From Streptomyces roseifaciens (GTDB lineage Bacteria; Actinomycetota; Actinomycetes; Streptomycetales; Streptomycetaceae): 64,000 nucleotides of DNA. Positions 1 to 64,000 of this stretch are shown here, in pieces. The notes beneath the pieces are model-generated. The model saw only the letters and a list, made by a program, of their open reading frames with translations, had not been told where the DNA came from and made no database searches. Each line of letters opens with the position of its first letter. Position 1 is the stretch's first letter. Position numbers and translations under genes: made by a program. The stretch is taken from assembly GCF_001445655.1 (NCBI RefSeq), contig NZ_LNBE01000004.1:1550001-1614000 (forward strand). The letters are read 5' to 3'.

Positions 1-342
1 CTGTCCCCGGGATTCTTTGTCGAACGCCTGCTGACCTGGGGCGCCGACGCGGCGCACGGCTCGCGCTGGCCCGCGGTGCCCTTCCGGGACCCGGTGGACC
101 CGGCGGGCATCCTCGACGCCGCGGCGAAGGTGCGGATCGCGGACGAGCTCTGCGCGGAATTCGGCCTGACCCGTGCCGACTGCGTGGCCTACGGGGACTC
201 GATGTCGGATGCGCTGCTCTTCTCCGCGGTTCCGGTCTCCGTGGCGGTGAACGCCGACCACCACGTCCGGGATATCGCCGTGCACTCCTATGCGGGCCGG
301 GACCTCAGGGAGGCGTACGCACTCGTCGGCTCCGGCCGATAG
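1..342 (+). CDS. HAD-family phosphatase, C-terminal part
   Basis: Only the last 113 codons are inside the window; the reading frame is open from base 1 and stops with TAG. The segment shows the C-terminal HAD motif GDSMSD (acidic Mg-binding motif IV) followed by a segment with NADHHVRDIA, as in phosphoserine-phosphatase-like or small-molecule HAD hydrolases. The nucleophile motif DxDxT lies upstream, off the window, so the substrate cannot be judged. No partner gene follows on this strand for about 350 bp. Family assignment is good; function is unknown. Confidence 0.75.
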   Translation: MSPGFFVERLLTWGADAAHGSRWPAVPFRDPVDPAGILDAAAKVRIADELCAEFGLTRADCVAYGDSMSDALLFSAVPVSVAVNADHHVRDIAVHSYAGRDLREAYALVGSGR

Positions 343-689
343 CCCGCAGTCGGTAGTCGGCGATCGATAGTCCGCGATCGATAGTCCGTGGCCGATTCCG
401 TAACAGTGAAGTCCGCATCGACGAAAGGGGGTTGTTCCCATCATGTCGAACGGTAGGGTCAACTCCCGTTCGCGGGACTCGGCTTGTCCCCGGGGTGGGG
501 GAATCGGCTCAGCCTAGCCTCAACCGGGGCCCTGTCACTCGTACTTCCCGCGATTTGCGCGAGGCGGCGCAGAAGATGGCATGCTGCGCAGCCTGGAACA
601 GCGACCCATGAGCAGAGCGGGGAATTGCGAACACTTTCCGGCTAGGACGGAAGTGCGAGGACGGACCGAGAGATGTTCGAGGCGAGACG
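343..689. other. gene-free leader region before the flavohemoprotein gene
   Basis: There is no convincing gene in these 347 bases. It holds two exact 14-bp tandem copies of CGATCGATAGTCCG (361-388). A 24-codon ORF at 443-517 on + has a possible AAAGGGGG ribosome site but no recognisable product. A -10-like TAGCCT lies at 515-520. An imperfect inverted repeat CACTTTCCG / CGGAAGTG (632-640 and 648-655) flanks a second -10-like TAGGAC. The inverted repeat is well placed to be an operator or leader hairpin for the gene at 690, but no regulator is identified. Confidence 0.35.
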
Positions 690-2381
690 ATGAAGGACGC
701 TCCGACCAGGTCGGCCGACGGTGGCGCGCACGGCAGAGGGAGTGACCGGGGCTGGTTCACCCCGACGCAGCCACCGGACGGAGACAGGGCCCGCGACGGG
801 CACGGCAGGCCACCGGAAGGCGGGACGGAGGCGGAGGCCGCGCGGCCGGCGCCACGGCCGGGCAAGTGGGTGGCGGTGCGGTCGGCGGAGCAGTCGAAGC
901 CCCGGACACAGGCTCAGCCACCACCCCAGCCGCAACCCCAGCCACAAGCGCGGCCACAACCTCAGCCACAACCCGAGCTACAAACCCGGCCGCAACCCGA
1001 GCCGCACGGGTACGAACCACCGCAGGCACACGAACCGCCCCACACGTACGAACCGCCGCGCGGGTACCAAGCGCCTCACGCGTACGGGACGCCCCACGCG
1101 TACGAACACCAGCGCCCGGCCGAACCCCCACCCGACAGGGGATTCCGCCCCGCCTGGGAACCCGTTCCCATCCCCGCTGCCGCCCCGGCCCCCGCCGCAG
1201 CACCCGCTCCCACCCCCGCGGCCCCCGCCGCCCCCGCGCCCGAAGCGGCGCAATCCCCCGACGCCCTGCTGATCCGCCGCACCATGGCGGAGATCGAGCC
1301 CGTGGCCGACAAGGCGACCTCGTACTTCTACGCGCTGCTGTTCATACAGCACCCCGATCTGCGCGCCCTCTTCCCCGCGGCCATGGACACCCAGCGCGAC
1401 CGTCTCTTCCGGGCGCTGCTGACCGCCGCCCAGCACGCGGACGACTCCGCCACGCTCACCACCTACCTCTCCCGGCTGGGCCGCGGGCACCGGAAGTACG
1501 GCACCCTGCCCGAGCACTACCCCGCGGTCGGCGAGTGCCTGATCGCCGCCCTCAGCCGCTATGCGCCGGCCACCTGGAACGGGCACACCGAGGCGGCCTG
1601 GGTCCGGGTCTACACGGCGATCTCCCAGATCATGATCGACGCCGCCGCGGAGGACGAACGGCACTCGCCCGCCTGGTGGCAGGCCGAGATCGTCAACCAC
1701 GAACTGCGCACGCCGGACATCGCCGTCGTGACCGTACGGCCCGACCAGCCCTACCCCTTCGTCGCAGGCCAGTACACCAACCTGGAAACCCCCTGGTGGC
1801 CGCGTGTGTGGCGGCCCTACTCCTTCTCCGCCGCGCCCCGCCCGGACGGGCTGCTCTCCTTCCACGTCAAGGCCGTGCCCGCCGGCTGGGTGTCCGGCGC
1901 CCTCGTCCACCGCGCCCGCCCGGGTGACGTCCTGCGGCTCGGGCCCCCCACCGGTTCCATGATTGTGGACCACAGCACTGACAACGGCCTGTTGTGCCTG
2001 GGCGGCGGTACCGGTATCGCGCCGATCAAGGCGCTGGTCGAGGACGTCGCCGAGCACGGGCGCTGCCGCCCGGTCGAGGTCTTCTACGGCGCGCGCCACG
2101 CCGGCGACCTCTACGACATCGACACCATGCTGGAGTTGCAGCGGGCGCACAACTGGCTCTCGGTCCGGCCGGTCGTGTCCGACGGCCCCACCCGCGGACT
2201 GAGCGGTCAACTGCCCGCCATCGTGCGCCAGTACGGGCCCTGGCCCGCGTACGACGCCTACCTCTCCGGGCCGCCCGGAATGATCCGCAGCGGTGTGGAC
2301 ACCTTGAAGGGCATCGGCATCCCGTCCCACCGCATACGGCACGACACGATCGACGGCCTCATGGCGGCCGCGCCGGGCTGA
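690..2381 (+). CDS. globin-reductase (flavohemoprotein-like) with long Pro/Gln-rich N-terminus
   Basis: 563 aa. Residues 1-185 are low-complexity, rich in PQ repeats and then in Tyr/His/Pro units (YEPP, HAYG). A globin domain spans about 190-330, with the expected proximal heme His at 267 (RGHRKYG). A ferredoxin-reductase part follows: FAD motif RPYS at about 375 and the NAD motif GGGTGIAP at about 438-445. Flavohemoproteins of this layout oxidise NO to nitrate with NAD(P)H and O2 in the cytoplasm; that role is inferred. Standard Hmp proteins are about 400 aa, so the N-terminal extension is the odd part. A GAGGCGAGACG stretch precedes the ATG. It converges with the NUDIX gene. Confidence 0.85.
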   Translation: MKDAPTRSADGGAHGRGSDRGWFTPTQPPDGDRARDGHGRPPEGGTEAEAARPAPRPGKWVAVRSAEQSKPRTQAQPPPQPQPQPQARPQPQPQPELQTRPQPEPHGYEPPQAHEPPHTYEPPRGYQAPHAYGTPHAYEHQRPAEPPPDRGFRPAWEPVPIPAAAPAPAAAPAPTPAAPAAPAPEAAQSPDALLIRRTMAEIEPVADKATSYFYALLFIQHPDLRALFPAAMDTQRDRLFRALLTAAQHADDSATLTTYLSRLGRGHRKYGTLPEHYPAVGECLIAALSRYAPATWNGHTEAAWVRVYTAISQIMIDAAAEDERHSPAWWQAEIVNHELRTPDIAVVTVRPDQPYPFVAGQYTNLETPWWPRVWRPYSFSAAPRPDGLLSFHVKAVPAGWVSGALVHRARPGDVLRLGPPTGSMIVDHSTDNGLLCLGGGTGIAPIKALVEDVAEHGRCRPVEVFYGARHAGDLYDIDTMLELQRAHNWLSVRPVVSDGPTRGLSGQLPAIVRQYGPWPAYDAYLSGPPGMIRSGVDTLKGIGIPSHRIRHDTIDGLMAAAPG

Positions 2382-2435
2382 TCCGAGCCGCACGTCAGGA
2401 CGGCAGAACGCCACCCCGAGCGGGCGCCCGACGCC

Positions 2436-2951
2436 TCACCCCAGGTCGTCCGCCAGCAGCGCCCGTACGCCCTCGATGTTCGCGTCGAGGTAGGCGCGCA
2501 GCGACGGGGGCACCAGCTCCACCGAGGCGATCCCCTCGCGGGTGAACGGGATCCGCACCACCTCGTACGTCCCGCGCGGCTCGTCCACCTCGGGGCCGTG
2601 GCGCTGCGAGAGGTCCATGGACGCGAGCCGGCAGACGAAGAAGTGCTGCACCTTCACGCCGTGGGCGGCGTGGTGGAGCGAGTGGGAGACGGTGTCGACG
2701 AAGGCGGGGACGACGTCGACGACCTTGGCGCCGAGCTCCTCGTCGACCTCGCGGTGGAGCGCGGCGACCACGGTGGTGTCCTCCGGCTCCATGCCGCCGC
2801 CCGGGGTGATCCAGTACGGCGCTTCGCCGGGCTTGGTGCGCTTGATCAGGACCATCTCGAAGGCGGCGTGGGGGCCGGGGTCGCCCCCGCTGTCGAGCAG
2901 GATGGCACGCGCGGTGCGCTTGACCACTGGACGTTCGGTCATAGGGGACAT
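2436..2951 (-). CDS. NUDIX hydrolase
   Basis: 171 aa. A complete NUDIX box is visible at about residues 51-76: GGG, then E, then REVDEELGAK, matching GX5EX7REUXEEXGU, which binds Mg and hydrolyses nucleoside-diphosphate-linked compounds. The substrate cannot be told from sequence. The region upstream of the first ATG has no strong ribosome site; the ATG three codons later (MTERP, 2942) is an alternative start. It stands alone, convergent with the flavohemoprotein gene and separated by 65 bp from the end of the broken LysR gene. Confidence 0.85.
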   Translation of the reverse strand: MSPMTERPVVKRTARAILLDSGGDPGPHAAFEMVLIKRTKPGEAPYWITPGGGMEPEDTTVVAALHREVDEELGAKVVDVVPAFVDTVSHSLHHAAHGVKVQHFFVCRLASMDLSQRHGPEVDEPRGTYEVVRIPFTREGIASVELVPPSLRAYLDANIEGVRALLADDLG

Positions 2952-3016
2952 CTGCCGCGCGGGGCGGCCGGTGAAACCCCTGGCGGCAACCCTTTCTCAC
3001 CAGGAGACGGCGGCTT

Positions 3017-3915
3017 TCACCAGGAGACGGCGGCGCGCAGGAGCCACTCGTGTGCCCGTGCGAGGTGCGGGTGGGCCAGCGTTCCGGTTCGTACGACGAG
3101 GAAGTAGGTGCGCAGCGGGGGGACCGGCGGGTCGAGGAGGGCCACGATCTCCCCGGTGTCGAGGGCGTCCGCGCACAGGTAGCGGGGCAGCACGCCGAGC
3201 CCGGCGCCCGCGATGACGCAGGAGAGGACGGCCCGCAGGTCGGGGGCGATGACGCTGCCGGAGGCGACGGGCTCGGTGTCGAAGACGGTGCTCCAGTAGC
3301 GCGTGACGAGCGGCAGGGTCTCGTGGACCTCGACCACGGGAGGTGTTCCAGGGCCTGTACGCCCTTGTCGCGCACGACGGCCGGGCCGCCCAGGCGCGCC
3401 GCCCAGCGCGGTGCCGCGACGAGCACGTGCTCCTCGTCGCAGAGCGGGGTGGCGGTCAGGAGGCGTCCGCGCGGGCGCGAGGTGGTGATGGCGAGGTCGT
3501 GGTGGCCGGCGGCGAGGCTCTCGAAGAGGTCGTCCGCGGCTCCGTGGGCGGCGCGCACGGCCAGGCCCCGGGCGATGAGGGGAGCCAGGGCGGGGAGCGC
3601 GCGCAGGTCGGTGAACTCCGGGGGACCGGCGAGATGGAGGGTCCGGTTCCGCGATCCCTCCTCGTCCATGCCCGCTTCGGTGATCTCCAGCAGGGCGTCG
3701 ACGTGCGGCGCGATCTTGTGGGCGAGTTCCTCGCCGGTGGTGGTGGGGCGCACCCCGCGGGCCAGGCGCAGGAAGAGGGGGCGGCCCAACTGCGTCTCCA
3801 GCGTGCGGATCTGGCTGGTGACGGCGGGCTGCGAGAGGCCGAGCAGCGCCGCAGCCCGGGTGAAGGACCCGGCCCGGTGCACCGTGACGAACGTGCGCAA
3901 CAGGGCCAGATCCAT
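3017..3915 (-). pseudogene. LysR-family regulator, frameshifted
   Basis: The first about 192 codons from ATG 3915 (ribosome site AGGGAG) give a normal LysR protein: an HTH at the N-terminus (SFTRAAALLGLSQPAVTSQI) and the start of the effector domain. The frame then runs into nonsense after EHLPW. The rest of the effector domain (VVEVHETLP to LLRAAVSW) continues in another frame and ends at 3017, so joined length would be about 299 aa, normal for LysR. One missing base near 3336-3343 (minus-strand CTCCCGTGGTCG, expected CTCCCGGTGGTCG) explains the shift. Either this is a recent pseudogene or a sequencing error; flanking codons look otherwise intact. Confidence 0.8.
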
Positions 3916-3953
3916 GCTGTCTCCCTGACTCGGTGCTCCCGGTCGTAAGGGAA

Positions 3954-3971
3954 CTATAAATAAGTCGATAG
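3954..3971. promoter_or_regulatory. possible LysR operator / AT-rich promoter element
   Basis: An AT-rich island, unusual for this DNA, with the dyad CTAT-N10-ATAG, lies 39-56 bp upstream of the LysR start. LysR proteins bind T-N11-A-type dyads close to their own promoter, so this is a candidate autoregulatory site. On the minus strand it also contains TATAGT, a possible -10 box. Short dyads of this size are weak evidence. Confidence 0.35.
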
Positions 3972-3990
3972 GGCTGTGTCGCCGGTGTGA

Positions 3991-4027
3991 TTGGACACTG
4001 ACGCAGAGTCAACTAGCCTGGACCGGG
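3991..4027 (+). promoter_or_regulatory. strong promoter with no intact gene behind it
   Basis: TTGGAC (3991-3996), a 17-bp spacer, and TAGCCT (4014-4019) form a near-ideal Streptomyces vegetative promoter. Seven bases later is a GTG (4027), exactly the layout of leaderless genes elsewhere in this window. The frame from that GTG starts MVIRAWFARP but has no convincing protein and runs within about 35 bases into the hairpin at 4062-4098. Either a LysR-controlled divergent gene has been lost here, or the promoter makes a short RNA. Confidence 0.55.
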
Positions 4028-4061
4028 TGGTCATTCGTGCGTGGTTCGCGCGTCCGGCCAC

Positions 4062-4098
4062 GACGGCTCGAGTCAAGAGGGGGGAGACTCGAGCCGTC
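4062..4098. terminator. 13-bp stem-loop terminator
   Basis: A perfect inverted repeat (4062-4074 with 4086-4098, core ACGGCTCGAGTC) with an 11-base loop begins two bases past the TAA stop of the minus-strand PLP-enzyme gene. There is no long T tract, as is usual in Streptomyces. Being symmetrical, it could also end the plus-strand transcript from the promoter at 3991. Confidence 0.75.
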
Positions 4099-4099
4099 C

Positions 4100-5257
4100 T
4101 TACGGGCGGGCGGGGCCGTCGTACGGGCGGGCCGCCGCGTCCAGCGCCGCGAGGACGTCCGCGACGAGATCCTCGGTGTCCTCGACGCCCACCGAGAAGC
4201 GGATGAATCCCTCCGGCACGGCGTCGCCTCCCCACCGCCCGCGCCGCTCGGCCGTGGACCGCACGCCGCCGAAGCTGGTCGCCTCGTCGACGATGCTCAG
4301 TGCGGCCAGGAAGCGCTCGGCATGCGCCCGGTCCGGCAGCACGAAGGAGACCACGCACCCGAAGCGCCCGCCGCGCATCTGCTGCAGTGCCAGGCCGTGG
4401 GCGGGGTCGGAGGGCAGCCCGGGGTGGCGCAGCCCGGTCACTTCGGGCCGGTCGCGCAGGGCCTCGGCGAGCGCGAGCGCGCCGGCCGCCTGCCGGTCCA
4501 CGCGCAGCTGCAGCGTCGCCAGGGAGCGGTGGGCCAGCCAGGCCTCCATGGGGCCCGGGATCGCGCCGGCGACCTTGCGCCAGTCGCGCACGGCCGCGGT
4601 GAGCCGCGGGTCGCGTGCGGCCACGTAGCCCAGGAGGAGATCGCCGTGGCCGGTGAGGGCCTTGGTTCCGCTGGCCACGGAGAAGTCGGCGCCCAGTTCC
4701 AGAGGGCGCTGGCCGAGCGGGGTGGCGAGGGTGTTGTCGACCGCGACGAGCGCGCCGCGGCGGTGGGCGGCGTCGGCGAGGCGGCGGATGTCGCACATGT
4801 CGAGGCCGGGGTTGGAGGGTGATTCGATCCACAGCAGCCGGGCGCCCCCCAGCGCCGCGAGCTGGGCGTCCCCGGCGGTCGGAGCGGTGCGCACGGCGAT
4901 GCCGAACGCCTCCAGGCGCTCGCGCAGCGCGGGCAGCAGCTGATAGCCGTCCGAGGGCAGTACCGCCGTGTCGCCGGGGCGCAACTGCGAGAGGAACACT
5001 GCGGAGATCGCGGCCATCCCGGAGGGGAAGGCGACGGCCTCCGCCGCCGGGCCGGGGTCGGCCGGGGACTCCAGCTCGGCGATCGCCGTCTCCAGGGCGG
5101 CCCATGTGGGGTTGGCCTCGCGCCCGTAGGTGTACGCGCCGGAGACCTCACCCGGCAGGTGGTAGTGGGCGGCGAAGGCCGGGCCGGGGAGCGCGGGCTC
5201 GTTCGCCCGCGGCTCCGGCAGGCCCGCCCGTACGGCCCGGGTGCCGTCTCCCGTCAT
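4100..5257 (-). CDS. Cys/Met-metabolism PLP enzyme (cystathionine gamma-lyase type)
   Basis: 385 aa, the usual size of the family. It shows the substrate/PLP loop GAYTYGREANPTW, the SGMAAI motif, the PLP-binding ESPSNP and DNTLATP motifs, and the Schiff-base lysine at about residue 199 (SGTKALTGHGD). These enzymes break or rebuild C-S bonds in cystathionine/homocysteine metabolism in the cytoplasm. The lyase rather than synthase role is by similarity only. A strong GAGGAGG ribosome site precedes the ATG. Just before the gene, 5258-5330 contains degenerate copies of a TTCTCGGTCCTT-like unit. Confidence 0.85.
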   Translation of the reverse strand: MTGDGTRAVRAGLPEPRANEPALPGPAFAAHYHLPGEVSGAYTYGREANPTWAALETAIAELESPADPGPAAEAVAFPSGMAAISAVFLSQLRPGDTAVLPSDGYQLLPALRERLEAFGIAVRTAPTAGDAQLAALGGARLLWIESPSNPGLDMCDIRRLADAAHRRGALVAVDNTLATPLGQRPLELGADFSVASGTKALTGHGDLLLGYVAARDPRLTAAVRDWRKVAGAIPGPMEAWLAHRSLATLQLRVDRQAAGALALAEALRDRPEVTGLRHPGLPSDPAHGLALQQMRGGRFGCVVSFVLPDRAHAERFLAALSIVDEATSFGGVRSTAERRGRWGGDAVPEGFIRFSVGVEDTEDLVADVLAALDAAARPYDGPARP

Positions 5258-5330
5258 GTGCGGACCTCCTCGGTCCTTCTCGGTTCCCGCCGGCTCTTCT
5301 CGGTCCTTGTCAGCTCTTCCCAGCCCCTTC

Positions 5331-5711
5331 TCAGTCCTTGTCGTCCGGCAGGATCATGTGCATCGCCCAGGCCACCACAGAGATGATCACGCCGCCGACC
5401 AGGGCGTTCCAGAAGCCGTCGACGTGGAAGGCCAGCCCCAGCTCCTTCGCGAGGAACGACGTCAGCAACAGCATCAGCGCGTTGATCACGAGCGTGATGA
5501 GGCCGAGCGTGAGGATGAACAACGGGAAGGACAGCAGCTTCACCACCGGCTTGACGATGAAGTTGACCACGCCGAAGACGAGCGCGACGAGGATCAGCGT
5601 GAGCACCTTGCGCAGCGTGTTCTCACCGGAGAGCGTGATGCCCTTGAGCAGCCAGATGGCGACCGCCAGGGCCGCCGCGTTGGCGATCGTCTTGACTACG
5701 AAATTCTTCAT
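5331..5711 (-). CDS. phage holin-family (4_2 type) membrane protein
   Basis: 126 aa from the ATG at 5711 (MKNFVVKTIANAA). About four hydrophobic segments separated by short loops (IWLLKGITL, FGVVNFIVKPVVK, LGLITLVINALML, IISVVAWAMHMIL) match the small membrane proteins grouped as phage holin family 4 superfamily 2. These are widespread chromosomal proteins of unknown role and need not be lysis proteins. An upstream in-frame ATG (5765) would add 18 poorly conserved-looking residues and is rejected. It is divergent from the cupin gene with only about 70 bp between them. Confidence 0.75.
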   Translation of the reverse strand: MKNFVVKTIANAAALAVAIWLLKGITLSGENTLRKVLTLILVALVFGVVNFIVKPVVKLLSFPLFILTLGLITLVINALMLLLTSFLAKELGLAFHVDGFWNALVGGVIISVVAWAMHMILPDDKD

Positions 5712-5779
5712 GGTGAGATCGTTGCAGACGCAGCATGTGGACGGACCACGACCGAGGAGCGGCAAGGGGTGGACGGCAG

Positions 5780-6097
5780 ATGAAGGCCTTCCGGCTGGAT
5801 GAACTGGAGGGGGAGCGCCTCGCGAACGACGGCGCCTACCTGCAGTTCCTGGGCGAGCGGAACATGTCGGTCGGGCTGTACGCGCTGGACGCCGGGCAGA
5901 TGGACCCGCAGACCCCGCACGCCCAGGACGAGGTCTACGTGGTGATGAGCGGCCGCGCGTCGATCACCGTGGGGGAGGAGACGACCCAGGTGGGCCGCGG
6001 GAGCGTGGTCTACGTGCCGGCCGGCGTGACCCACCGCTTCCACCACATCAGCGAGGCCCTGAGGGTTCTGGTGGTCTTCTCTCCCCCTGAGAGCTGA
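5780..6097 (+). CDS. cupin-domain protein
   Basis: 105 aa. It has a single cupin barrel: the first motif includes TPHAQDEVYVVMSGRA (metal-binding His and Glu), the second GSVVYVPAGVTHRFHH. Single-domain cupins range from sugar isomerases to dioxygenases and sensors; nothing here fixes the activity. The start was taken at MKAFRLDELEG rather than an upstream ATG (5735), whose codons lie in the divergent promoter region. It is followed by 149 bp before the DUF5326 gene. Confidence 0.75.
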   Translation: MKAFRLDELEGERLANDGAYLQFLGERNMSVGLYALDAGQMDPQTPHAQDEVYVVMSGRASITVGEETTQVGRGSVVYVPAGVTHRFHHISEALRVLVVFSPPES

Positions 6098-6246
6098 GGG
6101 TCCGCCCCGGCGACCCGTAGGGGGACGCTCAGGGGTCGACGGGGGCTCCGCAGGCCCCGCCGGACCCCCTGCCCGCCCTAGCATCGAAAGCAAGGCCGGA
6201 GCATCCGCGCTCCGGGACCACGAAGCGGAAAGCAGGGACGAACGAC

Positions 6247-6468
6247 ATGGCTGAGAAGGGGATTTTCGCAGGACTCCCGTGGTGGGTGAAGTGGATCGCC
6301 GTGCCGGTCCTCGTCCTCGTGGTGTTCGGCAGTCTGATCATGAGCGTGCTCGGCTTCGTCATAGCGCTGGTCTTCAAGGTCCTGCTGCTGGTCGCGCTCA
6401 TCGGCGGGCTGATCTTCGTCGTCAAGAAGTTCACGTCGTCCTCCTCGTCGTCGAAGGGCGACTGGTAG
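6247..6468 (+). CDS. small two-helix membrane protein (DUF5326-like)
   Basis: 73 aa. Two strongly hydrophobic helices (about residues 13-34 and 36-60) are followed by a KKFTSSSSSSKGDW tail. It resembles the Streptomyces-specific DUF5326 family, which lies near ssgA; function unknown. The leader has a -10-like TAGCAT (6179-6184) and a 7-bp hairpin (CCGGAGC 6196-6202 with GCTCCGG 6209-6215), so it probably has its own promoter. Confidence 0.7.
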   Translation: MAEKGIFAGLPWWVKWIAVPVLVLVVFGSLIMSVLGFVIALVFKVLLLVALIGGLIFVVKKFTSSSSSSKGDW

Positions 6469-6735
6469 GGCCCACCGGGAGCCGTCCGGCCGGTCGCCGC
6501 CTGGACCGGTGTTGACGGCTCTGGCAATTTCTCTGCCCTGAATCCCCTCGGAACGACTCCGCCCCGTAGTCGAGTCGCTACGCTCCAGAGTCATAGAGCT
6601 CGTAAGCTCGGTCTCGATCTCTATCGGTAGCTGAAGAATCACTCCTGGTGATCTATGGATGCCGTCGAGCGGTGGTGTCTATGGGGCGCGAGGAGCCAAT
6701 CCCGGGCCAAAACGACGAATACGGGGCATTGGGCG

Positions 6736-7182
6736 ATGCGTGAAACGGTTCAGGCAGAAGTGATCATGACCTTCCTCGTCTCCGAGGAGCTGTCCTTCCG
6801 GATCCCGGTGGGACTGGACTACGACAGCAGCGATCCCTACGCGGTGAAGTTCACCTTTCACCTTCCCGGCGACGCGCCTGTGACCTGGGCCTTCGCGCGG
6901 GAGTTGCTGCTCGACGGGCTCAGCCAGCCCTCCGGCGAGGGCGATGTGCACATCGCCCCCGCCTCCGCCGAGCACCTCTCGGACGTCTTCATCCGGCTGC
7001 AAGTGGGCTCCGAAGGGGCCCTGTTCCGGGCCGGTGCGGCGCCCCTCGTGGCGTTCCTCGACAGGACCGACCGCATCGCCCCCCTCGGCGAGGAGCGCTC
7101 GGTCGCCGACTTCGACTACGACCTCGCCGCCGCGCTCGACAACATCCTCGCCGGCAACACCGAGGGGCAGAACGCCGGTTAG
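6736..7182 (+). CDS. ssgA: SsgA-like sporulation protein
   Basis: 148 aa from ATG 6736 (MRETVQAEVIMTFLVSEEL). The conserved block FLVSEELSFRIPV, FTFHLPGDAPVTWAF and the C-terminal ending EGQNAG resemble S. coelicolor SsgA rather than SsgB. SsgA activates sporulation-specific cell division by localising SsgB and, through it, FtsZ at septum sites. A shorter start at 6766 (MTFLVSEE) is possible. In S. coelicolor and S. griseus the IclR-type activator gene ssgR lies directly upstream; here there are only 267 bases with no ORF before ssgA. Its stop codon overlaps that of the convergent flotillin gene (TTAG). Confidence 0.8.
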   Translation: MRETVQAEVIMTFLVSEELSFRIPVGLDYDSSDPYAVKFTFHLPGDAPVTWAFARELLLDGLSQPSGEGDVHIAPASAEHLSDVFIRLQVGSEGALFRAGAAPLVAFLDRTDRIAPLGEERSVADFDYDLAAALDNILAGNTEGQNAG

Positions 7183-8771
7183 CGGCCCGGCGTGCCTCCG
7201 CCGGACACGCCCTCGTCCCGGACCGGCACCCGCTCAGTGCGCGGGGGCGCGCCCTTTGGCGCCGTCCCGGCCCCCAGCGCCCCTGAGCCGGCGTTCTCTC
7301 CGGAGTCCGGCGTCCCGCCGGGCCCCGCAGCGCCCGGGGAACCGGCCCCGTTCCCGCCCGGCCCGTCCGCCGCGCCCGCCGTGCCCATGGCGGAGAGCAG
7401 CTGCCGTGCCAGGCCCAGACCCGTACCCCCCATCGTCAGCGCCTTCGCAAACATCTCGGACATCCCGTCCGCCCCGTTGAGCAGCACCATGTGGTCAACG
7501 TTTCCGAAGGCTTCAGCCCCAGCACGTACGATCTCGGGCCACTTTTCGGCCAGTTGTTGCGCGACCACCGCCTCCTGGTTCTCCGCCAGGGCAGCCGCCC
7601 GTGCCTTGATCGCCTCCGCCTCCGCCAGACCCCGCGCCTTGGCGGCCTCGGCCGTCGCCAGTCCCTTCGCCCGCGAGGCCGCCGCCTCCGCCTCACCGGT
7701 CGCCCGGGTCGCCTCGGCCGCCGCGGCGCCGCGCGCCTTGGTGGCCTCCGCCTCGGCGCCGGCGGCCGCCTTCACCCGCGTCGCCTCGGCGGCCGCCGCC
7801 AGCTCCGTCTCCCGGGCCCTCGCCTGGGCCGCGGAGATACGGGCATCGCGCTCCGCCTCGGCCAGGGTGCGCTTCTCGTAGGCCGCCGCGTCCGCAGGCT
7901 TGCGCACGTCCGCCTGGAGCTGCTGCTCCCGCCGGTGCGCCGCCAGCTCCGCCACCCGCGTCTCCTGGACCACGACCTCCTGCTGGGCCGCCGCCTCCGC
8001 CAGCGGACCGGCCTGCCGCGCCTTCGCCGCCGCGCTGTCCCGCTCCGCCTGATAGCCGGCCTGCAGGATCTCGGAGTCGCGCTGCGCCTGCGACATCCGC
8101 GCCGCGGCCTGCTGCTCCGCCTCGGTCGCCAGCCGGTCGGCCTCGGCCTGCGCGATCCGGGCGTCCCGCTGCACCGCTGCCGCGTGCGGCGCGGACAGGT
8201 TCTTGATGTAGCCCGTCGGGTCCTGGATCTCGTGGATCTGCAGCGAGTCGATGATCAGACCGAGCTTCTCCATCTCGGTGCCCGAGGCGGCCCGGGTCTC
8301 CCCCGTCAGCCGCTCGCGGTCACGGATCATGTCCTCCACGGTGAGCCCGCCGACGATCGAGCGCAGATGGCCCGCGAAGACGTTGTGCACCCGGTCGCCC
8401 ATGAACTTCTGCTGGTCCAGGAAGCGGCGCGCGGCGTTGGCGATCGACACGAAGTCGTCCCCGACCTTGAATATGACCACGCCGTGGACCTTGAGCGGGA
8501 TGCCCTGCTTGGTCACACAATCCACATGGAGATCGGCCTCATTGAGGTCGAGCGACAGCTTCCGGACCACCTGGACCCCGGGCAGCACGAGGGTCCCCCG
8601 CCCCGTGACGATCCGGAACCCCATCCCCTCCTCCAGGCCCTCGGTCCGGTGCTTGGAACCGGAGATGACGAGCGCCTCATTGGGCTCGGCCACCCGCCAC
8701 ATCAGTTTGAACAGCCCGACCACGACGGCCACGGCGACGACGACGATCCCCGCCACGATGCCGATGAGCAT
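7179..8771 (-). CDS. SPFH/flotillin-like membrane protein
   Basis: 530 aa. An N-terminal membrane helix (residues 1-24) is followed by an SPFH/band-7 domain (about 25-190). A long Ala/Glu/Arg-rich coiled coil follows, with EAE-type repeats (about 195-410), then a Gly/Pro/Ala-rich tail (about 455-530). Bacterial flotillins organise membrane microdomains and respond to cell-envelope stress; the specific clients are unknown. The ribosome site AAGGGGGG lies 8 bases before ATG. Immediately upstream on the same strand are a small NfeD-like protein and a YibE/F protein, a pairing (flotillin with NfeD) that is widespread. Confidence 0.85.
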   Translation of the reverse strand: MLIGIVAGIVVVAVAVVVGLFKLMWRVAEPNEALVISGSKHRTEGLEEGMGFRIVTGRGTLVLPGVQVVRKLSLDLNEADLHVDCVTKQGIPLKVHGVVIFKVGDDFVSIANAARRFLDQQKFMGDRVHNVFAGHLRSIVGGLTVEDMIRDRERLTGETRAASGTEMEKLGLIIDSLQIHEIQDPTGYIKNLSAPHAAAVQRDARIAQAEADRLATEAEQQAAARMSQAQRDSEILQAGYQAERDSAAAKARQAGPLAEAAAQQEVVVQETRVAELAAHRREQQLQADVRKPADAAAYEKRTLAEAERDARISAAQARARETELAAAAEATRVKAAAGAEAEATKARGAAAAEATRATGEAEAAASRAKGLATAEAAKARGLAEAEAIKARAAALAENQEAVVAQQLAEKWPEIVRAGAEAFGNVDHMVLLNGADGMSEMFAKALTMGGTGLGLARQLLSAMGTAGAADGPGGNGAGSPGAAGPGGTPDSGENAGSGALGAGTAPKGAPPRTERVPVRDEGVSGGGTPGR

Positions 8772-8852
8772 GCGTGCAGCCCCCCTTCAGGACCCCACGA
8801 CGGGGCCCTCGAATCCCTTCTGCCCCGCCCGTATCACCCGTAAGCGGCCGGA

Positions 8853-9053
8853 TCACGCATAGGCGGCCGTCACGTACACCGTGCGCGGCGGCTGGTACTC
8901 CATGACCACCACCAGCGCGCCGCGCTCGATCCGCTCGCCCGGCTCCACCGCATAGGCCAGGAAGGCCTCGGCTCCGCCCCGGACCCGGACCATCACCTCG
9001 CCGACCAGACCCGGGCCGACCGTGCCCGTCACCCTGCCCTGCTCCCCGACCAC
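8853..9053 (-). CDS. small NfeD-type OB-fold protein
   Basis: 66 aa, starting at a GTG (9053) with the ribosome site AGGGGGGAG five bases upstream and 22 bp after the stop of the YibE/F gene. Sequence features (GEQGRVTGTVGPGLVGEVMVR, then LAYAVEPGERIERGALVVV) fit the C-terminal OB-fold of NfeD proteins, without the membrane helices or protease part. NfeD proteins partner flotillins, and this gene lies between the flotillin and YibE/F genes. An upstream in-frame ATG (9191) would overlap the YibE/F gene by 116 bp and adds Arg/Gly-rich residues, so it is rejected. Confidence 0.6.
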   Translation of the reverse strand: MVGEQGRVTGTVGPGLVGEVMVRVRGGAEAFLAYAVEPGERIERGALVVVMEYQPPRTVYVTAAYA

Positions 9054-9075
9054 CGGCAGCTCCCCCCTCGTGCGC

Positions 9076-10554
9076 TCACTTGGCCCGGCGGCGACGGCCA
9101 CCCTTCGACCTGGCGCGCCCCCCGGCCCGCGAACCGACCCCCGGCCCGGCACCCGGACCCTTACCCGCATTGTGCCGGTCGGCACTGACAACGAGGGCCG
9201 CCAGCGCGGTCGTCACGGGCACGGACGCCACCAACCCGATGCTGCCGACGAGCGTCCGTACGATCTCCTCGGCCACGATTTCGCTGGTCGCGACCGTTCC
9301 GACGCCGCTGTCGGCGATGGAGAACAGCAGCAGCAACGGCAGCGAGGCACCCGCGTAGGCCAGCACCAGGGTGTTCACGACCGACGCGATGTGATCCCGG
9401 CCGATGCGCATCGCCGCCCCGTAGAGCTTCCGCCAACTCGCGGTCGGGTCGGCGTCCTTCAGCTCCCACACCGCCGACGTCTGCGTCACCGTGACGTCGT
9501 CGAGCACGCCGAGTGAGCCGATGATGATGCCCGCGAGCAGCAGGCCGCGGATCTCGATCTCCGGGTAGAGGCTGTGCACGAGCCCGGTCTGGTCGTCGGT
9601 GTTGCCCGTCAGATGGGCCCAGCTGGTGAAGATCGTGCCCAGCAGGCCGATCAGCAGCAGAGAGGTGAGCGTTCCGATGACCGCCACGGACGTGCGGGCG
9701 GTCAGGCCGTGGGACATGTAGAGCGCGATCAGCATGATCGCGCTGCCGCCCATGACGGCCACCACCAGCGGATCGGAGCCCTGGAGGATCGCGGGGAGGA
9801 TGAACAGCGTCAGCACCCCGAAGCTGATCACCAGCGCGATCAGCGCGAAGACCCCGCGCAGCCGGCCGACGAGCACGACGGCCAGCGCGAACACCGCCGC
9901 CAGTATCGCCATGGGCATGGTCCGGTCCACGTCGCTGACCGAGTACTGCAGGTTCTTCGGCGCCTTGGGGGCGTACGCGAGGACGACCTTCTGGCCGACC
10001 GTGTAGCGGCGTGAGGCGCTCGGCTGGACGAGCTCGGTGAACGTCCGGCCCTTGTCCGGGCCCGAGGTCACCTCGATGTCCGACTTCTCGCAGGGGCCCT
10101 TCGGCTTGGCGGGCCCGCCGGGGCCGCCCGGACCGCCCTGCTGGCCGGGCGGCGGCTGCTGCTGCGGCTGGGTGCCGCCCTTCGTGCAGTCGACCTCCTC
10201 GACCTTGACCACGCGGCCCGACTCCGTCTTCTGGTCGAGGCCGAGCCCGGAGTGCTCGTGCGGGGGCGCGCCGCCGGGCCACAGCACGACCAGGCCGGTG
10301 AGCACGGCGGCCGCGAAGGGGATGAGGACCGCGGCGATCACCTTGCGCAGGTGCGCGGAGACGGGGGAGGCGGGGCCGTGGGAGTGGCTGTGCCCATGCC
10401 CGTGGCCGTGCCCGTGGGCGTGTGCGTGGCCCTGGGCCTGGGCCGGGTCCTGCTCCTGGGTACGGTCTTCGGCTCGGCCTTGGGGGTGGATCCGGGCGTG
10501 GGAAGGCCCGGGGCTGTGGGGGTGGTCTGGGAAATCATGGTCCGTGGGGGTCAC
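9076..10554 (-). CDS. YibE/F-family membrane protein with His-rich N-terminus
   Basis: About 492 aa from the GTG at 10554; the start is uncertain because no strong ribosome site is visible. Residues 43-59 alternate His with Ala/Gly/Ser (nine His). A first helix lies near 75-95. An external domain with two Cys (EVDCTK and GPCEKSD) spans about 95-205. About seven further helices with the YibE/F core (GSLGVLDDVTVTQTSAVWEL) follow, then a basic C-terminus. YibE/F proteins are membrane proteins of unknown transport role. The His run suggests metal binding at the cytoplasmic N-terminus. The promoter must lie inside or beside the thiC riboswitch region on the opposite strand. Confidence 0.75.
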   Translation of the reverse strand: MTPTDHDFPDHPHSPGPSHARIHPQGRAEDRTQEQDPAQAQGHAHAHGHGHGHGHSHSHGPASPVSAHLRKVIAAVLIPFAAAVLTGLVVLWPGGAPPHEHSGLGLDQKTESGRVVKVEEVDCTKGGTQPQQQPPPGQQGGPGGPGGPAKPKGPCEKSDIEVTSGPDKGRTFTELVQPSASRRYTVGQKVVLAYAPKAPKNLQYSVSDVDRTMPMAILAAVFALAVVLVGRLRGVFALIALVISFGVLTLFILPAILQGSDPLVVAVMGGSAIMLIALYMSHGLTARTSVAVIGTLTSLLLIGLLGTIFTSWAHLTGNTDDQTGLVHSLYPEIEIRGLLLAGIIIGSLGVLDDVTVTQTSAVWELKDADPTASWRKLYGAAMRIGRDHIASVVNTLVLAYAGASLPLLLLFSIADSGVGTVATSEIVAEEIVRTLVGSIGLVASVPVTTALAALVVSADRHNAGKGPGAGPGVGSRAGGRARSKGGRRRRAK

Positions 10555-10623
10555 GACCGCATCATCGCAAGCCCCCCTGGTCCTTCGGACAGGAGAGGCG
10601 CTAGCGTGGTGGCACCTTTGCAA

Positions 10624-12506
<1,883 letters not shown>

Positions 12507-12509
<3 letters not shown>

Positions 12510-12586
12510 CCGGGCAGGCAGCGGGCCGGGCAGCCAGCGGGCCGGGCAGGCGGCGGACCGGACGGGCGGCGGCCTGGGCAGGCGGC
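12507..12586. repeat. 16-bp tandem repeats after thiC
   Basis: From the thiC stop codon onward, five degenerate copies of a 16-bp unit (best form GGGCCGGGCAGGCGGC) run head to tail. They are followed by the thiC terminator hairpin. No coding is seen. Confidence 0.7.
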
Positions 12587-12590
12587 GGGC

Positions 12591-12617
12591 CCGGATCCGG
12601 AAGTGCACCGGATCCGG
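12591..12617. terminator. palindromic hairpin between convergent genes
   Basis: Two copies of the palindrome CCGGATCCGG separated by AAGTGCA form a 10-bp stem with a 7-base loop. It sits between thiC and the convergent membrane-protein gene and can serve both. Confidence 0.65.
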
Positions 12618-12669
12618 CGGCGGGCCGTTTCCCGGCCCCGGCCGCCGGCGCCCGGAGGGCCGCCCGGAG

Positions 12670-13575
12670 TCACTCCGGGCGGTGGTCCGGGCCGCCGTAG
12701 TCGGGGCTGGTGAAGTCCGGGCTGGTGTAACCGGCGCGGGTGCCGGAGCCGGAGTCGCTGTCCGGGCTGGTGAAGCCGGGCCGGGAGTACCCCAGCTGGG
12801 GCGTGCGGCCGTGGCCCTCGCGACGCCTGGGGACGACCGGGGCCGATCGCCCGGCGCCCCCGGCGGGACCGGCGGGGGCGTTGGCCAGGGCCTCGCGGAC
12901 GAAGGGCAGCAGTCCGCGGTGGATCAGGGCCTGCCGCCAGGCCTCTCTGGCCCGGTCGGCGTCCTCCTTCATGCGCACCCCTCGCGCATCGCCCCCATCG
13001 GCGGAGCCGTTGCGCAGGGCCGTGAGCAGGATGCCGACCATGGCGATGAACACACCGGCGGCCGTGAGGCCGGCGAACCACCAGCCGACGTTGACCATCG
13101 GGTCCGCGACGGCCGTGTTGGAGCCGACGGTCCGCAGGGCGTAGCCGATGGCCAGGAAGATCAGGGCGGCGATGCCGGCGAGGACCGGGGCCAGGACGGC
13201 GAGCACCGCTCCGGCACCCGCACCCGAGGACTCCTCCGGCTCTCCGTCCGCGGCAGCGGGGGCGGCCGCACCGGAGGGAGCGCTTTCGGAATCGGATGCG
13301 CCCCCGGCGCCTACGGTTTGGGGGCGTGCCGTCGCGGAGAGCGCGCGCAGTGCATCGCGCGCCCTTACGTAGTTCTGGTATTCGACCGTTGCGGAAGCCG
13401 AGATGGCGGGCATGGCGTCGAGTGCCATCTCGCGCAGCTGTTCTGTATTGAGCCGCTGTCCTATCGCGGCGGCAAGTTCCGGGTCATGGTTCGCGGTACG
13501 CAGCGCCTGGTCGAGAACCCGCTCGAATTCCGGGTGGTCCTCGGCCAGCAGATGCGGAGCGCTGTTCATGTGCAT
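12670..13575 (-). CDS. membrane protein of unknown function
   Basis: 301 aa. A soluble N-terminal part (about 1-80) is followed by a Gly/Ala/Ser/Pro spacer. Two transmembrane helices follow (about residues 118-147 and 158-185), then a charged segment, and a C-terminal tail with imperfect repeats of the type YTSPDFTSPDY. The tail, rich in Ser/Pro/Tyr, is likely disordered and cytoplasmic. The start may be ATG 13575 or ATG 13569. No family was recognised beyond similarity to hypothetical Streptomyces membrane proteins near thiC. Confidence 0.7.
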   Translation of the reverse strand: MHMNSAPHLLAEDHPEFERVLDQALRTANHDPELAAAIGQRLNTEQLREMALDAMPAISASATVEYQNYVRARDALRALSATARPQTVGAGGASDSESAPSGAAAPAAADGEPEESSGAGAGAVLAVLAPVLAGIAALIFLAIGYALRTVGSNTAVADPMVNVGWWFAGLTAAGVFIAMVGILLTALRNGSADGGDARGVRMKEDADRAREAWRQALIHRGLLPFVREALANAPAGPAGGAGRSAPVVPRRREGHGRTPQLGYSRPGFTSPDSDSGSGTRAGYTSPDFTSPDYGGPDHRPE

Positions 13576-13757
13576 CCCCCGATGCTCCGTAGGGCCGTGT
13601 TGCCGGCTTACACCGGGCAGTGGGCGGAAACGGAGGAGAGCCTGCTACGGATAAGCCGATGGTAGAGCCGTACCGGCGCGAGGTGACAGTGTGTTTCCCG
13701 AATTACCCCCGCGGCGGTGGAACTCCCTACCTGCCCGTCCGTCTGCCCGCTGAACCC

Positions 13758-14879
13758 TCAGTCAGCCAGAGGAAGTTGCACGACCAGCAGTTTTCCGGCC
13801 ATCGTGACGCCGCCGTCCATGGCGAGGGCGAGCCCGCCGGCGTACAGGTGCGGGCCGTCCACCAGCGGCGCTCCGTCGTCCTCGGCGTCCGGCTCCTCCG
13901 TGCCGACCTCCCCCAGGAGGTACGGGATGGGGCTGTGACCGTGCACGATCCGGCCACCGCCGTAGGTGCTCAGCAGCTCGCGCACGGCCATCGGGCCGGC
14001 CTCCTCGTCGCGGAAGGCGAAGCGCTTGGTGAACTTCCGGAAGAGGTCCCAGACCTCGTCCGGGTCGTTGCGCTGCAGGGCCTCGGTGATCGCGTCGTTG
14101 ACGTCCTCGATGGAGTCGCCGAACTCCAGGTAGGCGGTGGTGTCGGAGTGCACCAGCAGGTGCCCGTCCTCCTCCGCCATGGCGTCGAGCCGGGACATCC
14201 ACTGCAGGTGGTGGTCCTCCAGGCGCTCCATGTCGCTGCGCTGGCCGCCGTTGAGCAGCCAGGCCGCCTGGAAGGAGGCCGTGCCGGCGCCCGAGTTGAC
14301 CGGCGTGTCGGCGAACCGCTTCGCGCCGATGATCAGCAGCTCGTGGTTGCCCATGAGGGCCTTGCAGTAGCCGCCCGCGGCCGCGGCCTCGGCCGACAGC
14401 CGCATGACGAGGTCGATCACACCGACGCCGTCCGGGCCGCGGTCGGTGAAGTCGCCGAGGAACCACAGCCGGGCGTTGCCCGCGGCCCAGTGGCCCGCCG
14501 CGTCGATCAGGCCCTCCGCGGCCAGCGCCTCGTAGAGCTCGTCCAGATAGCCGTGGACGTCGCCCACGACGTAGAGCGGGCCCAGGCCGGGGCGCTGCGG
14601 GGCCGGGGGGTGCGGGTCGGTGAGCGGGGTCAGCTCGACCGTCGGGACGTCCTGAGGGGCCCTCTGGGGGGCACCACGGACGATCACCGGGAGGTCCCGC
14701 GCGGTCGGGGTGTAGCCGTCGGGGGCGTCCATGGGCGGCTGCACGGGGGGCGCGGACTGTGCGTACGGCGCCATGGGGCCCGGCGCCACGGGAGGCGCAG
14801 GAGGCGCGGCGTAGCCGGGGAAGGGCGGGATGCCCGCCGTGTGCCGTGCCGCGGGTCCTTGACCGGCCCCCTGAGTCAT
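13758..14879 (-). CDS. metallophosphatase (calcineurin-like, PPP-type)
   Basis: About 373 aa from ATG 14879, chosen because GGAGGGG lies just before it; an ATG at 14894 is the alternative. A Pro-rich N-terminus (about 1-95) precedes the catalytic core, with all metal-binding motifs visible: GDVHG (about 105), GDFTDRG, GNHE, and later HSDTTA and HGHSP. Such enzymes are Ser/Thr phosphoprotein or diadenosine-tetraphosphate phosphatases in the cytoplasm. The short sequence evidence cannot separate these. It stands alone, with its own 180-bp downstream gap. Confidence 0.82.
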   Translation of the reverse strand: MTQGAGQGPAARHTAGIPPFPGYAAPPAPPVAPGPMAPYAQSAPPVQPPMDAPDGYTPTARDLPVIVRGAPQRAPQDVPTVELTPLTDPHPPAPQRPGLGPLYVVGDVHGYLDELYEALAAEGLIDAAGHWAAGNARLWFLGDFTDRGPDGVGVIDLVMRLSAEAAAAGGYCKALMGNHELLIIGAKRFADTPVNSGAGTASFQAAWLLNGGQRSDMERLEDHHLQWMSRLDAMAEEDGHLLVHSDTTAYLEFGDSIEDVNDAITEALQRNDPDEVWDLFRKFTKRFAFRDEEAGPMAVRELLSTYGGGRIVHGHSPIPYLLGEVGTEEPDAEDDGAPLVDGPHLYAGGLALAMDGGVTMAGKLLVVQLPLAD

Positions 14880-14909
14880 CGACCCCTCCACCATCGCGCC
14901 GCCGTGCAC

Positions 14910-15235
14910 CTTGTGGACCTTGCCTGGTCGACGGCGGTCCGTGGTGTCGTGCGCCCATCATAGGAATGACCGTCGCGGCTTGTGACGCACCAGGGGCCGC
15001 GAATCGGGGCAGGAGAGTGCGCACGACGGGTTTTTCTCCCCAATTGAGCCATTCGCCCAGGGCCCGTGCGCCCCCCGAGCGCCCTCCCGGCGGCCCGGTG
15101 AAGGCGGTGGAGACGAGGAACGGTGCGTTGACCGGGAGACGGACGGCGGCGGCCGGAGGTGCCCGGCCGCCGCCGTCCGGCCTCCGCCACCGCCGGAACC
15201 GGAGGTTCCAGGGTGGCGGACGTGGAGCTTCCGGA
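14910..15235. other. gap between metallophosphatase and LacI genes
   Basis: 326 bases with no coding potential I trust. It should contain the metallophosphatase promoter in its left part and carries the strong LacI-gene terminator at 15141-15178. Nothing else was recognised. Confidence 0.5.
15141..15178. terminator. 16-bp perfect stem-loop
   Basis: GGACGGCGGCGGCCGG (15141-15156) pairs perfectly with 15163-15178 around a 6-base loop. It lies 58 bp beyond the stop of the minus-strand LacI-type gene and is the clear end of that transcript. Confidence 0.85.
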
Positions 15236-16345
15236 TCAGCCGGCGGGGCTGCGCGGTGCGCTGACCGTGGTGCGGGGCGGACGGCGCAGCGAGGAGGTGC
15301 GGACGATCAGCTCGGTCGGTATCACCTGCTCGACCGGCCGGCCGCTGTCCAGGCCCTCGATGGCGTCGATGAGGAGCTGGACCACCGCGGTGCCGATGCG
15401 CCGCGGCTTGAGGGAGAGCGTGGTGATGGGCGGCTCGGTGGTGGCGTAGACCGTGGACTCGCTGCAGCAGACGAGCAGCAGGTCGTCCGGGACGCGCAGC
15501 CCGTAGCGCCGGGCGGCGGCCAGCAGGTCGGTGCCGTTGGGGTCGAACAGGCCGTACACCGCGTCGGGCCGGTCCGGGCGGGCGAGCAGCCGGTCGGCCG
15601 CGACGGCGCCGGCGCAGGGGTCGTGGGCGGGGTACTTCTCGTAGACCGGGTCCTGGCCGACCCGCTCGCACCAGTGCAGGTAGGCGTGGGTGGAGAGCCG
15701 GGTGTACGTGTCGGTGCTGGTGCCCGTCAGCAGGCCGATGCGGCGGGCTCCGGCGGCGGCGAGGTGGTCGAGGATGCCGAGGACGGCGGCCTCGTGGTCG
15801 TTGTCCACCCACGCGGTCACGGGGAGGGTGCCGGCGGGGCGCCCGTCGGAGACGACGGGGATGCCCTGGCGGACGAGGTCGGAGACCACGGGGTCGTGGT
15901 CGGAGGGGTCGATCACGATGGTGCCGTCGAGGGCCACGTTGGACCACACGTCGTGACGGGAGGTGGCGGGGAGGATGACCAGGGCGTAGCCGCGGGCCAG
16001 TGCGGCGGAGGTGGCTGCCCGGGCCATCTCGGCGAAGTAGGCGAATTCGGTGAAGGTGAAAGGTTCATCCCCGTACGTGGTCACCGTCAGGCCGATGAGG
16101 CCGGACTTGCCCGTACGGAGGGTGCGGGCCGCGGCGGACGGGCGATAGCCCAGCCGGTCGGCGACCTCGCGGACATGGCGGCGGGTCGCGTCCGGTAGCC
16201 GGCCCTTGCCGTTGAGCGCGTCGGAGACGGTCGTGATCGAAACCCCGGCGGCGGCGGCCACGTCGCGGATGCCCGCGCGTCCATGCCGGCTGCCCCTGCG
16301 GGATGGTTCCGCCCGGCTCACCTGATGCTTCCCTGCTGCTGTCAT
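15236..16345 (-). CDS. LacI-family transcriptional regulator
   Basis: 369 aa from ATG 16345 (MTAAGKHQVSRAEPS). The LacI HTH with hinge is plain: GIRDVAAAAGVSITTVSDALNGKGRL and LGYRPSAAARTLRTGKSGLIGL. The sugar-binding-type effector domain follows (about 85-369). Such repressors usually control a neighbouring sugar uptake operon; none is present here, so the target is unknown. Half-sites CGTTTC (16411) and GAAACG (16446) lie upstream but 29 bp apart. Upstream frame extension to 16576 is rejected as non-coding. Confidence 0.85.
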   Translation of the reverse strand: MTAAGKHQVSRAEPSRRGSRHGRAGIRDVAAAAGVSITTVSDALNGKGRLPDATRRHVREVADRLGYRPSAAARTLRTGKSGLIGLTVTTYGDEPFTFTEFAYFAEMARAATSAALARGYALVILPATSRHDVWSNVALDGTIVIDPSDHDPVVSDLVRQGIPVVSDGRPAGTLPVTAWVDNDHEAAVLGILDHLAAAGARRIGLLTGTSTDTYTRLSTHAYLHWCERVGQDPVYEKYPAHDPCAGAVAADRLLARPDRPDAVYGLFDPNGTDLLAAARRYGLRVPDDLLLVCCSESTVYATTEPPITTLSLKPRRIGTAVVQLLIDAIEGLDSGRPVEQVIPTELIVRTSSLRRPPRTTVSAPRSPAG

Positions 16346-16724
16346 GGCGAGCCGATAGTAGGGCTCGGGTGGTCCGTTGGCAGGGCGGCATATTTGACTG
16401 TTGACAGGCACGTTTCTGCAAGAGGAATTCCCTTCAATGACCATGGAAACGCAGCCAGTTGTGGGTTGCGGCGGGGTGTCGGAGGCCTGTGGCATATCCG
16501 CACCTGGTGAATGGTCCAGGTCTCGAAGAGGTCTCAACTCACCTTCATGGGGGATGCGCGCCACGGCGCCCGCCACCGGCGCACGCCATTTACGGAAGCG
16601 CTCCCCCTGCTCTGGACGCCGACCCGGTGAATCCTCTTAAGGTGTGCAGTATTCATGTCCGCTATTCGTGTGCGGCTCGTCCCGTGCGGCAGCGAGCGCA
16701 CGGGATGTCTGAGGAGGACCTGCG
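16346..16724. other. divergent promoter region lacI / hisC
   Basis: 379 bases without a gene. It contains TTGACA-like hexamers on + near 16401 and an inverted repeat ACCTGG / CCAGGT around 16501-16521. No operator can be assigned with confidence. Confidence 0.4.
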
Positions 16725-17804
16725 GTGACCGAGAAGACCCCCAAGCTGCGCGCCGCGCTGGACGGCGTGCCGACCTACAAGCCGGGCAAGCCCGCCGCTG
16801 CCGACGGCCCGGTCGCGTACAAGCTGTCCTCCAACGAGAACCCGTATCCGCCGCTGCCGGGCGTGCTGGAGCAGGCGGTCGCCGTGGCGGGCTCCTTCAA
16901 TCGCTACCCCGACATGGCCTGCGCCGGCCTGATGGCCGAGCTGGCCGAGCGCTTCTCGGTGCCGGTCTCCCACCTGGCCACCGGCACCGGTTCGGTGGGC
17001 GTGGCCCAGCAGCTGGTGCAGGCCACGGCCGGACCCGGCGACGAGGTGATCTACGCCTGGCGGTCCTTCGAGGCGTACCCGATCATCACCCGGGTCTCCG
17101 GCGCCACGCCGGTGCAGGTCCCGCTGACCGGTGACGACGTCCACGACCTGGAGGCGATGCTGGCGGCGATCACCGACCGGACCCGGCTGATCTTCGTCTG
17201 CAACCCCAACAACCCCACCGGCACCGTGGTGCACCGGGCCGAGCTGGAGTCCTTCCTGGACCGGGTGCCCTCCGACATCCTGGTGGTGCTCGACGAGGCG
17301 TACATCGAGTTCGTCCGCGACCCCGGGTTCCCGAACGGGCTGGAGCTCTACCGGGACCGGCCGAACGTCTGCGTGCTGCGGACGTTCTCCAAGGCCTACG
17401 GCCTGGCGGGCCTCCGGGTGGGCTTCGCGGTGGCCCACGAACCGGTCGCGGCGGCGCTGCGCAAGACGGCCGTCCCGTTCGGCGTGAGCCAGATCGCCCA
17501 GGAGGCGGCCGTCGCCTCGCTGCGCAGCGAGGACGCCCTGCGCGAGCGGGTGGACGCGCTGGTGGCCGAGCGGGCGCGGGTCGTCGAGGCCCTGGCCGGC
17601 CAGGGCTGGACGGTGGCGCGGACGCAGGCGAACTTCGTCTGGCTGCGGCTCGGTGACCGGACGCTCGACTTCGCGGAGGCGTGCGAGCGGGCCGGTGTGA
17701 TCGTGCGGCCGTTCCCCGGCGAGGGCGTGCGGGTGACCATCGGCGAGACCGAGGCGAACGACATCTTCGTGCGCGTGGCGGAGGAGTTCCGCAAGGAGCT
17801 CTGA
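16725..17804 (+). CDS. hisC: histidinol-phosphate / aromatic aminotransferase
   Basis: 359 aa from a GTG with GGAGG seven bases upstream. A class I/II PLP aminotransferase: [11 protein letters not shown] near the N-terminus, [16 protein letters not shown] (PLP-ring Asp), Schiff-base lysine 223 in [14 protein letters not shown], and a C-terminal Arg in [16 protein letters not shown]. It is not in a his operon, so it may serve as a second HisC (HisC2) or a phenylalanine/tyrosine aminotransferase. Upstream, 379 bases separate it from the divergent LacI gene. Downstream is a terminator at 17810. Confidence 0.85.
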
Positions 17805-17809
17805 GGGGA

Positions 17810-17825
17810 GGGGCCTTCCGGCCCC
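17810..17825 (+). terminator. short GC-rich hairpin after hisC
   Basis: GGGGCC-TTCC-GGCCCC immediately follows the aminotransferase stop. Beyond it are three degenerate copies of a GTCTCCGACGCCG unit (about 17840-17890). Confidence 0.65.
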
Positions 17826-17974
17826 GGTCGTCTCCGGCGACCTCCGTCCCTGACGCCGTCCGTCTCCGACGCCGCCTGTCTCCGACGCCGCGCATCCCTT
17901 ACGGGGTGCGCGGCGTTCGCGTGTCCGGAGGGTGGGCGGGCCGGCGCTAGGGCCGAAGGGGGTACCCCCCTCAC

Positions 17975-18003
17975 TTGTCCGAAAAGCTGGTGCGCCATAA
18001 TGC
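17975..18003 (+). promoter_or_regulatory. cydA promoter
   Basis: TTGTCC (17975-17980), 17 bp, then TAATGC (17998-18003) form a plausible vegetative promoter. The predicted start point falls inside the Rex operator that begins at 18003, so bound Rex would block transcription. A perfect GGGGGTACCCCC palindrome lies just upstream at 17958-17969. Confidence 0.6.
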
Positions 18004-18028
18004 TTGTGAATGTGAACGCGTTCACAAG
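18003..18028. promoter_or_regulatory. Rex operator (nested)
   Basis: TGTGAACGCGTTCACA (18011-18026) is a perfect 16-bp palindrome matching the redox repressor Rex site known upstream of Streptomyces cydA. A second left half-site, CTTGTGAA (18003-18010), can also pair with the same right half TTCACAAG (18021-18028), giving two overlapping dyads. Rex senses NADH/NAD+ and releases the site when oxygen is low. No rex gene is in this window. Confidence 0.9.
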
Positions 18029-18120
18029 CGCGCCCTATTGTCCCGCTTCACCTGGGGCATACAGGTGCATAACGCCGACGACCCGTGTCGCCGGCGACGC
18101 GAGAGGCAAGGAGAGACCGA

Positions 18121-19698
18121 GTGAATCTGGCTTTGGCTCCTGAGACACTGGCCCGCTGGCAGTTCGGCATCACGACCGTCTACCACTTTCTCTTCGTCCC
18201 GCTCACGATCAGCCTTGCCGCGATCACCGCCGGGCTGGAGACCGCCTGGGTCCGTACGGGCAAGGAGAAGTACTTCCACGCCACGAAGTTCTGGGGAAAG
18301 CTCTTCCTCATCAACATCGCGATGGGCGTGGTCACCGGCATCGTGCAGGAGTTCCAGTTCGGCATGAACTGGTCGGACTACTCCCGCTTCGTCGGTGACG
18401 TCTTCGGGGCCCCGCTCGCGATGGAGGCCCTGCTGGCCTTCTTCTTCGAGTCGACCTTCATCGGGCTGTGGATCTTTGGCTGGGACAAGCTGCCGAAGAA
18501 GATCCACTGTGCGTGCATCTGGATCGTCGCCGTCGGCACGCTGCTGTCCTCGTACTTCATCCTCGCCGCGAACTCCTGGATGCAGCACCCCATCGGCTAC
18601 GCCGTCGACAAGGCGACCGGCAAGGCGCACCTGACCGACATCTGGGCCGTGCTGACCCAGAACACCACGCTCGTCGTCGTCTTCCACACCCTCACCGCGG
18701 CCTTCCTGACCGGTGGCGCCTTCATCGTCGGCATCGCCTCCTTCCACCTGTGGCGCGCCAAGCGCAAGCAGCTGCGCGGCGAGGAGCTCGGGGAGAAGCA
18801 GCGCAGCCAGGTCGGTGCGATGCGCGCCTCGCTGCGCGTCGGCCTGACGGTGGCGGTGATCGCCGGCCTGGGCACCGCGATCAGCGGCGACGAGCTCGGC
18901 AAGGTGATGTTCGAGCAGCAGCCGATGAAGATGGCCGCGGCCGAGGCGCTGTGGGAGACCAAGGCACCGGCGCCGTTCTCGGTCTTCGCCGTCGGCGACG
19001 TCTCCAAGGGCCACAACAGCGTCGAGATAGAGATCCCGGGCCTGCTCTCCTTCCTCGCCCACAACAACTTCACCGAGGCCGTCCCCGGCATCAACGACAT
19101 CGCCGCCCGGGAGGCCGCGCTCTACGGCGGCGATCCCGAGGACTACATCCCCAGCATCTTCATGACCTTCTGGGGCTTCCGGCTCATGATCGGCTTCGGG
19201 ATGACCTCCTTCGTCGCCGCGCTGATCGGCCTGTGGACCACCCGCAAGAAGTTCTGGCTCGCGCCCGAGTTCCGCACCGGCGAGAACGAGGTCCCGCGGC
19301 TGATGCTGACCCGGACCCGCGAGATGAACCCCTTCTTCACCGCCTGGTCCTGGCGGATCGGCGTCCTCACCATGGGCTTCCCGCTGATCGCCAACTCCTT
19401 CGGCTGGATCTTCACCGAGATGGGCCGCCAGCCCTGGGGCGTCTACGGCCTGATGAAGACCGCCGACGCGGTGTCGCCCGGCGTCAGCCAGGGCGAGGTG
19501 CTCACCTCCATGGGCGTCTTCACCCTGCTGTACGGGGTGCTCGCCGTCGTCGAGGTCAAGCTGCTCGTGAAGTACGCCAAGGCCGGCCCGGACACCGACG
19601 AGAAGCCGCCCGCGAAGGACCCCCGGCTGCGGCTGCCCTCCGGCGGCGCGGGCGAGAGCCCCGAGGACGCCGACAAGCCGCTGACCTTCGCCTACTGA
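18121..19698 (+). CDS. cydA: cytochrome bd oxidase subunit I
   Basis: 525 aa from a GTG (AAGGAGAGACCGA upstream). It is the heme-bearing subunit of the high-affinity bd quinol oxidase in the cell membrane. About nine helices; conserved features include the N-terminal heme-ligand His (TVYHFLFVP), the paired Glu of AMEALLAFFFEST, and VVFHTLTAAF. A Ser/Gly/Asp-rich C-terminal tail follows the last helix. Expression should rise under low oxygen through the Rex operator at 18003. It is followed by cydB (39-bp gap) and then cydCD. Confidence 0.95.
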   Translation: MNLALAPETLARWQFGITTVYHFLFVPLTISLAAITAGLETAWVRTGKEKYFHATKFWGKLFLINIAMGVVTGIVQEFQFGMNWSDYSRFVGDVFGAPLAMEALLAFFFESTFIGLWIFGWDKLPKKIHCACIWIVAVGTLLSSYFILAANSWMQHPIGYAVDKATGKAHLTDIWAVLTQNTTLVVVFHTLTAAFLTGGAFIVGIASFHLWRAKRKQLRGEELGEKQRSQVGAMRASLRVGLTVAVIAGLGTAISGDELGKVMFEQQPMKMAAAEALWETKAPAPFSVFAVGDVSKGHNSVEIEIPGLLSFLAHNNFTEAVPGINDIAAREAALYGGDPEDYIPSIFMTFWGFRLMIGFGMTSFVAALIGLWTTRKKFWLAPEFRTGENEVPRLMLTRTREMNPFFTAWSWRIGVLTMGFPLIANSFGWIFTEMGRQPWGVYGLMKTADAVSPGVSQGEVLTSMGVFTLLYGVLAVVEVKLLVKYAKAGPDTDEKPPAKDPRLRLPSGGAGESPEDADKPLTFAY

Positions 19699-19737
19699 CG
19701 CGCTCACCCGCTCGCACGGCGGAACGGAGAACCGACC

Positions 19738-20745
19738 ATGCACCTCCACGACTTCTGGTTCCTGCTGATCGCCGTCCTGTGGACGGGCTACTTCTTCCTC
19801 GAAGGGTTCGACTTCGGCATAGGCGTGCTGACCAAGCTGCTGGCCCGGGACCGCACCGAGCGCCGGGTGCTGATCAATACGATCGGCCCCGTCTGGGACG
19901 GCAACGAGGTCTGGCTGATCACTGCGGCCGGTGCCACCTTCGCGGCCTTCCCCGACTGGTACGCGACCCTCTTCAGCGGCTTCTACCTGCCCCTCCTGGC
20001 GATCCTGGTGTGCCTGATCGTGCGCGGCGTCGCCTTCGAGTACCGCCACAAGCGCAGCGGGGAGCGCTGGCAGCGCAACTGGGAGCACGCGATCTTCTGG
20101 TGCTCGCTGCTGCCCGCCTTCCTGTGGGGCGTCGTCTTCGCGAACATCGTGCGCGGGGTCCCGATCGGGCCGGACAAGAACTTCACCGGCACCCTCGCCG
20201 ACCTCTTCGGCCCGTACGCGCTCCTGGGCGGCCTCCTGACCCTCGTGCTGTTCACCTTCCACGGCGCGGTCTTCGCGGCACTGAAGACGGTGGGCGACAT
20301 CCGCTCCCGCGCCCGCTCCCGTGCCACCGTGCTGGGGATGACCTCGGGTGTGCTCGCCGTGGCCTTCCTCGGCTGGACGCAGGCCGAGTCGGGCAACGGA
20401 CGCAGCCTGCCTGCCCTGATCGTCGCCGTGGTGGCCCTGGCCGCCGCGCTGGTCGTGAACCACTTCGGGCGCGAGGGCTGGGCCTTCGCCTGCTCGGGCG
20501 TGGCGGTCGCGGCGGTGTTCGCGCTGGTCTTCCTCGCGCTCTTCCCCGACGTCATGCCCTCCTCGGCCAACCCGGCCTGGAGCCTGACCGCCGCGAACTC
20601 CGCCTCCAGCCCGTACACGCTGAAGATCATGACGTGGGTGGCCGTGCCCATGACGCCGCTGATCATCGCCTACCAGGCGTGGACGTACTGGGTCTTCCGC
20701 AAGCGGATCGGCACCCAGCACATCCCGGCCCCCGCTGCCCACTAG
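19738..20745 (+). CDS. cydB: cytochrome bd oxidase subunit II
   Basis: 335 aa, full length. Multi-helix membrane protein with the N-terminal signature FFLEGFDFGIGVL and the loop WDGNEVWLITAAGATFAAFP that are constant in CydB. It holds the quinol oxidase together with CydA and may carry a proton path. It is 39 bp after cydA in the same operon. Confidence 0.95.
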   Translation: MHLHDFWFLLIAVLWTGYFFLEGFDFGIGVLTKLLARDRTERRVLINTIGPVWDGNEVWLITAAGATFAAFPDWYATLFSGFYLPLLAILVCLIVRGVAFEYRHKRSGERWQRNWEHAIFWCSLLPAFLWGVVFANIVRGVPIGPDKNFTGTLADLFGPYALLGGLLTLVLFTFHGAVFAALKTVGDIRSRARSRATVLGMTSGVLAVAFLGWTQAESGNGRSLPALIVAVVALAAALVVNHFGREGWAFACSGVAVAAVFALVFLALFPDVMPSSANPAWSLTAANSASSPYTLKIMTWVAVPMTPLIIAYQAWTYWVFRKRIGTQHIPAPAAH

Positions 20746-20760
20746 GCCCTTCGGGCCGCC

Positions 20761-20832
20761 GGTGGCTTGAGGGACACCCGCCCCTCAAGCCACCCGCCCC
20801 TCAAGTCACCGGCCCCTCAGGACGGATAGGAC
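20761..20832. terminator. hairpin and 16-bp repeats between cydB and cydCD
   Basis: GGTGGCTTGAGGG (20761-20773) pairs perfectly with 20782-20794 around an 8-base loop, 16 bases after the cydB stop. The right arm is part of three imperfect 16-bp tandem repeats (CACCCGCCCCTCAAG type). It could end some transcripts after cydAB or stabilise their 3' end, so that cydCD is made at a lower level. Confidence 0.6.
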
Positions 20833-20840
20833 GGACCGCC

Positions 20841-23800
20841 ATGAAGCCCGTCGACCCCCGGCTGCTCCGGTACGCCACCGCGACCCGCTTCTTCCTCGCC
20901 GCCTCCGTCGTGCTGGGGCTGGCGGGCGCCGGTCTCGTCATCGCCCAGGCGATGCTCATCGCGGAGATCGTCACCGGCGCCTTCCAGCACGGGCGGACGG
21001 CGGGCGGGCTGGGCACGTCCCTGGCGCTGCTGGCGACCGTCGCCGCCGGCCGCGCCGCCGTCTCCTGGCTCACCGAACTCGCGGCTCACCGCGCGAGCGC
21101 GGCGGTCAAGTCCGAGCTGCGGGACCGCCTGCTGACGCACGCCACCCGGCTCGGCCCCGGTTGGCTGGACGCGCGCAGGACGGGCGAGTTGACCACCCTC
21201 GCCACGCGGGGCGTCGACGCGCTGGACGACTACTTCGCCCGCTACCTGCCCCAGCTCGGCCTCGCGGTCGTCGTCCCCGTCGCCGTCCTCGCCCGTATCG
21301 TCTCCGCGGACTGGATCTCCGCGCTGATCATCGTCCTCACGCTGCCGCTCATCCCCCTCTTCATGGTGCTCATCGGCTGGGCCACCCAGTCGCGGATGGA
21401 CCGCCAATGGCGGCTGCTGGCACGGCTTTCCGGGCACTTCCTCGACGTCGTCGCGGGGCTGCCCACGCTCAAGGTCTTCGGGCGGGCCAAGGCCCAGGCC
21501 GAGTCGATCCGCGCGATCACCGCCGACTACCGGCGGGCCACCCTGCGGACCCTGCGCCTCGCCTTCCTCTCCTCCTTCGCCCTCGAATTGCTCGCAACCG
21601 TGTCGGTCGCGCTGGTCGCCGTCGGCATCGGCATGCGGCTCGTCCACGGCGAACTGGACCTGTACACCGGGCTGATGATCCTGGTGCTCGCGCCCGAGGC
21701 CTATCTGCCGCTGCGGCAGGTGGGTGCGCAGTACCACGCCGCGGCCGAGGGGCTGGCGGCCGCCGACGAGGTCTTCGCCGTCCTGGAGACCGAGCCCGCA
21801 CCGGCCGGGACCGCGCCCGCCCCCGACGCGCGGCAGGCGGCCCTGACCGTCGACCGGCTGGTGGTTCGGCACGCGGGGCGGGCCGAACCCTCCCTGCCCG
21901 AGACCTCGTTCGAGGTTCGGCCCGGGGAGACGGTCGCGCTCGTGGGGCCGAGCGGCTGCGGCAAGACGACCCTGCTGAACGTGCTCCTCGGCTTCGCCCG
22001 CCCGGACGCGGGCCGAGTGCTCGTGGACGGTACGGACCTGGCATCGCTCTCCCCCGAAAGCTGGCGGGACCAGGTGGCCTGGGTCCCGCAACGACCCCGT
22101 CTCTTCGCCGGGACAGTCGCAGAGAACGTACGACTGGCACGGCCCGGCGCCACGGACGCGCAGGTGCAGGAAGCACTGCGCGCGGCCGGTGCGCTCGACT
22201 TCGTCTCCATGCTGCCCCACGGCACTGACACTCGCCTCGGCGAGAACGGAGCCGGGCTCTCCGCAGGGCAGCGCCAACGCCTCGCGCTGGCACGGGCGTT
22301 CCTCGCAGACCGGCCGCTTCTGCTCCTGGACGAGCCGACGGCGAACCTGGACGGCGAGACCGAGGCGTCGGTCGTCGGGGCGATCCGCCGGCTGGCCGCG
22401 GGACGCACCGTGATCATGGTGGTCCACCGGCCCGCGCTGCTGGCCGTGGCCGACCGGACGGTGCGGCTCGCCGGACCGGTTTCCGGGGCCGATGCGATGC
22501 CGGCCCAGCGGGGTGCCGGGGTGGAGGCGGAAGCCGGGACAGGGGCGGAAGCGGAACTGCGCCGCCCGGCGGCCGTGGCCGCCGGTGAAGCCCTGCCTTC
22601 TGGTGCCCCTGGTGTCCCTGGTGCCTCTGGTGTCTCTAGTTCATCTGCTTCTTCTGATGCCTCTGATGCGTCTGAGGTACCCGGTGGCCCCGGCGTCCTT
22701 GGGCGCGTGCGGGCCGCGGCCCGCCCCCTGCGCGGCCGCTTCGCCCTGGCGCTGCTGCTGGGCGCCCTGGCCCTCGGCAGTGCCGTCGGGCTGATGGCCG
22801 TGTCCGGCTGGCTGATCTCGCGGGCTTCGCAACAGCCGCCCGTGCTCTATCTGATGGTCGCCGTCACCGCGACCCGCGCGTTCGGCATCGGGCGCGCCGT
22901 CTTCCGCTACGCCGAGCGCCTGGTCTCCCACGACGCCGCCCTGCGGACGCTCGCGGGCCTGCGGGCTGGCGTGTACCGGCGGCTGGAGCGCCTGGCGCCC
23001 GCCGGGCTGCGCGACACCCACCGGGGCGACCTGCTGTCCCGGCTGGTGGCGGACGTGGACGCGCTGCAGGACTACTTCCTGCGCTGGCTGCTTCCGCTCG
23101 GCTCGGCCGTCCTCGTCGGCGGCGCTGCCGTCGGCTTCACCGCGTGGCTGCTCCCGGAGGCCGGCCTGGTGCTCGCCGCCGGGCTGCTGGTGGCCGGAGT
23201 GGCGGTGCCGGTGCTGTCCGGTGCGGTCGCCCGGCGGGCGGAACGGCAGTCCGCCCCCGCCCGGGGCGAGTTGTCGGTCCAGGTGGTCGACGTTCTCGCC
23301 GGTACCGACGAGTTGACCGTGGCGGGTGCCCTGCCGGCGCGGCTGACCGGGCTGCGTGCGGCGGACGGCAGGCTCACGCGGATCGCCCGGCGCGCCGCCG
23401 CGGCCACGGCACTCGGATCCGGCCTGTCCGCCCTCGCGTGCGGCCTGACGGTGGCCGCTGCCGCCTGGACGGGAGTGACGGCCGTACACGACGGCCGGCT
23501 GGACGGACTGTGGCTGGCGGTCGTCGTGCTGACGCCCCTGGCGGCGTTCGAAGCCGTGTCGGGGCTGCCGCTGGCGGTGCAGTACCGGCAGCGCGTACGG
23601 AAGTCCGCGGAGCGCGTGTACGAGGTGCTGGACGCCCCCCTGCCCGTACAGGAAGGGACGGCCGGTGCGCCCGGAACGCCCTTCCCGCTGCGGCTGACGG
23701 ACCTGACGGCGCGCTACCCCGGGCAGCCCGTCCCCGCCCTGGAGGGGTTCGGGCTGGAGCTGGCGGCGGGCCGCAGGGTGGCCGTGGTGGGCCGGTCCGG

Positions 23801-24452
23801 CGCGGGCAAGACGACGCTCGCCCAGGTGCTGCTGCGCTTCCTCGACGCGGAGTCCGGCACGTACACCCTCGCCGGGCGGAACACCGTGCCGATGGCGGGC
23901 GACGCGGTGCGCGGGCTGGTCGGGCTGTGCGCGCAGGACGCGCACATCTTCGACAGCTCGCTGCGCGAGAACCTGCGGCTTGCCCGGCCGGACGCGAGTG
24001 AGGCCGCCCTGCGCGAGGCCCTGCGGTCGGCGCGGCTGCTGGAGTGGGTCGACGGGCTCCCGCAGGGGCTCGACACCCTGGTCGGGGAGCACGGGGCGCG
24101 GCTGTCCGGCGGTCAGCGGCAGCGGCTCGCGCTCGCCCGTGCGCTGCTCGCCGACTTCCCCGTGCTGGTGCTGGACGAGCCCGCCGAGCACCTCGACCTG
24201 CCGACCGCGGACGCCCTGACCGCCGACCTGCTGGCGGCCACGGAGGGCCGTACGACCGTGCTGATCACGCACCGGCTGACGGGCCTGGAAGCGGTCGACG
24301 AGGTGATCGTGCTGGAGCGGGGCCGGACGGTGCAGAGGGGCTCGTACGAGGCGCTGGCGGCCGCCGACGGGCCCTTCCGGCGGATGCTGGAGCGCGAAGA
24401 GGCGACGGACACCGGCCTTGAAGCCCTTTCCCTGACAAATGGTGCTTACTAG
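20841..24452 (+). CDS. cydCD: fused CydD-CydC ABC transporter
   Basis: 1203 aa; two exporter half-molecules in one chain. First membrane domain about 1-320; Walker A GPSGCGKTT (about 368), signature LSAGQRQR (about 472), Walker B LLLLDEPTANLDG. The linker (about 545-620) is rich in Gly/Ala/Ser/Val. Second membrane domain about 620-900; Walker A GRSGAGKTT (about 983), LSGGQRQR (about 1087), VLVLDEPAEHLDL. CydDC exports cysteine/glutathione-type reductants needed to assemble cytochrome bd; in actinobacteria the two are commonly fused. The linker uses many T-ending codons, unlike the rest of the gene. Confidence 0.93.
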   Translation: MKPVDPRLLRYATATRFFLAASVVLGLAGAGLVIAQAMLIAEIVTGAFQHGRTAGGLGTSLALLATVAAGRAAVSWLTELAAHRASAAVKSELRDRLLTHATRLGPGWLDARRTGELTTLATRGVDALDDYFARYLPQLGLAVVVPVAVLARIVSADWISALIIVLTLPLIPLFMVLIGWATQSRMDRQWRLLARLSGHFLDVVAGLPTLKVFGRAKAQAESIRAITADYRRATLRTLRLAFLSSFALELLATVSVALVAVGIGMRLVHGELDLYTGLMILVLAPEAYLPLRQVGAQYHAAAEGLAAADEVFAVLETEPAPAGTAPAPDARQAALTVDRLVVRHAGRAEPSLPETSFEVRPGETVALVGPSGCGKTTLLNVLLGFARPDAGRVLVDGTDLASLSPESWRDQVAWVPQRPRLFAGTVAENVRLARPGATDAQVQEALRAAGALDFVSMLPHGTDTRLGENGAGLSAGQRQRLALARAFLADRPLLLLDEPTANLDGETEASVVGAIRRLAAGRTVIMVVHRPALLAVADRTVRLAGPVSGADAMPAQRGAGVEAEAGTGAEAELRRPAAVAAGEALPSGAPGVPGASGVSSSSASSDASDASEVPGGPGVLGRVRAAARPLRGRFALALLLGALALGSAVGLMAVSGWLISRASQQPPVLYLMVAVTATRAFGIGRAVFRYAERLVSHDAALRTLAGLRAGVYRRLERLAPAGLRDTHRGDLLSRLVADVDALQDYFLRWLLPLGSAVLVGGAAVGFTAWLLPEAGLVLAAGLLVAGVAVPVLSGAVARRAERQSAPARGELSVQVVDVLAGTDELTVAGALPARLTGLRAADGRLTRIARRAAAATALGSGLSALACGLTVAAAAWTGVTAVHDGRLDGLWLAVVVLTPLAAFEAVSGLPLAVQYRQRVRKSAERVYEVLDAPLPVQEGTAGAPGTPFPLRLTDLTARYPGQPVPALEGFGLELAAGRRVAVVGRSGAGKTTLAQVLLRFLDAESGTYTLAGRNTVPMAGDAVRGLVGLCAQDAHIFDSSLRENLRLARPDASEAALREALRSARLLEWVDGLPQGLDTLVGEHGARLSGGQRQRLALARALLADFPVLVLDEPAEHLDLPTADALTADLLAATEGRTTVLITHRLTGLEAVDEVIVLERGRTVQRGSYEALAAADGPFRRMLEREEATDTGLEALSLTNGAY

Positions 24453-24455
24453 GCT
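24450..24455 (+). promoter_or_regulatory. -10 box of a leaderless kinase gene
   Basis: TAGGCT overlaps the cydCD stop codon and is followed after exactly 7 bases by the ATG at 24463. This fixes the kinase start and suggests it can be transcribed apart from cydCD. The -35 region is poor. Confidence 0.55.
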
Positions 24456-24462
24456 CTTGGGT

Positions 24463-26235
24463 ATGGAAGCCACGGCAGACGACTCCGGCCCGCGGAGGAC
24501 CGCCGGCCCCGGGGGCGCCGGGGCGCCCAGGAGAGGGCCGGGCCCGATGGACCCCTTGGCCATCGCCACGGAGGCCACCCGGAGCCTCCAGGGCATGTCC
24601 ACGGAGCTCACCGCGCGCGTGCCGCAGCTGCTGGAGGCGATGCGCTCCGTCGGCACCGGCCTGGAGCTGCACACCACCCTCGACCGCATCGCCCGGACCG
24701 CCGCCGAGCTCGCCGACGCCCGCTACGCCGCCATCGGCATCATCGACTCCACCGGCGAGGGGCTGGCCGACTTCATCACGTACGGGGTGACCAAGGAGCA
24801 GCACGAGCGCATCGGCGCGCTGCCCGACGGCCACCACGGGCTGCTCGGCGCGCTCATCCACCAGCCCGCGCCCGTGATGCTCACGGACCTGTCCTCCGAC
24901 CCGCGCTCGGCCGGGTTCCCGCCGGGGCACCCGCCGATGCGGACCTTCCTGGGCGTGCCCATCCGCGTGGGGGCCGAGATCTTCGGCAACCTCTACCTCA
25001 CCGAGAAGCGCGGCGGCGGCGAGTTCAGCCTGGCCGACCTGAACATGGTGAAGATCCTCGCCACGGAGGCCGGCATCGCGATCGGCAACGCGCGCGTGCA
25101 CGAAGAAGAGCGCCAGCGGATGCGCTGGATCGACGGCTCCGTGGCCGTCACGACGGCCCTGTTGTCGCGCGGTGACGCCGAGGACGCCCTGTCCGTCGTC
25201 GCCGAACAGGCGCGCCGCCTCGCGGACTCCGCCGCCGGCATCGTGCTGCTGCCGGACGACGACGGCGGGCTGGAGATGGTGGCCGTCTCGGCCGACGACC
25301 CCGCCGGTCTGCTGGGGACGGTGATGCCGGCGCACAGCCCGGTCGTCGCGGACCTGCTGGCCGGGGAGCCGGTCTTCGTCGAAGACTCCGCCACCGACCC
25401 GCGCATGATCACGGGGGTGGCCCCGCGCTTCGGGCCCAGCATGCTGCTGCCGCTCAAGAGCGGCGACCGGGTGCTGGGGACGCTCGCGACGCCGCGGGCG
25501 CGCGGCGCCCGCAAGTTCACGCCCGCCGAGCGCACGCTCGCCGCCCAGTTCGCCGCACAGGCCGCCCTCGCGCTCGTCATGGCCGAGGCACAGCGCGACC
25601 GCGAGCGGCTGGCCGTCTTCGAGGACCGCGACCGGATCGCCCGCGACCTGCACGACCTGGTCATCCAGCGGCTGTTCGCCACCGGGCTGATGCTGGAGAG
25701 CGCGCAGCGCAACGCCGTCGTGCCCGACGTGAAGCTCAAGGTCGGCCAGGCCGTCGACGAGCTGGACGTGACCATCCAGGAGATCCGTACGGCCATCTTC
25801 GCGCTGCAGCAGGGGCCCGCCGAGGCGCCCGCAGGGTTGCGTACGCGCGTCCTGCGCGAGCTGGGCACGGCCGCCGTGCCGCTGGGCTTCCAGCCCTCCG
25901 CGAGCTTCGTCGGCCCCGTCGACGCGAAGGTCGGGGAGCTCACCGGCAAGAACCTCATCGCGGCGCTGCGCGAGGCGCTCTCGAACGCCTTCCGGCATGC
26001 CCGGGCGTCGCGCATGGAGGTGGTCGTCGACGCCACGGTCCTCCTCCCGGACGGCAGGCCCGCGGTGCGGCTGACCGTCGCGGACGACGGCGTCGGCATT
26101 CCGCAGGGCGGCCGCCGCAGCGGCCTGAAGAACCTCGCCAAGCGTGCCGAGTCGCTGGGCGGCTCCAGCTCGTACGGACCCGGGCTCGGGGAGGACGGGG
26201 GCGGCACCAGGGTGGTGTGGGAAGCGCCTCTCTAG
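24463..26235 (+). CDS. GAF-GAF sensor histidine kinase, DosS/DosT-like
   Basis: 590 aa from ATG 24463. First GAF domain about 55-205 with GFPPGHPPMRTFLGVPIRV; His156 lies where the mycobacterial redox/oxygen sensors DosS and DosT carry their heme-ligating His (family knowledge, alignment by eye). Second GAF about 220-375. The HisKA_3 box has phospho-His397 in RDLHDLVIQRL, then a HATPase domain (NAFRHARASR; DDGVGIPQGG). No membrane segment, so cytoplasmic. No response regulator gene is adjacent. Its place directly behind cydABCD suggests it senses oxygen, NO or redox state; that is inference. Confidence 0.85.
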   Translation: MEATADDSGPRRTAGPGGAGAPRRGPGPMDPLAIATEATRSLQGMSTELTARVPQLLEAMRSVGTGLELHTTLDRIARTAAELADARYAAIGIIDSTGEGLADFITYGVTKEQHERIGALPDGHHGLLGALIHQPAPVMLTDLSSDPRSAGFPPGHPPMRTFLGVPIRVGAEIFGNLYLTEKRGGGEFSLADLNMVKILATEAGIAIGNARVHEEERQRMRWIDGSVAVTTALLSRGDAEDALSVVAEQARRLADSAAGIVLLPDDDGGLEMVAVSADDPAGLLGTVMPAHSPVVADLLAGEPVFVEDSATDPRMITGVAPRFGPSMLLPLKSGDRVLGTLATPRARGARKFTPAERTLAAQFAAQAALALVMAEAQRDRERLAVFEDRDRIARDLHDLVIQRLFATGLMLESAQRNAVVPDVKLKVGQAVDELDVTIQEIRTAIFALQQGPAEAPAGLRTRVLRELGTAAVPLGFQPSASFVGPVDAKVGELTGKNLIAALREALSNAFRHARASRMEVVVDATVLLPDGRPAVRLTVADDGVGIPQGGRRSGLKNLAKRAESLGGSSSYGPGLGEDGGGTRVVWEAPL

Positions 26236-26349
26236 GCGCGCCGGAGGTCCCACCCGGACCCGCTACGGATCGCCCGCCCGGCCGTAGCCCTTCCTCCGAA
26301 CGGACCTCAGCGGGCGCGCCCGGGCAGGACACGCGACAAGATCGCGTCC

Positions 26350-27474
26350 ATGCGACGCCTGTACCGCCCGATACGCGGACCGCGCCTGCTGCCGAAGGCC
26401 GGCGCCGTGGTCGTCTCCGTCATGTGCGTGCTGTGCGCCGTGTGCGCGCTGAACTTCCCGTCACTCCCCTCCGCCCCTCCCGAGACGGTCCGCGCGCCGG
26501 ACCGTGCGACCCGGGTCACCTCAGAGGTGCTCCGGCTGACCCAGGAGGCGGAAGAGACCCGGAGGCAGTACGGGCAGACGCAGCGTGCGGCCAAGGAGAA
26601 GAGGGCGAGGGAGCGTGAGATAGACCGTCTGTTGCAGGGCCGGAGGGTCGTGGCCGACACGCTGCGCGAGGACGTGGGGTCGGCCGCCCGCGCGCAGTAC
26701 CGCACCGGCGGCTTCACCACCGTCCCCGCCGACGAATCGGCCGCCGAGGACCCCCTCGAGCTGATGGCCATGCAGGTGCCCGACGCCCGCCGCCGGGCGC
26801 GCCTCGCACGGATGCTGGACGAGGACGACCGCAAGAGCCGGAGGCTGGTCGCCGAGGGCGAGGAGATCGCCCTCTCAGGGCCGGAGCTCGAGAAGGAGAG
26901 CGAGCGGCTGCGGGAGCAGGTGCGCGCGCTGGAGGCGCGTCTGGTGGCGGCCCGGGGGGATCTCAACACCATGGCGCAGGCGGCGGTCGACAACGGCCGC
27001 TGCGTCCCGCTCCGGCGCGCCGCCGCCGGCGGGGGGACGGGTGCGGACCACGCCGCGGCACAGACGCCCGCGCGCTGGACGCGGCCGGTCGCCTCGTACC
27101 AGCTGACCGCGGGCTTCGGGGGAGTGGGTGCCAACTGGGCGAGCACGCACAGCGGTCAGGACTTCGCGGTGCCCTCCGGCACCCCGGTGCGGTCGATCGG
27201 CGCCGGGACGGTGGTCGCGGCCGGGTGCGGAGGGGCGTTCGGCATCAGCCTCGTCGTGCAGCACGACGACGGCTGGTACTCGCAGTACGCGCACCTCGCG
27301 GCGACGTACGTGACGCCAGGGCAGCAGGTGCGCGCCGGACAGTGGATCGGACTGTCCGGGACCACCGGCAACTCCACCGGACCGCACCTGCACTTCGAGA
27401 TCCGCACCTCGCCGGAGTTCGGGTCGGCGATCGACCCGGTGCCATGGCTGAACGCCCGCGGCGTACGGCTGTAG
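26350..27474 (+). CDS. M23 peptidase with coiled coil, membrane-anchored
   Basis: 374 aa. An N-terminal signal/anchor helix (about residues 17-37) is followed by a long charged coiled coil (about 50-215) and a C-terminal LytM/M23 domain. Zinc ligands are visible: His267 and Asp271 in HSGQDF, and His346/His348 in GPHLHFEI. Intact ligands suggest an active endopeptidase cutting peptidoglycan cross-links outside the membrane, unlike degenerate NlpD/EnvC types. A CAAGAT hexamer lies 7 bases before the ATG, so the gene may be leaderless. Confidence 0.85.
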   Translation: MRRLYRPIRGPRLLPKAGAVVVSVMCVLCAVCALNFPSLPSAPPETVRAPDRATRVTSEVLRLTQEAEETRRQYGQTQRAAKEKRAREREIDRLLQGRRVVADTLREDVGSAARAQYRTGGFTTVPADESAAEDPLELMAMQVPDARRRARLARMLDEDDRKSRRLVAEGEEIALSGPELEKESERLREQVRALEARLVAARGDLNTMAQAAVDNGRCVPLRRAAAGGGTGADHAAAQTPARWTRPVASYQLTAGFGGVGANWASTHSGQDFAVPSGTPVRSIGAGTVVAAGCGGAFGISLVVQHDDGWYSQYAHLAATYVTPGQQVRAGQWIGLSGTTGNSTGPHLHFEIRTSPEFGSAIDPVPWLNARGVRL

Positions 27475-27501
27475 GCGGTACGGCCGTAGGCGTGCGGACC
27501 G

Positions 27502-28410
27502 CTAGGCGGACCGGCGGCCGGGGTCCCCGCCGGTGCCGGTGCCGGTGCGCAGGATCTGCTCGATGACGGCCGCGACGCCGTCCTCGGTGTTGGCGACGGT
27601 GTGGCGCGTGGTGACCGCCAGCACCTCGGGGTGGGCGTTGGCCATCGCGTACGCGGTGCCGGCCCAGTCGAGCATCTCCAGGTCGTTCGGCATGTCGCCG
27701 AACGCCACGACCTCCTCCGGGGAGATGCCGCGCTCCGCGCAGCACCGGGCCAGGGTGCTGGCCTTGCTGACGCCCGGCCCGCTGATCTCCAGCAGGGCGG
27801 TGGGGCTGGACCGGGTGAAGGAGCCGTGCGCGCCGGCCGCCTCGCGGGCGATGGTGAGGAATTCGTCCGGGCCCAGGTCGGGGTGGCTGGCCAGCAGCTT
27901 GAGGATCGGCTCGGTGTATTCGCAGTCCTCGGCCAGCAGCTTCTCCGCGGGGGCGACGACCGCGCCCGGGTCGAGGAAGAACGGCGGGTACTCGGGCTCG
28001 TAGTGGATGCCGGCGGTGCGCTCGACGGCGAAGGAGGAGCCCGGGGCCGCGGCGCGGACGGCGTGCACGACGGCGAGGGCGTCGGCGCGCTCCAGCGGGC
28101 GGACCTCGACGAAGCGGGCGCCGTCGCGCAGGTCGACGACGGCGGCGCCGTTGGCGCATATCGCCAGGCCGTGACCCTGCACGTGATCGCTGACCACGTC
28201 CATCCAGCGTGCCGGGCGGCCGGTGACGAAGAAGACCTCGATGCCCGCCGCCTCTGCCGCGGCGAGCGCCGCCACGGTGCGCTCGGAGACCGTCTTGTCG
28301 TCCCGCAGGAGCGTGCCGTCCAGGTCGGTGGCGATCAGCCGGGGCATGGCGGCGGGCCGTTGTGCGGCGGGGGTCTCGGGCTGCTCGGTAGCTGAAGTCA
28401 CGGGTTCCAT
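27502..28410 (-). CDS. Cof-type HAD phosphatase
   Basis: 302 aa from ATG 28410; a GTG three codons on (28401) is an alternative. HAD motifs: nucleophile [17 protein letters not shown] (motif II), Lys in GVSKAST, and GDMPNDLEML (motif IV), with a C2-type cap between. These cytoplasmic enzymes remove phosphate from sugars or cofactors. It is a clear paralogue of the HAD gene at 45436-46254, with the same VSERT, [13 protein letters not shown] and AMANAHPE blocks. Confidence 0.87.
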   Translation of the reverse strand: MEPVTSATEQPETPAAQRPAAMPRLIATDLDGTLLRDDKTVSERTVAALAAAEAAGIEVFFVTGRPARWMDVVSDHVQGHGLAICANGAAVVDLRDGARFVEVRPLERADALAVVHAVRAAAPGSSFAVERTAGIHYEPEYPPFFLDPGAVVAPAEKLLAEDCEYTEPILKLLASHPDLGPDEFLTIAREAAGAHGSFTRSSPTALLEISGPGVSKASTLARCCAERGISPEEVVAFGDMPNDLEMLDWAGTAYAMANAHPEVLAVTTRHTVANTEDGVAAVIEQILRTGTGTGGDPGRRSA

Positions 28411-28524
28411 TCTGGGCCACGGGCATATGCGGCGCACAGGTGTACGTAAGGCCGCGTATGCCTTCAAGCCGGTGTGCCCGTCGTCACCCCGGGCATGCCG
28501 GTTCCACCGCTTAGGCTCGGTGGC

Positions 28525-29427
28525 ATGCGACTGAGCACCGTGATCCTTCCCGACCGCCGCTGGTCCGAGGGCGGCCGGGCCGCCTGGCAGAGTGCCGAGG
28601 AGCTGGGCTTCCACGCCGCCTACACCTACGACCACCTGTCGTGGCGGACCTTCCGCGACGGGCCGTGGTTCGGCGCGATCCCCACGCTGACCGCGGCCGC
28701 GGCCGCCACCTCCCGGATACGGCTGGGCACGCTCGTCACCTCCCCGAACTTCCGGCACCCCGTCACGCTGGCCAAGGAGCTCATCTCCCTGGACGACATC
28801 TCGGGCGGCCGCATCACGCTCGGCATAGGCGCCGGGGGCTCCGGCTTCGACGCCACGGCGCTGCTGAAGGACGGCCAGGAGCCGTGGACGCCGCGGGAGC
28901 GGGCCGACCGCTTCGGCGAGTTCGTGCCGCTGCTGGACCGCCTGCTCACGGAGGGCGTCGTCACGCACGAGGGCGAGCACTACTCCGCCTTCGAGGTGCG
29001 CAACATCCCCGGCTGCGTCCAGCGCCCCCGGCTGCCGTTCGCGGTCGCGGCCACGGGCCCGCGCGGTCTGCGGCTCGCCGCCCGCCACGGGCAGGCGTGG
29101 GTGACCACGGGCGACCCGAAGCTCTTCGAGACCGGCACGCCCGAGCAGTCCCGGGCGGCGGTCGCGGGCCAGATCGAGCGGCTGGGCGCAGCCTGCGCCG
29201 AGCTGGGCCGGGACGTCTCGGAGCTCGGCAAGACCATGCTGACGGGCTTCAGCCCGGACCGGCCGCTGGACTCCGTGGACGCCTTCGTCGACTTCGCCGG
29301 CTCGCACGCGGAGCTCGGCATCGACGAGATCGTGGTGCACTGGCCCATCGCGGACTCGGTCTTCGCGGCGGACGTCGCGGTCTTCGAGAAGATCGCCACG
29401 GACGGGCTCGCACAGCTCTCGCGCTGA
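28525..29427 (+). CDS. LLM-class flavin-dependent oxidoreductase
   Basis: 300 aa. Luciferase-like TIM barrel: N-terminal RLSTVILPDRRW, DHLSWR, the LGTLVTSPNFRHP strand-loop, and LGIGAGGSGFD. Such enzymes use FMN or F420; the Streptomyces relatives are often annotated F420-dependent, but the cofactor cannot be assigned here. A -10 TAGGCT (28512-28517) seven bases before ATG 28525 marks a leaderless start. Divergent from the HAD gene across 114 bp. Confidence 0.85.
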   Translation: MRLSTVILPDRRWSEGGRAAWQSAEELGFHAAYTYDHLSWRTFRDGPWFGAIPTLTAAAAATSRIRLGTLVTSPNFRHPVTLAKELISLDDISGGRITLGIGAGGSGFDATALLKDGQEPWTPRERADRFGEFVPLLDRLLTEGVVTHEGEHYSAFEVRNIPGCVQRPRLPFAVAATGPRGLRLAARHGQAWVTTGDPKLFETGTPEQSRAAVAGQIERLGAACAELGRDVSELGKTMLTGFSPDRPLDSVDAFVDFAGSHAELGIDEIVVHWPIADSVFAADVAVFEKIATDGLAQLSR

Positions 29428-29529
29428 CCCGGTTCCCCGGGATTCCGGCACGGAGGGTGGAGAGGGAGAATCGGGGCATAGGCACCTACGGGGGCGCGTT
29501 CCACAGAGAGCCGGCCTGGGAGGTTCCCC

Positions 29530-30459
29530 ATGCACTCCTCGCACTCCTCACCCTCCTCGTCGAGCACCCGGTTCGCCCCCGACCGGGGGCTCACCGCGCG
29601 CATGGTGAGCACGATGTTCTTCATCGGGCTGCTCTACGTGGTCTTCGTGGGCGTGCTGCTGGCGCTCCTGCGCGGAGCCTGGCCGGTCATCCTGCTCCTC
29701 GCGGGCGGCCTGTTCGTCGCGCAGTTCTGGTTCAGCGACCGGATCGCCGCCTTCAGCATGGGCGCGCGCGAGGTCACCCCCGAGCAGGCGCCCGAGCTGC
29801 ACGGCGCCGTCGACCGCCTGTGCGCGCTCGCGGACATGCCGAAGCCGCGCGTGGCGATCGCCGACAGCGATGTGCCCAACGCCTTCGCCACCGGGCGCAA
29901 CCGGAAGAACTCGCTGGTCTGCGCCACCACCGGGCTGTTGCGCAGGCTGGAGCCGGAGGAACTGGAGGGCGTCCTCGCCCACGAGCTCTCCCACGTGGCC
30001 CACCGCGACGTCGCCGTCATGACGATCGCCTCCTTCCTGGGCGTCCTGGCCGGGGTCATCACCCGCGTCGGCCTGTGGGGCGGCTTCCGCCGCGTGGGCG
30101 GGCGCGACAGCAACACGGCCGTCCTGGTCGTGCTGATCCCGCTGATCAGCGCCGTCGTCTACGCGATCAGCTTCCTGCTCACCCGCATGCTGTCGCGCTA
30201 CCGGGAGCTGTCGGCCGACCGCGCCGGCGCCCTGCTGACCGGGCGGCCCTCCGCTCTGGCCGCCGCCCTGACCAAGATCACCGGTGAGATGGCGCGGATA
30301 CCCACCCGCGACCTGCGGCAGGCCGAGCCCTTCAACGCCTTCTACTTCGCGCCCGCCTTCTCCAAGGAGAGCTTCGGCCGCCTGCTCTCCTCCCACCCGA
30401 CGCTGGAGCAGCGGCTGGAGCAGCTCGGCCGGATCTCGGCCCAGCTCGGCCGCGCCTGA
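29530..30459 (+). CDS. htpX: HtpX-type membrane metalloprotease (M48)
   Basis: 309 aa. Two N-terminal helices (about 28-65), the zinc motif HELSH (151-155), two further helices (about 165-220), and the third-ligand region RELSADRAGA. HtpX degrades damaged membrane proteins and acts in envelope stress. Ribosome site GGGAGG. The gene for a PspAB-like protein follows after 40 bp, a pairing seen across actinobacteria. Confidence 0.88.
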   Translation: MHSSHSSPSSSSTRFAPDRGLTARMVSTMFFIGLLYVVFVGVLLALLRGAWPVILLLAGGLFVAQFWFSDRIAAFSMGAREVTPEQAPELHGAVDRLCALADMPKPRVAIADSDVPNAFATGRNRKNSLVCATTGLLRRLEPEELEGVLAHELSHVAHRDVAVMTIASFLGVLAGVITRVGLWGGFRRVGGRDSNTAVLVVLIPLISAVVYAISFLLTRMLSRYRELSADRAGALLTGRPSALAAALTKITGEMARIPTRDLRQAEPFNAFYFAPAFSKESFGRLLSSHPTLEQRLEQLGRISAQLGRA

Positions 30460-30499
30460 CAGCCCGACCGCCGTCCCCGCCCGGAAGGAGCGTGCGCCC

Positions 30500-31093
30500 G
30501 TGGGCTTCCTGGACGCCATCCTCGGCCGCAGCAAGCCGGTCCGCCCCGACCTCGACCAACTCTTCGCCCTGCCCTCCGCCGCGGTCACCCTCCAGGCGGG
30601 CGCGGGGTTCACCCCGACCGGGCTGGGCTCGGTCTGCTTCGCGAGCGTGGAGGGCGGGGCCTTCGTACAGCTGCAGCAGGACGTACGGGCCCTGCTGGAC
30701 GCCGATACGGAGCGCGGCGGGGTGCCCGTGGAGTTCAGCCAGGACGCGTACGGCTACACCTGGCTGCTCGCACGGCAGCCTCCTGAGGACACGGCCGCTC
30801 TGGTCAACGACCTGCATGCGGTGAACACGCTGCTCCAGGAGGGCGGGTTCGGGCCGCAGCTGCTCTGCTCGCTGATGGGCTTCCGCGACGCCGGCGGGCG
30901 CTCGCTGGCCCTGGTCTACCTCTACAAGCGCGGGACGTTCTACCCCTTCGCGCCGGTGGCGGGGGCGCAGGACAAGCGGGATAGGCGGGACAACGGCCTG
31001 GAACTGCAGGTGCGGGCGCTGCTGGCGGACGACCTGCGGGTCGAGGAGGACCTGGCCCGCTGGTTCCCCGTGTGGGGCGCGCCCGGCCTGTGA
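30500..31093 (+). CDS. pspAB: PspA-associated protein PspAB
   Basis: 197 aa from GTG 30500 (AAGGAG ten bases upstream). The N-terminus MGFLDAILGRSKPVRPDLDQ and the general layout match the actinobacterial PspAB family, soluble partners in phage-shock/HtpX neighbourhoods; molecular role unknown. Same operon as htpX. After the stop, 31094-31216 contains short direct repeats (GGAGCACCGATCCG and GGAGCACTGATCCG). Confidence 0.75.
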   Translation: MGFLDAILGRSKPVRPDLDQLFALPSAAVTLQAGAGFTPTGLGSVCFASVEGGAFVQLQQDVRALLDADTERGGVPVEFSQDAYGYTWLLARQPPEDTAALVNDLHAVNTLLQEGGFGPQLLCSLMGFRDAGGRSLALVYLYKRGTFYPFAPVAGAQDKRDRRDNGLELQVRALLADDLRVEEDLARWFPVWGAPGL

Positions 31094-31216
31094 ACAGGAC
31101 GGTGCCGCCCACGGGTGGCCCGGGGCGAGCGGTCCGGGACGGGTGGTCGGGACCGGGTGGTCCGGGACGAGTGCCCCCGGAGCACCGATCCGGGAGCACT
31201 GATCCGGGGCGCGGGT

Positions 31217-31759
31217 TCAGCCGGGGAAGCGCAGAAACTCGGCCGGTACGCGCTCGACCAGCCACACGCCGTTCTCGCTGACGCGGAAGACGTGCCCCGC
31301 GCGGTGCATCCCCCGGGCGTCCACGGTCAGCACGACCGCCTTGCCGCGCCGGGCGCCCACGCGCGTCGCGGTCTCGCGGTCGGGGGACAGATGGACGGCG
31401 TGCCGGGCCATGGGGAGCAGGCCCTCGGCCCGGATCGCGGCGACCGAGCGCGACACCGTGCCGTGGAAGAGCACGGCCGGTGGTTCGGTGACCGGCAGGC
31501 CGAGTTCGACGGGCACGGAGTGGCCCTGGTTGGCCCGGATGCGGTCGCCGTCGAGCGCGTAGCGCTGCTTGTCGCTGGCGGCGACGACCTCTTCCAACTC
31601 GGCCCGGCTGAAGGGGAAACCGTGCGCCGCGCTCGCCTCCAGCAGGGCGTCCACGGGCGTCCAACCCTGGGCGTCCAGGGTGATGCCGATCCGGTCCGGC
31701 TCGTGCCGCAGGTGCTTGGCCAGGTACTTCGAGATGCGCGTCGCGCGCTGGGCGTCCAT
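31217..31759 (-). CDS. kptA: RNA 2'-phosphotransferase KptA/Tpt1
   Basis: 180 aa. Shows the family blocks ISKYLAKHLRHEPDRIG, RIRANQGHSVPV, VLFHGT and VHLSPDRETATRVGARRG, which hold the catalytic Arg/His residues. Tpt1 moves the 2'-phosphate left by certain RNA ligases to NAD+. Bacteria lack that tRNA-splicing route, so the natural substrate (a 2'-phosphate RNA/DNA end or an ADP-ribosylation target) is unknown. Its ATG overlaps the padR stop (TGATG), so translation is coupled to padR. Confidence 0.88.
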   Translation of the reverse strand: MDAQRATRISKYLAKHLRHEPDRIGITLDAQGWTPVDALLEASAAHGFPFSRAELEEVVAASDKQRYALDGDRIRANQGHSVPVELGLPVTEPPAVLFHGTVSRSVAAIRAEGLLPMARHAVHLSPDRETATRVGARRGKAVVLTVDARGMHRAGHVFRVSENGVWLVERVPAEFLRFPG

Positions 31760-32286
31760 CACCGCTCCCGGGCCTTCTTGATCTCCTCGGCGGCCCAGCG
31801 GGCCCATCCCTCGCGCATGGCGGTGAAGCGCAGACCGTACTCGAGGGCCAGCCGGCCGTTCACGGACAGCGCGTCGTCGCCCCAGTCGACGTTGCGCTCG
31901 ACTTCCTCCAGCGCCTTGTGGTGGCCCGCGGCGCGCTCGGCCTCGCCCATGAGATAGGCGGTGGCTTCCACGGGCGTGAGGTGGTTGAGGAAGAAGACCC
32001 GCAGGAGGGCGTCGCTGCGGCGGACGGTGCCGGGCGGGGTCTCGGTGAGCCAGTGGTGCAGCTCGGCGCGGCCCTCGTCCGTGATCGCGTACTCCTTGCG
32101 GCCGCGCGGGCCCTCCGCCGCGACCTCCAGCAGGCCGGCCTTCGTGAGCTTGCCCAGCTCGCCGTAGACCTGGCTCTGGGTCGCGGGCCAGGCATTGCTC
32201 AGCGAGGTCTCGAACCGCTTCATCAGGTCGTACCCGCTGGCGGGCTGGTCGGCCAGCAGGCCCAGCATCGCGTGTCTCAGGCTCAT
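31759..32286 (-). CDS. PadR-family transcriptional repressor
   Basis: 175 aa from ATG 32286 (MSLRHAMLGLLADQPASGYDL). Winged helix in the N-terminal about 90 residues (YDLMKRF, QSQVYGELGKLTKAGLLE), then the C-terminal helical Vir-like dimerisation part. Two copies of TTGACATGTC at 32310 and 32340 in the divergent region are probable operators. It likely represses both itself (with kptA) and the membrane-protein gene at 32400. Confidence 0.85.
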   Translation of the reverse strand: MSLRHAMLGLLADQPASGYDLMKRFETSLSNAWPATQSQVYGELGKLTKAGLLEVAAEGPRGRKEYAITDEGRAELHHWLTETPPGTVRRSDALLRVFFLNHLTPVEATAYLMGEAERAAGHHKALEEVERNVDWGDDALSVNGRLALEYGLRFTAMREGWARWAAEEIKKARER

Positions 32287-32299
32287 GCTCCTCACTCTA

Positions 32300-32360
32300 C
32301 ATTCCACTCTTGACATGTCGAGTGAGGAGGTTCTACTTTTGACATGTCAGAATTGGAATG
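32300..32360. promoter_or_regulatory. twin PadR-type operators
   Basis: TTGACATGTC occurs twice, at 32310-32319 and 32340-32349, exactly 30 bp apart (about three helical turns). Each contains the palindrome GACATGTC, of the ACATGT type bound by PadR proteins. The first also has flanking arms CACTC / GAGTG, and the whole block is bordered by CATTCCA (32300-32306) and TGGAATG (32354-32360). It sits between padR and the divergent membrane-protein gene. Confidence 0.7.
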
Positions 32361-32399
32361 TCGGCGGGGAAGGCCGGCGGGCCCCCCGAGGAGAATTCG

Positions 32400-32957
32400 A
32401 TGAACTATGTGCGCGGCTTCATTCCCTGGATCGCCTTCGCGGTCGTCTCCGCCGCCGGCTGGCAGTGGGGCGCGGTGGCCGGGCTTGTCGCCGGGGCGGG
32501 CCTGCTGGTCAAGGAGCGCAAGGCCGGCACCGCGGGGGATTCGCTGATCCTGGAGATCAGCACGGTCTGCTTCTTCGTCGCGCTCACCGCCCTGGCCTTC
32601 GCCCTCCCGCACAGCGGGCTGCGGCACTTCGGCGGTGCCCTGTCCCTGGGGTGGCTCGCGCTCACCGCCTGGGCCACGCTGGCAGTCGGCCGTCCGTTCA
32701 CGACGGGCATCGCCAAGACGCAGGCGCCGCCCGAGGTGTGGGACACCCCGGTCTTCCTCCGCATCAATGCCGTGATCACCTCCGCCTGGGCCCTCGCCTT
32801 CACCGTGACGGCCGTCGCGCTGGCCGCCGTGAGCGCCGCCGGCCTCGGCAGCGCGGTGTCCGTCCCGGTCCAGGTCGCGGGCTTCGCCCTGCCCGCCGTC
32901 TTCACCGCCCGCTATCCCGAGCGCGTCCGCGCCCGCTACGCCCCGGCAGCCCGGTAA
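32400..32957 (+). CDS. integral membrane protein of unknown function
   Basis: 185 aa from ATG 32400 (GAGGAG upstream). Four or more hydrophobic helices cover nearly the whole length (MNYVRGFIPWIAFAVVSAAG, LVAGAGLLV, ISTVCFFVALTALAFAL, VITSAWALAFTVTAVALAAV). Divergent from padR with the twin operators in between, so probably PadR-controlled. A decayed carotenoid-oxygenase start follows 29 bp downstream with its own ribosome site, suggesting a former two-gene operon. Confidence 0.75.
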   Translation: MNYVRGFIPWIAFAVVSAAGWQWGAVAGLVAGAGLLVKERKAGTAGDSLILEISTVCFFVALTALAFALPHSGLRHFGGALSLGWLALTAWATLAVGRPFTTGIAKTQAPPEVWDTPVFLRINAVITSAWALAFTVTAVALAAVSAAGLGSAVSVPVQVAGFALPAVFTARYPERVRARYAPAAR

Positions 32958-32986
32958 ACCCCTTCATCGCAGAGGAGATCCGTGCC

Positions 32987-33096
32987 ATGACGACGACCGC
33001 GCCCGTCCGCCGCGCCGATAATTCGCCCCCGTGACGGGGGAGCTCACCTCCCACGACCTCCCGGTCACCGGGCGGTCCCCGGCCCGATCGCCGACG
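32987..33096 (+). pseudogene. remnant: N-terminus of a carotenoid oxygenase-like gene
   Basis: An ATG with a good AGAGGAG site opens MTTTAPVRRADNSPP and stops at once (TGA at 33032). One frame over, starting at 33031, the sequence reads VTGELTSHDLPVTGRSPA, which looks like the first conserved block of carotenoid cleavage oxygenases (ELTAHDLPVTG-x-IP followed by LDGRYLRNGPNP). A single lost base at the run of C before 33031 would join the two pieces. The rest of the gene, with its four iron-binding His, is gone; the DNA continues as the end of the convergent MerR gene. Similarity is judged by eye. Confidence 0.5.
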
Positions 33097-33097
33097 G

Positions 33098-34147
33098 CTA
33101 TTCGGTCTCCGGGCGGGTGACCAGCGCGTCCATGGTGCGGGCGCGGACCTCGCGCTCCGCGGCAGCGGCGATGAAGGCGGCGACGTTCCCCGGCCCGACG
33201 AGAGCCGCCACAGCCTGGACGGTCCCCTCGGGGAGCCGGACGGCTCCCTGGGCGGACCCCGGCGAGCCGACAGCGGCTGCAGCCGCTGCAACGGCCCCCG
33301 CGGTGCCACCGACCGGATCCGCCGGGCTGCCCGCAGGGCCTCCGGCGGGGCCGGCCGTGTCGCCGCCTCCGGGAGTCGTGCCCACGGCGGTCTCGCCGTC
33401 CAGATGGTCGCGGAGATAGCGCGTGGCCATGGCGCGCATGGCGCGGGCGAGTTCGGCGTCGACCGTCTGCTGGGCCAGGGGGCGCAGGCGGCGCACCAGT
33501 GCGGCGGCCTCGGCAGCCTCCTCGTCGGTGGGCGAGTGGTCCAGGTACTGCCGGAAGACGTATTCGGTGGTGAAGTCCAGGAACCGGCCCGCTATGTGCT
33601 CGACCCTCGTGCGCAGTTCGCGCAGGTGGCCGGTGATGGCGGCCAGGGGCACCCCCGCGGCATGGAGCTCCGCGGCGACGGCCAGCTCCTGCGGGCTCGG
33701 GACGAGGAACTCCTCGGGCGGGCCCGGTACGCGCACGAGGACGCCGAGCTGCACCGCATCCTCCACGGCGTCGTCGTCGGGGATGCCGCCGAAGCGGGCG
33801 TCGAGCTCCGCGCGGGTGATCCGGCCCGTCTCCTCGTCCGTCCACGGCCCGTCCACCTCGGCGACCAGTCCGAGGACCCCGCCCAGGCCGCGGCCGGTGT
33901 CCCAGGCGTCCAGCAGCTCCTTGATGCTGGCCAGGGTGTAGCCCCGGTCGAGGAGCCCCGCGACCTGGTGCAGCCGCGCCAGGTGCGCGTCCCGGTAGAC
34001 GTTGGCGCGCCCGCGCCGCTCCGGCTTGGGAAGCAGCCCGCGGTCCTGGTAGGCCCGGATCGTGCGGACCGTGGCGCCGCTGCGGTGGGCGAGGTCCTCG
34101 ATGCGGTATTCGTGGGGCTGCTCGGGTCGCCCGGGGTGCTCGGACAA
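33098..34147 (-). CDS. MerR-family regulator, long C-terminus
   Basis: 349 aa. MerR HTH at about 14-80 (YRIEDLAHRSGATVRTIRAY, GLLPKPERRGRANVYRDAHL, GYTLASIKELL). A long effector/helical part follows without the paired Cys of metal sensors. The last about 95 residues are Ala/Gly/Pro-rich. It is the last gene of the minus-strand operon beginning at 37731 and is the likely local regulator of that operon. Confidence 0.85.
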   Translation of the reverse strand: MSEHPGRPEQPHEYRIEDLAHRSGATVRTIRAYQDRGLLPKPERRGRANVYRDAHLARLHQVAGLLDRGYTLASIKELLDAWDTGRGLGGVLGLVAEVDGPWTDEETGRITRAELDARFGGIPDDDAVEDAVQLGVLVRVPGPPEEFLVPSPQELAVAAELHAAGVPLAAITGHLRELRTRVEHIAGRFLDFTTEYVFRQYLDHSPTDEEAAEAAALVRRLRPLAQQTVDAELARAMRAMATRYLRDHLDGETAVGTTPGGGDTAGPAGGPAGSPADPVGGTAGAVAAAAAAVGSPGSAQGAVRLPEGTVQAVAALVGPGNVAAFIAAAAEREVRARTMDALVTRPETE

Positions 34148-34159
34148 TTGGGTCGCTCC

Positions 34160-35074
34160 TTACGAGAGGGCCGCGCGGCCTATCGCGCCCGCCGCGGTCC
34201 GTGCCGCGGGTGAGGTCGCCAGATAGTCAACGGCCCTGCGCAGCGACCCCTCCTTCGAGGGATGGTACGACCGCCGGAGATAGCGGGGCACCGCCGAGCC
34301 GAGGTCGCGCCAGGTCGGCAGCAGGCCCTTCTCCACGGCCCGGTTGTGCGCGCGCAGCGAATAGCGCATCCGCCCCACGAGCCGGGGGTCGTTGCGGATC
34401 AGGAACCGGGCGCCGTAGCCCCACAGGTAGAACAGCATGGGCGCCGTCACGGCCATGCCCAGGGCGCGGCGGGCGTAGCGCCCGGGGTCGTCCCCGCCGC
34501 AGTGCTCGTACATGTCGAAGGCGACCGAGCGGTGTTCGACCTCCTCGGCGCCGTGCCAGCGCAGCAGGTCCAGCATCACCGGGTCGGGCACGGCCCGGTC
34601 GAGGCCCTCGGCCTCCAGCACCCAGTTGCCCAGCACGGCCGTGAACTGCTCGACGGCGGCGATCACCGAGAGCCGGAAGCGCAGCCATTCCTGAGCCGTC
34701 ACCGGCAGGCCGAACGGCGGCCGCTCACCGAGCAGGACGTCGAAGAGGTAGTCCACGTGGCGGGTGTACGCGCTGGTGTCCAGGTTCTGCGCGGCGAGGT
34801 GGCCCAGCACGTACGCGTGCTGCACGCTGTGCGTGGCCTCCTGGCCCATGAACCCTTTGACGTCCTTCAGCAGCGCCGGGTCCCCGACCAGGGGCAGGGC
34901 CTCCTTGAACACCTTGACGAACCACCGCTCCCCGGCGGGCAGCAGCAGGTGCAGGACGTTGATGACGTGGGTGGCGGTGGGCTCGTCGGGTATCCAGTGC
35001 AGGGGTGTCGCGTCCCACTCGAAGGAGACGCGGCGGGGGGCTATCGTGTGCCCGCCCGCCTGGGCGTCGGTCAT
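34160..35074 (-). CDS. metal-dependent hydrolase-family protein (PF10118 type)
   Basis: 304 aa. It carries the ferritin-like pattern of acidic/His residues of this family: GQEATHSVQHAYVL and GAEEVEHRSVAFDMYEHC. Members are predicted metal-dependent hydrolases, but a di-iron enzyme is equally consistent with the ligands; activity unproven. It lies between the fusion enzyme and the MerR gene in one operon, 12 bp before merR. Confidence 0.75.
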   Translation of the reverse strand: MTDAQAGGHTIAPRRVSFEWDATPLHWIPDEPTATHVINVLHLLLPAGERWFVKVFKEALPLVGDPALLKDVKGFMGQEATHSVQHAYVLGHLAAQNLDTSAYTRHVDYLFDVLLGERPPFGLPVTAQEWLRFRLSVIAAVEQFTAVLGNWVLEAEGLDRAVPDPVMLDLLRWHGAEEVEHRSVAFDMYEHCGGDDPGRYARRALGMAVTAPMLFYLWGYGARFLIRNDPRLVGRMRYSLRAHNRAVEKGLLPTWRDLGSAVPRYLRRSYHPSKEGSLRRAVDYLATSPAARTAAGAIGRAALS

Positions 35075-35095
35075 TTTCCGCTCCTCCGCCGTCCG

Positions 35096-36880
35096 CTACA
35101 GCGGCGGCTCGATCCGGGCGAGGGCCCGCTGCGCCCAGGGAGCGAAGCGGGACATGAACTGGAGGCCGTGGGCCTCGGGGGTGACCGGCACGACCGCCTG
35201 GTTGCGGACCACCGCCCGCAGGACGGCCTCGGCGACCTTCTCCGGCGGGTAGTTGCGCCGGCCGTAGGCCCGGCCCACCTTGGCGCGCATGCGCCGCTCC
35301 TCCTCCTCGGAGACCCCGGCGAAGCGCGCGGTGCCGGTGATCGGGGTGTTGACGATGCCGGGGCAGATGGCGGAGACGCCGATGCCCTGCCCGGCCAGCT
35401 CGGCGCGCAGGCACTCGCTCAGCATCAGCACCGCCGCCTTGGACGTGCTGTAGGCGGGAAGGGTCCTGGAGGGCTGGAAGGCCGCGGCCGAGGCCGTGTT
35501 GACGATGTGGCCGCCCTGGCCGCGCTCGGCCATCTGCTTGCCGAAGAGGCGGCAGCCGTGGATGACGCCCCACAGATTGACGTCGAGGACCTTGCGCCAG
35601 TCCTCGGCCGAGGTGTCCATGAAGGATCCGGCGAGCCCGATGCCGGCGTTGTTGACCAGCACGTCCACCACGCCGTACTCGGCGGCGACCTTCGCGGCCA
35701 GCTTCTCCATCGCTGCCTCGTCCGAGACGTCGGCGCACTCGCCCCAGGCGCCGGGGGAGCCGATCAGCCGGGCCATGTCGGCCGTACGGGCCGCGCCCTC
35801 CGGGTCCCGGTCCACGGCGACGACCCGGGCGCCCGCCTCGGCGAACGCGAACGCGGTGGCCCGGCCGATGCCGCTGGCCGCCCCTGTGACCAGCACCAGC
35901 CGTCCGGCGAACCAGCGTGCGTACGGGCCGGCGGGAGCGGTCTCCGTAGACCGTCCGCCCTCCTGCCGGGACAGCGCGAACTCGGCGATCCATGCCGCCA
36001 CTTGATCGGGCCGGGTGCGCGGCACCCAGTGCTTGGCGGTCAGATTGCGGCGCACCAGGCCGGGCGCCCACTGCTCCAGGTCGTCGTAGAGCCGCTCGGA
36101 GAGATAGGCGTCACCGGTGGGGGTGATCAGCTGCACGGGGGTGTGGGCGTAGGCGTCGGTGCGCGGGCGGCGCAGCCGGGCGCGGATGTTGTCGCGGTAG
36201 AGCCAGGCGCCGTGTGCGGCGTCCGACGGCAGGGAGGGCGTCGGATAGCCCGAGACCGGAAGCTTCTCCAGGCGCGCGATCAGCTTGGGCCACTGCTTGC
36301 CCAGCGGTCCGCGCCAGGCGGCCTCCGGCAGCCCGGGGGTGTGCAGCGCGTACACGTACCAGGACCGGGCGCTCTGGCCGAGCATCTGGGCTACCCGCCG
36401 CGGGGTGGGCCGCGCCGCGCGCTTGCGGAACCACATTGCGAGGTGGTCGAGGGAGGGGCCGGAGATGGAGGTGAAGGAGGCGATGCGCCCCTCGGTGCGG
36501 GCGACGGTGGCGAACTCCCACGCCTGCACCGACCCCCAGTCGTGCCCGACCAGGTGCACCGGGGCGTCCGGGCTCACCGCATCCGCGACGGCCAGGAAGT
36601 CGTCCGTGAGCTTCTCCAGGGTGAAGCCCCCGCGCAGCGGCTTCGGCGCCGTGGAGCGGCCGTGGCCGCGCACGTCGTACAGCACGACGTGGAAGCGGTC
36701 GCGCAGCCGCTCGGCGACCTCGGACCAGACCTCCTTGCTGTCCGGATAGCCGTGCACGAGCACCATCGTGGGCAGCGAGGCGTCGCCGAGCTCCGCCACG
36801 CACAGCTCGACCCCGCCCGTACGGATCCGGCGCTCCCGCGCGCCCTCGAGCCCCGCGCTGTTGCCGGCGTTCTCGCTCAT
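35096..36880 (-). CDS. alpha/beta hydrolase-short-chain dehydrogenase fusion
   Basis: 594 aa. Residues about 20-300 are an alpha/beta hydrolase of the epoxide-hydrolase/dehalogenase type: oxyanion loop LVHGYPDS, nucleophile Asp in GHDWGS, and a late catalytic His (AKHWVPRT). From about 322 a complete SDR follows: Rossmann motif VTGAASGIGRA, NNAGIG, catalytic Ser in NTASAAA, and YSTSK. The fusion could open an epoxide or ester and then oxidise the alcohol; substrate unknown, lipid-like molecules plausible. ATG 36880 overlaps the stop of the upstream M24 gene (ATGA), so the two are coupled. Confidence 0.88.
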   Translation of the reverse strand: MSENAGNSAGLEGARERRIRTGGVELCVAELGDASLPTMVLVHGYPDSKEVWSEVAERLRDRFHVVLYDVRGHGRSTAPKPLRGGFTLEKLTDDFLAVADAVSPDAPVHLVGHDWGSVQAWEFATVARTEGRIASFTSISGPSLDHLAMWFRKRAARPTPRRVAQMLGQSARSWYVYALHTPGLPEAAWRGPLGKQWPKLIARLEKLPVSGYPTPSLPSDAAHGAWLYRDNIRARLRRPRTDAYAHTPVQLITPTGDAYLSERLYDDLEQWAPGLVRRNLTAKHWVPRTRPDQVAAWIAEFALSRQEGGRSTETAPAGPYARWFAGRLVLVTGAASGIGRATAFAFAEAGARVVAVDRDPEGAARTADMARLIGSPGAWGECADVSDEAAMEKLAAKVAAEYGVVDVLVNNAGIGLAGSFMDTSAEDWRKVLDVNLWGVIHGCRLFGKQMAERGQGGHIVNTASAAAFQPSRTLPAYSTSKAAVLMLSECLRAELAGQGIGVSAICPGIVNTPITGTARFAGVSEEEERRMRAKVGRAYGRRNYPPEKVAEAVLRAVVRNQAVVPVTPEAHGLQFMSRFAPWAQRALARIEPPL

Positions 36881-37731
36881 GCGGCCCTCTCCTCCTGCGT
36901 GCGCCGCACGTGCGGCAGATCGTCGTCCAGCCAGAACGCGCTCTCTTCGGGATCCCGGGAGTCGGTGACCACCAGGAGCTCCTCGAACTTCGCGCCCGTC
37001 CCCCGGAAGCCGAGGTGGGGCTCGACCGCCCACAGGCCGGGCCGGGGCGGGTGGTCGGAGAACCGGTGCGGGCTCCACAGCGGGGACCAGCCCTCCCGGT
37101 GCCCGCGGAGGGCGTCGGAGGCGAGCCCCTTGAGGGCCTGGGTGCCGAACCCGAACACATGCGGCGACCAGCGGCGCTCCCTGACCCGGCCCACCTTGTG
37201 CGCGATCACCCCGAAGGGATAGGCGCGGTGCCGGTTGGCATGGCCCTGGCGGACCATGAGCCGGTCCACGTCCTCGTATATCTCGCGCAGGGGGCGGCGC
37301 TCACGCACCTCGCGCAGGACGAGCTCCCGGTGCTCCGCGAGATCGGCCATCAGGCGGTCGTGCAGCGGATTCGGGCCCAGACAGCCGGAGTAGCCGATGT
37401 CCGCCGTGAAGCCGCGGTGGACCGGGGCCATGTCGAGGATGAAGGGCATCCCCGCCTCCAGCCGCCGGTCGGTCGGGAAGAACTGCAGGGGCACCCGGAA
37501 GCCCGCGAACGCCGTGCGGTCCCCGAACCAGGCGAAGGGCAGGTGGAACCAGTCCCGCACGCCGTGCCGCCGCAGCCACTCCCGCTGCATCCGGGCCGCC
37601 TCGCGCTCGGTGACGCCCGGCCCGAGCTGTGCGGCCACCGCCTCCGCGCAGTCGTAGGCCAGCCGCTGGACTTCCCTGAAGCCCCGCAACTCGCCGGTGA
37701 GTTCCCGAGGCACTGCTGAGGTCATGGCCAT
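36877..37731 (-). CDS. M24-family (pita-bread) peptidase homologue
   Basis: 284 aa. The metal-binding set is visible: two Asp 11 apart (FILDMAPVHRGFTADIGYS), a His (VIAHKVG), and two Glu (WAVEPHL and KFEELLVV). Members are aminopeptidase P/methionine-aminopeptidase relatives or creatinase-type hydrolases. First gene of the four-gene minus-strand operon ending at 33098. Start ATG 37731 or 37725. On the minus strand TTGACG (37812-37807) with 17-bp spacing to CACATT is a weak promoter candidate. Confidence 0.8.
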   Translation of the reverse strand: MAMTSAVPRELTGELRGFREVQRLAYDCAEAVAAQLGPGVTEREAARMQREWLRRHGVRDWFHLPFAWFGDRTAFAGFRVPLQFFPTDRRLEAGMPFILDMAPVHRGFTADIGYSGCLGPNPLHDRLMADLAEHRELVLREVRERRPLREIYEDVDRLMVRQGHANRHRAYPFGVIAHKVGRVRERRWSPHVFGFGTQALKGLASDALRGHREGWSPLWSPHRFSDHPPRPGLWAVEPHLGFRGTGAKFEELLVVTDSRDPEESAFWLDDDLPHVRRTQEERAA

Positions 37732-37914
37732 TCGTCCGTCCCGTGAGCCGACTCCGGTACGCGTCCGTAACGTGACACTGACGAATGTGACAATGACCGG
37801 CGGCTGCGTCAAGAGTCGTGCACGGCCTGTGGAAAACCTCTTCGCCGGACCCGCACCCTCCCCGCGCCCCGCACCCGGCCCACCCCTCCCTGCGGACCGT
37901 TCCCCTACGGGCAC

Positions 37915-37983
37915 GTCAGACCCGAGGACTACACGGAACCAGCCGTCTGGTCTGACGCCTGGTGTGGCACGCGCCACTACCTT
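37915..37983 (+). promoter_or_regulatory. ABC-operon promoter with inverted repeat
   Basis: GTCAGACC (37915-37922) and GGTCTGAC (37949-37956) are perfect inverted copies 26 bp apart, upstream of a -10 box TACCTT (37978-37983). The palindrome GTGGC-ACGC-GCCAC lies between. Seven bases after the -10 is the GTG at 37991, giving a leaderless start. The inverted repeats are candidate operators for an unknown regulator. Confidence 0.5.
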
Positions 37984-37990
37984 CGAAGGT

Positions 37991-38965
37991 GTGACTGTGA
38001 TCGCTACCGAAAGCCTCAGCAAGCGGTTCCCCCGGGTGACCGCTCTTGACCGGCTGTCCGTCGACATCACGCCGGGCGTGACCGGCCTGGTGGGCGCCAA
38101 CGGAGCCGGCAAGTCCACGCTGATCAAGATCCTGCTCGGGCTGTCCCCCGCCACCGAGGGCCGCGCCAGCGTGCTCGGCCTCGACATCGCGACCGAGGGC
38201 GCGGCCATCCGCGAGCGGGTCGGGTACATGCCCGAGCACGACTGCCTGCCGCCCGACGTGTCGGCCACCGAGTTCGTCGTCCACATGGCGCGGATGTCGG
38301 GCCTGCCCGTCACGGCAGCCCGTGAGCGCACCGCCGACACGCTGCGCCACGTGGGCCTCTACGAGGAGCGCTACCGCCCCATGGGCGGCTACTCGACGGG
38401 CATGAAGCAGCGGGTCAAGCTGGCCCAGGCCCTCGTCCACGACCCCCAGCTGGTCTTCCTGGACGAGCCCACCAACGGCCTGGACCCCGTGGGCCGCGAC
38501 GAGATGCTCGGCCTGATCCGCCGCATCCACACCGACTTCGGCATCTCGGTGCTGGTCACCTCACACCTGCTCGGCGAGCTGGAGCGCACCTGCGACCACG
38601 TCGTCGTCATCGACGGCGGCAAGCTGCTGCGCTCCTCCTCCACCAGCGACTTCACCCAGGCCACGGCCTCCCTCGCGGTCGAGGTCACCGACTCCGACAC
38701 CCACCCGGACGGCACGGCGGCCCTCGCGGCCTCGCTCGCCGCGGCCGGCCTCGCCGTCCAGCCCGTCGGCCAGGCGGGGGAGTTCGCTGCGGCCGGCTCC
38801 GGCCACGTCCTCCTCGTGGACGTCACCGGCGACGACACCTACGACACCGTGCGCGACGCGGTCGCCGACCTCGGCCTCGGCCTCATCCGCATGGAGCAGC
38901 GCCGCCACCGCATCGCGGAGGTCTTCCAGAGCGCACACGAAAGGGGCAGCACCGATGCCGCCTGA
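37991..38965 (+). CDS. ABC transporter ATPase (first of two)
   Basis: 324 aa from GTG 37991, or 322 from GTG 37997, which has GAAGG seven bases before it. Walker A GANGAGKST, signature STGMKQRVKLAQAL, Walker B LVFLDEPTNGLDP, and an H-loop His in VTSHLLGE. A C-terminal about 100-residue extension is typical of drug/lipid exporters. First gene of a tightly packed four-gene operon with two ATPases and two permeases. Substrate unknown. Confidence 0.88.
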   Translation: MTVIATESLSKRFPRVTALDRLSVDITPGVTGLVGANGAGKSTLIKILLGLSPATEGRASVLGLDIATEGAAIRERVGYMPEHDCLPPDVSATEFVVHMARMSGLPVTAARERTADTLRHVGLYEERYRPMGGYSTGMKQRVKLAQALVHDPQLVFLDEPTNGLDPVGRDEMLGLIRRIHTDFGISVLVTSHLLGELERTCDHVVVIDGGKLLRSSSTSDFTQATASLAVEVTDSDTHPDGTAALAASLAAAGLAVQPVGQAGEFAAAGSGHVLLVDVTGDDTYDTVRDAVADLGLGLIRMEQRRHRIAEVFQSAHERGSTDAA

Positions 38966-39854
38966 GACCGCCTCCGCGCCCGCGCAGGACGTCATCCACA
39001 ACATCGGCTACCGCAACTACTCCGGTGCCCGCCTCGGCCGCTCCTACGCCCGCCGCTCGCTCTTCTCGCAGAGCCTGCGCGGCGCGTACGGCCTCGGCCG
39101 GTCGGCGAAGTCCAAGGTGCTGCCGATGATCCTGTTCGGCGTGATGTGCCTGCCCGCCGCCATCATGGTGGCCGTCACGGTCGCCACCAAGCTCAACAAG
39201 CTGCCGGTGGAGTACACGCGCTACGCGATCATCATGCAGGTCGTCATCGGCCTCTACGTGGCGTCACAGGCCCCGCAGTCCGTCTCGCGCGACCTGCGCT
39301 TCAGGACCGTGCCCCTGTACTTCTCGCGCCCCATCGAACGCGTCGACTACGTGACCGCGAAGTTCGCCGCGATGTTCTCCGCCCTGTTCATCCTCACCGC
39401 GACGCCCCTGCTGATCCTCTACGTCGGCGCCCTGCTCGCCAAGCTCGACTTCGCGGACCAGACGAAGGGGTTCGCCCAAGGACTGGTCTCCGTGGCACTG
39501 CTCTCGCTGCTCTTCGCCGGCATCGGCCTGGTGGTCGCCGCGCTCACCCCGCGCCGCGGCTTCGGCGTCGCCGCCGTCATCGCCGTCCTGACCATCTCCT
39601 ACGGGGTGGTGAGCACCGTCCAGAGCATCGCCCTGCAGCGCGACAACACCGATGCGATCGGCTGGATGGGCCTGTTCTCGCCCATCACCCTCATCGACGG
39701 CGTGCAGACGGCGTTCCTCTCCGCGACCTCCGCCTTCCCCGACGGCCACGGCCCGAGCACCGCGGCGGGCTTCGTCTACCTGCTCGTCCTCGCCGCCCTG
39801 ATCGCCGGCTCCTACGGGGTGCTGATGGGCCGCTACCGAAAGGTCGGGCTGTGA
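38955..39854 (+). CDS. ABC transporter permease (first of two)
   Basis: 299 aa, about six transmembrane helices after a soluble N-terminus (VIHNIGYRNYSGARLGRSYA). The segment SRDLRFRTVPLYFSRPIERVDYVTAKF resembles ABC-2-type permeases. Starts inside the end of the first ATPase gene (11-bp overlap) and ends overlapping the GTG of the second ATPase (GTGA). Confidence 0.85.
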   Translation: MPPETASAPAQDVIHNIGYRNYSGARLGRSYARRSLFSQSLRGAYGLGRSAKSKVLPMILFGVMCLPAAIMVAVTVATKLNKLPVEYTRYAIIMQVVIGLYVASQAPQSVSRDLRFRTVPLYFSRPIERVDYVTAKFAAMFSALFILTATPLLILYVGALLAKLDFADQTKGFAQGLVSVALLSLLFAGIGLVVAALTPRRGFGVAAVIAVLTISYGVVSTVQSIALQRDNTDAIGWMGLFSPITLIDGVQTAFLSATSAFPDGHGPSTAAGFVYLLVLAALIAGSYGVLMGRYRKVGL

Positions 39855-40762
39855 CTTCGATCCGCATCGACAACGTCTCCCGCTGGTTCGGCAACGTCGT
39901 CGCCGTCAACGACGTCTCCATGACCGTCGGCCCTGGCGTCACCGGCCTCCTCGGCCCCAACGGCGCCGGAAAGTCCACCCTCATCAACATGATGGGCGGC
40001 TTCCTCGCCCCCTCCACCGGCACCGTCACTCTCGACGGCGCACCCATCTGGCGCAACGAGCGGATCTACCGCCACATCGGCATCGTCCCCGAGCGCGAGG
40101 CGATGTACGACTTCCTCACCGGCCTGGAGTTCGTCCGCGCCAACGCCGAACTGCACGGACTGGGCGCCTCCGAGGCGCAGCGGGCGCTCGCCACCGTCGA
40201 GATGGAGTACGCGCAGGACCGCGCGATCAGCACGTACAGCAAGGGCATGCGGCAGCGCGTGAAGATGGCCTCCGCGCTCGTCCACGAGCCCTCCGTACTG
40301 CTGCTGGACGAGCCCTTCAACGGCATGGACCCGCGCCAGCGCATGCAGCTGATGGAGCTCCTGCGCAGGATGGGCGCCGAGGGCCGCACCGTGCTCTTCT
40401 CCTCGCACATCCTGGAGGAGGTCGAGCAGCTGGCCACCCACATCGAGGTCGTCGTCGCGGGCCGGCACGCCGCCTCCGGCGACTTCCGCAAGATCCGCCG
40501 GCTGATGACCGACCGCCCGCACCGCTATCTCGTGCGCTCCAGCGACGACCGCGCGCTCGCCGCCGCCCTGATCGCCGACCCGTCGACGGCGGGCATCGAA
40601 GTGGACGTCCAGGAGGGCGCCCTGCGCATCCAGGCCGTCGACTTCGGGCGCTTCACCGCCCTGCTGCCCCGGGTCGCCCGGGAGCACGGCATCCGGCTCC
40701 TGACGGTCTCGCCCTCGGACGAGTCCCTGGAATCGGTCTTCTCGTACCTCGTCGCGGCCTGA
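39851..40762 (+). CDS. ABC transporter ATPase (second)
   Basis: 303 aa from GTG 39851 with GAAAGG upstream. Walker A GPNGAGKST, signature SKGMRQRVKMASAL, Walker B VLLLDEPFNGMDP, and SSHILEEVEQL. Closely related in layout to the first ATPase; probably the pair form a heterodimeric motor, or each drives its own permease. Confidence 0.88.
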   Translation: MTSIRIDNVSRWFGNVVAVNDVSMTVGPGVTGLLGPNGAGKSTLINMMGGFLAPSTGTVTLDGAPIWRNERIYRHIGIVPEREAMYDFLTGLEFVRANAELHGLGASEAQRALATVEMEYAQDRAISTYSKGMRQRVKMASALVHEPSVLLLDEPFNGMDPRQRMQLMELLRRMGAEGRTVLFSSHILEEVEQLATHIEVVVAGRHAASGDFRKIRRLMTDRPHRYLVRSSDDRALAAALIADPSTAGIEVDVQEGALRIQAVDFGRFTALLPRVAREHGIRLLTVSPSDESLESVFSYLVAA

Positions 40763-40777
40763 AAGGAGCCCAGCGCC

Positions 40778-41497
40778 ATGTTCAACGCCACCGTCGCACG
40801 GCTCACCTACCGGGGCCTCCTGGGCCGCCGCCGTGCCTTCATCCTCTTCGGGCTGCCCGCCCTCCTGATCGGCGTCTCCGTCGTGGTCCGGATCCTCGTC
40901 GGCGCCGACGACGGCACCGCGGGCAGCGTGCTGGGCGGCCTCGCGCTCGCCACCATGGTCCCGCTCATCGGCGTCGTCGCCGGGACCGGCGCGATCGGCC
41001 CGGAGATCGACGACGGCTCCGTGGTCTACCTGCTGTCCAAGCCGGTCAAGCGGCCCACGATCATCTTCACCAAGCTGGTCGTCGCGATCGCCGTCACCGC
41101 CGTCTTCTCGGCCGTCCCCACGCTCATCGCCGGCTTCGTGCTCAACGGCAACAGCCAGCAGATCGCGGTCGCCTACGCCATCGCCGCGGTCGTCGCCTCC
41201 ATCGCCTACAGCGCGATGTTCCTGCTGCTGGGCATCCTCACCCGGCACGCCGTCGTGGCCGGCCTGGTCTACGCCCTGGTGTGGGAGTCGCTCTTCGGCA
41301 GTCTCGTGCCCGGCGCGCGCACCCTGAGCGTCCAGCAGTGGTCGCTCGCCCTCGCCCAGCGCATCGGTGCGGAGGGCGCCGTCTCCTCGGACGTGGGCCT
41401 GCCGCTGGCGCTGTCCCTGCTCGCCGGTGTGACGGTGGCGGCGACGTGGTTCGCGGGCCAGAAGCTGCGCTCCCTGACGCTCGCCGGGGAGGAGTGA
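40778..41497 (+). CDS. ABC transporter permease (second)
   Basis: 239 aa with about six helices (AFILFGLPALLIGVSVVV, GLALATMVPLIGVVAGTGAI, LVVAIAVTAVFSAVPTLIAG and others). Contains EIDDGSVVYLLSKPVKRPTI, the ABC-2 permease block also present in the first permease as RTVPLYFSRPIER. Ribosome site AAGGAG. Last gene of the operon. Confidence 0.85.
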   Translation: MFNATVARLTYRGLLGRRRAFILFGLPALLIGVSVVVRILVGADDGTAGSVLGGLALATMVPLIGVVAGTGAIGPEIDDGSVVYLLSKPVKRPTIIFTKLVVAIAVTAVFSAVPTLIAGFVLNGNSQQIAVAYAIAAVVASIAYSAMFLLLGILTRHAVVAGLVYALVWESLFGSLVPGARTLSVQQWSLALAQRIGAEGAVSSDVGLPLALSLLAGVTVAATWFAGQKLRSLTLAGEE

Positions 41498-41541
41498 GCC
41501 CAGTCCCCTGAGGCTCACCTCCTCAACCCGTCCTCCGAGCC

Positions 41542-42489
41542 TCAATCCCGTACGACATAACGCTGCAGCGCCCGGGCGATCTCCACCTGCTCGGGCGCGA
41601 GTGCGTCTTCGCCGTCCTCGACGTCCCACAGGGCGTTCTGCAGCACCCTGCCCAGCGTCCAGCGGGCCGCCCGCCGCCGGTCCAGCCCCAGGACGTCGGT
41701 CATCAGGTCGAAGCGGCGCAGCACCGCCCGCTGCACGTCGCCGGTCGCGGTGATGTCGTCCCACCGGTCGTGCAGGGCGGGCAGCAGTTCGAAGCCGGCG
41801 TCGCCCACGAGCGGCTTGGGGTCGATGGCGAGCCACGGCTCGCGCGCGGAGCCCGGCACGGGGGCGAGGACGTTGGCGTAGTGGAGGTCCCAGTGCAGCA
41901 GCAGGCCGCCCGGCTCGCCGACGACCTCCCGGACGGCCTCGGCGCACCTCTCGACCAGCCGGCGCTCCGAGGGGTCGCGCAGTTCCGGCAGCGCCGTGGG
42001 GACGTCCTTCAGCATCGCCCCGGCGACGTCCCCGAGGGAGCGCAGCCCGGCGGGCGCGGGGGCCTTCAGGAGCCGCCCCAGCAGCTCGGCGAGCGTCTGC
42101 AGTGAGGCCTCTGCATCCGGTATGGACAAGAGTGAACGGTTGGCGTCCAACCGTTCCAGCAACATCGTGCCGGTCGCCGCGTCGTGGTCGAGGAGCGCGA
42201 CCGCCGCATCACCGTTCCAAGCACCCAGGGCGGCCGGCTCCCCGGCGCTCTCGTCGGTGACCGGCTGGAGCTTGAGCGCCGCCGGGGTGCCGTCCTCCCG
42301 CAGCACGGGCAGGACGAGGGCGACCATGCCGTGCGAGGCCGGCCCGTCGATCCGCAGGCCCCAGTGGTCGAGGAAGCGGGCGGCGAGCTCCGGCAGCGCC
42401 GCGATCCAGGAGCGGCCGGCCTCTCCGTCGAAGTCCTCGTGGAAGCCGGCGAGTTCCGCCGGGACGGTGATGCGGTGAGCGGCGTGCAT
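41542..42489 (-). CDS. APH(6)/hydroxyurea-type phosphotransferase
   Basis: 315 aa from ATG 42489 (GAGGAGA upstream). Kinase-fold features: ALKLQPV (ATP Lys), catalytic LLLHWDLHYANVL and the metal Asp in AIDPKPLVGD. This matches the aminoglycoside-6-phosphotransferase/hydroxyurea resistance family. Chromosomal Streptomyces copies may act on self-made or foreign aminoglycosides such as streptomycin, or be housekeeping kinases; nothing nearby points to antibiotic synthesis. Confidence 0.8.
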   Translation of the reverse strand: MHAAHRITVPAELAGFHEDFDGEAGRSWIAALPELAARFLDHWGLRIDGPASHGMVALVLPVLREDGTPAALKLQPVTDESAGEPAALGAWNGDAAVALLDHDAATGTMLLERLDANRSLLSIPDAEASLQTLAELLGRLLKAPAPAGLRSLGDVAGAMLKDVPTALPELRDPSERRLVERCAEAVREVVGEPGGLLLHWDLHYANVLAPVPGSAREPWLAIDPKPLVGDAGFELLPALHDRWDDITATGDVQRAVLRRFDLMTDVLGLDRRRAARWTLGRVLQNALWDVEDGEDALAPEQVEIARALQRYVVRD

Positions 42490-42550
42490 GGGCGACGGTC
42501 TCCTCACGACGGGTGGGGGGCCCCGGAGGGCCTCCTGTCCACCCAACGTC

Positions 42551-43825
42551 TCAGATCTTCCGATCGCGCCCGGCGCCCATGGCGAGAAGCAGCAGTGCCG
42601 CGCAGGCGACGAGCAGCAGGGCGACAGGAAGCGTCCAGCTGTCGGTCGCCTGGTGGACCGCACCGATCGCGAACGGGCCGACGGAGGCGAGCAGGTAACC
42701 CCACGTCTGCGCCATGCCCGACAGGCGGGACGCGGTGTGGGCGTCGCGCGTGCGCAGCACCATCAGCGTCAGGGCGAGGCCGAGCAGACCGCCCTGCGCG
42801 ACGCCCATCAGCGTCGCCCAGACCCACGCGCCCGCCACGGGCGCGGTCAGCAGGCCGGTGACCCCGGCGGCCATGAGGACGACGACCCCGGCGCCGAGCA
42901 GACGCTGGTCGCGCATCCGGCCGGCGACCATGGGCACGACGAACGAACCGGCCATCTGCACCAGCGTGTAGAAGGCGTAGACCATGCCGGCCTCGTTCTT
43001 GCTCATGCCGCCGTCGGTGAACACCGTCGGCATCCAGGCGATGCACACGTAGGCGATCAGCGACTGGGTGCCCATCATCAGCGTGACCTGCCAGGCGATG
43101 GGCGACCGGGTCAGCTTCGGCCCGCTCTGCGCCGTCTGCGCGGGCGTGGCGGCCGCCCGGCCGTGCCGGGTGCCGCGCCGCGCGAGGACGGCCTGCGGGA
43201 CCCACACGACGGCCGCCACGGCGGCGAGCAGCGCCCAGGAGGCCAGGGAGCCCTGCCAGCCGCCCAGGGCGTTCTCCAGGGGTACGGACAGGGCGGCCGA
43301 ACCGGTGGCGCCGAGGATCAGCGTGGTCGAGTACAGGGCGGTCATGCTCGCGGCGCGGTCGGGGAAGTCCCGCTTCACCAGGCCGGGCATCAGCACGTTG
43401 AGCAGGGCGATCGCCGTGCCGACGAGCGCACAGCCGACGAAGAGGGCGACGACCGGGGGCGCGATGCGCAGCAGGATGCCGCCGCACAGCAGCAGGAGGG
43501 CACCGCACAGAACGGTCTCCGTGCCCCAGCGCCGGGCGAGCTTCGGGGCGACGATCGAGCCCAGACCCATGAAGACCAGCGGGATGGTGGTCACGAGGCT
43601 GCTCGCCGCGGCCGCCAGGTGGAAGTGGTCACCGATCTCACCGATGAGGGGCGAGACGCCGGCGAGTGCGGCCCGCATGTTGAGCGAGGCGAGGACGATG
43701 CCGGTCATGACGAGCGCGGGGTGGGCGCGCAGGGTGCGGCGCGCGGCGGCCACCGGGGGCGTGGGGGCCAGGTTCTCTTCCGCGTCTATCAGGGGGTCGA
43801 GTGTGTCCGGCCTCGTTTCCGACAT
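42551..43825 (-). CDS. MFS transporter, CynX/NimT family
   Basis: 424 aa with 12 predicted helices. The N-terminal RAALAGVSPLIGEI and the central loop TRSPIAWQVTLMMGTQSLIAYVCIAWMP are typical of CynX/NimT-type carriers (cyanate or 2-nitroimidazole transporters by name, real substrates mostly unknown). It follows the FadR-type regulator gene on the same strand by 49 bp, so the regulator probably controls it. Confidence 0.85.
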   Translation of the reverse strand: MSETRPDTLDPLIDAEENLAPTPPVAAARRTLRAHPALVMTGIVLASLNMRAALAGVSPLIGEIGDHFHLAAAASSLVTTIPLVFMGLGSIVAPKLARRWGTETVLCGALLLLCGGILLRIAPPVVALFVGCALVGTAIALLNVLMPGLVKRDFPDRAASMTALYSTTLILGATGSAALSVPLENALGGWQGSLASWALLAAVAAVVWVPQAVLARRGTRHGRAAATPAQTAQSGPKLTRSPIAWQVTLMMGTQSLIAYVCIAWMPTVFTDGGMSKNEAGMVYAFYTLVQMAGSFVVPMVAGRMRDQRLLGAGVVVLMAAGVTGLLTAPVAGAWVWATLMGVAQGGLLGLALTLMVLRTRDAHTASRLSGMAQTWGYLLASVGPFAIGAVHQATDSWTLPVALLLVACAALLLLAMGAGRDRKI

Positions 43826-43874
43826 GGGGGTGCCTTTCCAGGACGTGCGGTGAGGTGGTGAAGGGTGGTGCGGG

Positions 43875-44585
43875 TCAGCTCTCGGAGAGGAGGCTCTCCA
43901 CGGCCTGCTTCGGGCGCTCCAGGAGGGCCCGGGCGGCCCGCGCGGCGGCCTCGGGGTCGCCGGAGGCGATGGCGTCCATGAGGGCGTGGTGGTCGCCGTG
44001 GATGATGCGCGGCATGTCGCGGTCGCCGAGCGCGGTGACCAGCGCCTCGCGGACGGAGCTGCTGAACCAGGCGTAGGTCGCGGTCAGCGCGCTGTTGTGC
44101 GCGGCCTCCACGACGGCGCGGTGGAACTCGACGTCGTGGTCGGCGTAGAGCTCCAGGTTGCCGGAGTCGGGCTGGCCCTCGGGGTCCTCGAACGCCGTCT
44201 GGGCTTCCAGGGCGGCCTTCATCCGGGCCAGGTCGGCGGGCTCGTGGCGCGCGGCCGCGAGGCGCGCGGCCTCGGCCTCCAGCGCGATGCGCAGCTCCAG
44301 CACGTCGCGCACCCCGGCGCGCTGCACGCCGCGCATGATCTCGGCCGGGTCGGCCATGGAGACCACGAACGTGCCCTCGCCCTGCCGCGAGCGCAGCATT
44401 CCGGCGTGCACGAGGACGCGGACGGCCTCGCGGACCGTGTTGCGGCCGACCTGGAGCTGCTCGGCGAGCGCGTGCTCGGTCGGGATACGGCTGCCGATCT
44501 TCCACTCGCCGGCCGCGACCTGGGCGCGCAACTGATCCACGACGGTGTCCACGAGGGACTGCCGTCCCGCTGCCCGCAGTGCCAT
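43875..44585 (-). CDS. FadR/GntR-family regulator
   Basis: 236 aa from ATG 44585 (GGAGG five bases upstream). GntR winged helix (IGSRIPTEHALAEQLQVGRNTVREAVRVLVHAGML) followed by the FCD helical domain with metal-type ligands (DHDVEFHRAVVEAAHN, HGDHHALMDAI). Same strand as the MFS gene downstream. A candidate operator is at 44635-44649. Confidence 0.88.
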   Translation of the reverse strand: MALRAAGRQSLVDTVVDQLRAQVAAGEWKIGSRIPTEHALAEQLQVGRNTVREAVRVLVHAGMLRSRQGEGTFVVSMADPAEIMRGVQRAGVRDVLELRIALEAEAARLAAARHEPADLARMKAALEAQTAFEDPEGQPDSGNLELYADHDVEFHRAVVEAAHNSALTATYAWFSSSVREALVTALGDRDMPRIIHGDHHALMDAIASGDPEAAARAARALLERPKQAVESLLSES

Positions 44586-44634
44586 TCGTCCTCCGGTCCC
44601 CGGCCTCGGCCGCGCATGATTCACCCGATTGCCC

Positions 44635-44649
44635 AGTCATCCTACAACT
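44635..44649. promoter_or_regulatory. possible FadR-type operator
   Basis: AGTCATCCTACAACT, an imperfect dyad with outer AGT/ACT arms, lies 50 bp upstream of the regulator start in the divergent region. FadR-subfamily GntR sites commonly have a T-x-x-TAC/GTA-x-x-A core. Single copy only. Confidence 0.3.
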
Positions 44650-44690
44650 GCCCCGACGGGGCGGCCAGGGCGCCGGACGGCTACCGTCGA

Positions 44691-45464
44691 ATGGTGCGTG
44701 GACGGGAAGGGCCCCGCGGCTCCGGCACGCCCGGCCGGTGGCCGGCCGTCGCCGCCCGCGCCGCTTCCCTGGCCGGCTCCGGCATCCGTTCCTGGATCCG
44801 CTCCTCGCCGGGGACGCACATATGGCTGCTCGTCATCGGCATCACCAGCCTCGTCATCGCCGCGGCCAGTCAGGACCTGGAGACGTTCCTGCTGCACCGC
44901 ACCAGCAGCAACATCCACCAGCTCACCAGGCACCCGCTGCAGTCGCTCCTGATCAGCGGGTTCTGGATCGAGAACCCCTCGTCGTTCCTGCTCTACGCCG
45001 CGCTCTTCGAGGCGCTGCACGCGAACGTGGAGCGCTGGATCGGCACCGCCCGGTGGCTCTTCACCGTCGGCTTCGCGCACATCGCGGCGACGCTCATCAG
45101 CCAGGAGATCGTGCTGATGTCGATAGAGGACCACGAGCTGCCGCGGACGATGAAGAGAGTCGTCGACATAGGCGTCTCGTACGGGCTCGCCGCCGCCGCG
45201 GGGATCCTCACCTACCGGATGCCGCGGCCGTGGCGGTGGCTCTGCCTCGCCGGAGTGGTGCTCTTCTTCGGCCTCCCGCTGGCCACGGGCGGCACCTTCA
45301 CCGACGTGGGGCACGCGATAGCCGTGGCCATCGGCCTGGGCTTCCGGCAGTTCACGCACGGCCGCCCGGCATGGGACTTCGCGCGCGTGCCCGAAGCCCT
45401 GCGACAGGCGGCCGCGGCCGTGACGTCGGGGCCGGTCAGCCGAAGAGACGCTCCAGGACCGTAG
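44691..45464 (+). CDS. rhomboid-like multi-pass membrane protein
   Basis: 257 aa. After an Arg/Gly/Ser-rich N-terminus (about 1-40) there are about six helices (HIWLLVIGITSLVIAAAS, FLLYAALFEALHANVERW, WLFTVGFAHIAATLISQEI, and others). The pattern resembles Streptomyces rhomboid-like proteins, but the protease GxSG motif is not visible, so proteolysis is doubtful. A -10-like TACCGT ends 3 bases before ATG 44691 and 6 before GTG 44694, so a leaderless start at 44694 is likely. Its 3' end overlaps the convergent HAD gene by 29 bp. Confidence 0.65.
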   Translation: MVRGREGPRGSGTPGRWPAVAARAASLAGSGIRSWIRSSPGTHIWLLVIGITSLVIAAASQDLETFLLHRTSSNIHQLTRHPLQSLLISGFWIENPSSFLLYAALFEALHANVERWIGTARWLFTVGFAHIAATLISQEIVLMSIEDHELPRTMKRVVDIGVSYGLAAAAGILTYRMPRPWRWLCLAGVVLFFGLPLATGGTFTDVGHAIAVAIGLGFRQFTHGRPAWDFARVPEALRQAAAAVTSGPVSRRDAPGP

Positions 45465-46254
45465 CGATCCCGTCGTCCTCGTTCGACCCGGTGACCTCGT
45501 CGGCGACGGCCCGCAGCTCCGGATGGGCGTTGGCCATGGCCACGCCGTGGGCCGCCCAGCCGAACATCGGTATGTCGTTGGGCATGTCGCCGAAGGCGAT
45601 CGTGTCGGCGGGCTTCATCCCGAGCCGGCGCGCGGCCAGGGACAGGCCGGTGGCCTTGCTCAGCCCCAGCGGCAGCAGCTCGACGATGCCCGCACCCGCC
45701 ATCGTCACGCCGACCAGGTCGCCCGCGGCCGCCCGCGCGGCCTCGGCCAGGGCGTCGTCGTCGAGCTCAGGGTGCTGCAGGTAGAGCTTGTTCAGCGGCT
45801 CGGCCAGGAGCTCTTCCCGGTCGTGGGCCGGGACGGCCGGCAAGGGGCCCTCCTGGATGCGGTAGCCGGGGGTGACGAGCACCTCGCCGTCGAGGCCGTC
45901 ACGGCCCGCGGCGAGGTGCAGCGGGCCGGTCTCGGCCTCGATCTTGGCGATGGCCAGCCCGGCGAGCCGCCGGTCCAGCGTCACCGACGTCAGCAGCCGG
46001 TGCTCGCCCGCGTGGTAGACCTGCGCGCCCTGCGCACACACCGCCAGGCCCTGGTAGTCCAGCTCCTGGAGGATGTGGCGCGTCCACGGGACGGCCCGGC
46101 CGGTCACGACGATGTGCGCGGCACCCGCCTCCGTGGCCAGCTTCAGGGCGGCCCGGGTGCGCTCCGAGACGGTCTCGTCGGAGCGCAGCAGGGTGCCGTC
46201 GAGGTCGGTCGCGACGAGACGGTAGGGCAGCGCGGAACCAGGGCCGTCAGTCAC
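45436..46254 (-). CDS. Cof-type HAD phosphatase (second)
   Basis: 272 aa from GTG 46254, which overlaps the serS stop (GTGA), so it is translationally coupled to serS. Motifs [27 protein letters not shown] and [10 protein letters not shown] are complete. Paralogue of the gene at 27502-28410. Cytoplasmic small-molecule phosphatase; substrate unknown. Its link with seryl-tRNA synthetase is conserved in Streptomyces gene order but its meaning is not known. Confidence 0.88.
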
Positions 46255-47528
46255 TTGGCGACGGGCTCCAGCACCTCGCGCCCGCCCAGGTACGGACGGA
46301 GCACCTCGGGCACGCGCACCGAGCCGTCGGCCTGCTGGTGGTTCTCCAGCAGCGCCACGATCGTGCGCGGCACCGCGCACAGCGTGCCGTTGAGGGTGGC
46401 CAGCGGCTTGACGGTCTTGCCGTCGCGCAGACGGATGGACAGCCGCCGCGACTGGAACTCGTTGCAGTTGGAGGTCGAGGTGAGCTCGCGGTACTTGCCC
46501 TGGGTGGGGATCCACGCCTCGCAGTCGAACTTGCGCGAGGCTGACGCGCCCAGGTCACCCGTGGCGACGTCGATCACCTGGTAGGGCAGCTCGAGGCTGT
46601 TCAGCCACTGCTTCTCCCACTCCAGCAGGCGCGCGTGCTCGGCCTCGGCGTCCTCCGGCGCGACGTACGAGAACATCTCGACCTTGTCGAACTGGTGGAC
46701 GCGGAAGATGCCGCGGGTGTCCTTGCCGTACGTGCCGGCCTCGCGGCGGAAGCACGGCGAGAAGCCGGCGTAGCGCAGCGGGAGCTGCGAGGCCTCGACG
46801 ATCTCGTCCATGTGGTACGCCGCGAGCGGCACCTCGGACGTGCCCACCAGGTAGAAGTCGTCCTTCTCCAGGTGGTAGACGTCCTGCGCGGCCTGGCCGA
46901 GGAAGCCCGTGCCCTCCATGGCACGCGGCTTGACCAGGGCGGGCGTCAGCATCGGGGTGAAGCCGGCGGCCGTGGCCTGGGCGATGGCGGCGTTGACGAG
47001 CGCGAGCTCCAGCAGGGCGCCGACGCCCGTCAGGTAGTAGAAGCGCGAGCCGGAGACCTTGGCGCCGCGCTCGACGTCGATCGCGCCGAGCAGCTGGCCG
47101 AGCTCCAGGTGGTCCTTGGGCTCGAAGCCCTCGGCGGCGAAGTCGCGCGGGTTGCCGACGGTGTCCAGGACGACGAAGTCGTCCTCGCCGCCGCGCGGCA
47201 CGTCGGGGTGGACCAGGTTGCCGATCTGCAGCAGCAGGCGCTGGGCCTCGGCGGCGGCCTCGTCCTGGTCGGCGTCGGCGGCCTTGACGGCGGCGGACAG
47301 CTCGCCGGCCTTCTTCAGCAGCGCGGTCTTCTCGTCGCCGACGGCCTTGGGGATGAGCTTGCCGAGCGACTTCTGCTCGGAGCGGAGTTCGTCGAAGCGG
47401 ACGCTGGACGACCTGCGCCGTTCGTCGGCGGAGAGCAGTGCGTCGACGACGTCGACATCCTCTCCACGGGCGCGCTGGGAGGCGCGCACACGGTCGGGGT
47501 CCTCACGAAGCAGGCGAAGGTCAATCAC
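46251..47528 (-). CDS. serS: seryl-tRNA synthetase
   Basis: 425 aa, full length. N-terminal tRNA-binding coiled coil (about 30-105, ending [14 protein letters not shown]), class II catalytic core with motif 2 ([22 protein letters not shown], then [12 protein letters not shown]) and motif 3 near the C-terminus ([19 protein letters not shown]). It charges tRNA-Ser. Upstream is the DnaA-box region. Confidence 0.96.
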
Positions 47529-48197
47529 CCCTCCAGGCTACCGTTGCGGACGCGATCACTCGACGGCATATTCCTCTTGATGGCGGTTTGCCCTATTTTG
47601 GGCGTTCGGAAAAGGCTGCGAATAATCAGGGCCGCGGGTGATCGGGAAGGTGCTGAAAAGCCGTCGGAGCGGACTCCCGGGGAATGGCTGCGCTTTTGCC
47701 GAAAAGGGGGCATAGCGGTGGCGCGGGCGGCTGATCCGCTTGCGGACGGCGGGAGTTGGCCCGCTCCTTGTCCACAGGAGGGAATCCCTCCGCTTTCTTT
47801 GTCCACAGGCTGTGCGCGAAATCTGTGGACGCCGGAATCGAACGTTCCGTCCGCTTCTGTCCTGCGCCGTGTATTCCTTGGTCAAACCTCGCTCGGCCAC
47901 TCATTCGGGTGGTATTGCCTCACCTCAAAGGGTTATTCGCAGACATTCCGCTGACGAGCGAGCTGTGGGCAGCCCGATCGGGCGAACCTAGGTGCTGTGG
48001 ATGACGGCCCTATGGCTAGAGCGATTTGTCGACCTTGACCGATTCGCAGAGCGGTACGGGTGCCTCGTTCTGTCGACTTATCCCCAGGTCGAGAACCCCC
48101 TGTGGATAACTCTGGGGATGTCCGCGCCGACGGCTACCGTCGCGACGTGGACATCAACGACTCCCGCTTACGCGCGGCCGGCCCGGGTGCGGCCTGC
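47529..48197. promoter_or_regulatory. gene-free region with a DnaA-box cluster
   Basis: 669 bases between serS and pheA with no gene and visibly lower GC. DnaA-box sequences: TTGTCCACA on + at 47768-47776 and 47799-47807 (the preferred Streptomyces box); on - GCGTCCACA 47824-47832, TCATCCACA 47996-48004, TTATCCACA 48101-48109. Weaker ones: CTGCCCACA (- 47964-47972) and TTATCCCCA (+ 48078-48086). There is no dnaA, dnaN or other oriC neighbour, so this is not the origin. S. coelicolor is reported to have a high-affinity DnaA-box cluster (D78) near oriC that limits initiation; this is probably the same element. It also holds the serS promoter. Confidence 0.8.
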
Positions 48198-49133
48198 TCA
48201 GGCCCGGCCGTCCTGGCAGCGCACCAGCCAGTCCGCCGCCGTCACGAACTCCTCGTCCGACGTGCCGTAGCGCGCCGGACCGACCTCCGCCGGATCCACG
48301 CCCGCCCGGGGATACGAGCCGAGGAACCGCACCTGCGGGCAGATCCGCTTCAGCCCCATCAGCGCCTCGCCCACGCGCCGGTCGGTGATGTGCCCCTCCG
48401 CGTCGATCGCGAAGCAGTAGTTGCCGATGCCCTCGCCCGTCGGGCGGGACTGGATGAGCATCAGGTTCACCCCGCGCGTCGCGAACTCCTGCAGCAGCTC
48501 CAGCAGGGCGCCGGGGTGGTCGTCGCGCAGCCACACCACGACGGAGGTCTTGTCCGCGCCCGTCCGCGCCGCGGGCCGCGCCGGGCGGCCCACCAGCACG
48601 AACCGGGTCTGCGCGTTCTGCGCGTCGTGGATGTCGGTGACCAGCGGCTCCAGCCCGTACGTGGCCGCCGCGAACTCCCCGGCGAACGCGGCGTCGAAGC
48701 GCCCCTCCTGCACCAGGCGCGCGCCGTCCGCGTTGGAGGCCGCCGACTCCCAGAGCGCGTCCGGCAGATGCGCGGCGAGCCACTTGCGCACCTGCGGCTG
48801 TGCCACGGGGTGGCCGGTCACCGTCTTGATGTCCGCCAGGCCGGTCCCCGGGCGCACGAGCAGCGCGAAGGTGATCTGCAGCAGCACCTCGCGGTAGATC
48901 ATCAGCGGGGCGCCCGTGGCGAGCTGGTCGAGCGTCGCGGTGACGCCGCCCTCCACCGAGTTCTCGATGGGCACGAGCGCGGCCGCCGCCTCGCCGTTCC
49001 GCACGGCGTCCAGCGCCGCCGGCACGGACACCATCGGCACCAGCTCCCGCGTCGCCGCCTCCGGCAGCGTCCGCAGGGCGGCCTCGGTGAACGTGCCCTC
49101 GGGGCCGAGATAGGTGTAGCGGCTGGCCGACAT
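48198..49133 (-). CDS. pheA: prephenate dehydratase
   Basis: 311 aa from ATG 49133 (GAGGAG upstream). Catalytic domain about 1-185 (YLGPEGTFTEAAL, PIENSVEGGV, and the catalytic Thr region NAQTRFVLV), then an ACT regulatory domain about 198-285 (HPGALLELLQEFATRGVNLMLIQSRP) that binds phenylalanine for feedback control. Converts prephenate to phenylpyruvate. No chorismate mutase domain is fused. Confidence 0.95.
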   Translation of the reverse strand: MSASRYTYLGPEGTFTEAALRTLPEAATRELVPMVSVPAALDAVRNGEAAAALVPIENSVEGGVTATLDQLATGAPLMIYREVLLQITFALLVRPGTGLADIKTVTGHPVAQPQVRKWLAAHLPDALWESAASNADGARLVQEGRFDAAFAGEFAAATYGLEPLVTDIHDAQNAQTRFVLVGRPARPAARTGADKTSVVVWLRDDHPGALLELLQEFATRGVNLMLIQSRPTGEGIGNYCFAIDAEGHITDRRVGEALMGLKRICPQVRFLGSYPRAGVDPAEVGPARYGTSDEEFVTAADWLVRCQDGRA

Positions 49134-49277
49134 CACGCTGGCTCCTCGATCGTCTGGGGGCTCGCCACGATACCGAGCGCCCCGGCGGCGGGCCCCGCGC
49201 ACTGAGCGCCGGCCCGGTCCGTCCCCGCGGGTGAGGAGCACGGCCGGGCCCTGCGGTCTTCGGTCCTCCGGCCGCCC

Positions 49278-50777
49278 TCAGCCCTCCAGCAGCCGCTGCC
49301 CCACGTACTCGCCCGGCGCGCAGCCGCCCGGCACCGCGTAGAGGCCGCTCGACTCGTGCCGCAGGAAGCGGGAGAGGCCGTCACCGCGGTCCAGCTTCCG
49401 CTGCACCGGCACGAAACCCTTCAGCGGGTCCGCCTGCCAGGCGACGAACAGCAGGCCCGCGTCCGGAGCCCCGTCATCGAGGAAGCCGTCATGGTAGGAG
49501 AACGCCCGCCGCAGCATCGTCGCGCCCCGGTTGGACGCCGGCGACGCGACGCGGACGTGCGCATCGCCCGCGATCGCCAGCGACCCGTCCTCGCGGAACT
49601 TGTTGAGGTCCACCGGCGTGGTCTCCGTGCCGCCGGACAGCGGCGCCCCGTCCGACTTGCGGCGGCCGATCACCTTCTCCTGGCGCTCCAGGGAGAGGTT
49701 GTCCCAGCTGTCGAGCAGCATGCGGATGCGCCGCACCACCGCGTACGAGCCGCCCGCCATCCAGGCGTCCGCGCCGCCGCGGTCCTCCGGCACGTAGACG
49801 TGGCCCGCGAAGCGGGGGTCCGACGGCTTTGGGTTGTTGGTGCCGTCGACCTGGCCCATCAGATTCCGGGCGGTCATCGGCTGCGCCGTGGCCCCCGGCG
49901 TCCGGTTGAAGCCGTTCATCTGCCAGCGCAGCCGTGCAGCGCTCCCGGCCTGCTGCTGGAGCAGCCGCAGCGCGTGGAAGGCGACGAGCGCGTCGTCGGC
50001 GCCGATCTGCACCCACAGGTCGCCCTCGCTGCGCTTGGGGTCGAGCGCGTCGGCGGTGAAGGCGGGCAGCGGCTCCAGGGCGGCGGGCCGCTTCGAGGCG
50101 AGCCCGGTCCGGTCGAAGAACGTGCGGCCGAAGCCGAAGGTGACGGTCAGCGAGCAGGGGCCCGCGTCGAGGGCGACCCCGGAGTCGTCGCCCTGGGGCG
50201 TCCGCCCGGCCATGAGGTCGGCAGCGGTCGCCGACCACCGCCGCAGCAGTGCGGCCGCGGCCTTGCGGTCGGCGCCGGGCGCGAGGTCGAAGGCGGCCAT
50301 GTGGCCGCACGTCTGCGCGGGATCGGCGATCCCGGCCTGGTGCACGCCGTGGAAGGCCCTGCTCGCGGAGCCGACGCCGTTCAGCGGGGCCGGATCCTTC
50401 CGTACGGTCTCGGCGGCGACCGCCCCGGCCGCACCGCCCGCGACGAGCCCGACCGCGCCCGCGGCGCCGGCCGTGCCGAGCAGCCGGCGGCGGCTGACGC
50501 CGTTCGCGGCGCGGGCCTGCGCAGGCCGGCCGGGCTGCTCGCCCCGGCCGGGGCCCGTCTTCGCGGCCCCGGCGCCTCCCGCCGGCTTGGTGGCCGCAGC
50601 GGTTCCCGCCGCGGTGGAGGCCTTGGCTTCCTTCACGGCCTTGCCGACCTTCGCGGCCTTCGCGCTTTTCACTGCCTCTGCAGGCTTCCCGGCCTGCGGG
50701 GCCTGCGGGGCCTGCGGGGCCTTCCCGGCCTGCGGGCCCTGGGAGGTCTTCTCTTCGTCCTGGGATCGTTCAGTCAT
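49278..50777 (-). CDS. dtpA: Tat-exported DyP-type heme peroxidase DtpA
   Basis: 499 aa. The DyP core shows GQVDGTNNP (distal Asp region) and the heme-ligand His in GDAHVRVASP. A twin-arginine motif SRRRLLG lies at 95-101, followed by a hydrophobic Ala/Gly stretch. The 94 residues before it are rich in Lys/Ala/Gln/Pro (PQAPQAPQAG), unusually long for a Tat n-region, so the true start may be later; but ATG 50777 overlaps the copCD stop (TGATG), favouring coupling. In S. lividans DtpA is needed for maturation of the copper oxidase GlxA and for development. Confidence 0.85.
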   Translation of the reverse strand: MTERSQDEEKTSQGPQAGKAPQAPQAPQAGKPAEAVKSAKAAKVGKAVKEAKASTAAGTAAATKPAGGAGAAKTGPGRGEQPGRPAQARAANGVSRRRLLGTAGAAGAVGLVAGGAAGAVAAETVRKDPAPLNGVGSASRAFHGVHQAGIADPAQTCGHMAAFDLAPGADRKAAAALLRRWSATAADLMAGRTPQGDDSGVALDAGPCSLTVTFGFGRTFFDRTGLASKRPAALEPLPAFTADALDPKRSEGDLWVQIGADDALVAFHALRLLQQQAGSAARLRWQMNGFNRTPGATAQPMTARNLMGQVDGTNNPKPSDPRFAGHVYVPEDRGGADAWMAGGSYAVVRRIRMLLDSWDNLSLERQEKVIGRRKSDGAPLSGGTETTPVDLNKFREDGSLAIAGDAHVRVASPASNRGATMLRRAFSYHDGFLDDGAPDAGLLFVAWQADPLKGFVPVQRKLDRGDGLSRFLRHESSGLYAVPGGCAPGEYVGQRLLEG

Positions 50778-52705
50778 CAGTTGATCTTCACGTTCCTGAT
50801 CTCCGTGATCTGGTCGATGTCGGAGGTCCGTACGGTCAGGGTGAGCTGCCATTCGCCGGCCATGGGCAGCTGGAAGCCGGAGGCCTGCCAGCGGCCGGCC
50901 GGGCCGCGCTTGAGGGACGTGCGCAGCGGGCCGATGTTCTTCCGCGTCTCGGTGAAGGACACCTCCAGCTCCGGTACGTCGACGGCCTTGCCGGCCGGGT
51001 CGGTCACGGTGACGTCGAGGGAGTTGTTGCCCGAGCGCGCCGGGTCGATACGTACGACGGCCGTGCCTCGCCCGTTCGTGCCACCGGTGTCGTACGGGAT
51101 CTTGACCTCGGCCGGGCCGGAGGCGTCCGGCGCGGTGGTCCGGGCGCCGCCGGAAGAGGCGGCCTGCCGCTGTTCGGTCTCGGCCCGCCCGGGCTGGGTG
51201 CCGGTGAGGAGGGTGGTGACGGCGAGCACGGCGACGGCGACCCCGGCCTCGGCCAGGACGGAGCGCCGCAGCCCGCTGCGGCCTTCGTCCGCGTCGCGCC
51301 GCCGCTGCCCGGCGGCCTTCTCCAAGGCCTCCCGCTGGCGTGCGAGCTGGGCGGCCCGCTCGGGAGAGGCGTCCTTGTCCTCCCGGGAGGGGCTCGCCGC
51401 CTTGGCGGCACGGGCCTGCCCGGCCGCCTTGGCCTGGACCGGCCTGGCGGCCGGGGCCGCCTTCTTCGCCGCCGGGCGGCGGTCCGTGAGCCGGCCCGTC
51501 CAGCGCCGCGAGAAGTACGCGAGGCCGAGCATGCCCGTCACGAGCGCGACCTTGAGGAGGAGCCAGCGGCCGTACTCCGTGCCGGTGAGCGCGCCCCACG
51601 AACCGACCTGCCGCCAGGACTGGTAGAGGCCGGTCGCCACCAGCACGCACACCGAGGTGAAGGCGAGCCGGGAGAAGCGCTGCACGTCCGCCTGCCGGAT
51701 CGGCTCTCCCGTCCACAGCACGGCCAGGAGGGAGGCCAGGCCGCCCAGCCACACCGCGACGCCCAGCAGGTGCAGGACGTCGACCGGCATCGCGAGCCAG
51801 GGCTGCAGGCCCGCCGAGGCGTGCTCGGCCATGGCCCAGGTCGCCGCGAGCCCGACGGCGACGACCGCGCCGCCGATCGCGAGCCCGTAGGCGACGTCGC
51901 GGCGCTCCATGCCCGTGCGGTCGCCGTCCTCGCGGGCGTACGAGCCGAACAGGACGGCGAGGAAGACCGCGGCGGCGCTCAGCAGCAGCAGGCGGGACAG
52001 CAGCGCCGCGCCCGGCTTGGTGGCCAGGACGTCACCGAGGAGGGACAGGTCGAAGGCGGCGCCGATGCCCTTGCCGCCCGTGTACGGGCCGCGCAGCAGC
52101 AGGAGCGCCGAGGTCGCGGCGAAGAGGGTGATCCAGCCGCCGACCGCGATGCGCTGCACCGGCCGCGAGGAGCGGCAGACGCCTGCGAACACGCAGCCGC
52201 CGACGAGGAGGAGGTAACCGGCATAGGCCGCATAGCGCCCTGTGGTGTAGAGAGCGTCGACGACCGGGTCGGCCTCGGCCGTCGTCACTTTCGCCGCCGT
52301 CTTCGACGGCGCCCCTATGGAGAAGGTGAAGGCCCCGGCCACCGGGTGGCTGTCCGCGGAGACGGCCTGCCAGGCCACCGTGTAGGTGCCGTCGGCGATT
52401 CCGCCGGCGAGCCCGACGGACGCCGTGTTCGACTTGCCGTCCACGTGCGCCGGCCTGCCCTCGTCGACGCGCTTGCCCTGCGGGTCGAGGACCCGCACGG
52501 AGTCTGCGCTGAGCAGGACGCCCTCGGAGAAGGTGAGCTTCACCTTCTCGGGCGCGACGGGCACCACCGATCCGGAGGCCGGGTCGGTGGAGGTCAGCGC
52601 GGCGTGCGCCGAGGCGCTGCCCGCCCCGGGCCCGAGTGCGCAGAGCAGCGCGGCGAGCAGCGTGCCGAGGACCGGCAGCAGCCGCCCGGCGGTCAGGGTC
52701 TTCAT
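50777..52705 (-). CDS. CopC-CopD fusion copper protein
   Basis: 642 aa. Signal peptide (about 1-33), then a CopC domain (about 34-130) starting with the copper-binding N-terminal His (AHAALTSTDPASG) and a second His (SADSHPVAG). CopD membrane part of about eight helices (about 150-420) follows. A Lys/Ala/Arg-rich loop (about 424-480), one more helix, and an external beta-type domain (about 520-642, YtkA-like) complete it. It likely moves copper across the membrane for the Sco/ECuC/DtpA system. Six bp after ecuC. Confidence 0.85.
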   Translation of the reverse strand: MKTLTAGRLLPVLGTLLAALLCALGPGAGSASAHAALTSTDPASGSVVPVAPEKVKLTFSEGVLLSADSVRVLDPQGKRVDEGRPAHVDGKSNTASVGLAGGIADGTYTVAWQAVSADSHPVAGAFTFSIGAPSKTAAKVTTAEADPVVDALYTTGRYAAYAGYLLLVGGCVFAGVCRSSRPVQRIAVGGWITLFAATSALLLLRGPYTGGKGIGAAFDLSLLGDVLATKPGAALLSRLLLLSAAAVFLAVLFGSYAREDGDRTGMERRDVAYGLAIGGAVVAVGLAATWAMAEHASAGLQPWLAMPVDVLHLLGVAVWLGGLASLLAVLWTGEPIRQADVQRFSRLAFTSVCVLVATGLYQSWRQVGSWGALTGTEYGRWLLLKVALVTGMLGLAYFSRRWTGRLTDRRPAAKKAAPAARPVQAKAAGQARAAKAASPSREDKDASPERAAQLARQREALEKAAGQRRRDADEGRSGLRRSVLAEAGVAVAVLAVTTLLTGTQPGRAETEQRQAASSGGARTTAPDASGPAEVKIPYDTGGTNGRGTAVVRIDPARSGNNSLDVTVTDPAGKAVDVPELEVSFTETRKNIGPLRTSLKRGPAGRWQASGFQLPMAGEWQLTLTVRTSDIDQITEIRNVKIN

Positions 52706-52711
52706 CGCACG

Positions 52712-53188
52712 TCAGTCCTTGGGACGGAACGTCGTGGACTCCACCGGCACCTTGACCTTGACCGGTCCGGCGGTGGCGAAGTGCAGCGTGAACTCGATCT
52801 TCTCGCCGACCTTCGGCTTGTGGCCGAGCTTGCCGAGCATCAGATGCGTGCCGCCGCGCGCGAGCTTCAGCTCGCCCTTGGCCGGCACGTCGAGCGCGGC
52901 CGCGTGCTTCATCTGCGAGCCCTCGGTGGTGTGCATGGTGATGTCACCGGAGAGCGGGCTGGTGACCTTGGTGAGCCGGTCGGCCTTGCCGCCGTCGTTG
53001 CTGACGGTGAGGTAGGCGGCGGCCATGTCGGTCATCGCGGGCTGCGGCAGGTAGGCGCCGCTGACCGAGAGCTTCGGCTTGTCGGACGCCAGGGCGTCCT
53101 TCTCGGACTGGCAGCCCGTGAGCAGCAGGAGCCCTCCGGCGAGGACGAGCGGCAGGGTGGCGGCGGTGGCGGCGGTGGTCTTGCGCAT
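52712..53188 (-). CDS. ecuC: PCu(A)C copper chaperone ECuC, lipoprotein
   Basis: 158 aa. Lipobox LLTGC (Cys26). Copper-binding residues His86, Met93, His115 and Met117 (MHTTEGSQM; THLML) fit the PCuAC Cu(I) site. It works outside the cell, passing copper to Sco. Its ATG overlaps the stop of sco (TAATG), showing coupling. Confidence 0.9.
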   Translation of the reverse strand: MRKTTAATAATLPLVLAGGLLLLTGCQSEKDALASDKPKLSVSGAYLPQPAMTDMAAAYLTVSNDGGKADRLTKVTSPLSGDITMHTTEGSQMKHAAALDVPAKGELKLARGGTHLMLGKLGHKPKVGEKIEFTLHFATAGPVKVKVPVESTTFRPKD

Positions 53189-53841
53189 TACGGGTTCTCC
53201 CCCTTGATGATCTTCGGGAGATCCTTGGAGTACTGGTCCTTGCTGGTTTCGGTGGTGTAGATCCAGTGCCCGCCGTTGTCCTTCGGCGAGAAGCCGACCA
53301 CCTCGGCTCCGTGGCTGACGGTGATGGAGCCGTCCTTCTCCTTCTTCGGCTTCTCCACGAAGATGCCGACGCTCTTCGCCGCCGCCTGGATGGTGGCGAA
53401 GTCACCGGTGAGGCCGACGATGTCCTGGCCGCCCTGGGCGTCCAGCCACTCCCGCATGCGCTTGGGCGTGTCGCGCTCCGGGTCGGTGGTGACGAAGACG
53501 ACCTGGAGCTTCTCCCGGTCCTCCTTGGACAGCGTCTTCTCGGCCGCGGCGATGTCGGCGACGACCGTGGAGCACACGTCGGGGCAGTAGGTGTAGCCGA
53601 AGTAGAGGAGGAGCGGGCGCCCCTTGGTCGCATTGACCAGCTCGTACTTCTTGTCGTCCGTGTCGGTGAGGACCAGGTCCGGCTTGGTCTTCGGGGTGTC
53701 GAGGGTGATCGCGGCCTTCTTCGGCGCCGCGGAGACGTCGGCCAGAGGCTTGTCGCCGCCGTCGTCCGAGCCGCCGCCGCAGGCGGTCAGCGTGAGCGCG
53801 GCGGCCGTGGCCAGGGCCGCGCCCAGTATGCGGGTGCGCAT
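53188..53841 (-). CDS. sco: SCO1/SenC-type copper chaperone, lipoprotein
   Basis: 217 aa from ATG 53841. Lipobox LTLTAC (Cys21). Thioredoxin-like fold with the CX3C copper motif Cys86-Cys90 (YCPDVC) and a conserved His (SHGAEVVGF). Sco proteins load the CuA site of cytochrome oxidase; in Streptomyces they also support copper-dependent development. First gene of the sco-ecuC-copCD-dtpA run. Confidence 0.9.
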   Translation of the reverse strand: MRTRILGAALATAAALTLTACGGGSDDGGDKPLADVSAAPKKAAITLDTPKTKPDLVLTDTDDKKYELVNATKGRPLLLYFGYTYCPDVCSTVVADIAAAEKTLSKEDREKLQVVFVTTDPERDTPKRMREWLDAQGGQDIVGLTGDFATIQAAAKSVGIFVEKPKKEKDGSITVSHGAEVVGFSPKDNGGHWIYTTETSKDQYSKDLPKIIKGENP

Positions 53842-53877
53842 GGAGCTCTTCTCCAGAGATGGGTCGGTGGTGCGGTG

Positions 53878-53913
53878 CGGGGCGCCGGCCTCGGTGAGGG
53901 GCCCGGCGCCCCG
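53878..53913 (-). terminator. hairpin between ycnI and sco
   Basis: An 11-bp perfect stem (53878-53888 with 53903-53913; core GGGGCGCCGG) with a 14-base loop starts just past the ycnI stop. It suggests that sco to dtpA can be a separate transcript or receive attenuated read-through. Confidence 0.6.
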
Positions 53914-53926
53914 GCCGGTCCTTGCG

Positions 53927-54676
53927 TCAGGCCGACGTGCGGCGGCGCCCGGCGAGCACGCCGAAGGCGACGCCCGCCGCGCCCACGACGATGCCGACGA
54001 TGCCGAGCGTGCGGGCGGTGGTGTCGGAACCGCCGTCGCCCTTGCCGGTCTTCTCGGACGCGTTCTCGGTCTTGTCATCGCCCTTGGCAGCGTCCTTGGC
54101 GCCGTCCTTGGCGTCCGCCTTCTTGCCGTCGGCGGCGGCCTTGGCGACGAGCTTCAGGGTGGGAGCGGGGTGCTCGGCCTCGGCGCCGCCCGGCTTCGAC
54201 GGGTCGATCCAGCGGACGACGTCGTCGTCGGAGTACGTCTGGAGCGCCTTGAAGACCAGCTCGTCGGCGTCCTCGGGCAGCTTGCCGACGGACAGCGGGA
54301 ACTGCTGGAACTGGCCCGGCTCGATCTTGCCGCCGGTCCAGGTGATCTTGCTGACGGCTTCCTCGATCGTCTTGCCGTGCGTCTGCAGCGGCTTCTCCAG
54401 CTTGGTCTTCTCGACCTTCACCTCCCAGCCGGGAACCGGCTGGGGCATCACCGAGGAGAGCGGGTGCTTCGGGTCGAGGGTGACCTCGAGCTTCACGGTC
54501 GAGGCGTTGTCCTTCTCGTTCGGCACCTTGAAGGCGATGGTGCTGTAGCCGCCCTTCTCGGCGGTGCCGGGCTGCACGCTCACGTGCGCGGCGGCGGGGC
54601 CGGCGAGGAGCAGGACGGTGCCGGCGGCGACGGCGCCGATGACGGGGAGGCGACGGCGAGCGGTCTTGGCGTTCAT
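53927..54676 (-). CDS. YcnI-family copper-binding membrane protein
   Basis: 249 aa. Signal peptide ending PAAA, then the mature N-terminal His (AHVSVQPGTAEKGGYSTIAFKVPNE), as in YcnI, which binds copper through that His. DUF1775 beta domain about 30-175. A Lys/Asp/Ala-rich linker (GKKADAKDGAKDAAKGDDK) leads to a C-terminal helix and RRRTSA tail, so it is anchored outside the membrane. Confidence 0.87.
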   Translation of the reverse strand: MNAKTARRRLPVIGAVAAGTVLLLAGPAAAHVSVQPGTAEKGGYSTIAFKVPNEKDNASTVKLEVTLDPKHPLSSVMPQPVPGWEVKVEKTKLEKPLQTHGKTIEEAVSKITWTGGKIEPGQFQQFPLSVGKLPEDADELVFKALQTYSDDDVVRWIDPSKPGGAEAEHPAPTLKLVAKAAADGKKADAKDGAKDAAKGDDKTENASEKTGKGDGGSDTTARTLGIVGIVVGAAGVAFGVLAGRRRTSA

Positions 54677-54850
54677 GGGGACGCTCCAGGGGCAGGAGGG
54701 ATCGGTGAAGGGGGGGCACGCGTGCGGGGACGACGACCGTGCAACCCGCCCTCCTGCCCGGAATGCGCCTTGTGTACAGGCGTGCGCGAGCGCGCTGCAG
54801 AGCGGGAGGCGCTCGGCTGCTCGGGGGGAAGGGGAAGGGGTGCCGCGTCG

Positions 54851-55672
54851 TCAGGCCGCGAGGGCGAGGGCCGGCGGGCCCCGCCTGATCACGAAGTGCT
54901 GGAGCACCGGCTCCGTCGCGGGCCGCTCCTCGTCCCCGGACGGGCGCGGACCGGCGACCGGCGGCTTCCCGGCGGCCGTCTCCCTCAAGGTGCCCACGAG
55001 CGCGAAGGCGGTGCGCAGCGCCCGTACGAGAGAGGTCTCCGCGACCTCGCGCGCGGACCGCTCCGAGAGCGCGACCACTCGCCACAGCGCCACCTCGCCG
55101 CGCCGCAGCAGCCAGCCCGCGGCGAGCGCCGCGAGCAGGTGGCCGAGCAGCATCGGCAGCGAGAGGGGGAGTGCGTCGAGCAGCGAGCCGGAGGGCATCC
55201 CGGAGTGCATTCCGGAGCCCGCACCGGTGACCGCCGCCGCCCCCGACTGCTGCAGGGGGTGCACGGCCGGGTCGAGCCCCGCGTCGGTGATGACGCGGCG
55301 GGCGTCGGATGCGGACATGAGGTGCGGCTGGTTGCAGACCAGCTTCGAGGCGAAGGTGATCAGCCGGCCTTCGGCGGCCGTCTGCCGCGCGGCCACGCCG
55401 GCGCCCTGCTGGCCGATGCCGAAGAGCGTGTGCAGCGCGAGCTGCCCGGCCGCCAGACCCGCGGCGATCGACGGCAGCGAACGCTCCCGCCCCGCCAGCG
55501 GCACGGCCACGGCGAACACCGCCGCGAAACCGGCCGCGAGGGTCCACAGCGGCACCTTCGCGCACGACGCCAGCACGTGTCCGCCCGCGGACAGCAGAAC
55601 ACAGACCGCGGTGAACACCGCGGCCCGGATCAGTCGCAGATCGGCGCCGACACGCGCGACGGGGTGAGACAT
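54851..55672 (-). CDS. membrane protein linked to the copper genes
   Basis: 273 aa. About five helices (AVFTAVCVLLSAGGHVLA, LWTLAAGFAAVFAVAVPLAG, IAAGLAAGQLALHTLFGIG, LPLSLPMLLGHLLAALAAGWLL). Met/His-containing loops (CNQPHLMSASDA; GSGMHSGMPSG) could bind copper, and a single Cys lies in helix 1-2 (ASCAK). It precedes ycnI on the same strand with a 174-bp gap. No named family recognised. Confidence 0.7.
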   Translation of the reverse strand: MSHPVARVGADLRLIRAAVFTAVCVLLSAGGHVLASCAKVPLWTLAAGFAAVFAVAVPLAGRERSLPSIAAGLAAGQLALHTLFGIGQQGAGVAARQTAAEGRLITFASKLVCNQPHLMSASDARRVITDAGLDPAVHPLQQSGAAAVTGAGSGMHSGMPSGSLLDALPLSLPMLLGHLLAALAAGWLLRRGEVALWRVVALSERSAREVAETSLVRALRTAFALVGTLRETAAGKPPVAGPRPSGDEERPATEPVLQHFVIRRGPPALALAA

Positions 55673-55894
55673 GGCTGCGCCATCATCCCACCGGGCTTAC
55701 CCCTCCCCTACAGCAGGGGGCGCTCGATCTCCACCCGGCGGGGGCGCACCGGCGCACTCCCGTCTACTGCCATACACCGATGCACCCGCCGGGCGCGTCG
55801 TCCGAATGAGCGGTCTCACACGCTCCGGAGGCTTACGGGGCGTCAGCGCTGGCTATACGTATCGGTATGTCGAGCCGCGGCCAGGAGGCTGAGC

Positions 55895-56365
55895 ATGAGC
55901 ATTTGGTGGTCACTCCATCTGCGGCGGGAGGCCGCGAGCGTTCCGCTCGCGCGGCGGTTGCTGATCGGCGCGATGGAGACGGCCGGCGTCGACCCCGAAA
56001 TTTCCTATGATCTTTCGCTCGCCCTGAGCGAGGCGTGTGCGAACGCCGTCGAGCACGGAGGCGATTCCTCCACGGGCTATCTCGTGACGGCGTTCATCGA
56101 CGGTGACACCTGCCGTATCGAGGTCACCGATTCCGGCCCGGGCTTCCCGGAGCAGCCCCGCCCGCACGAACGCCGCCGGCAGCGCCCGCAGCCGCCGAGG
56201 CCCCTGGCCCCCGCCGAGGACGAGCACGGCAGGGGCCTCTTCCTCATCGAGTCGCTCACCGACCACGTCCGCGTGCGCAACCGCCCGGGCCGCCAGGGGG
56301 CCGTGGTCACCTTCGACAAGATCCTCAAGTGGAGAGAGGACGCGGCACTGCTCCGGGCGTCGTGA
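55895..56365 (+). CDS. RsbW-type ATP-binding protein
   Basis: 156 aa from ATG 55895 (GGAGG upstream). GHKL ATPase fold: N-box SEACANAVEHG, G1 DSGPGF, G2 GRGLFLIE. These single-domain proteins act as anti-sigma factors or protein kinases in partner switching with SpoIIE-type phosphatases, of which Streptomyces has many; a SpoIIE-type gene lies 2.2 kb away. A Pro/Arg/Gln-rich insert separates G1 and G2. Partner sigma or anti-anti-sigma factor unknown. Confidence 0.82.
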   Translation: MSIWWSLHLRREAASVPLARRLLIGAMETAGVDPEISYDLSLALSEACANAVEHGGDSSTGYLVTAFIDGDTCRIEVTDSGPGFPEQPRPHERRRQRPQPPRPLAPAEDEHGRGLFLIESLTDHVRVRNRPGRQGAVVTFDKILKWREDAALLRAS

Positions 56366-56481
56366 TCCCCGCCCGCGTCGCGAGTCTCGTGATCCCCGCG
56401 TCGCGAGCCCTGTGATCCCGGCGTCGCGAGCCTCGTGATCCCGGCGTCGCGAGCCTCGTGATCCCGGCGTCGCCGGCCCTG
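56363..56481. repeat. 23-bp tandem repeat starting at a stop codon
   Basis: Five head-to-tail units, the first 27 bp and the rest 23 bp (56363-56389, 56390-56412, 56413-56435, 56436-56458, 56459-56481), each opening TGATCCC and containing GCGTCGCGAG or a close variant. Units 3 and 4 are identical. A partial sixth copy follows. The first unit's TGA is the stop of the RsbW-type gene. Confidence 0.85.
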
Positions 56482-56503
56482 TGAGCCCCGCGTCCCCCGG
56501 TCG

Positions 56504-56755
56504 TCACCCGATCGTCAGCGGTACCGGGTGGACCTCCGTGACCGGGTGCCCGGCCTGGGCGTGGACGCGCTTGACCGCATCCGCCGAGGGCGCCTCGGAC
56601 AGGCAGTAGACGGTGCCCGACTTCGGGTCCGCCCAGGCCCGCTCGAAGTGCACGCCCTCCTCCGACTCGATGGCCAGATCCCTGCGGTGCGCTTCCTCCA
56701 GCTGCTCGCCGGTGATGCCCTTCATGCCGTGATGGACGTCCATGAACTTGCTCAT
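56504..56755 (-). CDS. DUF4242 / SCO4226-family small protein
   Basis: 83 aa from ATG 56755 (GGGAG upstream). MSKFMDVHHGMKGITGEQLEEAH and the PKSGTVYCLSEAPSADAVKRVH block match the small ferredoxin-like DUF4242 family, whose S. coelicolor member SCO4226 was described as nickel-binding. Metal binding here is inferred from the N-terminal HH. Monocistronic. Confidence 0.75.
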   Translation of the reverse strand: MSKFMDVHHGMKGITGEQLEEAHRRDLAIESEEGVHFERAWADPKSGTVYCLSEAPSADAVKRVHAQAGHPVTEVHPVPLTIG

Positions 56756-56926
56756 GGCTCCCACACCTCCCTGGGTGCGCCCTATGTGGCCATGATGCGC
56801 TCAGGGTCCCCTGCGGACCACCGCTGGAACGCGGCGAGCCGCAGCCCGGAAGGCTGCGGCTCGCGCGCACGGTGGTACCCCGGCCCTTGAGAACCGCGGC
56901 TACCCGGCCCTTCGGGCCTGTGTTCC

Positions 56927-58387
56927 TCAGCCCTTCAGGGACGCCATCCACGCCTCGACGTCCGCGGACGTACGGGGCAGCCCCGCCGACAGGTTCCGGT
57001 TGCCGTCCTCGGTCACCAGGATGTCGTCCTCGATGCGGACGCCGATGCCGCGGTACTCCTCGGGCACGGTGGTGTCGTCCGCCTGGAAGTACAGGCCGGG
57101 CTCGACGGTCAGGACCATGCCGGGCTCCAGGACGCCGTCCACGTACGTCTCGGTGCGGGCCACCGCGCAGTCGTGCACGTCCAGGCCGAGCATGTGGCCG
57201 GTGCCGTGCAGGGTCCAGCGGCGCTGCAGACCGAGCTCCAGGACGCGCTCCACCGGGCCCTCGACCAGGCCCCACTCCACCAGCTTCTCGGCCAGCACGC
57301 GCTGCGCCGCGTCGTGGAAGTCGCGGTACTTCGCGCCCGGCACGACCGCCGCGATGCCGGCCTCCTGCGCCTCGTACACCGCGTCGTAGATCTTGCGCTG
57401 GAGGTCGTTGTACGTGCCGTTGATCGGCAGCGTGCGGGTGACGTCGGCGGTGTAGAGGCTGTGCGTCTCCACGCCCGCGTCCAGCAGGAGCAGCTCGCCG
57501 GAGCGGACCGCGCCGTCGTTGCGCACCCAGTGCAGGGTCGTGGCGTGCGGGCCGGCGGCGCAGATGGAGCCGTAGCCGATGTCGTTGCCCTCGACGCGGG
57601 CGCGCAGGAAGAACGTGCCCTCGATGTAGCGCTCCGAGGTGGCCTCGGCCTTGTCGAGCACCTTCACGACGTCCTCGAAGCCGCGCACGGTGGAGTCGAC
57701 GGCCTTCTGCAGCTCGCCGATCTCGAAGGCGTCCTTCACGAGCCGCTGCTCGCTGATGAAGACGCGCAGCTCCTCGTCGCGCTCGGCGGTGACCTTGTCG
57801 GCCAGGGCCTCCTCGATGCCGGCGTCGTGGCCGCGGACGGCGCGGACCGGGCCGGTGGCCGCGCGCAGGGCGTCGGCGAGCTCGCGGACGTCCTTGGCCG
57901 GCAGGCCCAGCAGCTGCTCGGCCTCGGTGAGGCTGTGGCGGCGGCCGACCCACAGCTCGCCCTGGCCGTCGAGCCAGAACTCGCCGTTCTCGCGGTTGGA
58001 GCGGGGCAGCAGGTAGATCGTCGCCCGGTGGCCCTCGGCGCCGGTCGGCTCCAGGACGAGCACGCCGTCCTCGGTCTGGTCACCGGTGAGGTACACGTAC
58101 TCCGTGGAGGCGCGGAAGCTGTACTCGGTGTCGTTCGAGCGGGTCTTGAGGCTCCCCGCCGGGATCACCAGGCGCTCCCCGGGGAAGCGTGCGGAGAGCT
58201 CGGCGCGGCGGCGGGCCGTGTGCGGCGCCTGCTCGACGGGCTGCAGGTCGCGCAGCTCGGTGTCGGCCCAGCCGGTCTTCATGTTTGCGGCCAGCTCGTC
58301 GGAGACGGCGGGGTAGAGGCCGTTCTTCCGCTGCTTGATCGGCTCGTCGCCTTCGGGGTTCTCGGGCGCGGGCTGCTGCTCGGTCAC
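56927..58387 (-). CDS. pepP: aminopeptidase P-family metallopeptidase
   Basis: 486 aa from GTG 58387 (GAGGAGG upstream). N-terminal creatinase domain about 35-215, then the pita-bread core with metal ligands: LLLDAGVETHSLYTADVTRT (two Asp), HGTGHMLGLDVHD (His), VEPGLYF (Glu) and RIEDDILV (Glu). It removes N-terminal residues before proline in the cytoplasm. Stands alone; followed by a 215-bp gap with repeats before the SpoIIE-type gene. Confidence 0.92.
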   Translation of the reverse strand: MTEQQPAPENPEGDEPIKQRKNGLYPAVSDELAANMKTGWADTELRDLQPVEQAPHTARRRAELSARFPGERLVIPAGSLKTRSNDTEYSFRASTEYVYLTGDQTEDGVLVLEPTGAEGHRATIYLLPRSNRENGEFWLDGQGELWVGRRHSLTEAEQLLGLPAKDVRELADALRAATGPVRAVRGHDAGIEEALADKVTAERDEELRVFISEQRLVKDAFEIGELQKAVDSTVRGFEDVVKVLDKAEATSERYIEGTFFLRARVEGNDIGYGSICAAGPHATTLHWVRNDGAVRSGELLLLDAGVETHSLYTADVTRTLPINGTYNDLQRKIYDAVYEAQEAGIAAVVPGAKYRDFHDAAQRVLAEKLVEWGLVEGPVERVLELGLQRRWTLHGTGHMLGLDVHDCAVARTETYVDGVLEPGMVLTVEPGLYFQADDTTVPEEYRGIGVRIEDDILVTEDGNRNLSAGLPRTSADVEAWMASLKG

Positions 58388-58505
58388 TGCATTCCTCCTC
58401 GGACGGGGCGCTTTCCATCGTATGTGCGACCGAAATGCGAGGAAACTATGAGGAAAATCCGAGGAGGGGAACAGGGTCGGAGGGGCGCGGTCCGGGGCGT
58501 CCGGC

Positions 58506-58592
58506 CGGAGCCCGGCCGTACGGAGCCTGGCCGCCGGAGCCTGGCCGCCGGAGCCTGGCCGTACGGAGCCCGGCCGTACGGGACCGGGCCGG
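58506..58592. repeat. 14-15-bp tandem repeats
   Basis: About six head-to-tail copies of a unit such as CGGAGCCTGGCCGC or CGGAGCCCGGCCGTA lie between pepP and the SpoIIE-type gene. Non-coding. Confidence 0.7.
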
Positions 58593-58603
58593 AGGGGAGC
58601 CGG

Positions 58604-60259
58604 TCACTCGAAGCGGGCCGCCAGCAGGACGACGTCCTCGCTCCCGTCCCAGGCGCTGTGGCCCTCCTGCGGCAGCATCGTGCGCAGCACGTGCTCCACC
58701 AGGGCCTCCGGGTCCCGGCGCGCGGCCTTCGGCACACCGGCCGCCGCGGTGCGCAGCCGCGCGAAGGCCCGGTCCATCGGCCGGCCGGTCCGGTGCAGCA
58801 GACCGTCGCTGTAGAAGAGGAGCGTTTCTCCGGGGGCGGGCTCGATCTCGACGCTGGGCGCTTCCCAGCAGGCGAGCATCCCGAGCGGCGCGGACAGCGA
58901 CGTCTCGACGAACTCGACGCGGTGGTCGCCGATGATCAGCGGCGGGCAGTGGCCCGCCCCCGCCAGGAGGACCTTGCGGTCGGCCGGCTCGCAGTACGCG
59001 AAGAGCGCCGTCGCGGCGCGGGCCGGCTCGGTGAGCCGCAGCAGGAGCTCGAGATCGGAGAGGACCGCGACCGGATCCTCCCCTTCCATGACGGCGTACG
59101 CCCGCAGGGAGGCGCGCAGCCGGCCCATGGCCGCCACGGCGCTGGGACCGGAACCGCTTACTCCACCCACGGCCAGGCCGAGCGCGCCCTCGGGCAGCGG
59201 CAGCGCGTCGTACCAGTCGCCGCCGCCGAGCGGGCCGGTGCGGTGCCGGACGGCCAGCCGGACGCCCGGCGTCCGGGGCAGCCTGCTCGGCAGCAGCTCC
59301 TCGCGGAGCGTCGCCACGGCCTCCCGGGCCTCGGCCAGTTCGAGCTGGCGGGCGAGGTGTTCGGTGGCGTGGTCGCGGTAGAGGCCGACGAGGTGGCGCT
59401 GCCGCTCGGTGGGCTCGGCCGCCTCGTCGTACAGCCAGACGGCCGCGCCGATCCGGCCCGCGTTGTCGGTCTCCAGGGGGACGGCGTAGCTCGCGCCGTA
59501 GCCGAGGCGGGCGGCGACCTCGCGGTGCCGGGGGTCGAGGCCCTCGTCGGAGGCGACGTCGGGGTGGGCGGTGCCCGTACGGGAGCCCGTCGGGGGCAGA
59601 TCGTCGAACAGCCGGCCGTAGGGACCGGGGACGGCCTCCTGCACAGCCTCCGCCCCGGAGGCTCCGGAGCTTCCGGGGGCTCCGGGGGCTCCGGGGGCTC
59701 TGGAGATTCCGGAGTCTCCCGAGGCCGCGGAGGCCCCGGACGCCTCAGGCCCCGCCCCGGCCTGCGGAATGGTCTCGATGTGGCCGAGGTCCGCGTGGTC
59801 CAGCCCGAAGCCGACGGTGACGGGGTGGTCGCGGCCGGGGCCCGTGGCCGGGTGCAGCGTGACCAGGCCGCGGCGGGCGCCCACGAGCGTCGCGCCCGCC
59901 CGCAGGGCCTCGTGGAGGGCCGCGTCGAGGGTGGTGGTGCGCGTGAGCCGCTCGGTCAGCTCCTGGAGCGTGGTGAGGTCGGAGATCCAGCCCGCGAGGC
60001 GGTCCTGGACGAGGGCGTTGGGCGCGGGGAGTGAGGGGCCGGGGAGAAGCGCCGGGCCGGAGGAGCCGGAGGAGGCGGCAGCGGCGGACGGGTCCATGGC
60101 GTCGCCGGTGTCCGCTGATGCATCTGCGCCGGGCGCTCCGGAAGCAGCGGGGGAGAGGGGATCTGCGGAGGAGGCGGCAGATGCGGGGGCGGGAGTCTGC
60201 GCGGGAGCGGGGAGCGGAGGATTGATTCCGGCCACTTTCGGCAGGTGGGGCGTGGTCAT
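58604..60259 (-). CDS. GAF-SpoIIE (PP2C-type) phosphatase, one metal ligand changed
   Basis: 551 aa. A Pro/Ala/Ser-rich N-terminus (about 1-90) is followed by a GAF-type sensor region (about 95-320) interrupted by a Gly/Ser/Ala/Pro insert (about 185-215), then a SpoIIE phosphatase domain. GGGDWYDAL (about 346-354), LFYSDGL (about 481) and SEDVVLL near the end are as expected. The usual G-D-V-x-G-x-G motif reads VGGVSGSG (about 362), so one metal-binding Asp is Gly. Activity may be lowered or lost. Such proteins dephosphorylate anti-anti-sigma factors. Confidence 0.83.
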   Translation of the reverse strand: MTTPHLPKVAGINPPLPAPAQTPAPASAASSADPLSPAASGAPGADASADTGDAMDPSAAAASSGSSGPALLPGPSLPAPNALVQDRLAGWISDLTTLQELTERLTRTTTLDAALHEALRAGATLVGARRGLVTLHPATGPGRDHPVTVGFGLDHADLGHIETIPQAGAGPEASGASAASGDSGISRAPGAPGAPGSSGASGAEAVQEAVPGPYGRLFDDLPPTGSRTGTAHPDVASDEGLDPRHREVAARLGYGASYAVPLETDNAGRIGAAVWLYDEAAEPTERQRHLVGLYRDHATEHLARQLELAEAREAVATLREELLPSRLPRTPGVRLAVRHRTGPLGGGDWYDALPLPEGALGLAVGGVSGSGPSAVAAMGRLRASLRAYAVMEGEDPVAVLSDLELLLRLTEPARAATALFAYCEPADRKVLLAGAGHCPPLIIGDHRVEFVETSLSAPLGMLACWEAPSVEIEPAPGETLLFYSDGLLHRTGRPMDRAFARLRTAAAGVPKAARRDPEALVEHVLRTMLPQEGHSAWDGSEDVVLLAARFE

Positions 60260-60898
60260 GGCCGGCTACCCGGACGGGGCGGGGGCGCGGTGCGCCGGGC
60301 GCTCGTGTGCACCGGGGACCGCGGCACTTCGCCGCTCCCTCTTGACCACCGTCTTGACCTGTGTTTTCTCATGAATAGCATCGCAAACCCCCTGTCGCGT
60401 TGCGCGCTATCGGTGCTCCACATGTACACGCCCGGGCAAGGAGATGTCCAGCATTGAACCGGTGGGATTGGTGGTGTCTATGGGGTTTCAAAGTTGGCCG
60501 GAAAATGGTCCAGAGGCCATGGATTTGCGGTCGACTGACGTTGCTCGACAGCGCGTCATATCCACACCGGTGGGTACGTACACGAAGAAGGGCAGGGGCA
60601 GTTGGGGCCGCCCCGGAACCCGGCGGCGGGCCCGAGCGTCTTAACCGGCGACGGCCGCGCCCGCACCCGAGGGCGATGGGGAAACCCATGCCGCAGGCGA
60701 GGGGCGACAGGCTCGGTACGAAGCGCCATACGCGCGCCACCCCCCGCCATGTTTCACGCTCGGCCCGTGGCGTGATGCGCTGCGTTGTACAAGCAGTGGC
60801 TAGTGATCCACGTGGTGTGCCGGCTTGGAAAGAGCCCCGGCGTGTTGAGCGGCGCGCCATGTCGGGCCGTAGTGCCATGGAGTTCGGACGCGGCCCGA

Positions 60899-60990
60899 GT
60901 GCAGTTCAGGTGCAGTTCCAGTAGGCAGTCCCGCAGTGCCGTGCAATGACCGCGCAGGGCTGTGCAGGGTCGTGCAGGACCCTGCAGCGC
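60899..60990. repeat. GCAG-motif array, about 10-11-bp spacing
   Basis: GCAG or near copies occur at 60901, 60912, 60924, 60933, 60942, 60953, 60964, 60974 and 60984, mostly in the context GTGCAGG. Spacing is close to one helical turn. Confidence 0.55.
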
Positions 60991-61113
60991 CTTACGGGTT
61001 TCCGCGGCACGCCGGTGCGCAGACCGGCTGCTCCGGCGCGCCGGCGGAACCCGTTCGGCGCAGCAGTGCAGCGAGTTCCATCCGTACCACCCGTACGGCC
61101 GCGCAAAACGGCC

Positions 61114-61201
61114 AGGCAGCCGCTGAGCAGTCGCCAGGCAGTCACAAGGCAGTTGTGAGGTAGTCACAAGGCGGTCGTAAGGCATTCGCAAGGCAGTTCA
61201 G
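61114..61201. repeat. exact 11-bp-period array (iteron-like)
   Basis: Eight successive degenerate copies of an AGGCAGTCGCA-like unit begin at 61114, 61125, 61136, 61147, 61158, 61169, 61180 and 61191, each 11 bp apart. The array ends 90 bp before the primase-fold gene start. Period and position resemble iterons, the binding arrays of replication proteins. Confidence 0.7.
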
Positions 61202-61291
61202 AAGTGCATGCATGCAGTCCATCAGCGTGATCCGGCCCCTGCCACCGGCAGGGGTCCCGACTTCGGCGTTTACGGAAAGGAACGAGCGCTC

Positions 61292-62074
61292 ATGCGCGAG
61301 ATCCTCGGAAGGCGACGCAAGCTCTCGCTCAGGCGAGGCGACCGGTCCGCGGTCCTCACCGCGGCCCTGACCTATGCCACCGAATGGCAGTGGCCCGTGC
61401 TGCCCGGCGTGGGCCTGCGGCCCGACGGCGGGCGCGTACGCCGGTGCGGCTGCCCGCAGTCCGACTGCGCGGCCCCCGGCGCCCACCCCTTCGACCCGGG
61501 GCTGCTGGCGGCCACCACGGACGCCCGTATGGTCCGCTGGTGGTGGACCAACCGGCCCGACGCACCGGTCGTGCTCGCCACGGGCGGCCGTGCGCCCTGC
61601 GCGGTGAGCCTGCCCGCGGTCGCCGGCGCGCGCGCCCTGGCGGCCTTCGACCGCGCGGGCATCCGCCTGGGCCCCGTGGTCGCCACCCCCACCCGCTGGG
61701 CCCTGCTCGTGGCCCCCTACTCACTGGAAGTCCTCGGCGAGCTGCTCCACCGCCAGGACTGGGTGCCCGGTTCGCTGCTCTTCCACGGGGAGGGCGGATT
61801 CGTGGCCCTGCCGCCGTCGCCCACGGGGGCGGGCAGGGTGCGCTGGGAGCGGGCGCCGCTGCCCGGCGGCCGGGGTGGCCCGGCCGGATCTGTCAACGGC
61901 GCCTCGGGTGGCGGGATTCGTACGTTCCGTGGGGATCGAACGGAGCGCGCGGAGCGTAGGGAAGGTACGACCCGGTCCACCGCGCCGTGGCTGCCGGACG
62001 TGTCCGCCCTGGTCGACGTCCTCGTCGAGGAGAGCGCGGGCACGCCGGGCGGCGGCAGCCGGCTGGCCTACTGA
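61292..62074 (+). CDS. degenerate primase/polymerase-fold protein
   Basis: 260 aa from ATG 61292 (AAAGGA upstream). The N-terminal layout matches bifunctional DNA primase/polymerase proteins of actinobacteria: WPVLPG, the zinc-type cluster CGCPQSDC (Cys52, 54, 59) with GAHP (His65), TTDARMVRWWW, and APVVLATG. The catalytic Asp-x-Asp that normally follows is replaced by AVSLPAV, and no helicase part is present, so enzymatic activity is doubtful. It is a chromosomal gene with iteron-like repeats upstream; role unknown. Confidence 0.75.
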   Translation: MREILGRRRKLSLRRGDRSAVLTAALTYATEWQWPVLPGVGLRPDGGRVRRCGCPQSDCAAPGAHPFDPGLLAATTDARMVRWWWTNRPDAPVVLATGGRAPCAVSLPAVAGARALAAFDRAGIRLGPVVATPTRWALLVAPYSLEVLGELLHRQDWVPGSLLFHGEGGFVALPPSPTGAGRVRWERAPLPGGRGGPAGSVNGASGGGIRTFRGDRTERAERREGTTRSTAPWLPDVSALVDVLVEESAGTPGGGSRLAY

Positions 62075-62097
62075 CCGCAGGGATGCGGCAGGGCGCT

Positions 62098-62212
62098 CTT
62101 GAGAAGCCTGGAGAACCCTTGAGAAGCCTCGAGGAGCCATGAGGGGCTCGAGGGGCTCGAAGAGCTTGAGGAGCTCGAAGAGCCTCAAGGGGCTTTGAAG
62201 GGCCTTGAGAAG
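62098..62212. repeat. 9-bp and 20-bp repeats after the primase-fold gene
   Basis: CTTGAGAAGCCT occurs at 62098 and 62118. From 62141 to about 62185 there are five 9-bp units of the type GAGGGGCTC / GAAGAGCTT in tandem. Together with the arrays upstream, the gene is bordered by repeats on both sides. Confidence 0.65.
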
Positions 62213-62477
62213 CGCCGGTACGAGCACATGGAGAGCGCGTACGGACGGGAGACGCACGCGCTCTCACTCGTACGGGTGTAAGCCCGTCCGAGTTCTGCGG
62301 GATTCCACCGCGCGGCCCCGGGGCGAGCCCTGTCCTGACCGCTATGTTCAGGGGTGAGGGCCTGTGCCGGGCGATGCCGGCCGGGCCCGGTCGAACCGAG
62401 GCCGGGGTGTCCCGAGCCCGTCCCAGCCGTCCCCGCGATCCATTCAGCGTCCGCGCGGCGAGTCTCAGGTGGTCCCC

Positions 62478-63482
62478 ATGGAGCGTGCGTCTGCATCCGG
62501 TGTGCCCGAAGTGTCTGGTACACCCGGTATGTCCGGCGGGTCGAGGGTGCCCGCGGAGCCCGACGGAACCCTCGCGGAATCCGATGGGGCCCTCGCCGGA
62601 GCGGATGGGGCCCTCGCCGGAGCCGATGGGAACGTTGCCGGACCCGGCGGGACCCTTGCGGAGACCGGCCGGAGCGGTGAGCAGCGGGGCGCCAACCTCC
62701 GCATGGTCGCGCTGGCGAGCGCCGTGGCACTGGCCGTAGTGCTGCCCCTGGCTGCCGCCACCGCCGGCCCCGTGGGCCTGCCGGGCCCGGAGTCGGCGCG
62801 GGGCGAGCGCCCCGGGAAGCACCCGGGGGCGGGCGACGCGCTGCGCGGCGAGTCGGCAGGGCTGGGAGGCCCGGGTAAAAACTTCGGCAAGGACCTCGGC
62901 AGGGGCCTCGGCCCGGACCTCGGGGAGGATCTGGGCGAAGGGCTCGGCGTGGGAGGGCGGACCGGCCCGGGCGCGGGCCGGGATGCGGCTCGCGGCGGGC
63001 GCGGCGCGGACGGCGGCTGGCCCGCGGCCTCGCCGCCGCTGATGGGCCCCGCCGGGTCGGCGGTCTCGGCGTCCGCCCGATGCGGCCCCGAACTCACCTC
63101 GCCCGAAGGCGTGGAGGCCCAGACGTGCGTCCTGGAACAGGGGAACGAGACCTGGGCCCGTACGTACTACCGCAACGCGACGGGCGCCCCTCTGCGGGCC
63201 GTTCTGACCCTCATGGGCCCCGACGGCCGGACCGTCCAGGTGCACTGCCGTACGACCGCCTCCGACGACCCCGACGGGTGCGAGACGCCTCGCGCGCGGA
63301 CGGTCCGGGCGGGGAGCGGGAAGGCGGCGGGAGGCGGGAAGGCGACCGGGCGCGGGGGCGGAGAGGCGGCCGGGGACGGGCTCGGCGGAGATCCGTACGA
63401 GGCGGTCGCGGAGATCGCTTCGGCGGACGGGAAGCTGCTGCTGCGCTCGGGGAGCAACTCGGCGGAGGACCGAGGGGATTAG
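62478..63482 (+). CDS. membrane-anchored secreted protein of unknown function
   Basis: 334 aa from ATG 62478. The N-terminus (about 1-70) has imperfect repeats (GALAGADGALAGADG). One hydrophobic helix lies at about 75-96 (MVALASAVALAVVLPLAAAT). A Gly-rich region (KNFGKDLGRGLGPDLGEDLG) follows, then a compact domain with four Cys (ARCGPELTS, QTCVLEQ, VHCRTTA, DGCETP), probably two disulfides outside the cell. A Gly/Ala-rich loop and an acidic end complete it. No family recognised. Confidence 0.65.
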   Translation: MERASASGVPEVSGTPGMSGGSRVPAEPDGTLAESDGALAGADGALAGADGNVAGPGGTLAETGRSGEQRGANLRMVALASAVALAVVLPLAAATAGPVGLPGPESARGERPGKHPGAGDALRGESAGLGGPGKNFGKDLGRGLGPDLGEDLGEGLGVGGRTGPGAGRDAARGGRGADGGWPAASPPLMGPAGSAVSASARCGPELTSPEGVEAQTCVLEQGNETWARTYYRNATGAPLRAVLTLMGPDGRTVQVHCRTTASDDPDGCETPRARTVRAGSGKAAGGGKATGRGGGEAAGDGLGGDPYEAVAEIASADGKLLLRSGSNSAEDRGD

Positions 63483-63915
63483 CCGGGCGGAGCGCCGGGT
63501 GGAGCGCTGGGCGGAGCGGCCGGGTGGGCGGGGGCTCGGTCCGGGATCGTCCCGGACGGGCGCCCGGCGCGTGCCGGGCGATGGGCGGCGGCCGTGCGAG
63601 CGGCGTGCGCCCCGGCGCTCGGTCGATGTTCGCGTCGATGTCCGCGTCCGCGTTTCCGGGCATGGAAACGCCCGGTCGCTGGCGACGGGGGATGCACCAG
63701 CGACCGGGCTCCTAGAACGGTAACAAGAGATCGGCCGTTCGCAAATTCGATCGTGGATTTCCGGACGCGTATTTCCGGGCTGACAGCGGGAGTTGTGACA
63801 GGAGTCACGTGAATGGCGGCCATTTAGCCACCGGAATCAACTACTCCGCTGCTTGGAATCCAACAGTCCGCCCCCGGGACCGGCTACGCCCGGCCGCTCC
63901 GGAGGCGGACACGCC
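63483..63915. other. gap between convergent genes
   Basis: 433 bases without a credible gene. Besides the terminator at 63670-63709, it is relatively AT-rich from 63715 and contains the palindromes GTGAC-AGGA-GTCAC (about 63796) and TTGGAATCCAA (63853-63863). Nothing is assigned to them. Confidence 0.4.
63670..63709. terminator. 13-bp stem-loop
   Basis: GCCCGGTCGCTGG (63670-63682) pairs perfectly with 63697-63709 around a 14-base loop. It lies 187 bp beyond the secreted-protein gene and 206 bp before the end of the convergent partial gene, so its transcript is uncertain. Confidence 0.65.
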
Positions 63916-64000
63916 TCAGTTCAGGGTGATCTGACGGCTGGTGAGGCCGCTGCGCGCCCGCCGCTCGTCGGGCGTCAGGGGAGAGGCGTCGGCGAGTGCC
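63916..64000 (-). CDS. partial gene, C-terminal end only
   Basis: The last 28 codons of a minus-strand gene enter the window: LADASPLTPDERRARSGLTSRQITLN then TGA. Codon use fits the genome, and the frame is open to the edge. Too short to assign a family. Confidence 0.5.
   Translation of the reverse strand, partial: ALADASPLTPDERRARSGLTSRQITLN

Follow-up and report, generated by a model that had tools for sequence, protein, structure and literature searches.

The intergenic gap between pheA and serS in Streptomyces roseifaciens carries a cluster of DnaA boxes that is conserved in the genus and further into the family, at a nearly constant place relative to dnaA. We consider it likely (probability of about 0.75) that this gap is an oriC-proximal DnaA-holding site, orthologous to the S. 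coelicolor cluster that represses untimely initiation and is said to be called D78. This reading is preferred because of the density of the boxes, their conservation, their near-constant place, their independence from the neighbouring genes, the existence of sister clusters and the S. coelicolor cluster cited in reviews. The window, that is, the whole stretch of DNA analysed, spans 64,000 nucleotides; the features of the locus are listed by their positions in it.

46251..47528, minus strand: serS, seryl-tRNA synthetase (ORF and Pfam)
47529..48197, no strand assigned: pheA-serS intergenic gap housing the cluster (ORFs and Pfam flanks)
47768..47776, plus strand: box B3, TTGTCCACA, exact, direct repeat of B2, conservation 0.95
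47799..47807, plus strand: box B2, TTGTCCACA, exact, conservation 0.98
47824..47832, minus strand: box B1, GCGTCCACA, two mismatches, TCCACA invariant, conservation 0.81
47889..47956, no strand assigned: conserved middle element, free of DnaA boxes at up to one mismatch, mean conservation 0.72
start 47964, minus strand: weaker copy CTGCCCACA, conservation 0.08, not conserved
47996..48004, minus strand: box A5, TCATCCACA, one mismatch, partly conserved, conservation 0.74
48026..48034, plus strand: box A4, TTGTCGACC, two mismatches, conserved, conservation 0.88
48078..48086, plus strand: box A2, TTATCCCCA, one mismatch, inverted relative to A1, conservation 0.94
48101..48109, minus strand: box A1, TTATCCACA, exact, conservation 0.99
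start 48146, minus strand: weaker copy ATGTCCACG, conservation 0.24, not conserved
48198..49241, minus strand: pheA, prephenate dehydratase (ORF and Pfam)

The sequence-only reading had described a box cluster of about 340 bp between serS and pheA in a gap of lower GC content. Indeed, the sites run from 47768 to 48109 (342 bp), and the 669-bp gap has a GC content of 0.62 against 0.72 for the whole window. With the pattern TTRTCCACA, 1000 dinucleotide shuffles of the gap gave means of 0.005 exact boxes and 0.104 boxes at up to one mismatch, with maxima of 1 and 2, against the observed 3 and 5; the cluster is thus real, with about 0.10 expected where five boxes (three exact, two with one mismatch) are found. 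Over the whole window, 15 matches at up to one mismatch were found versus 5.4 expected, and this gap accounts for 5 of them. The genome (8,639,831 bases in 13 contigs) holds 42 exact boxes, from which an exact triplet inside 342 bp would be expected by chance about 6e-5 times per genome.

The boxes form two groups with a conserved non-box element between them. Group A consists of A1 and the inverted A2 together with the weaker A4 and A5, and group B of B1 opposite to the direct pair B2-B3. TTGTCCACA is the high-affinity DnaA box of S. coelicolor, according to an excerpt of PMC4285127. Across 81 aligned gaps, column conservation was 0.74-0.99 in the named boxes versus 0.51 in the other 606 columns; within B1, TCCACA was conserved at 1.00 and the first three bases were variable (0.36-0.49). 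From the boxes listed earlier, the exact ones, TTATCCCCA and TTGTCGACC proved to be conserved and TCATCCACA partly so, whereas CTGCCCACA and ATGTCCACG did not.

A query with 47700-48130 found a single copy in the genome. The nearest named relatives by serS were S. olivoverticillatus (96%) and S. klenkii (94%). The promoter scan of the gap returned no sigma-70-like promoter, the terminator scan one terminator-like site versus 0.7 expected, and the Rfam scan only two matches, both far under their gathering scores. The AdpA consensus, as given in the excerpt of PMC4285127, matched the gap at two sites with one mismatch; across 212 loci the best match had one mismatch in 178 and was perfect in 8, all of these being raw counts without a shuffle control.

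Conservation was then followed through the genus and the family. All 80 Streptomyces pheA-serS gaps fetched with serS contained two or more exact boxes and four or more at up to one mismatch; one of them, L071, showed only two boxes in a 720-bp cut because its box groups are split. Of 297 family genomes, 143 showed the A1-A2 pair pattern, the reversed control giving none among the matches listed, and ten same-genus genomes without the strict pattern, when checked via serS, all had the cluster with the second box or the spacing altered. For the family, 30 genomes were chosen by the analyst from the 297 (10 of the same genus, 20 of other genera); serS was recovered in 29, G001 giving no match, and pheA lay within the fetched stretch at 24 of the 29 loci (10 same genus, 14 outside). 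In each of these 24, the 900 bp upstream of serS held two or more exact boxes, and 23 had at least four at up to one mismatch, L120 having three. The five loci without pheA in the stretch had no exact box upstream of serS. G002, G003, G015 and G019 keep two or three exact boxes behind pheA, no more than 0.4 kb from it, with serS 1.5-2.2 kb from pheA; G004 has no exact box behind pheA and three about 1.2 kb before it. Differing box orders were seen in genus g14 (three genomes), G010 and G011. The earlier proposal, which had been staked on the boxes being conserved in relatives, came through this comparison.

Outside the family, 30 genomes were chosen by the analyst from 268 non-genus genomes, and in none of the 29 evaluable ones did the roughly 1.5 kb upstream of serS hold an exact box; a pheA homologue was present in the stretch of ten of them. 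Since the cluster is missing upstream of serS in these genomes, it would answer no general actinobacterial need, and its origin seems to lie within this family.

In 10 of the 81 Streptomyces gaps, pheA and group A are parted by inserts of about 1 kb. In L071 (Streptomyces sp. H27-H5), about 1.5 kb of inserted DNA parts group A from group B, so that A1 and B2 are 1775 bp apart. Because of these inserts, the split in L071 and the boxes behind pheA in the four genomes above, the cluster is tied strictly to neither neighbour gene.

A search of the genome with PF00308 (DnaA) gave one gene, at C4:1505641-1506126(-). The presumed oriC is on its 3' side, where there are 11 one-mismatch boxes but no exact one; its upstream side carries one exact box. 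The pheA-serS cluster lies 92.4 kb away on the upstream side and does not adjoin dnaA as an oriC would, and it holds exact boxes where the presumed oriC holds one-mismatch boxes only. Among 53 genomes in which the cluster was located by its pattern, the distance was 74.9-96.0 kb in 49 (mean of these 84.6, sd 4.8), with side and orientation constant. In the other four, G235 has the cluster 102 kb from dnaA and inverted, G256 and G150 have dnaA at the contig start so that the numbering wraps (about 83 kb in G256 if its 8,955,726-base contig is circular), and G091 has a match 18 kb from dnaA on the opposite side.

Two further box groups were found, with gene names from Pfam:

L162:3872-3960 = C4:1539871-1539959: sister DnaA-box group between a MatE gene and dnaB, two exact and two one-mismatch boxes
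L163:4378-4575 = C6:14377-14574: sister group of three exact boxes, flanked by the 3' end of a rhomboid gene and that of a convergent ORF, which we take to be crgA-like

The group beside dnaB is on the same side of dnaA as the pheA-serS cluster, at a distance of about 34 kb. At least one exact box and at least three at up to one mismatch were present upstream of dnaB in 27 of 27 evaluable family genomes, a count without L227 (not evaluable) and L230; the outermost two core boxes were 80 bp apart in 23, 79 bp in two and 91 bp in one, and G004 had a different layout. A DUF881 gene stands near the rhomboid-side group, and at least two exact boxes were found upstream of it at 25 of 25 family loci, the DUF881 match being missing in 3 of 28 genomes. 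The second hits L257-L260 did not enter the counts. In G315, from another family, neither the dnaB nor the DUF881 locus had an exact box. The pheA-serS cluster is therefore one of three conserved candidate DnaA-binding clusters found near dnaA, and the description "away from oriC" stands in that the cluster is outside oriC but is relative in view of this company.

Several observations were made beside these groups. Several single-contig relatives (e.g. G009, G012, G060, G076, G080) have the DUF881/rhomboid locus 20-30 kb from dnaA; here it is on C6 (near 15 kb) and dnaA on C4 (near 1.5 Mb), through rearrangement or assembly error. Two exact inverted boxes 34 bp apart lie between protein kinase and TetR-family genes at C4:3488914-3488956 (L164:3915-3957). 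In G044, G005, G019 and G349 a long in-frame insert with an intein-like look interrupts the DnaB match (open frames of 783-1460 aa).

A 2006 paper on S. coelicolor by Smulczyk-Krawczyszyn et al. (J Bacteriol) reportedly described an oriC-proximal cluster named D78, the three clusters being H69, H24 and D78. The rhomboid/crgA-side, pre-dnaB and pheA-serS loci would presumably fit these three, and the cosmid name D78 presumably suits the serS region; our literature search found no paper giving the D78 sequence. According to excerpts of PMC5742627, PMC4585315 and PMC10950094, a DnaA-box cluster near oriC represses untimely initiation in S. coelicolor. The genus is shared and both are box clusters outside but near oriC, whereas the species differ and the identity of that cluster with the pheA-serS locus is presumed. 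What was found here is of the same kind, with several high-affinity-type boxes clustered outside oriC and 92 kb from dnaA. In B. subtilis, a different phylum, six oriC-proximal clusters outside oriC are likewise described, whose joint loss leads to early initiation (PMC13220808, in part).

If the gap is such a DnaA-holding site, DnaA would have a higher affinity for the exact A1, B2 and B3 than for the one-mismatch boxes of the presumed oriC, and the complexes on A and B may meet on one helix face across a loop. Since replication reaches the site shortly after oriC has fired, its doubling would lower free or active DnaA and delay re-initiation. It may sequester DnaA alone or also alter its bound nucleotide. 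Points against this reading are that plain titration would need no fixed spacing, that G004 lacks boxes behind pheA, that the 29 other-family genomes lack the cluster upstream of serS and that the B2-serS spacing looks phased too.

The geometry of the cluster was measured in two sets of loci, which may share close relatives: 99 of 110 loci (11 without a measurable A-B layout were left out) and all 120 of the loci retrieved with the A1-A2 pattern, every one with serS downstream and a group-B box. The A1-A2 offset was 25 bp in 184 of the 219 and 23-26 bp in 214, and the B2-B3 offset was 29-33 bp in 205. In 205 loci the A1-B2 separation belonged to one of five classes, spaced by about a helical turn, namely 256-261 bp (138 loci), 268-271 (41), 278-282 (15), 288-291 (5) and 301-303 (6), with 14 elsewhere; the class limits were set after the data were seen. 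A coding explanation for the gap was dropped because spacing steps of 10-11 bp would break the reading frame.

Relatedness was taken into account with a FastTree serS tree of 212 loci, after 7 of the 219 had been dropped as duplicates by upstream DNA; parsimony changes of at least 4 bp were scored, and one of the 212 was outside the A-B range. At a period of 10.5 bp, the mean cosine was 0.62 for A1-B2 (33 changes), 0.30 for B2-serS (100 changes; 0.53 at 11 bp) and 0.20 for the pheA-A1 control (125 changes). By permutation in nine settings, A1-B2 exceeded the control (p 0.0001-0.016), as did B2-serS (p 0.0002-0.035). The control was itself weakly periodic (p 0.0004 against zero), and part of the phasing signal may therefore be a general indel habit here; no other intergenic interval in the 13-kb loci was suitable as a control. 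Rayleigh and best-period tests on the spacing values were set aside as unreliable because related genomes inflate them and the control also peaks, at 11.5-11.75. Taken together, the helical phase between groups A and B is probably conserved. With orientation, pair spacing and probable phase kept, the evidence favours an ordered complex no less than a passive sponge. The proposal of a DnaA-titrating site was thus right in kind, the cluster being intergenic and conserved, but the fixed geometry suggests an ordered complex beyond plain titration; the latter, which predicts that box number matters, may still be how the site works.

Another reading is an active DnaA-converting complex of the datA or DARS type, ordered and looped, in which a bending protein might sit on the middle element; it would promote ATP hydrolysis or ADP release beyond simply holding DnaA. 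We regard this as possible but rather doubtful. The kept pair spacing, the steps of about one helical turn in A-B separation and the tree-based excess over the control speak for it, although the control interval is weakly periodic as well. Minimal datA of E. coli comprises DnaA boxes and one IHF site (PMC5742627, in part), and the middle element of the gap is conserved. Its consensus over 147 loci centres on AACCCTTTGGAGCGAG; no close copy was found elsewhere in the window or in L163-L165, and L162 gave one three-mismatch match. A presumed IHF consensus matched the element at up to one mismatch in 66 of 147 loci versus 2 of 147 letter-shuffled ones, a count uncorrected for relatedness, and the IHF-like look is a lead only. 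Like the gap, datA is an intergenic box cluster outside oriC. It restrains initiation, as the gap may, but needs its IHF site, where the gap has only the IHF-like look, and stimulates ATP hydrolysis (same excerpt). DARS1 and DARS2 have in common a core of three boxes at fixed spacing, in which box I runs opposite to the other two, II and III, and group B, compared by this orientation rule only, also has one box opposite two at fixed spacing; DARS activates DnaA, however, and the effect reported for S. coelicolor is repression (PMC5742627, in part).

A role in transcription, in which DnaA at B, with A joining by looping, would regulate serS and tie translation capacity to replication, is unlikely in our estimate. 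The cluster is upstream of serS, one sister cluster is upstream of dnaB, and the B2-serS distance also looks phased, with steps near 11 bp, which keeps a promoter role possible. However, in the window the serS start is about 240 bp away from B3 and about 580 bp away from A1, boxes remain behind pheA in the four genomes with serS 1.5-2.2 kb from it, the rhomboid/crgA-side sister cluster sits between two gene 3' ends, and serS genes of other families do without the cluster. That short box-like words piled up by chance in a lower-GC gap has next to no probability: the genome does hold 807 matches at up to one mismatch against 623 for the reversed pattern, but the last 720 bp of the 81 gaps (window included) averaged 3.16 exact boxes and 5.51 at up to one mismatch, 1620 shuffled gaps averaged 0.007 and 0.18 with none reaching four, and the cluster is conserved across Streptomyces gaps and further family loci.

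To the DnaA-holding site as preferred here, this analysis adds the family-wide conservation, the independence from neighbouring genes, the likely helical phasing and the two sister clusters. A bolder and tentative picture, which we hold to be the less likely one, is that of a phased, looped DnaA nucleoprotein machine with A facing B and a bending protein on the middle element, one of three conserved assemblies (rhomboid/crgA side, pre-dnaB and pheA-serS) round the Streptomycetaceae origin that would jointly set DnaA activity, for example by nucleotide switching. L071 could serve as a natural experiment on the need for groups A and B to lie close together. Streptomyces has many chromosome copies per hypha and initiation is still controlled; a kept cluster with apparent phasing lets box number, as in titration, be told from the geometry of a datA- or DARS-like complex.
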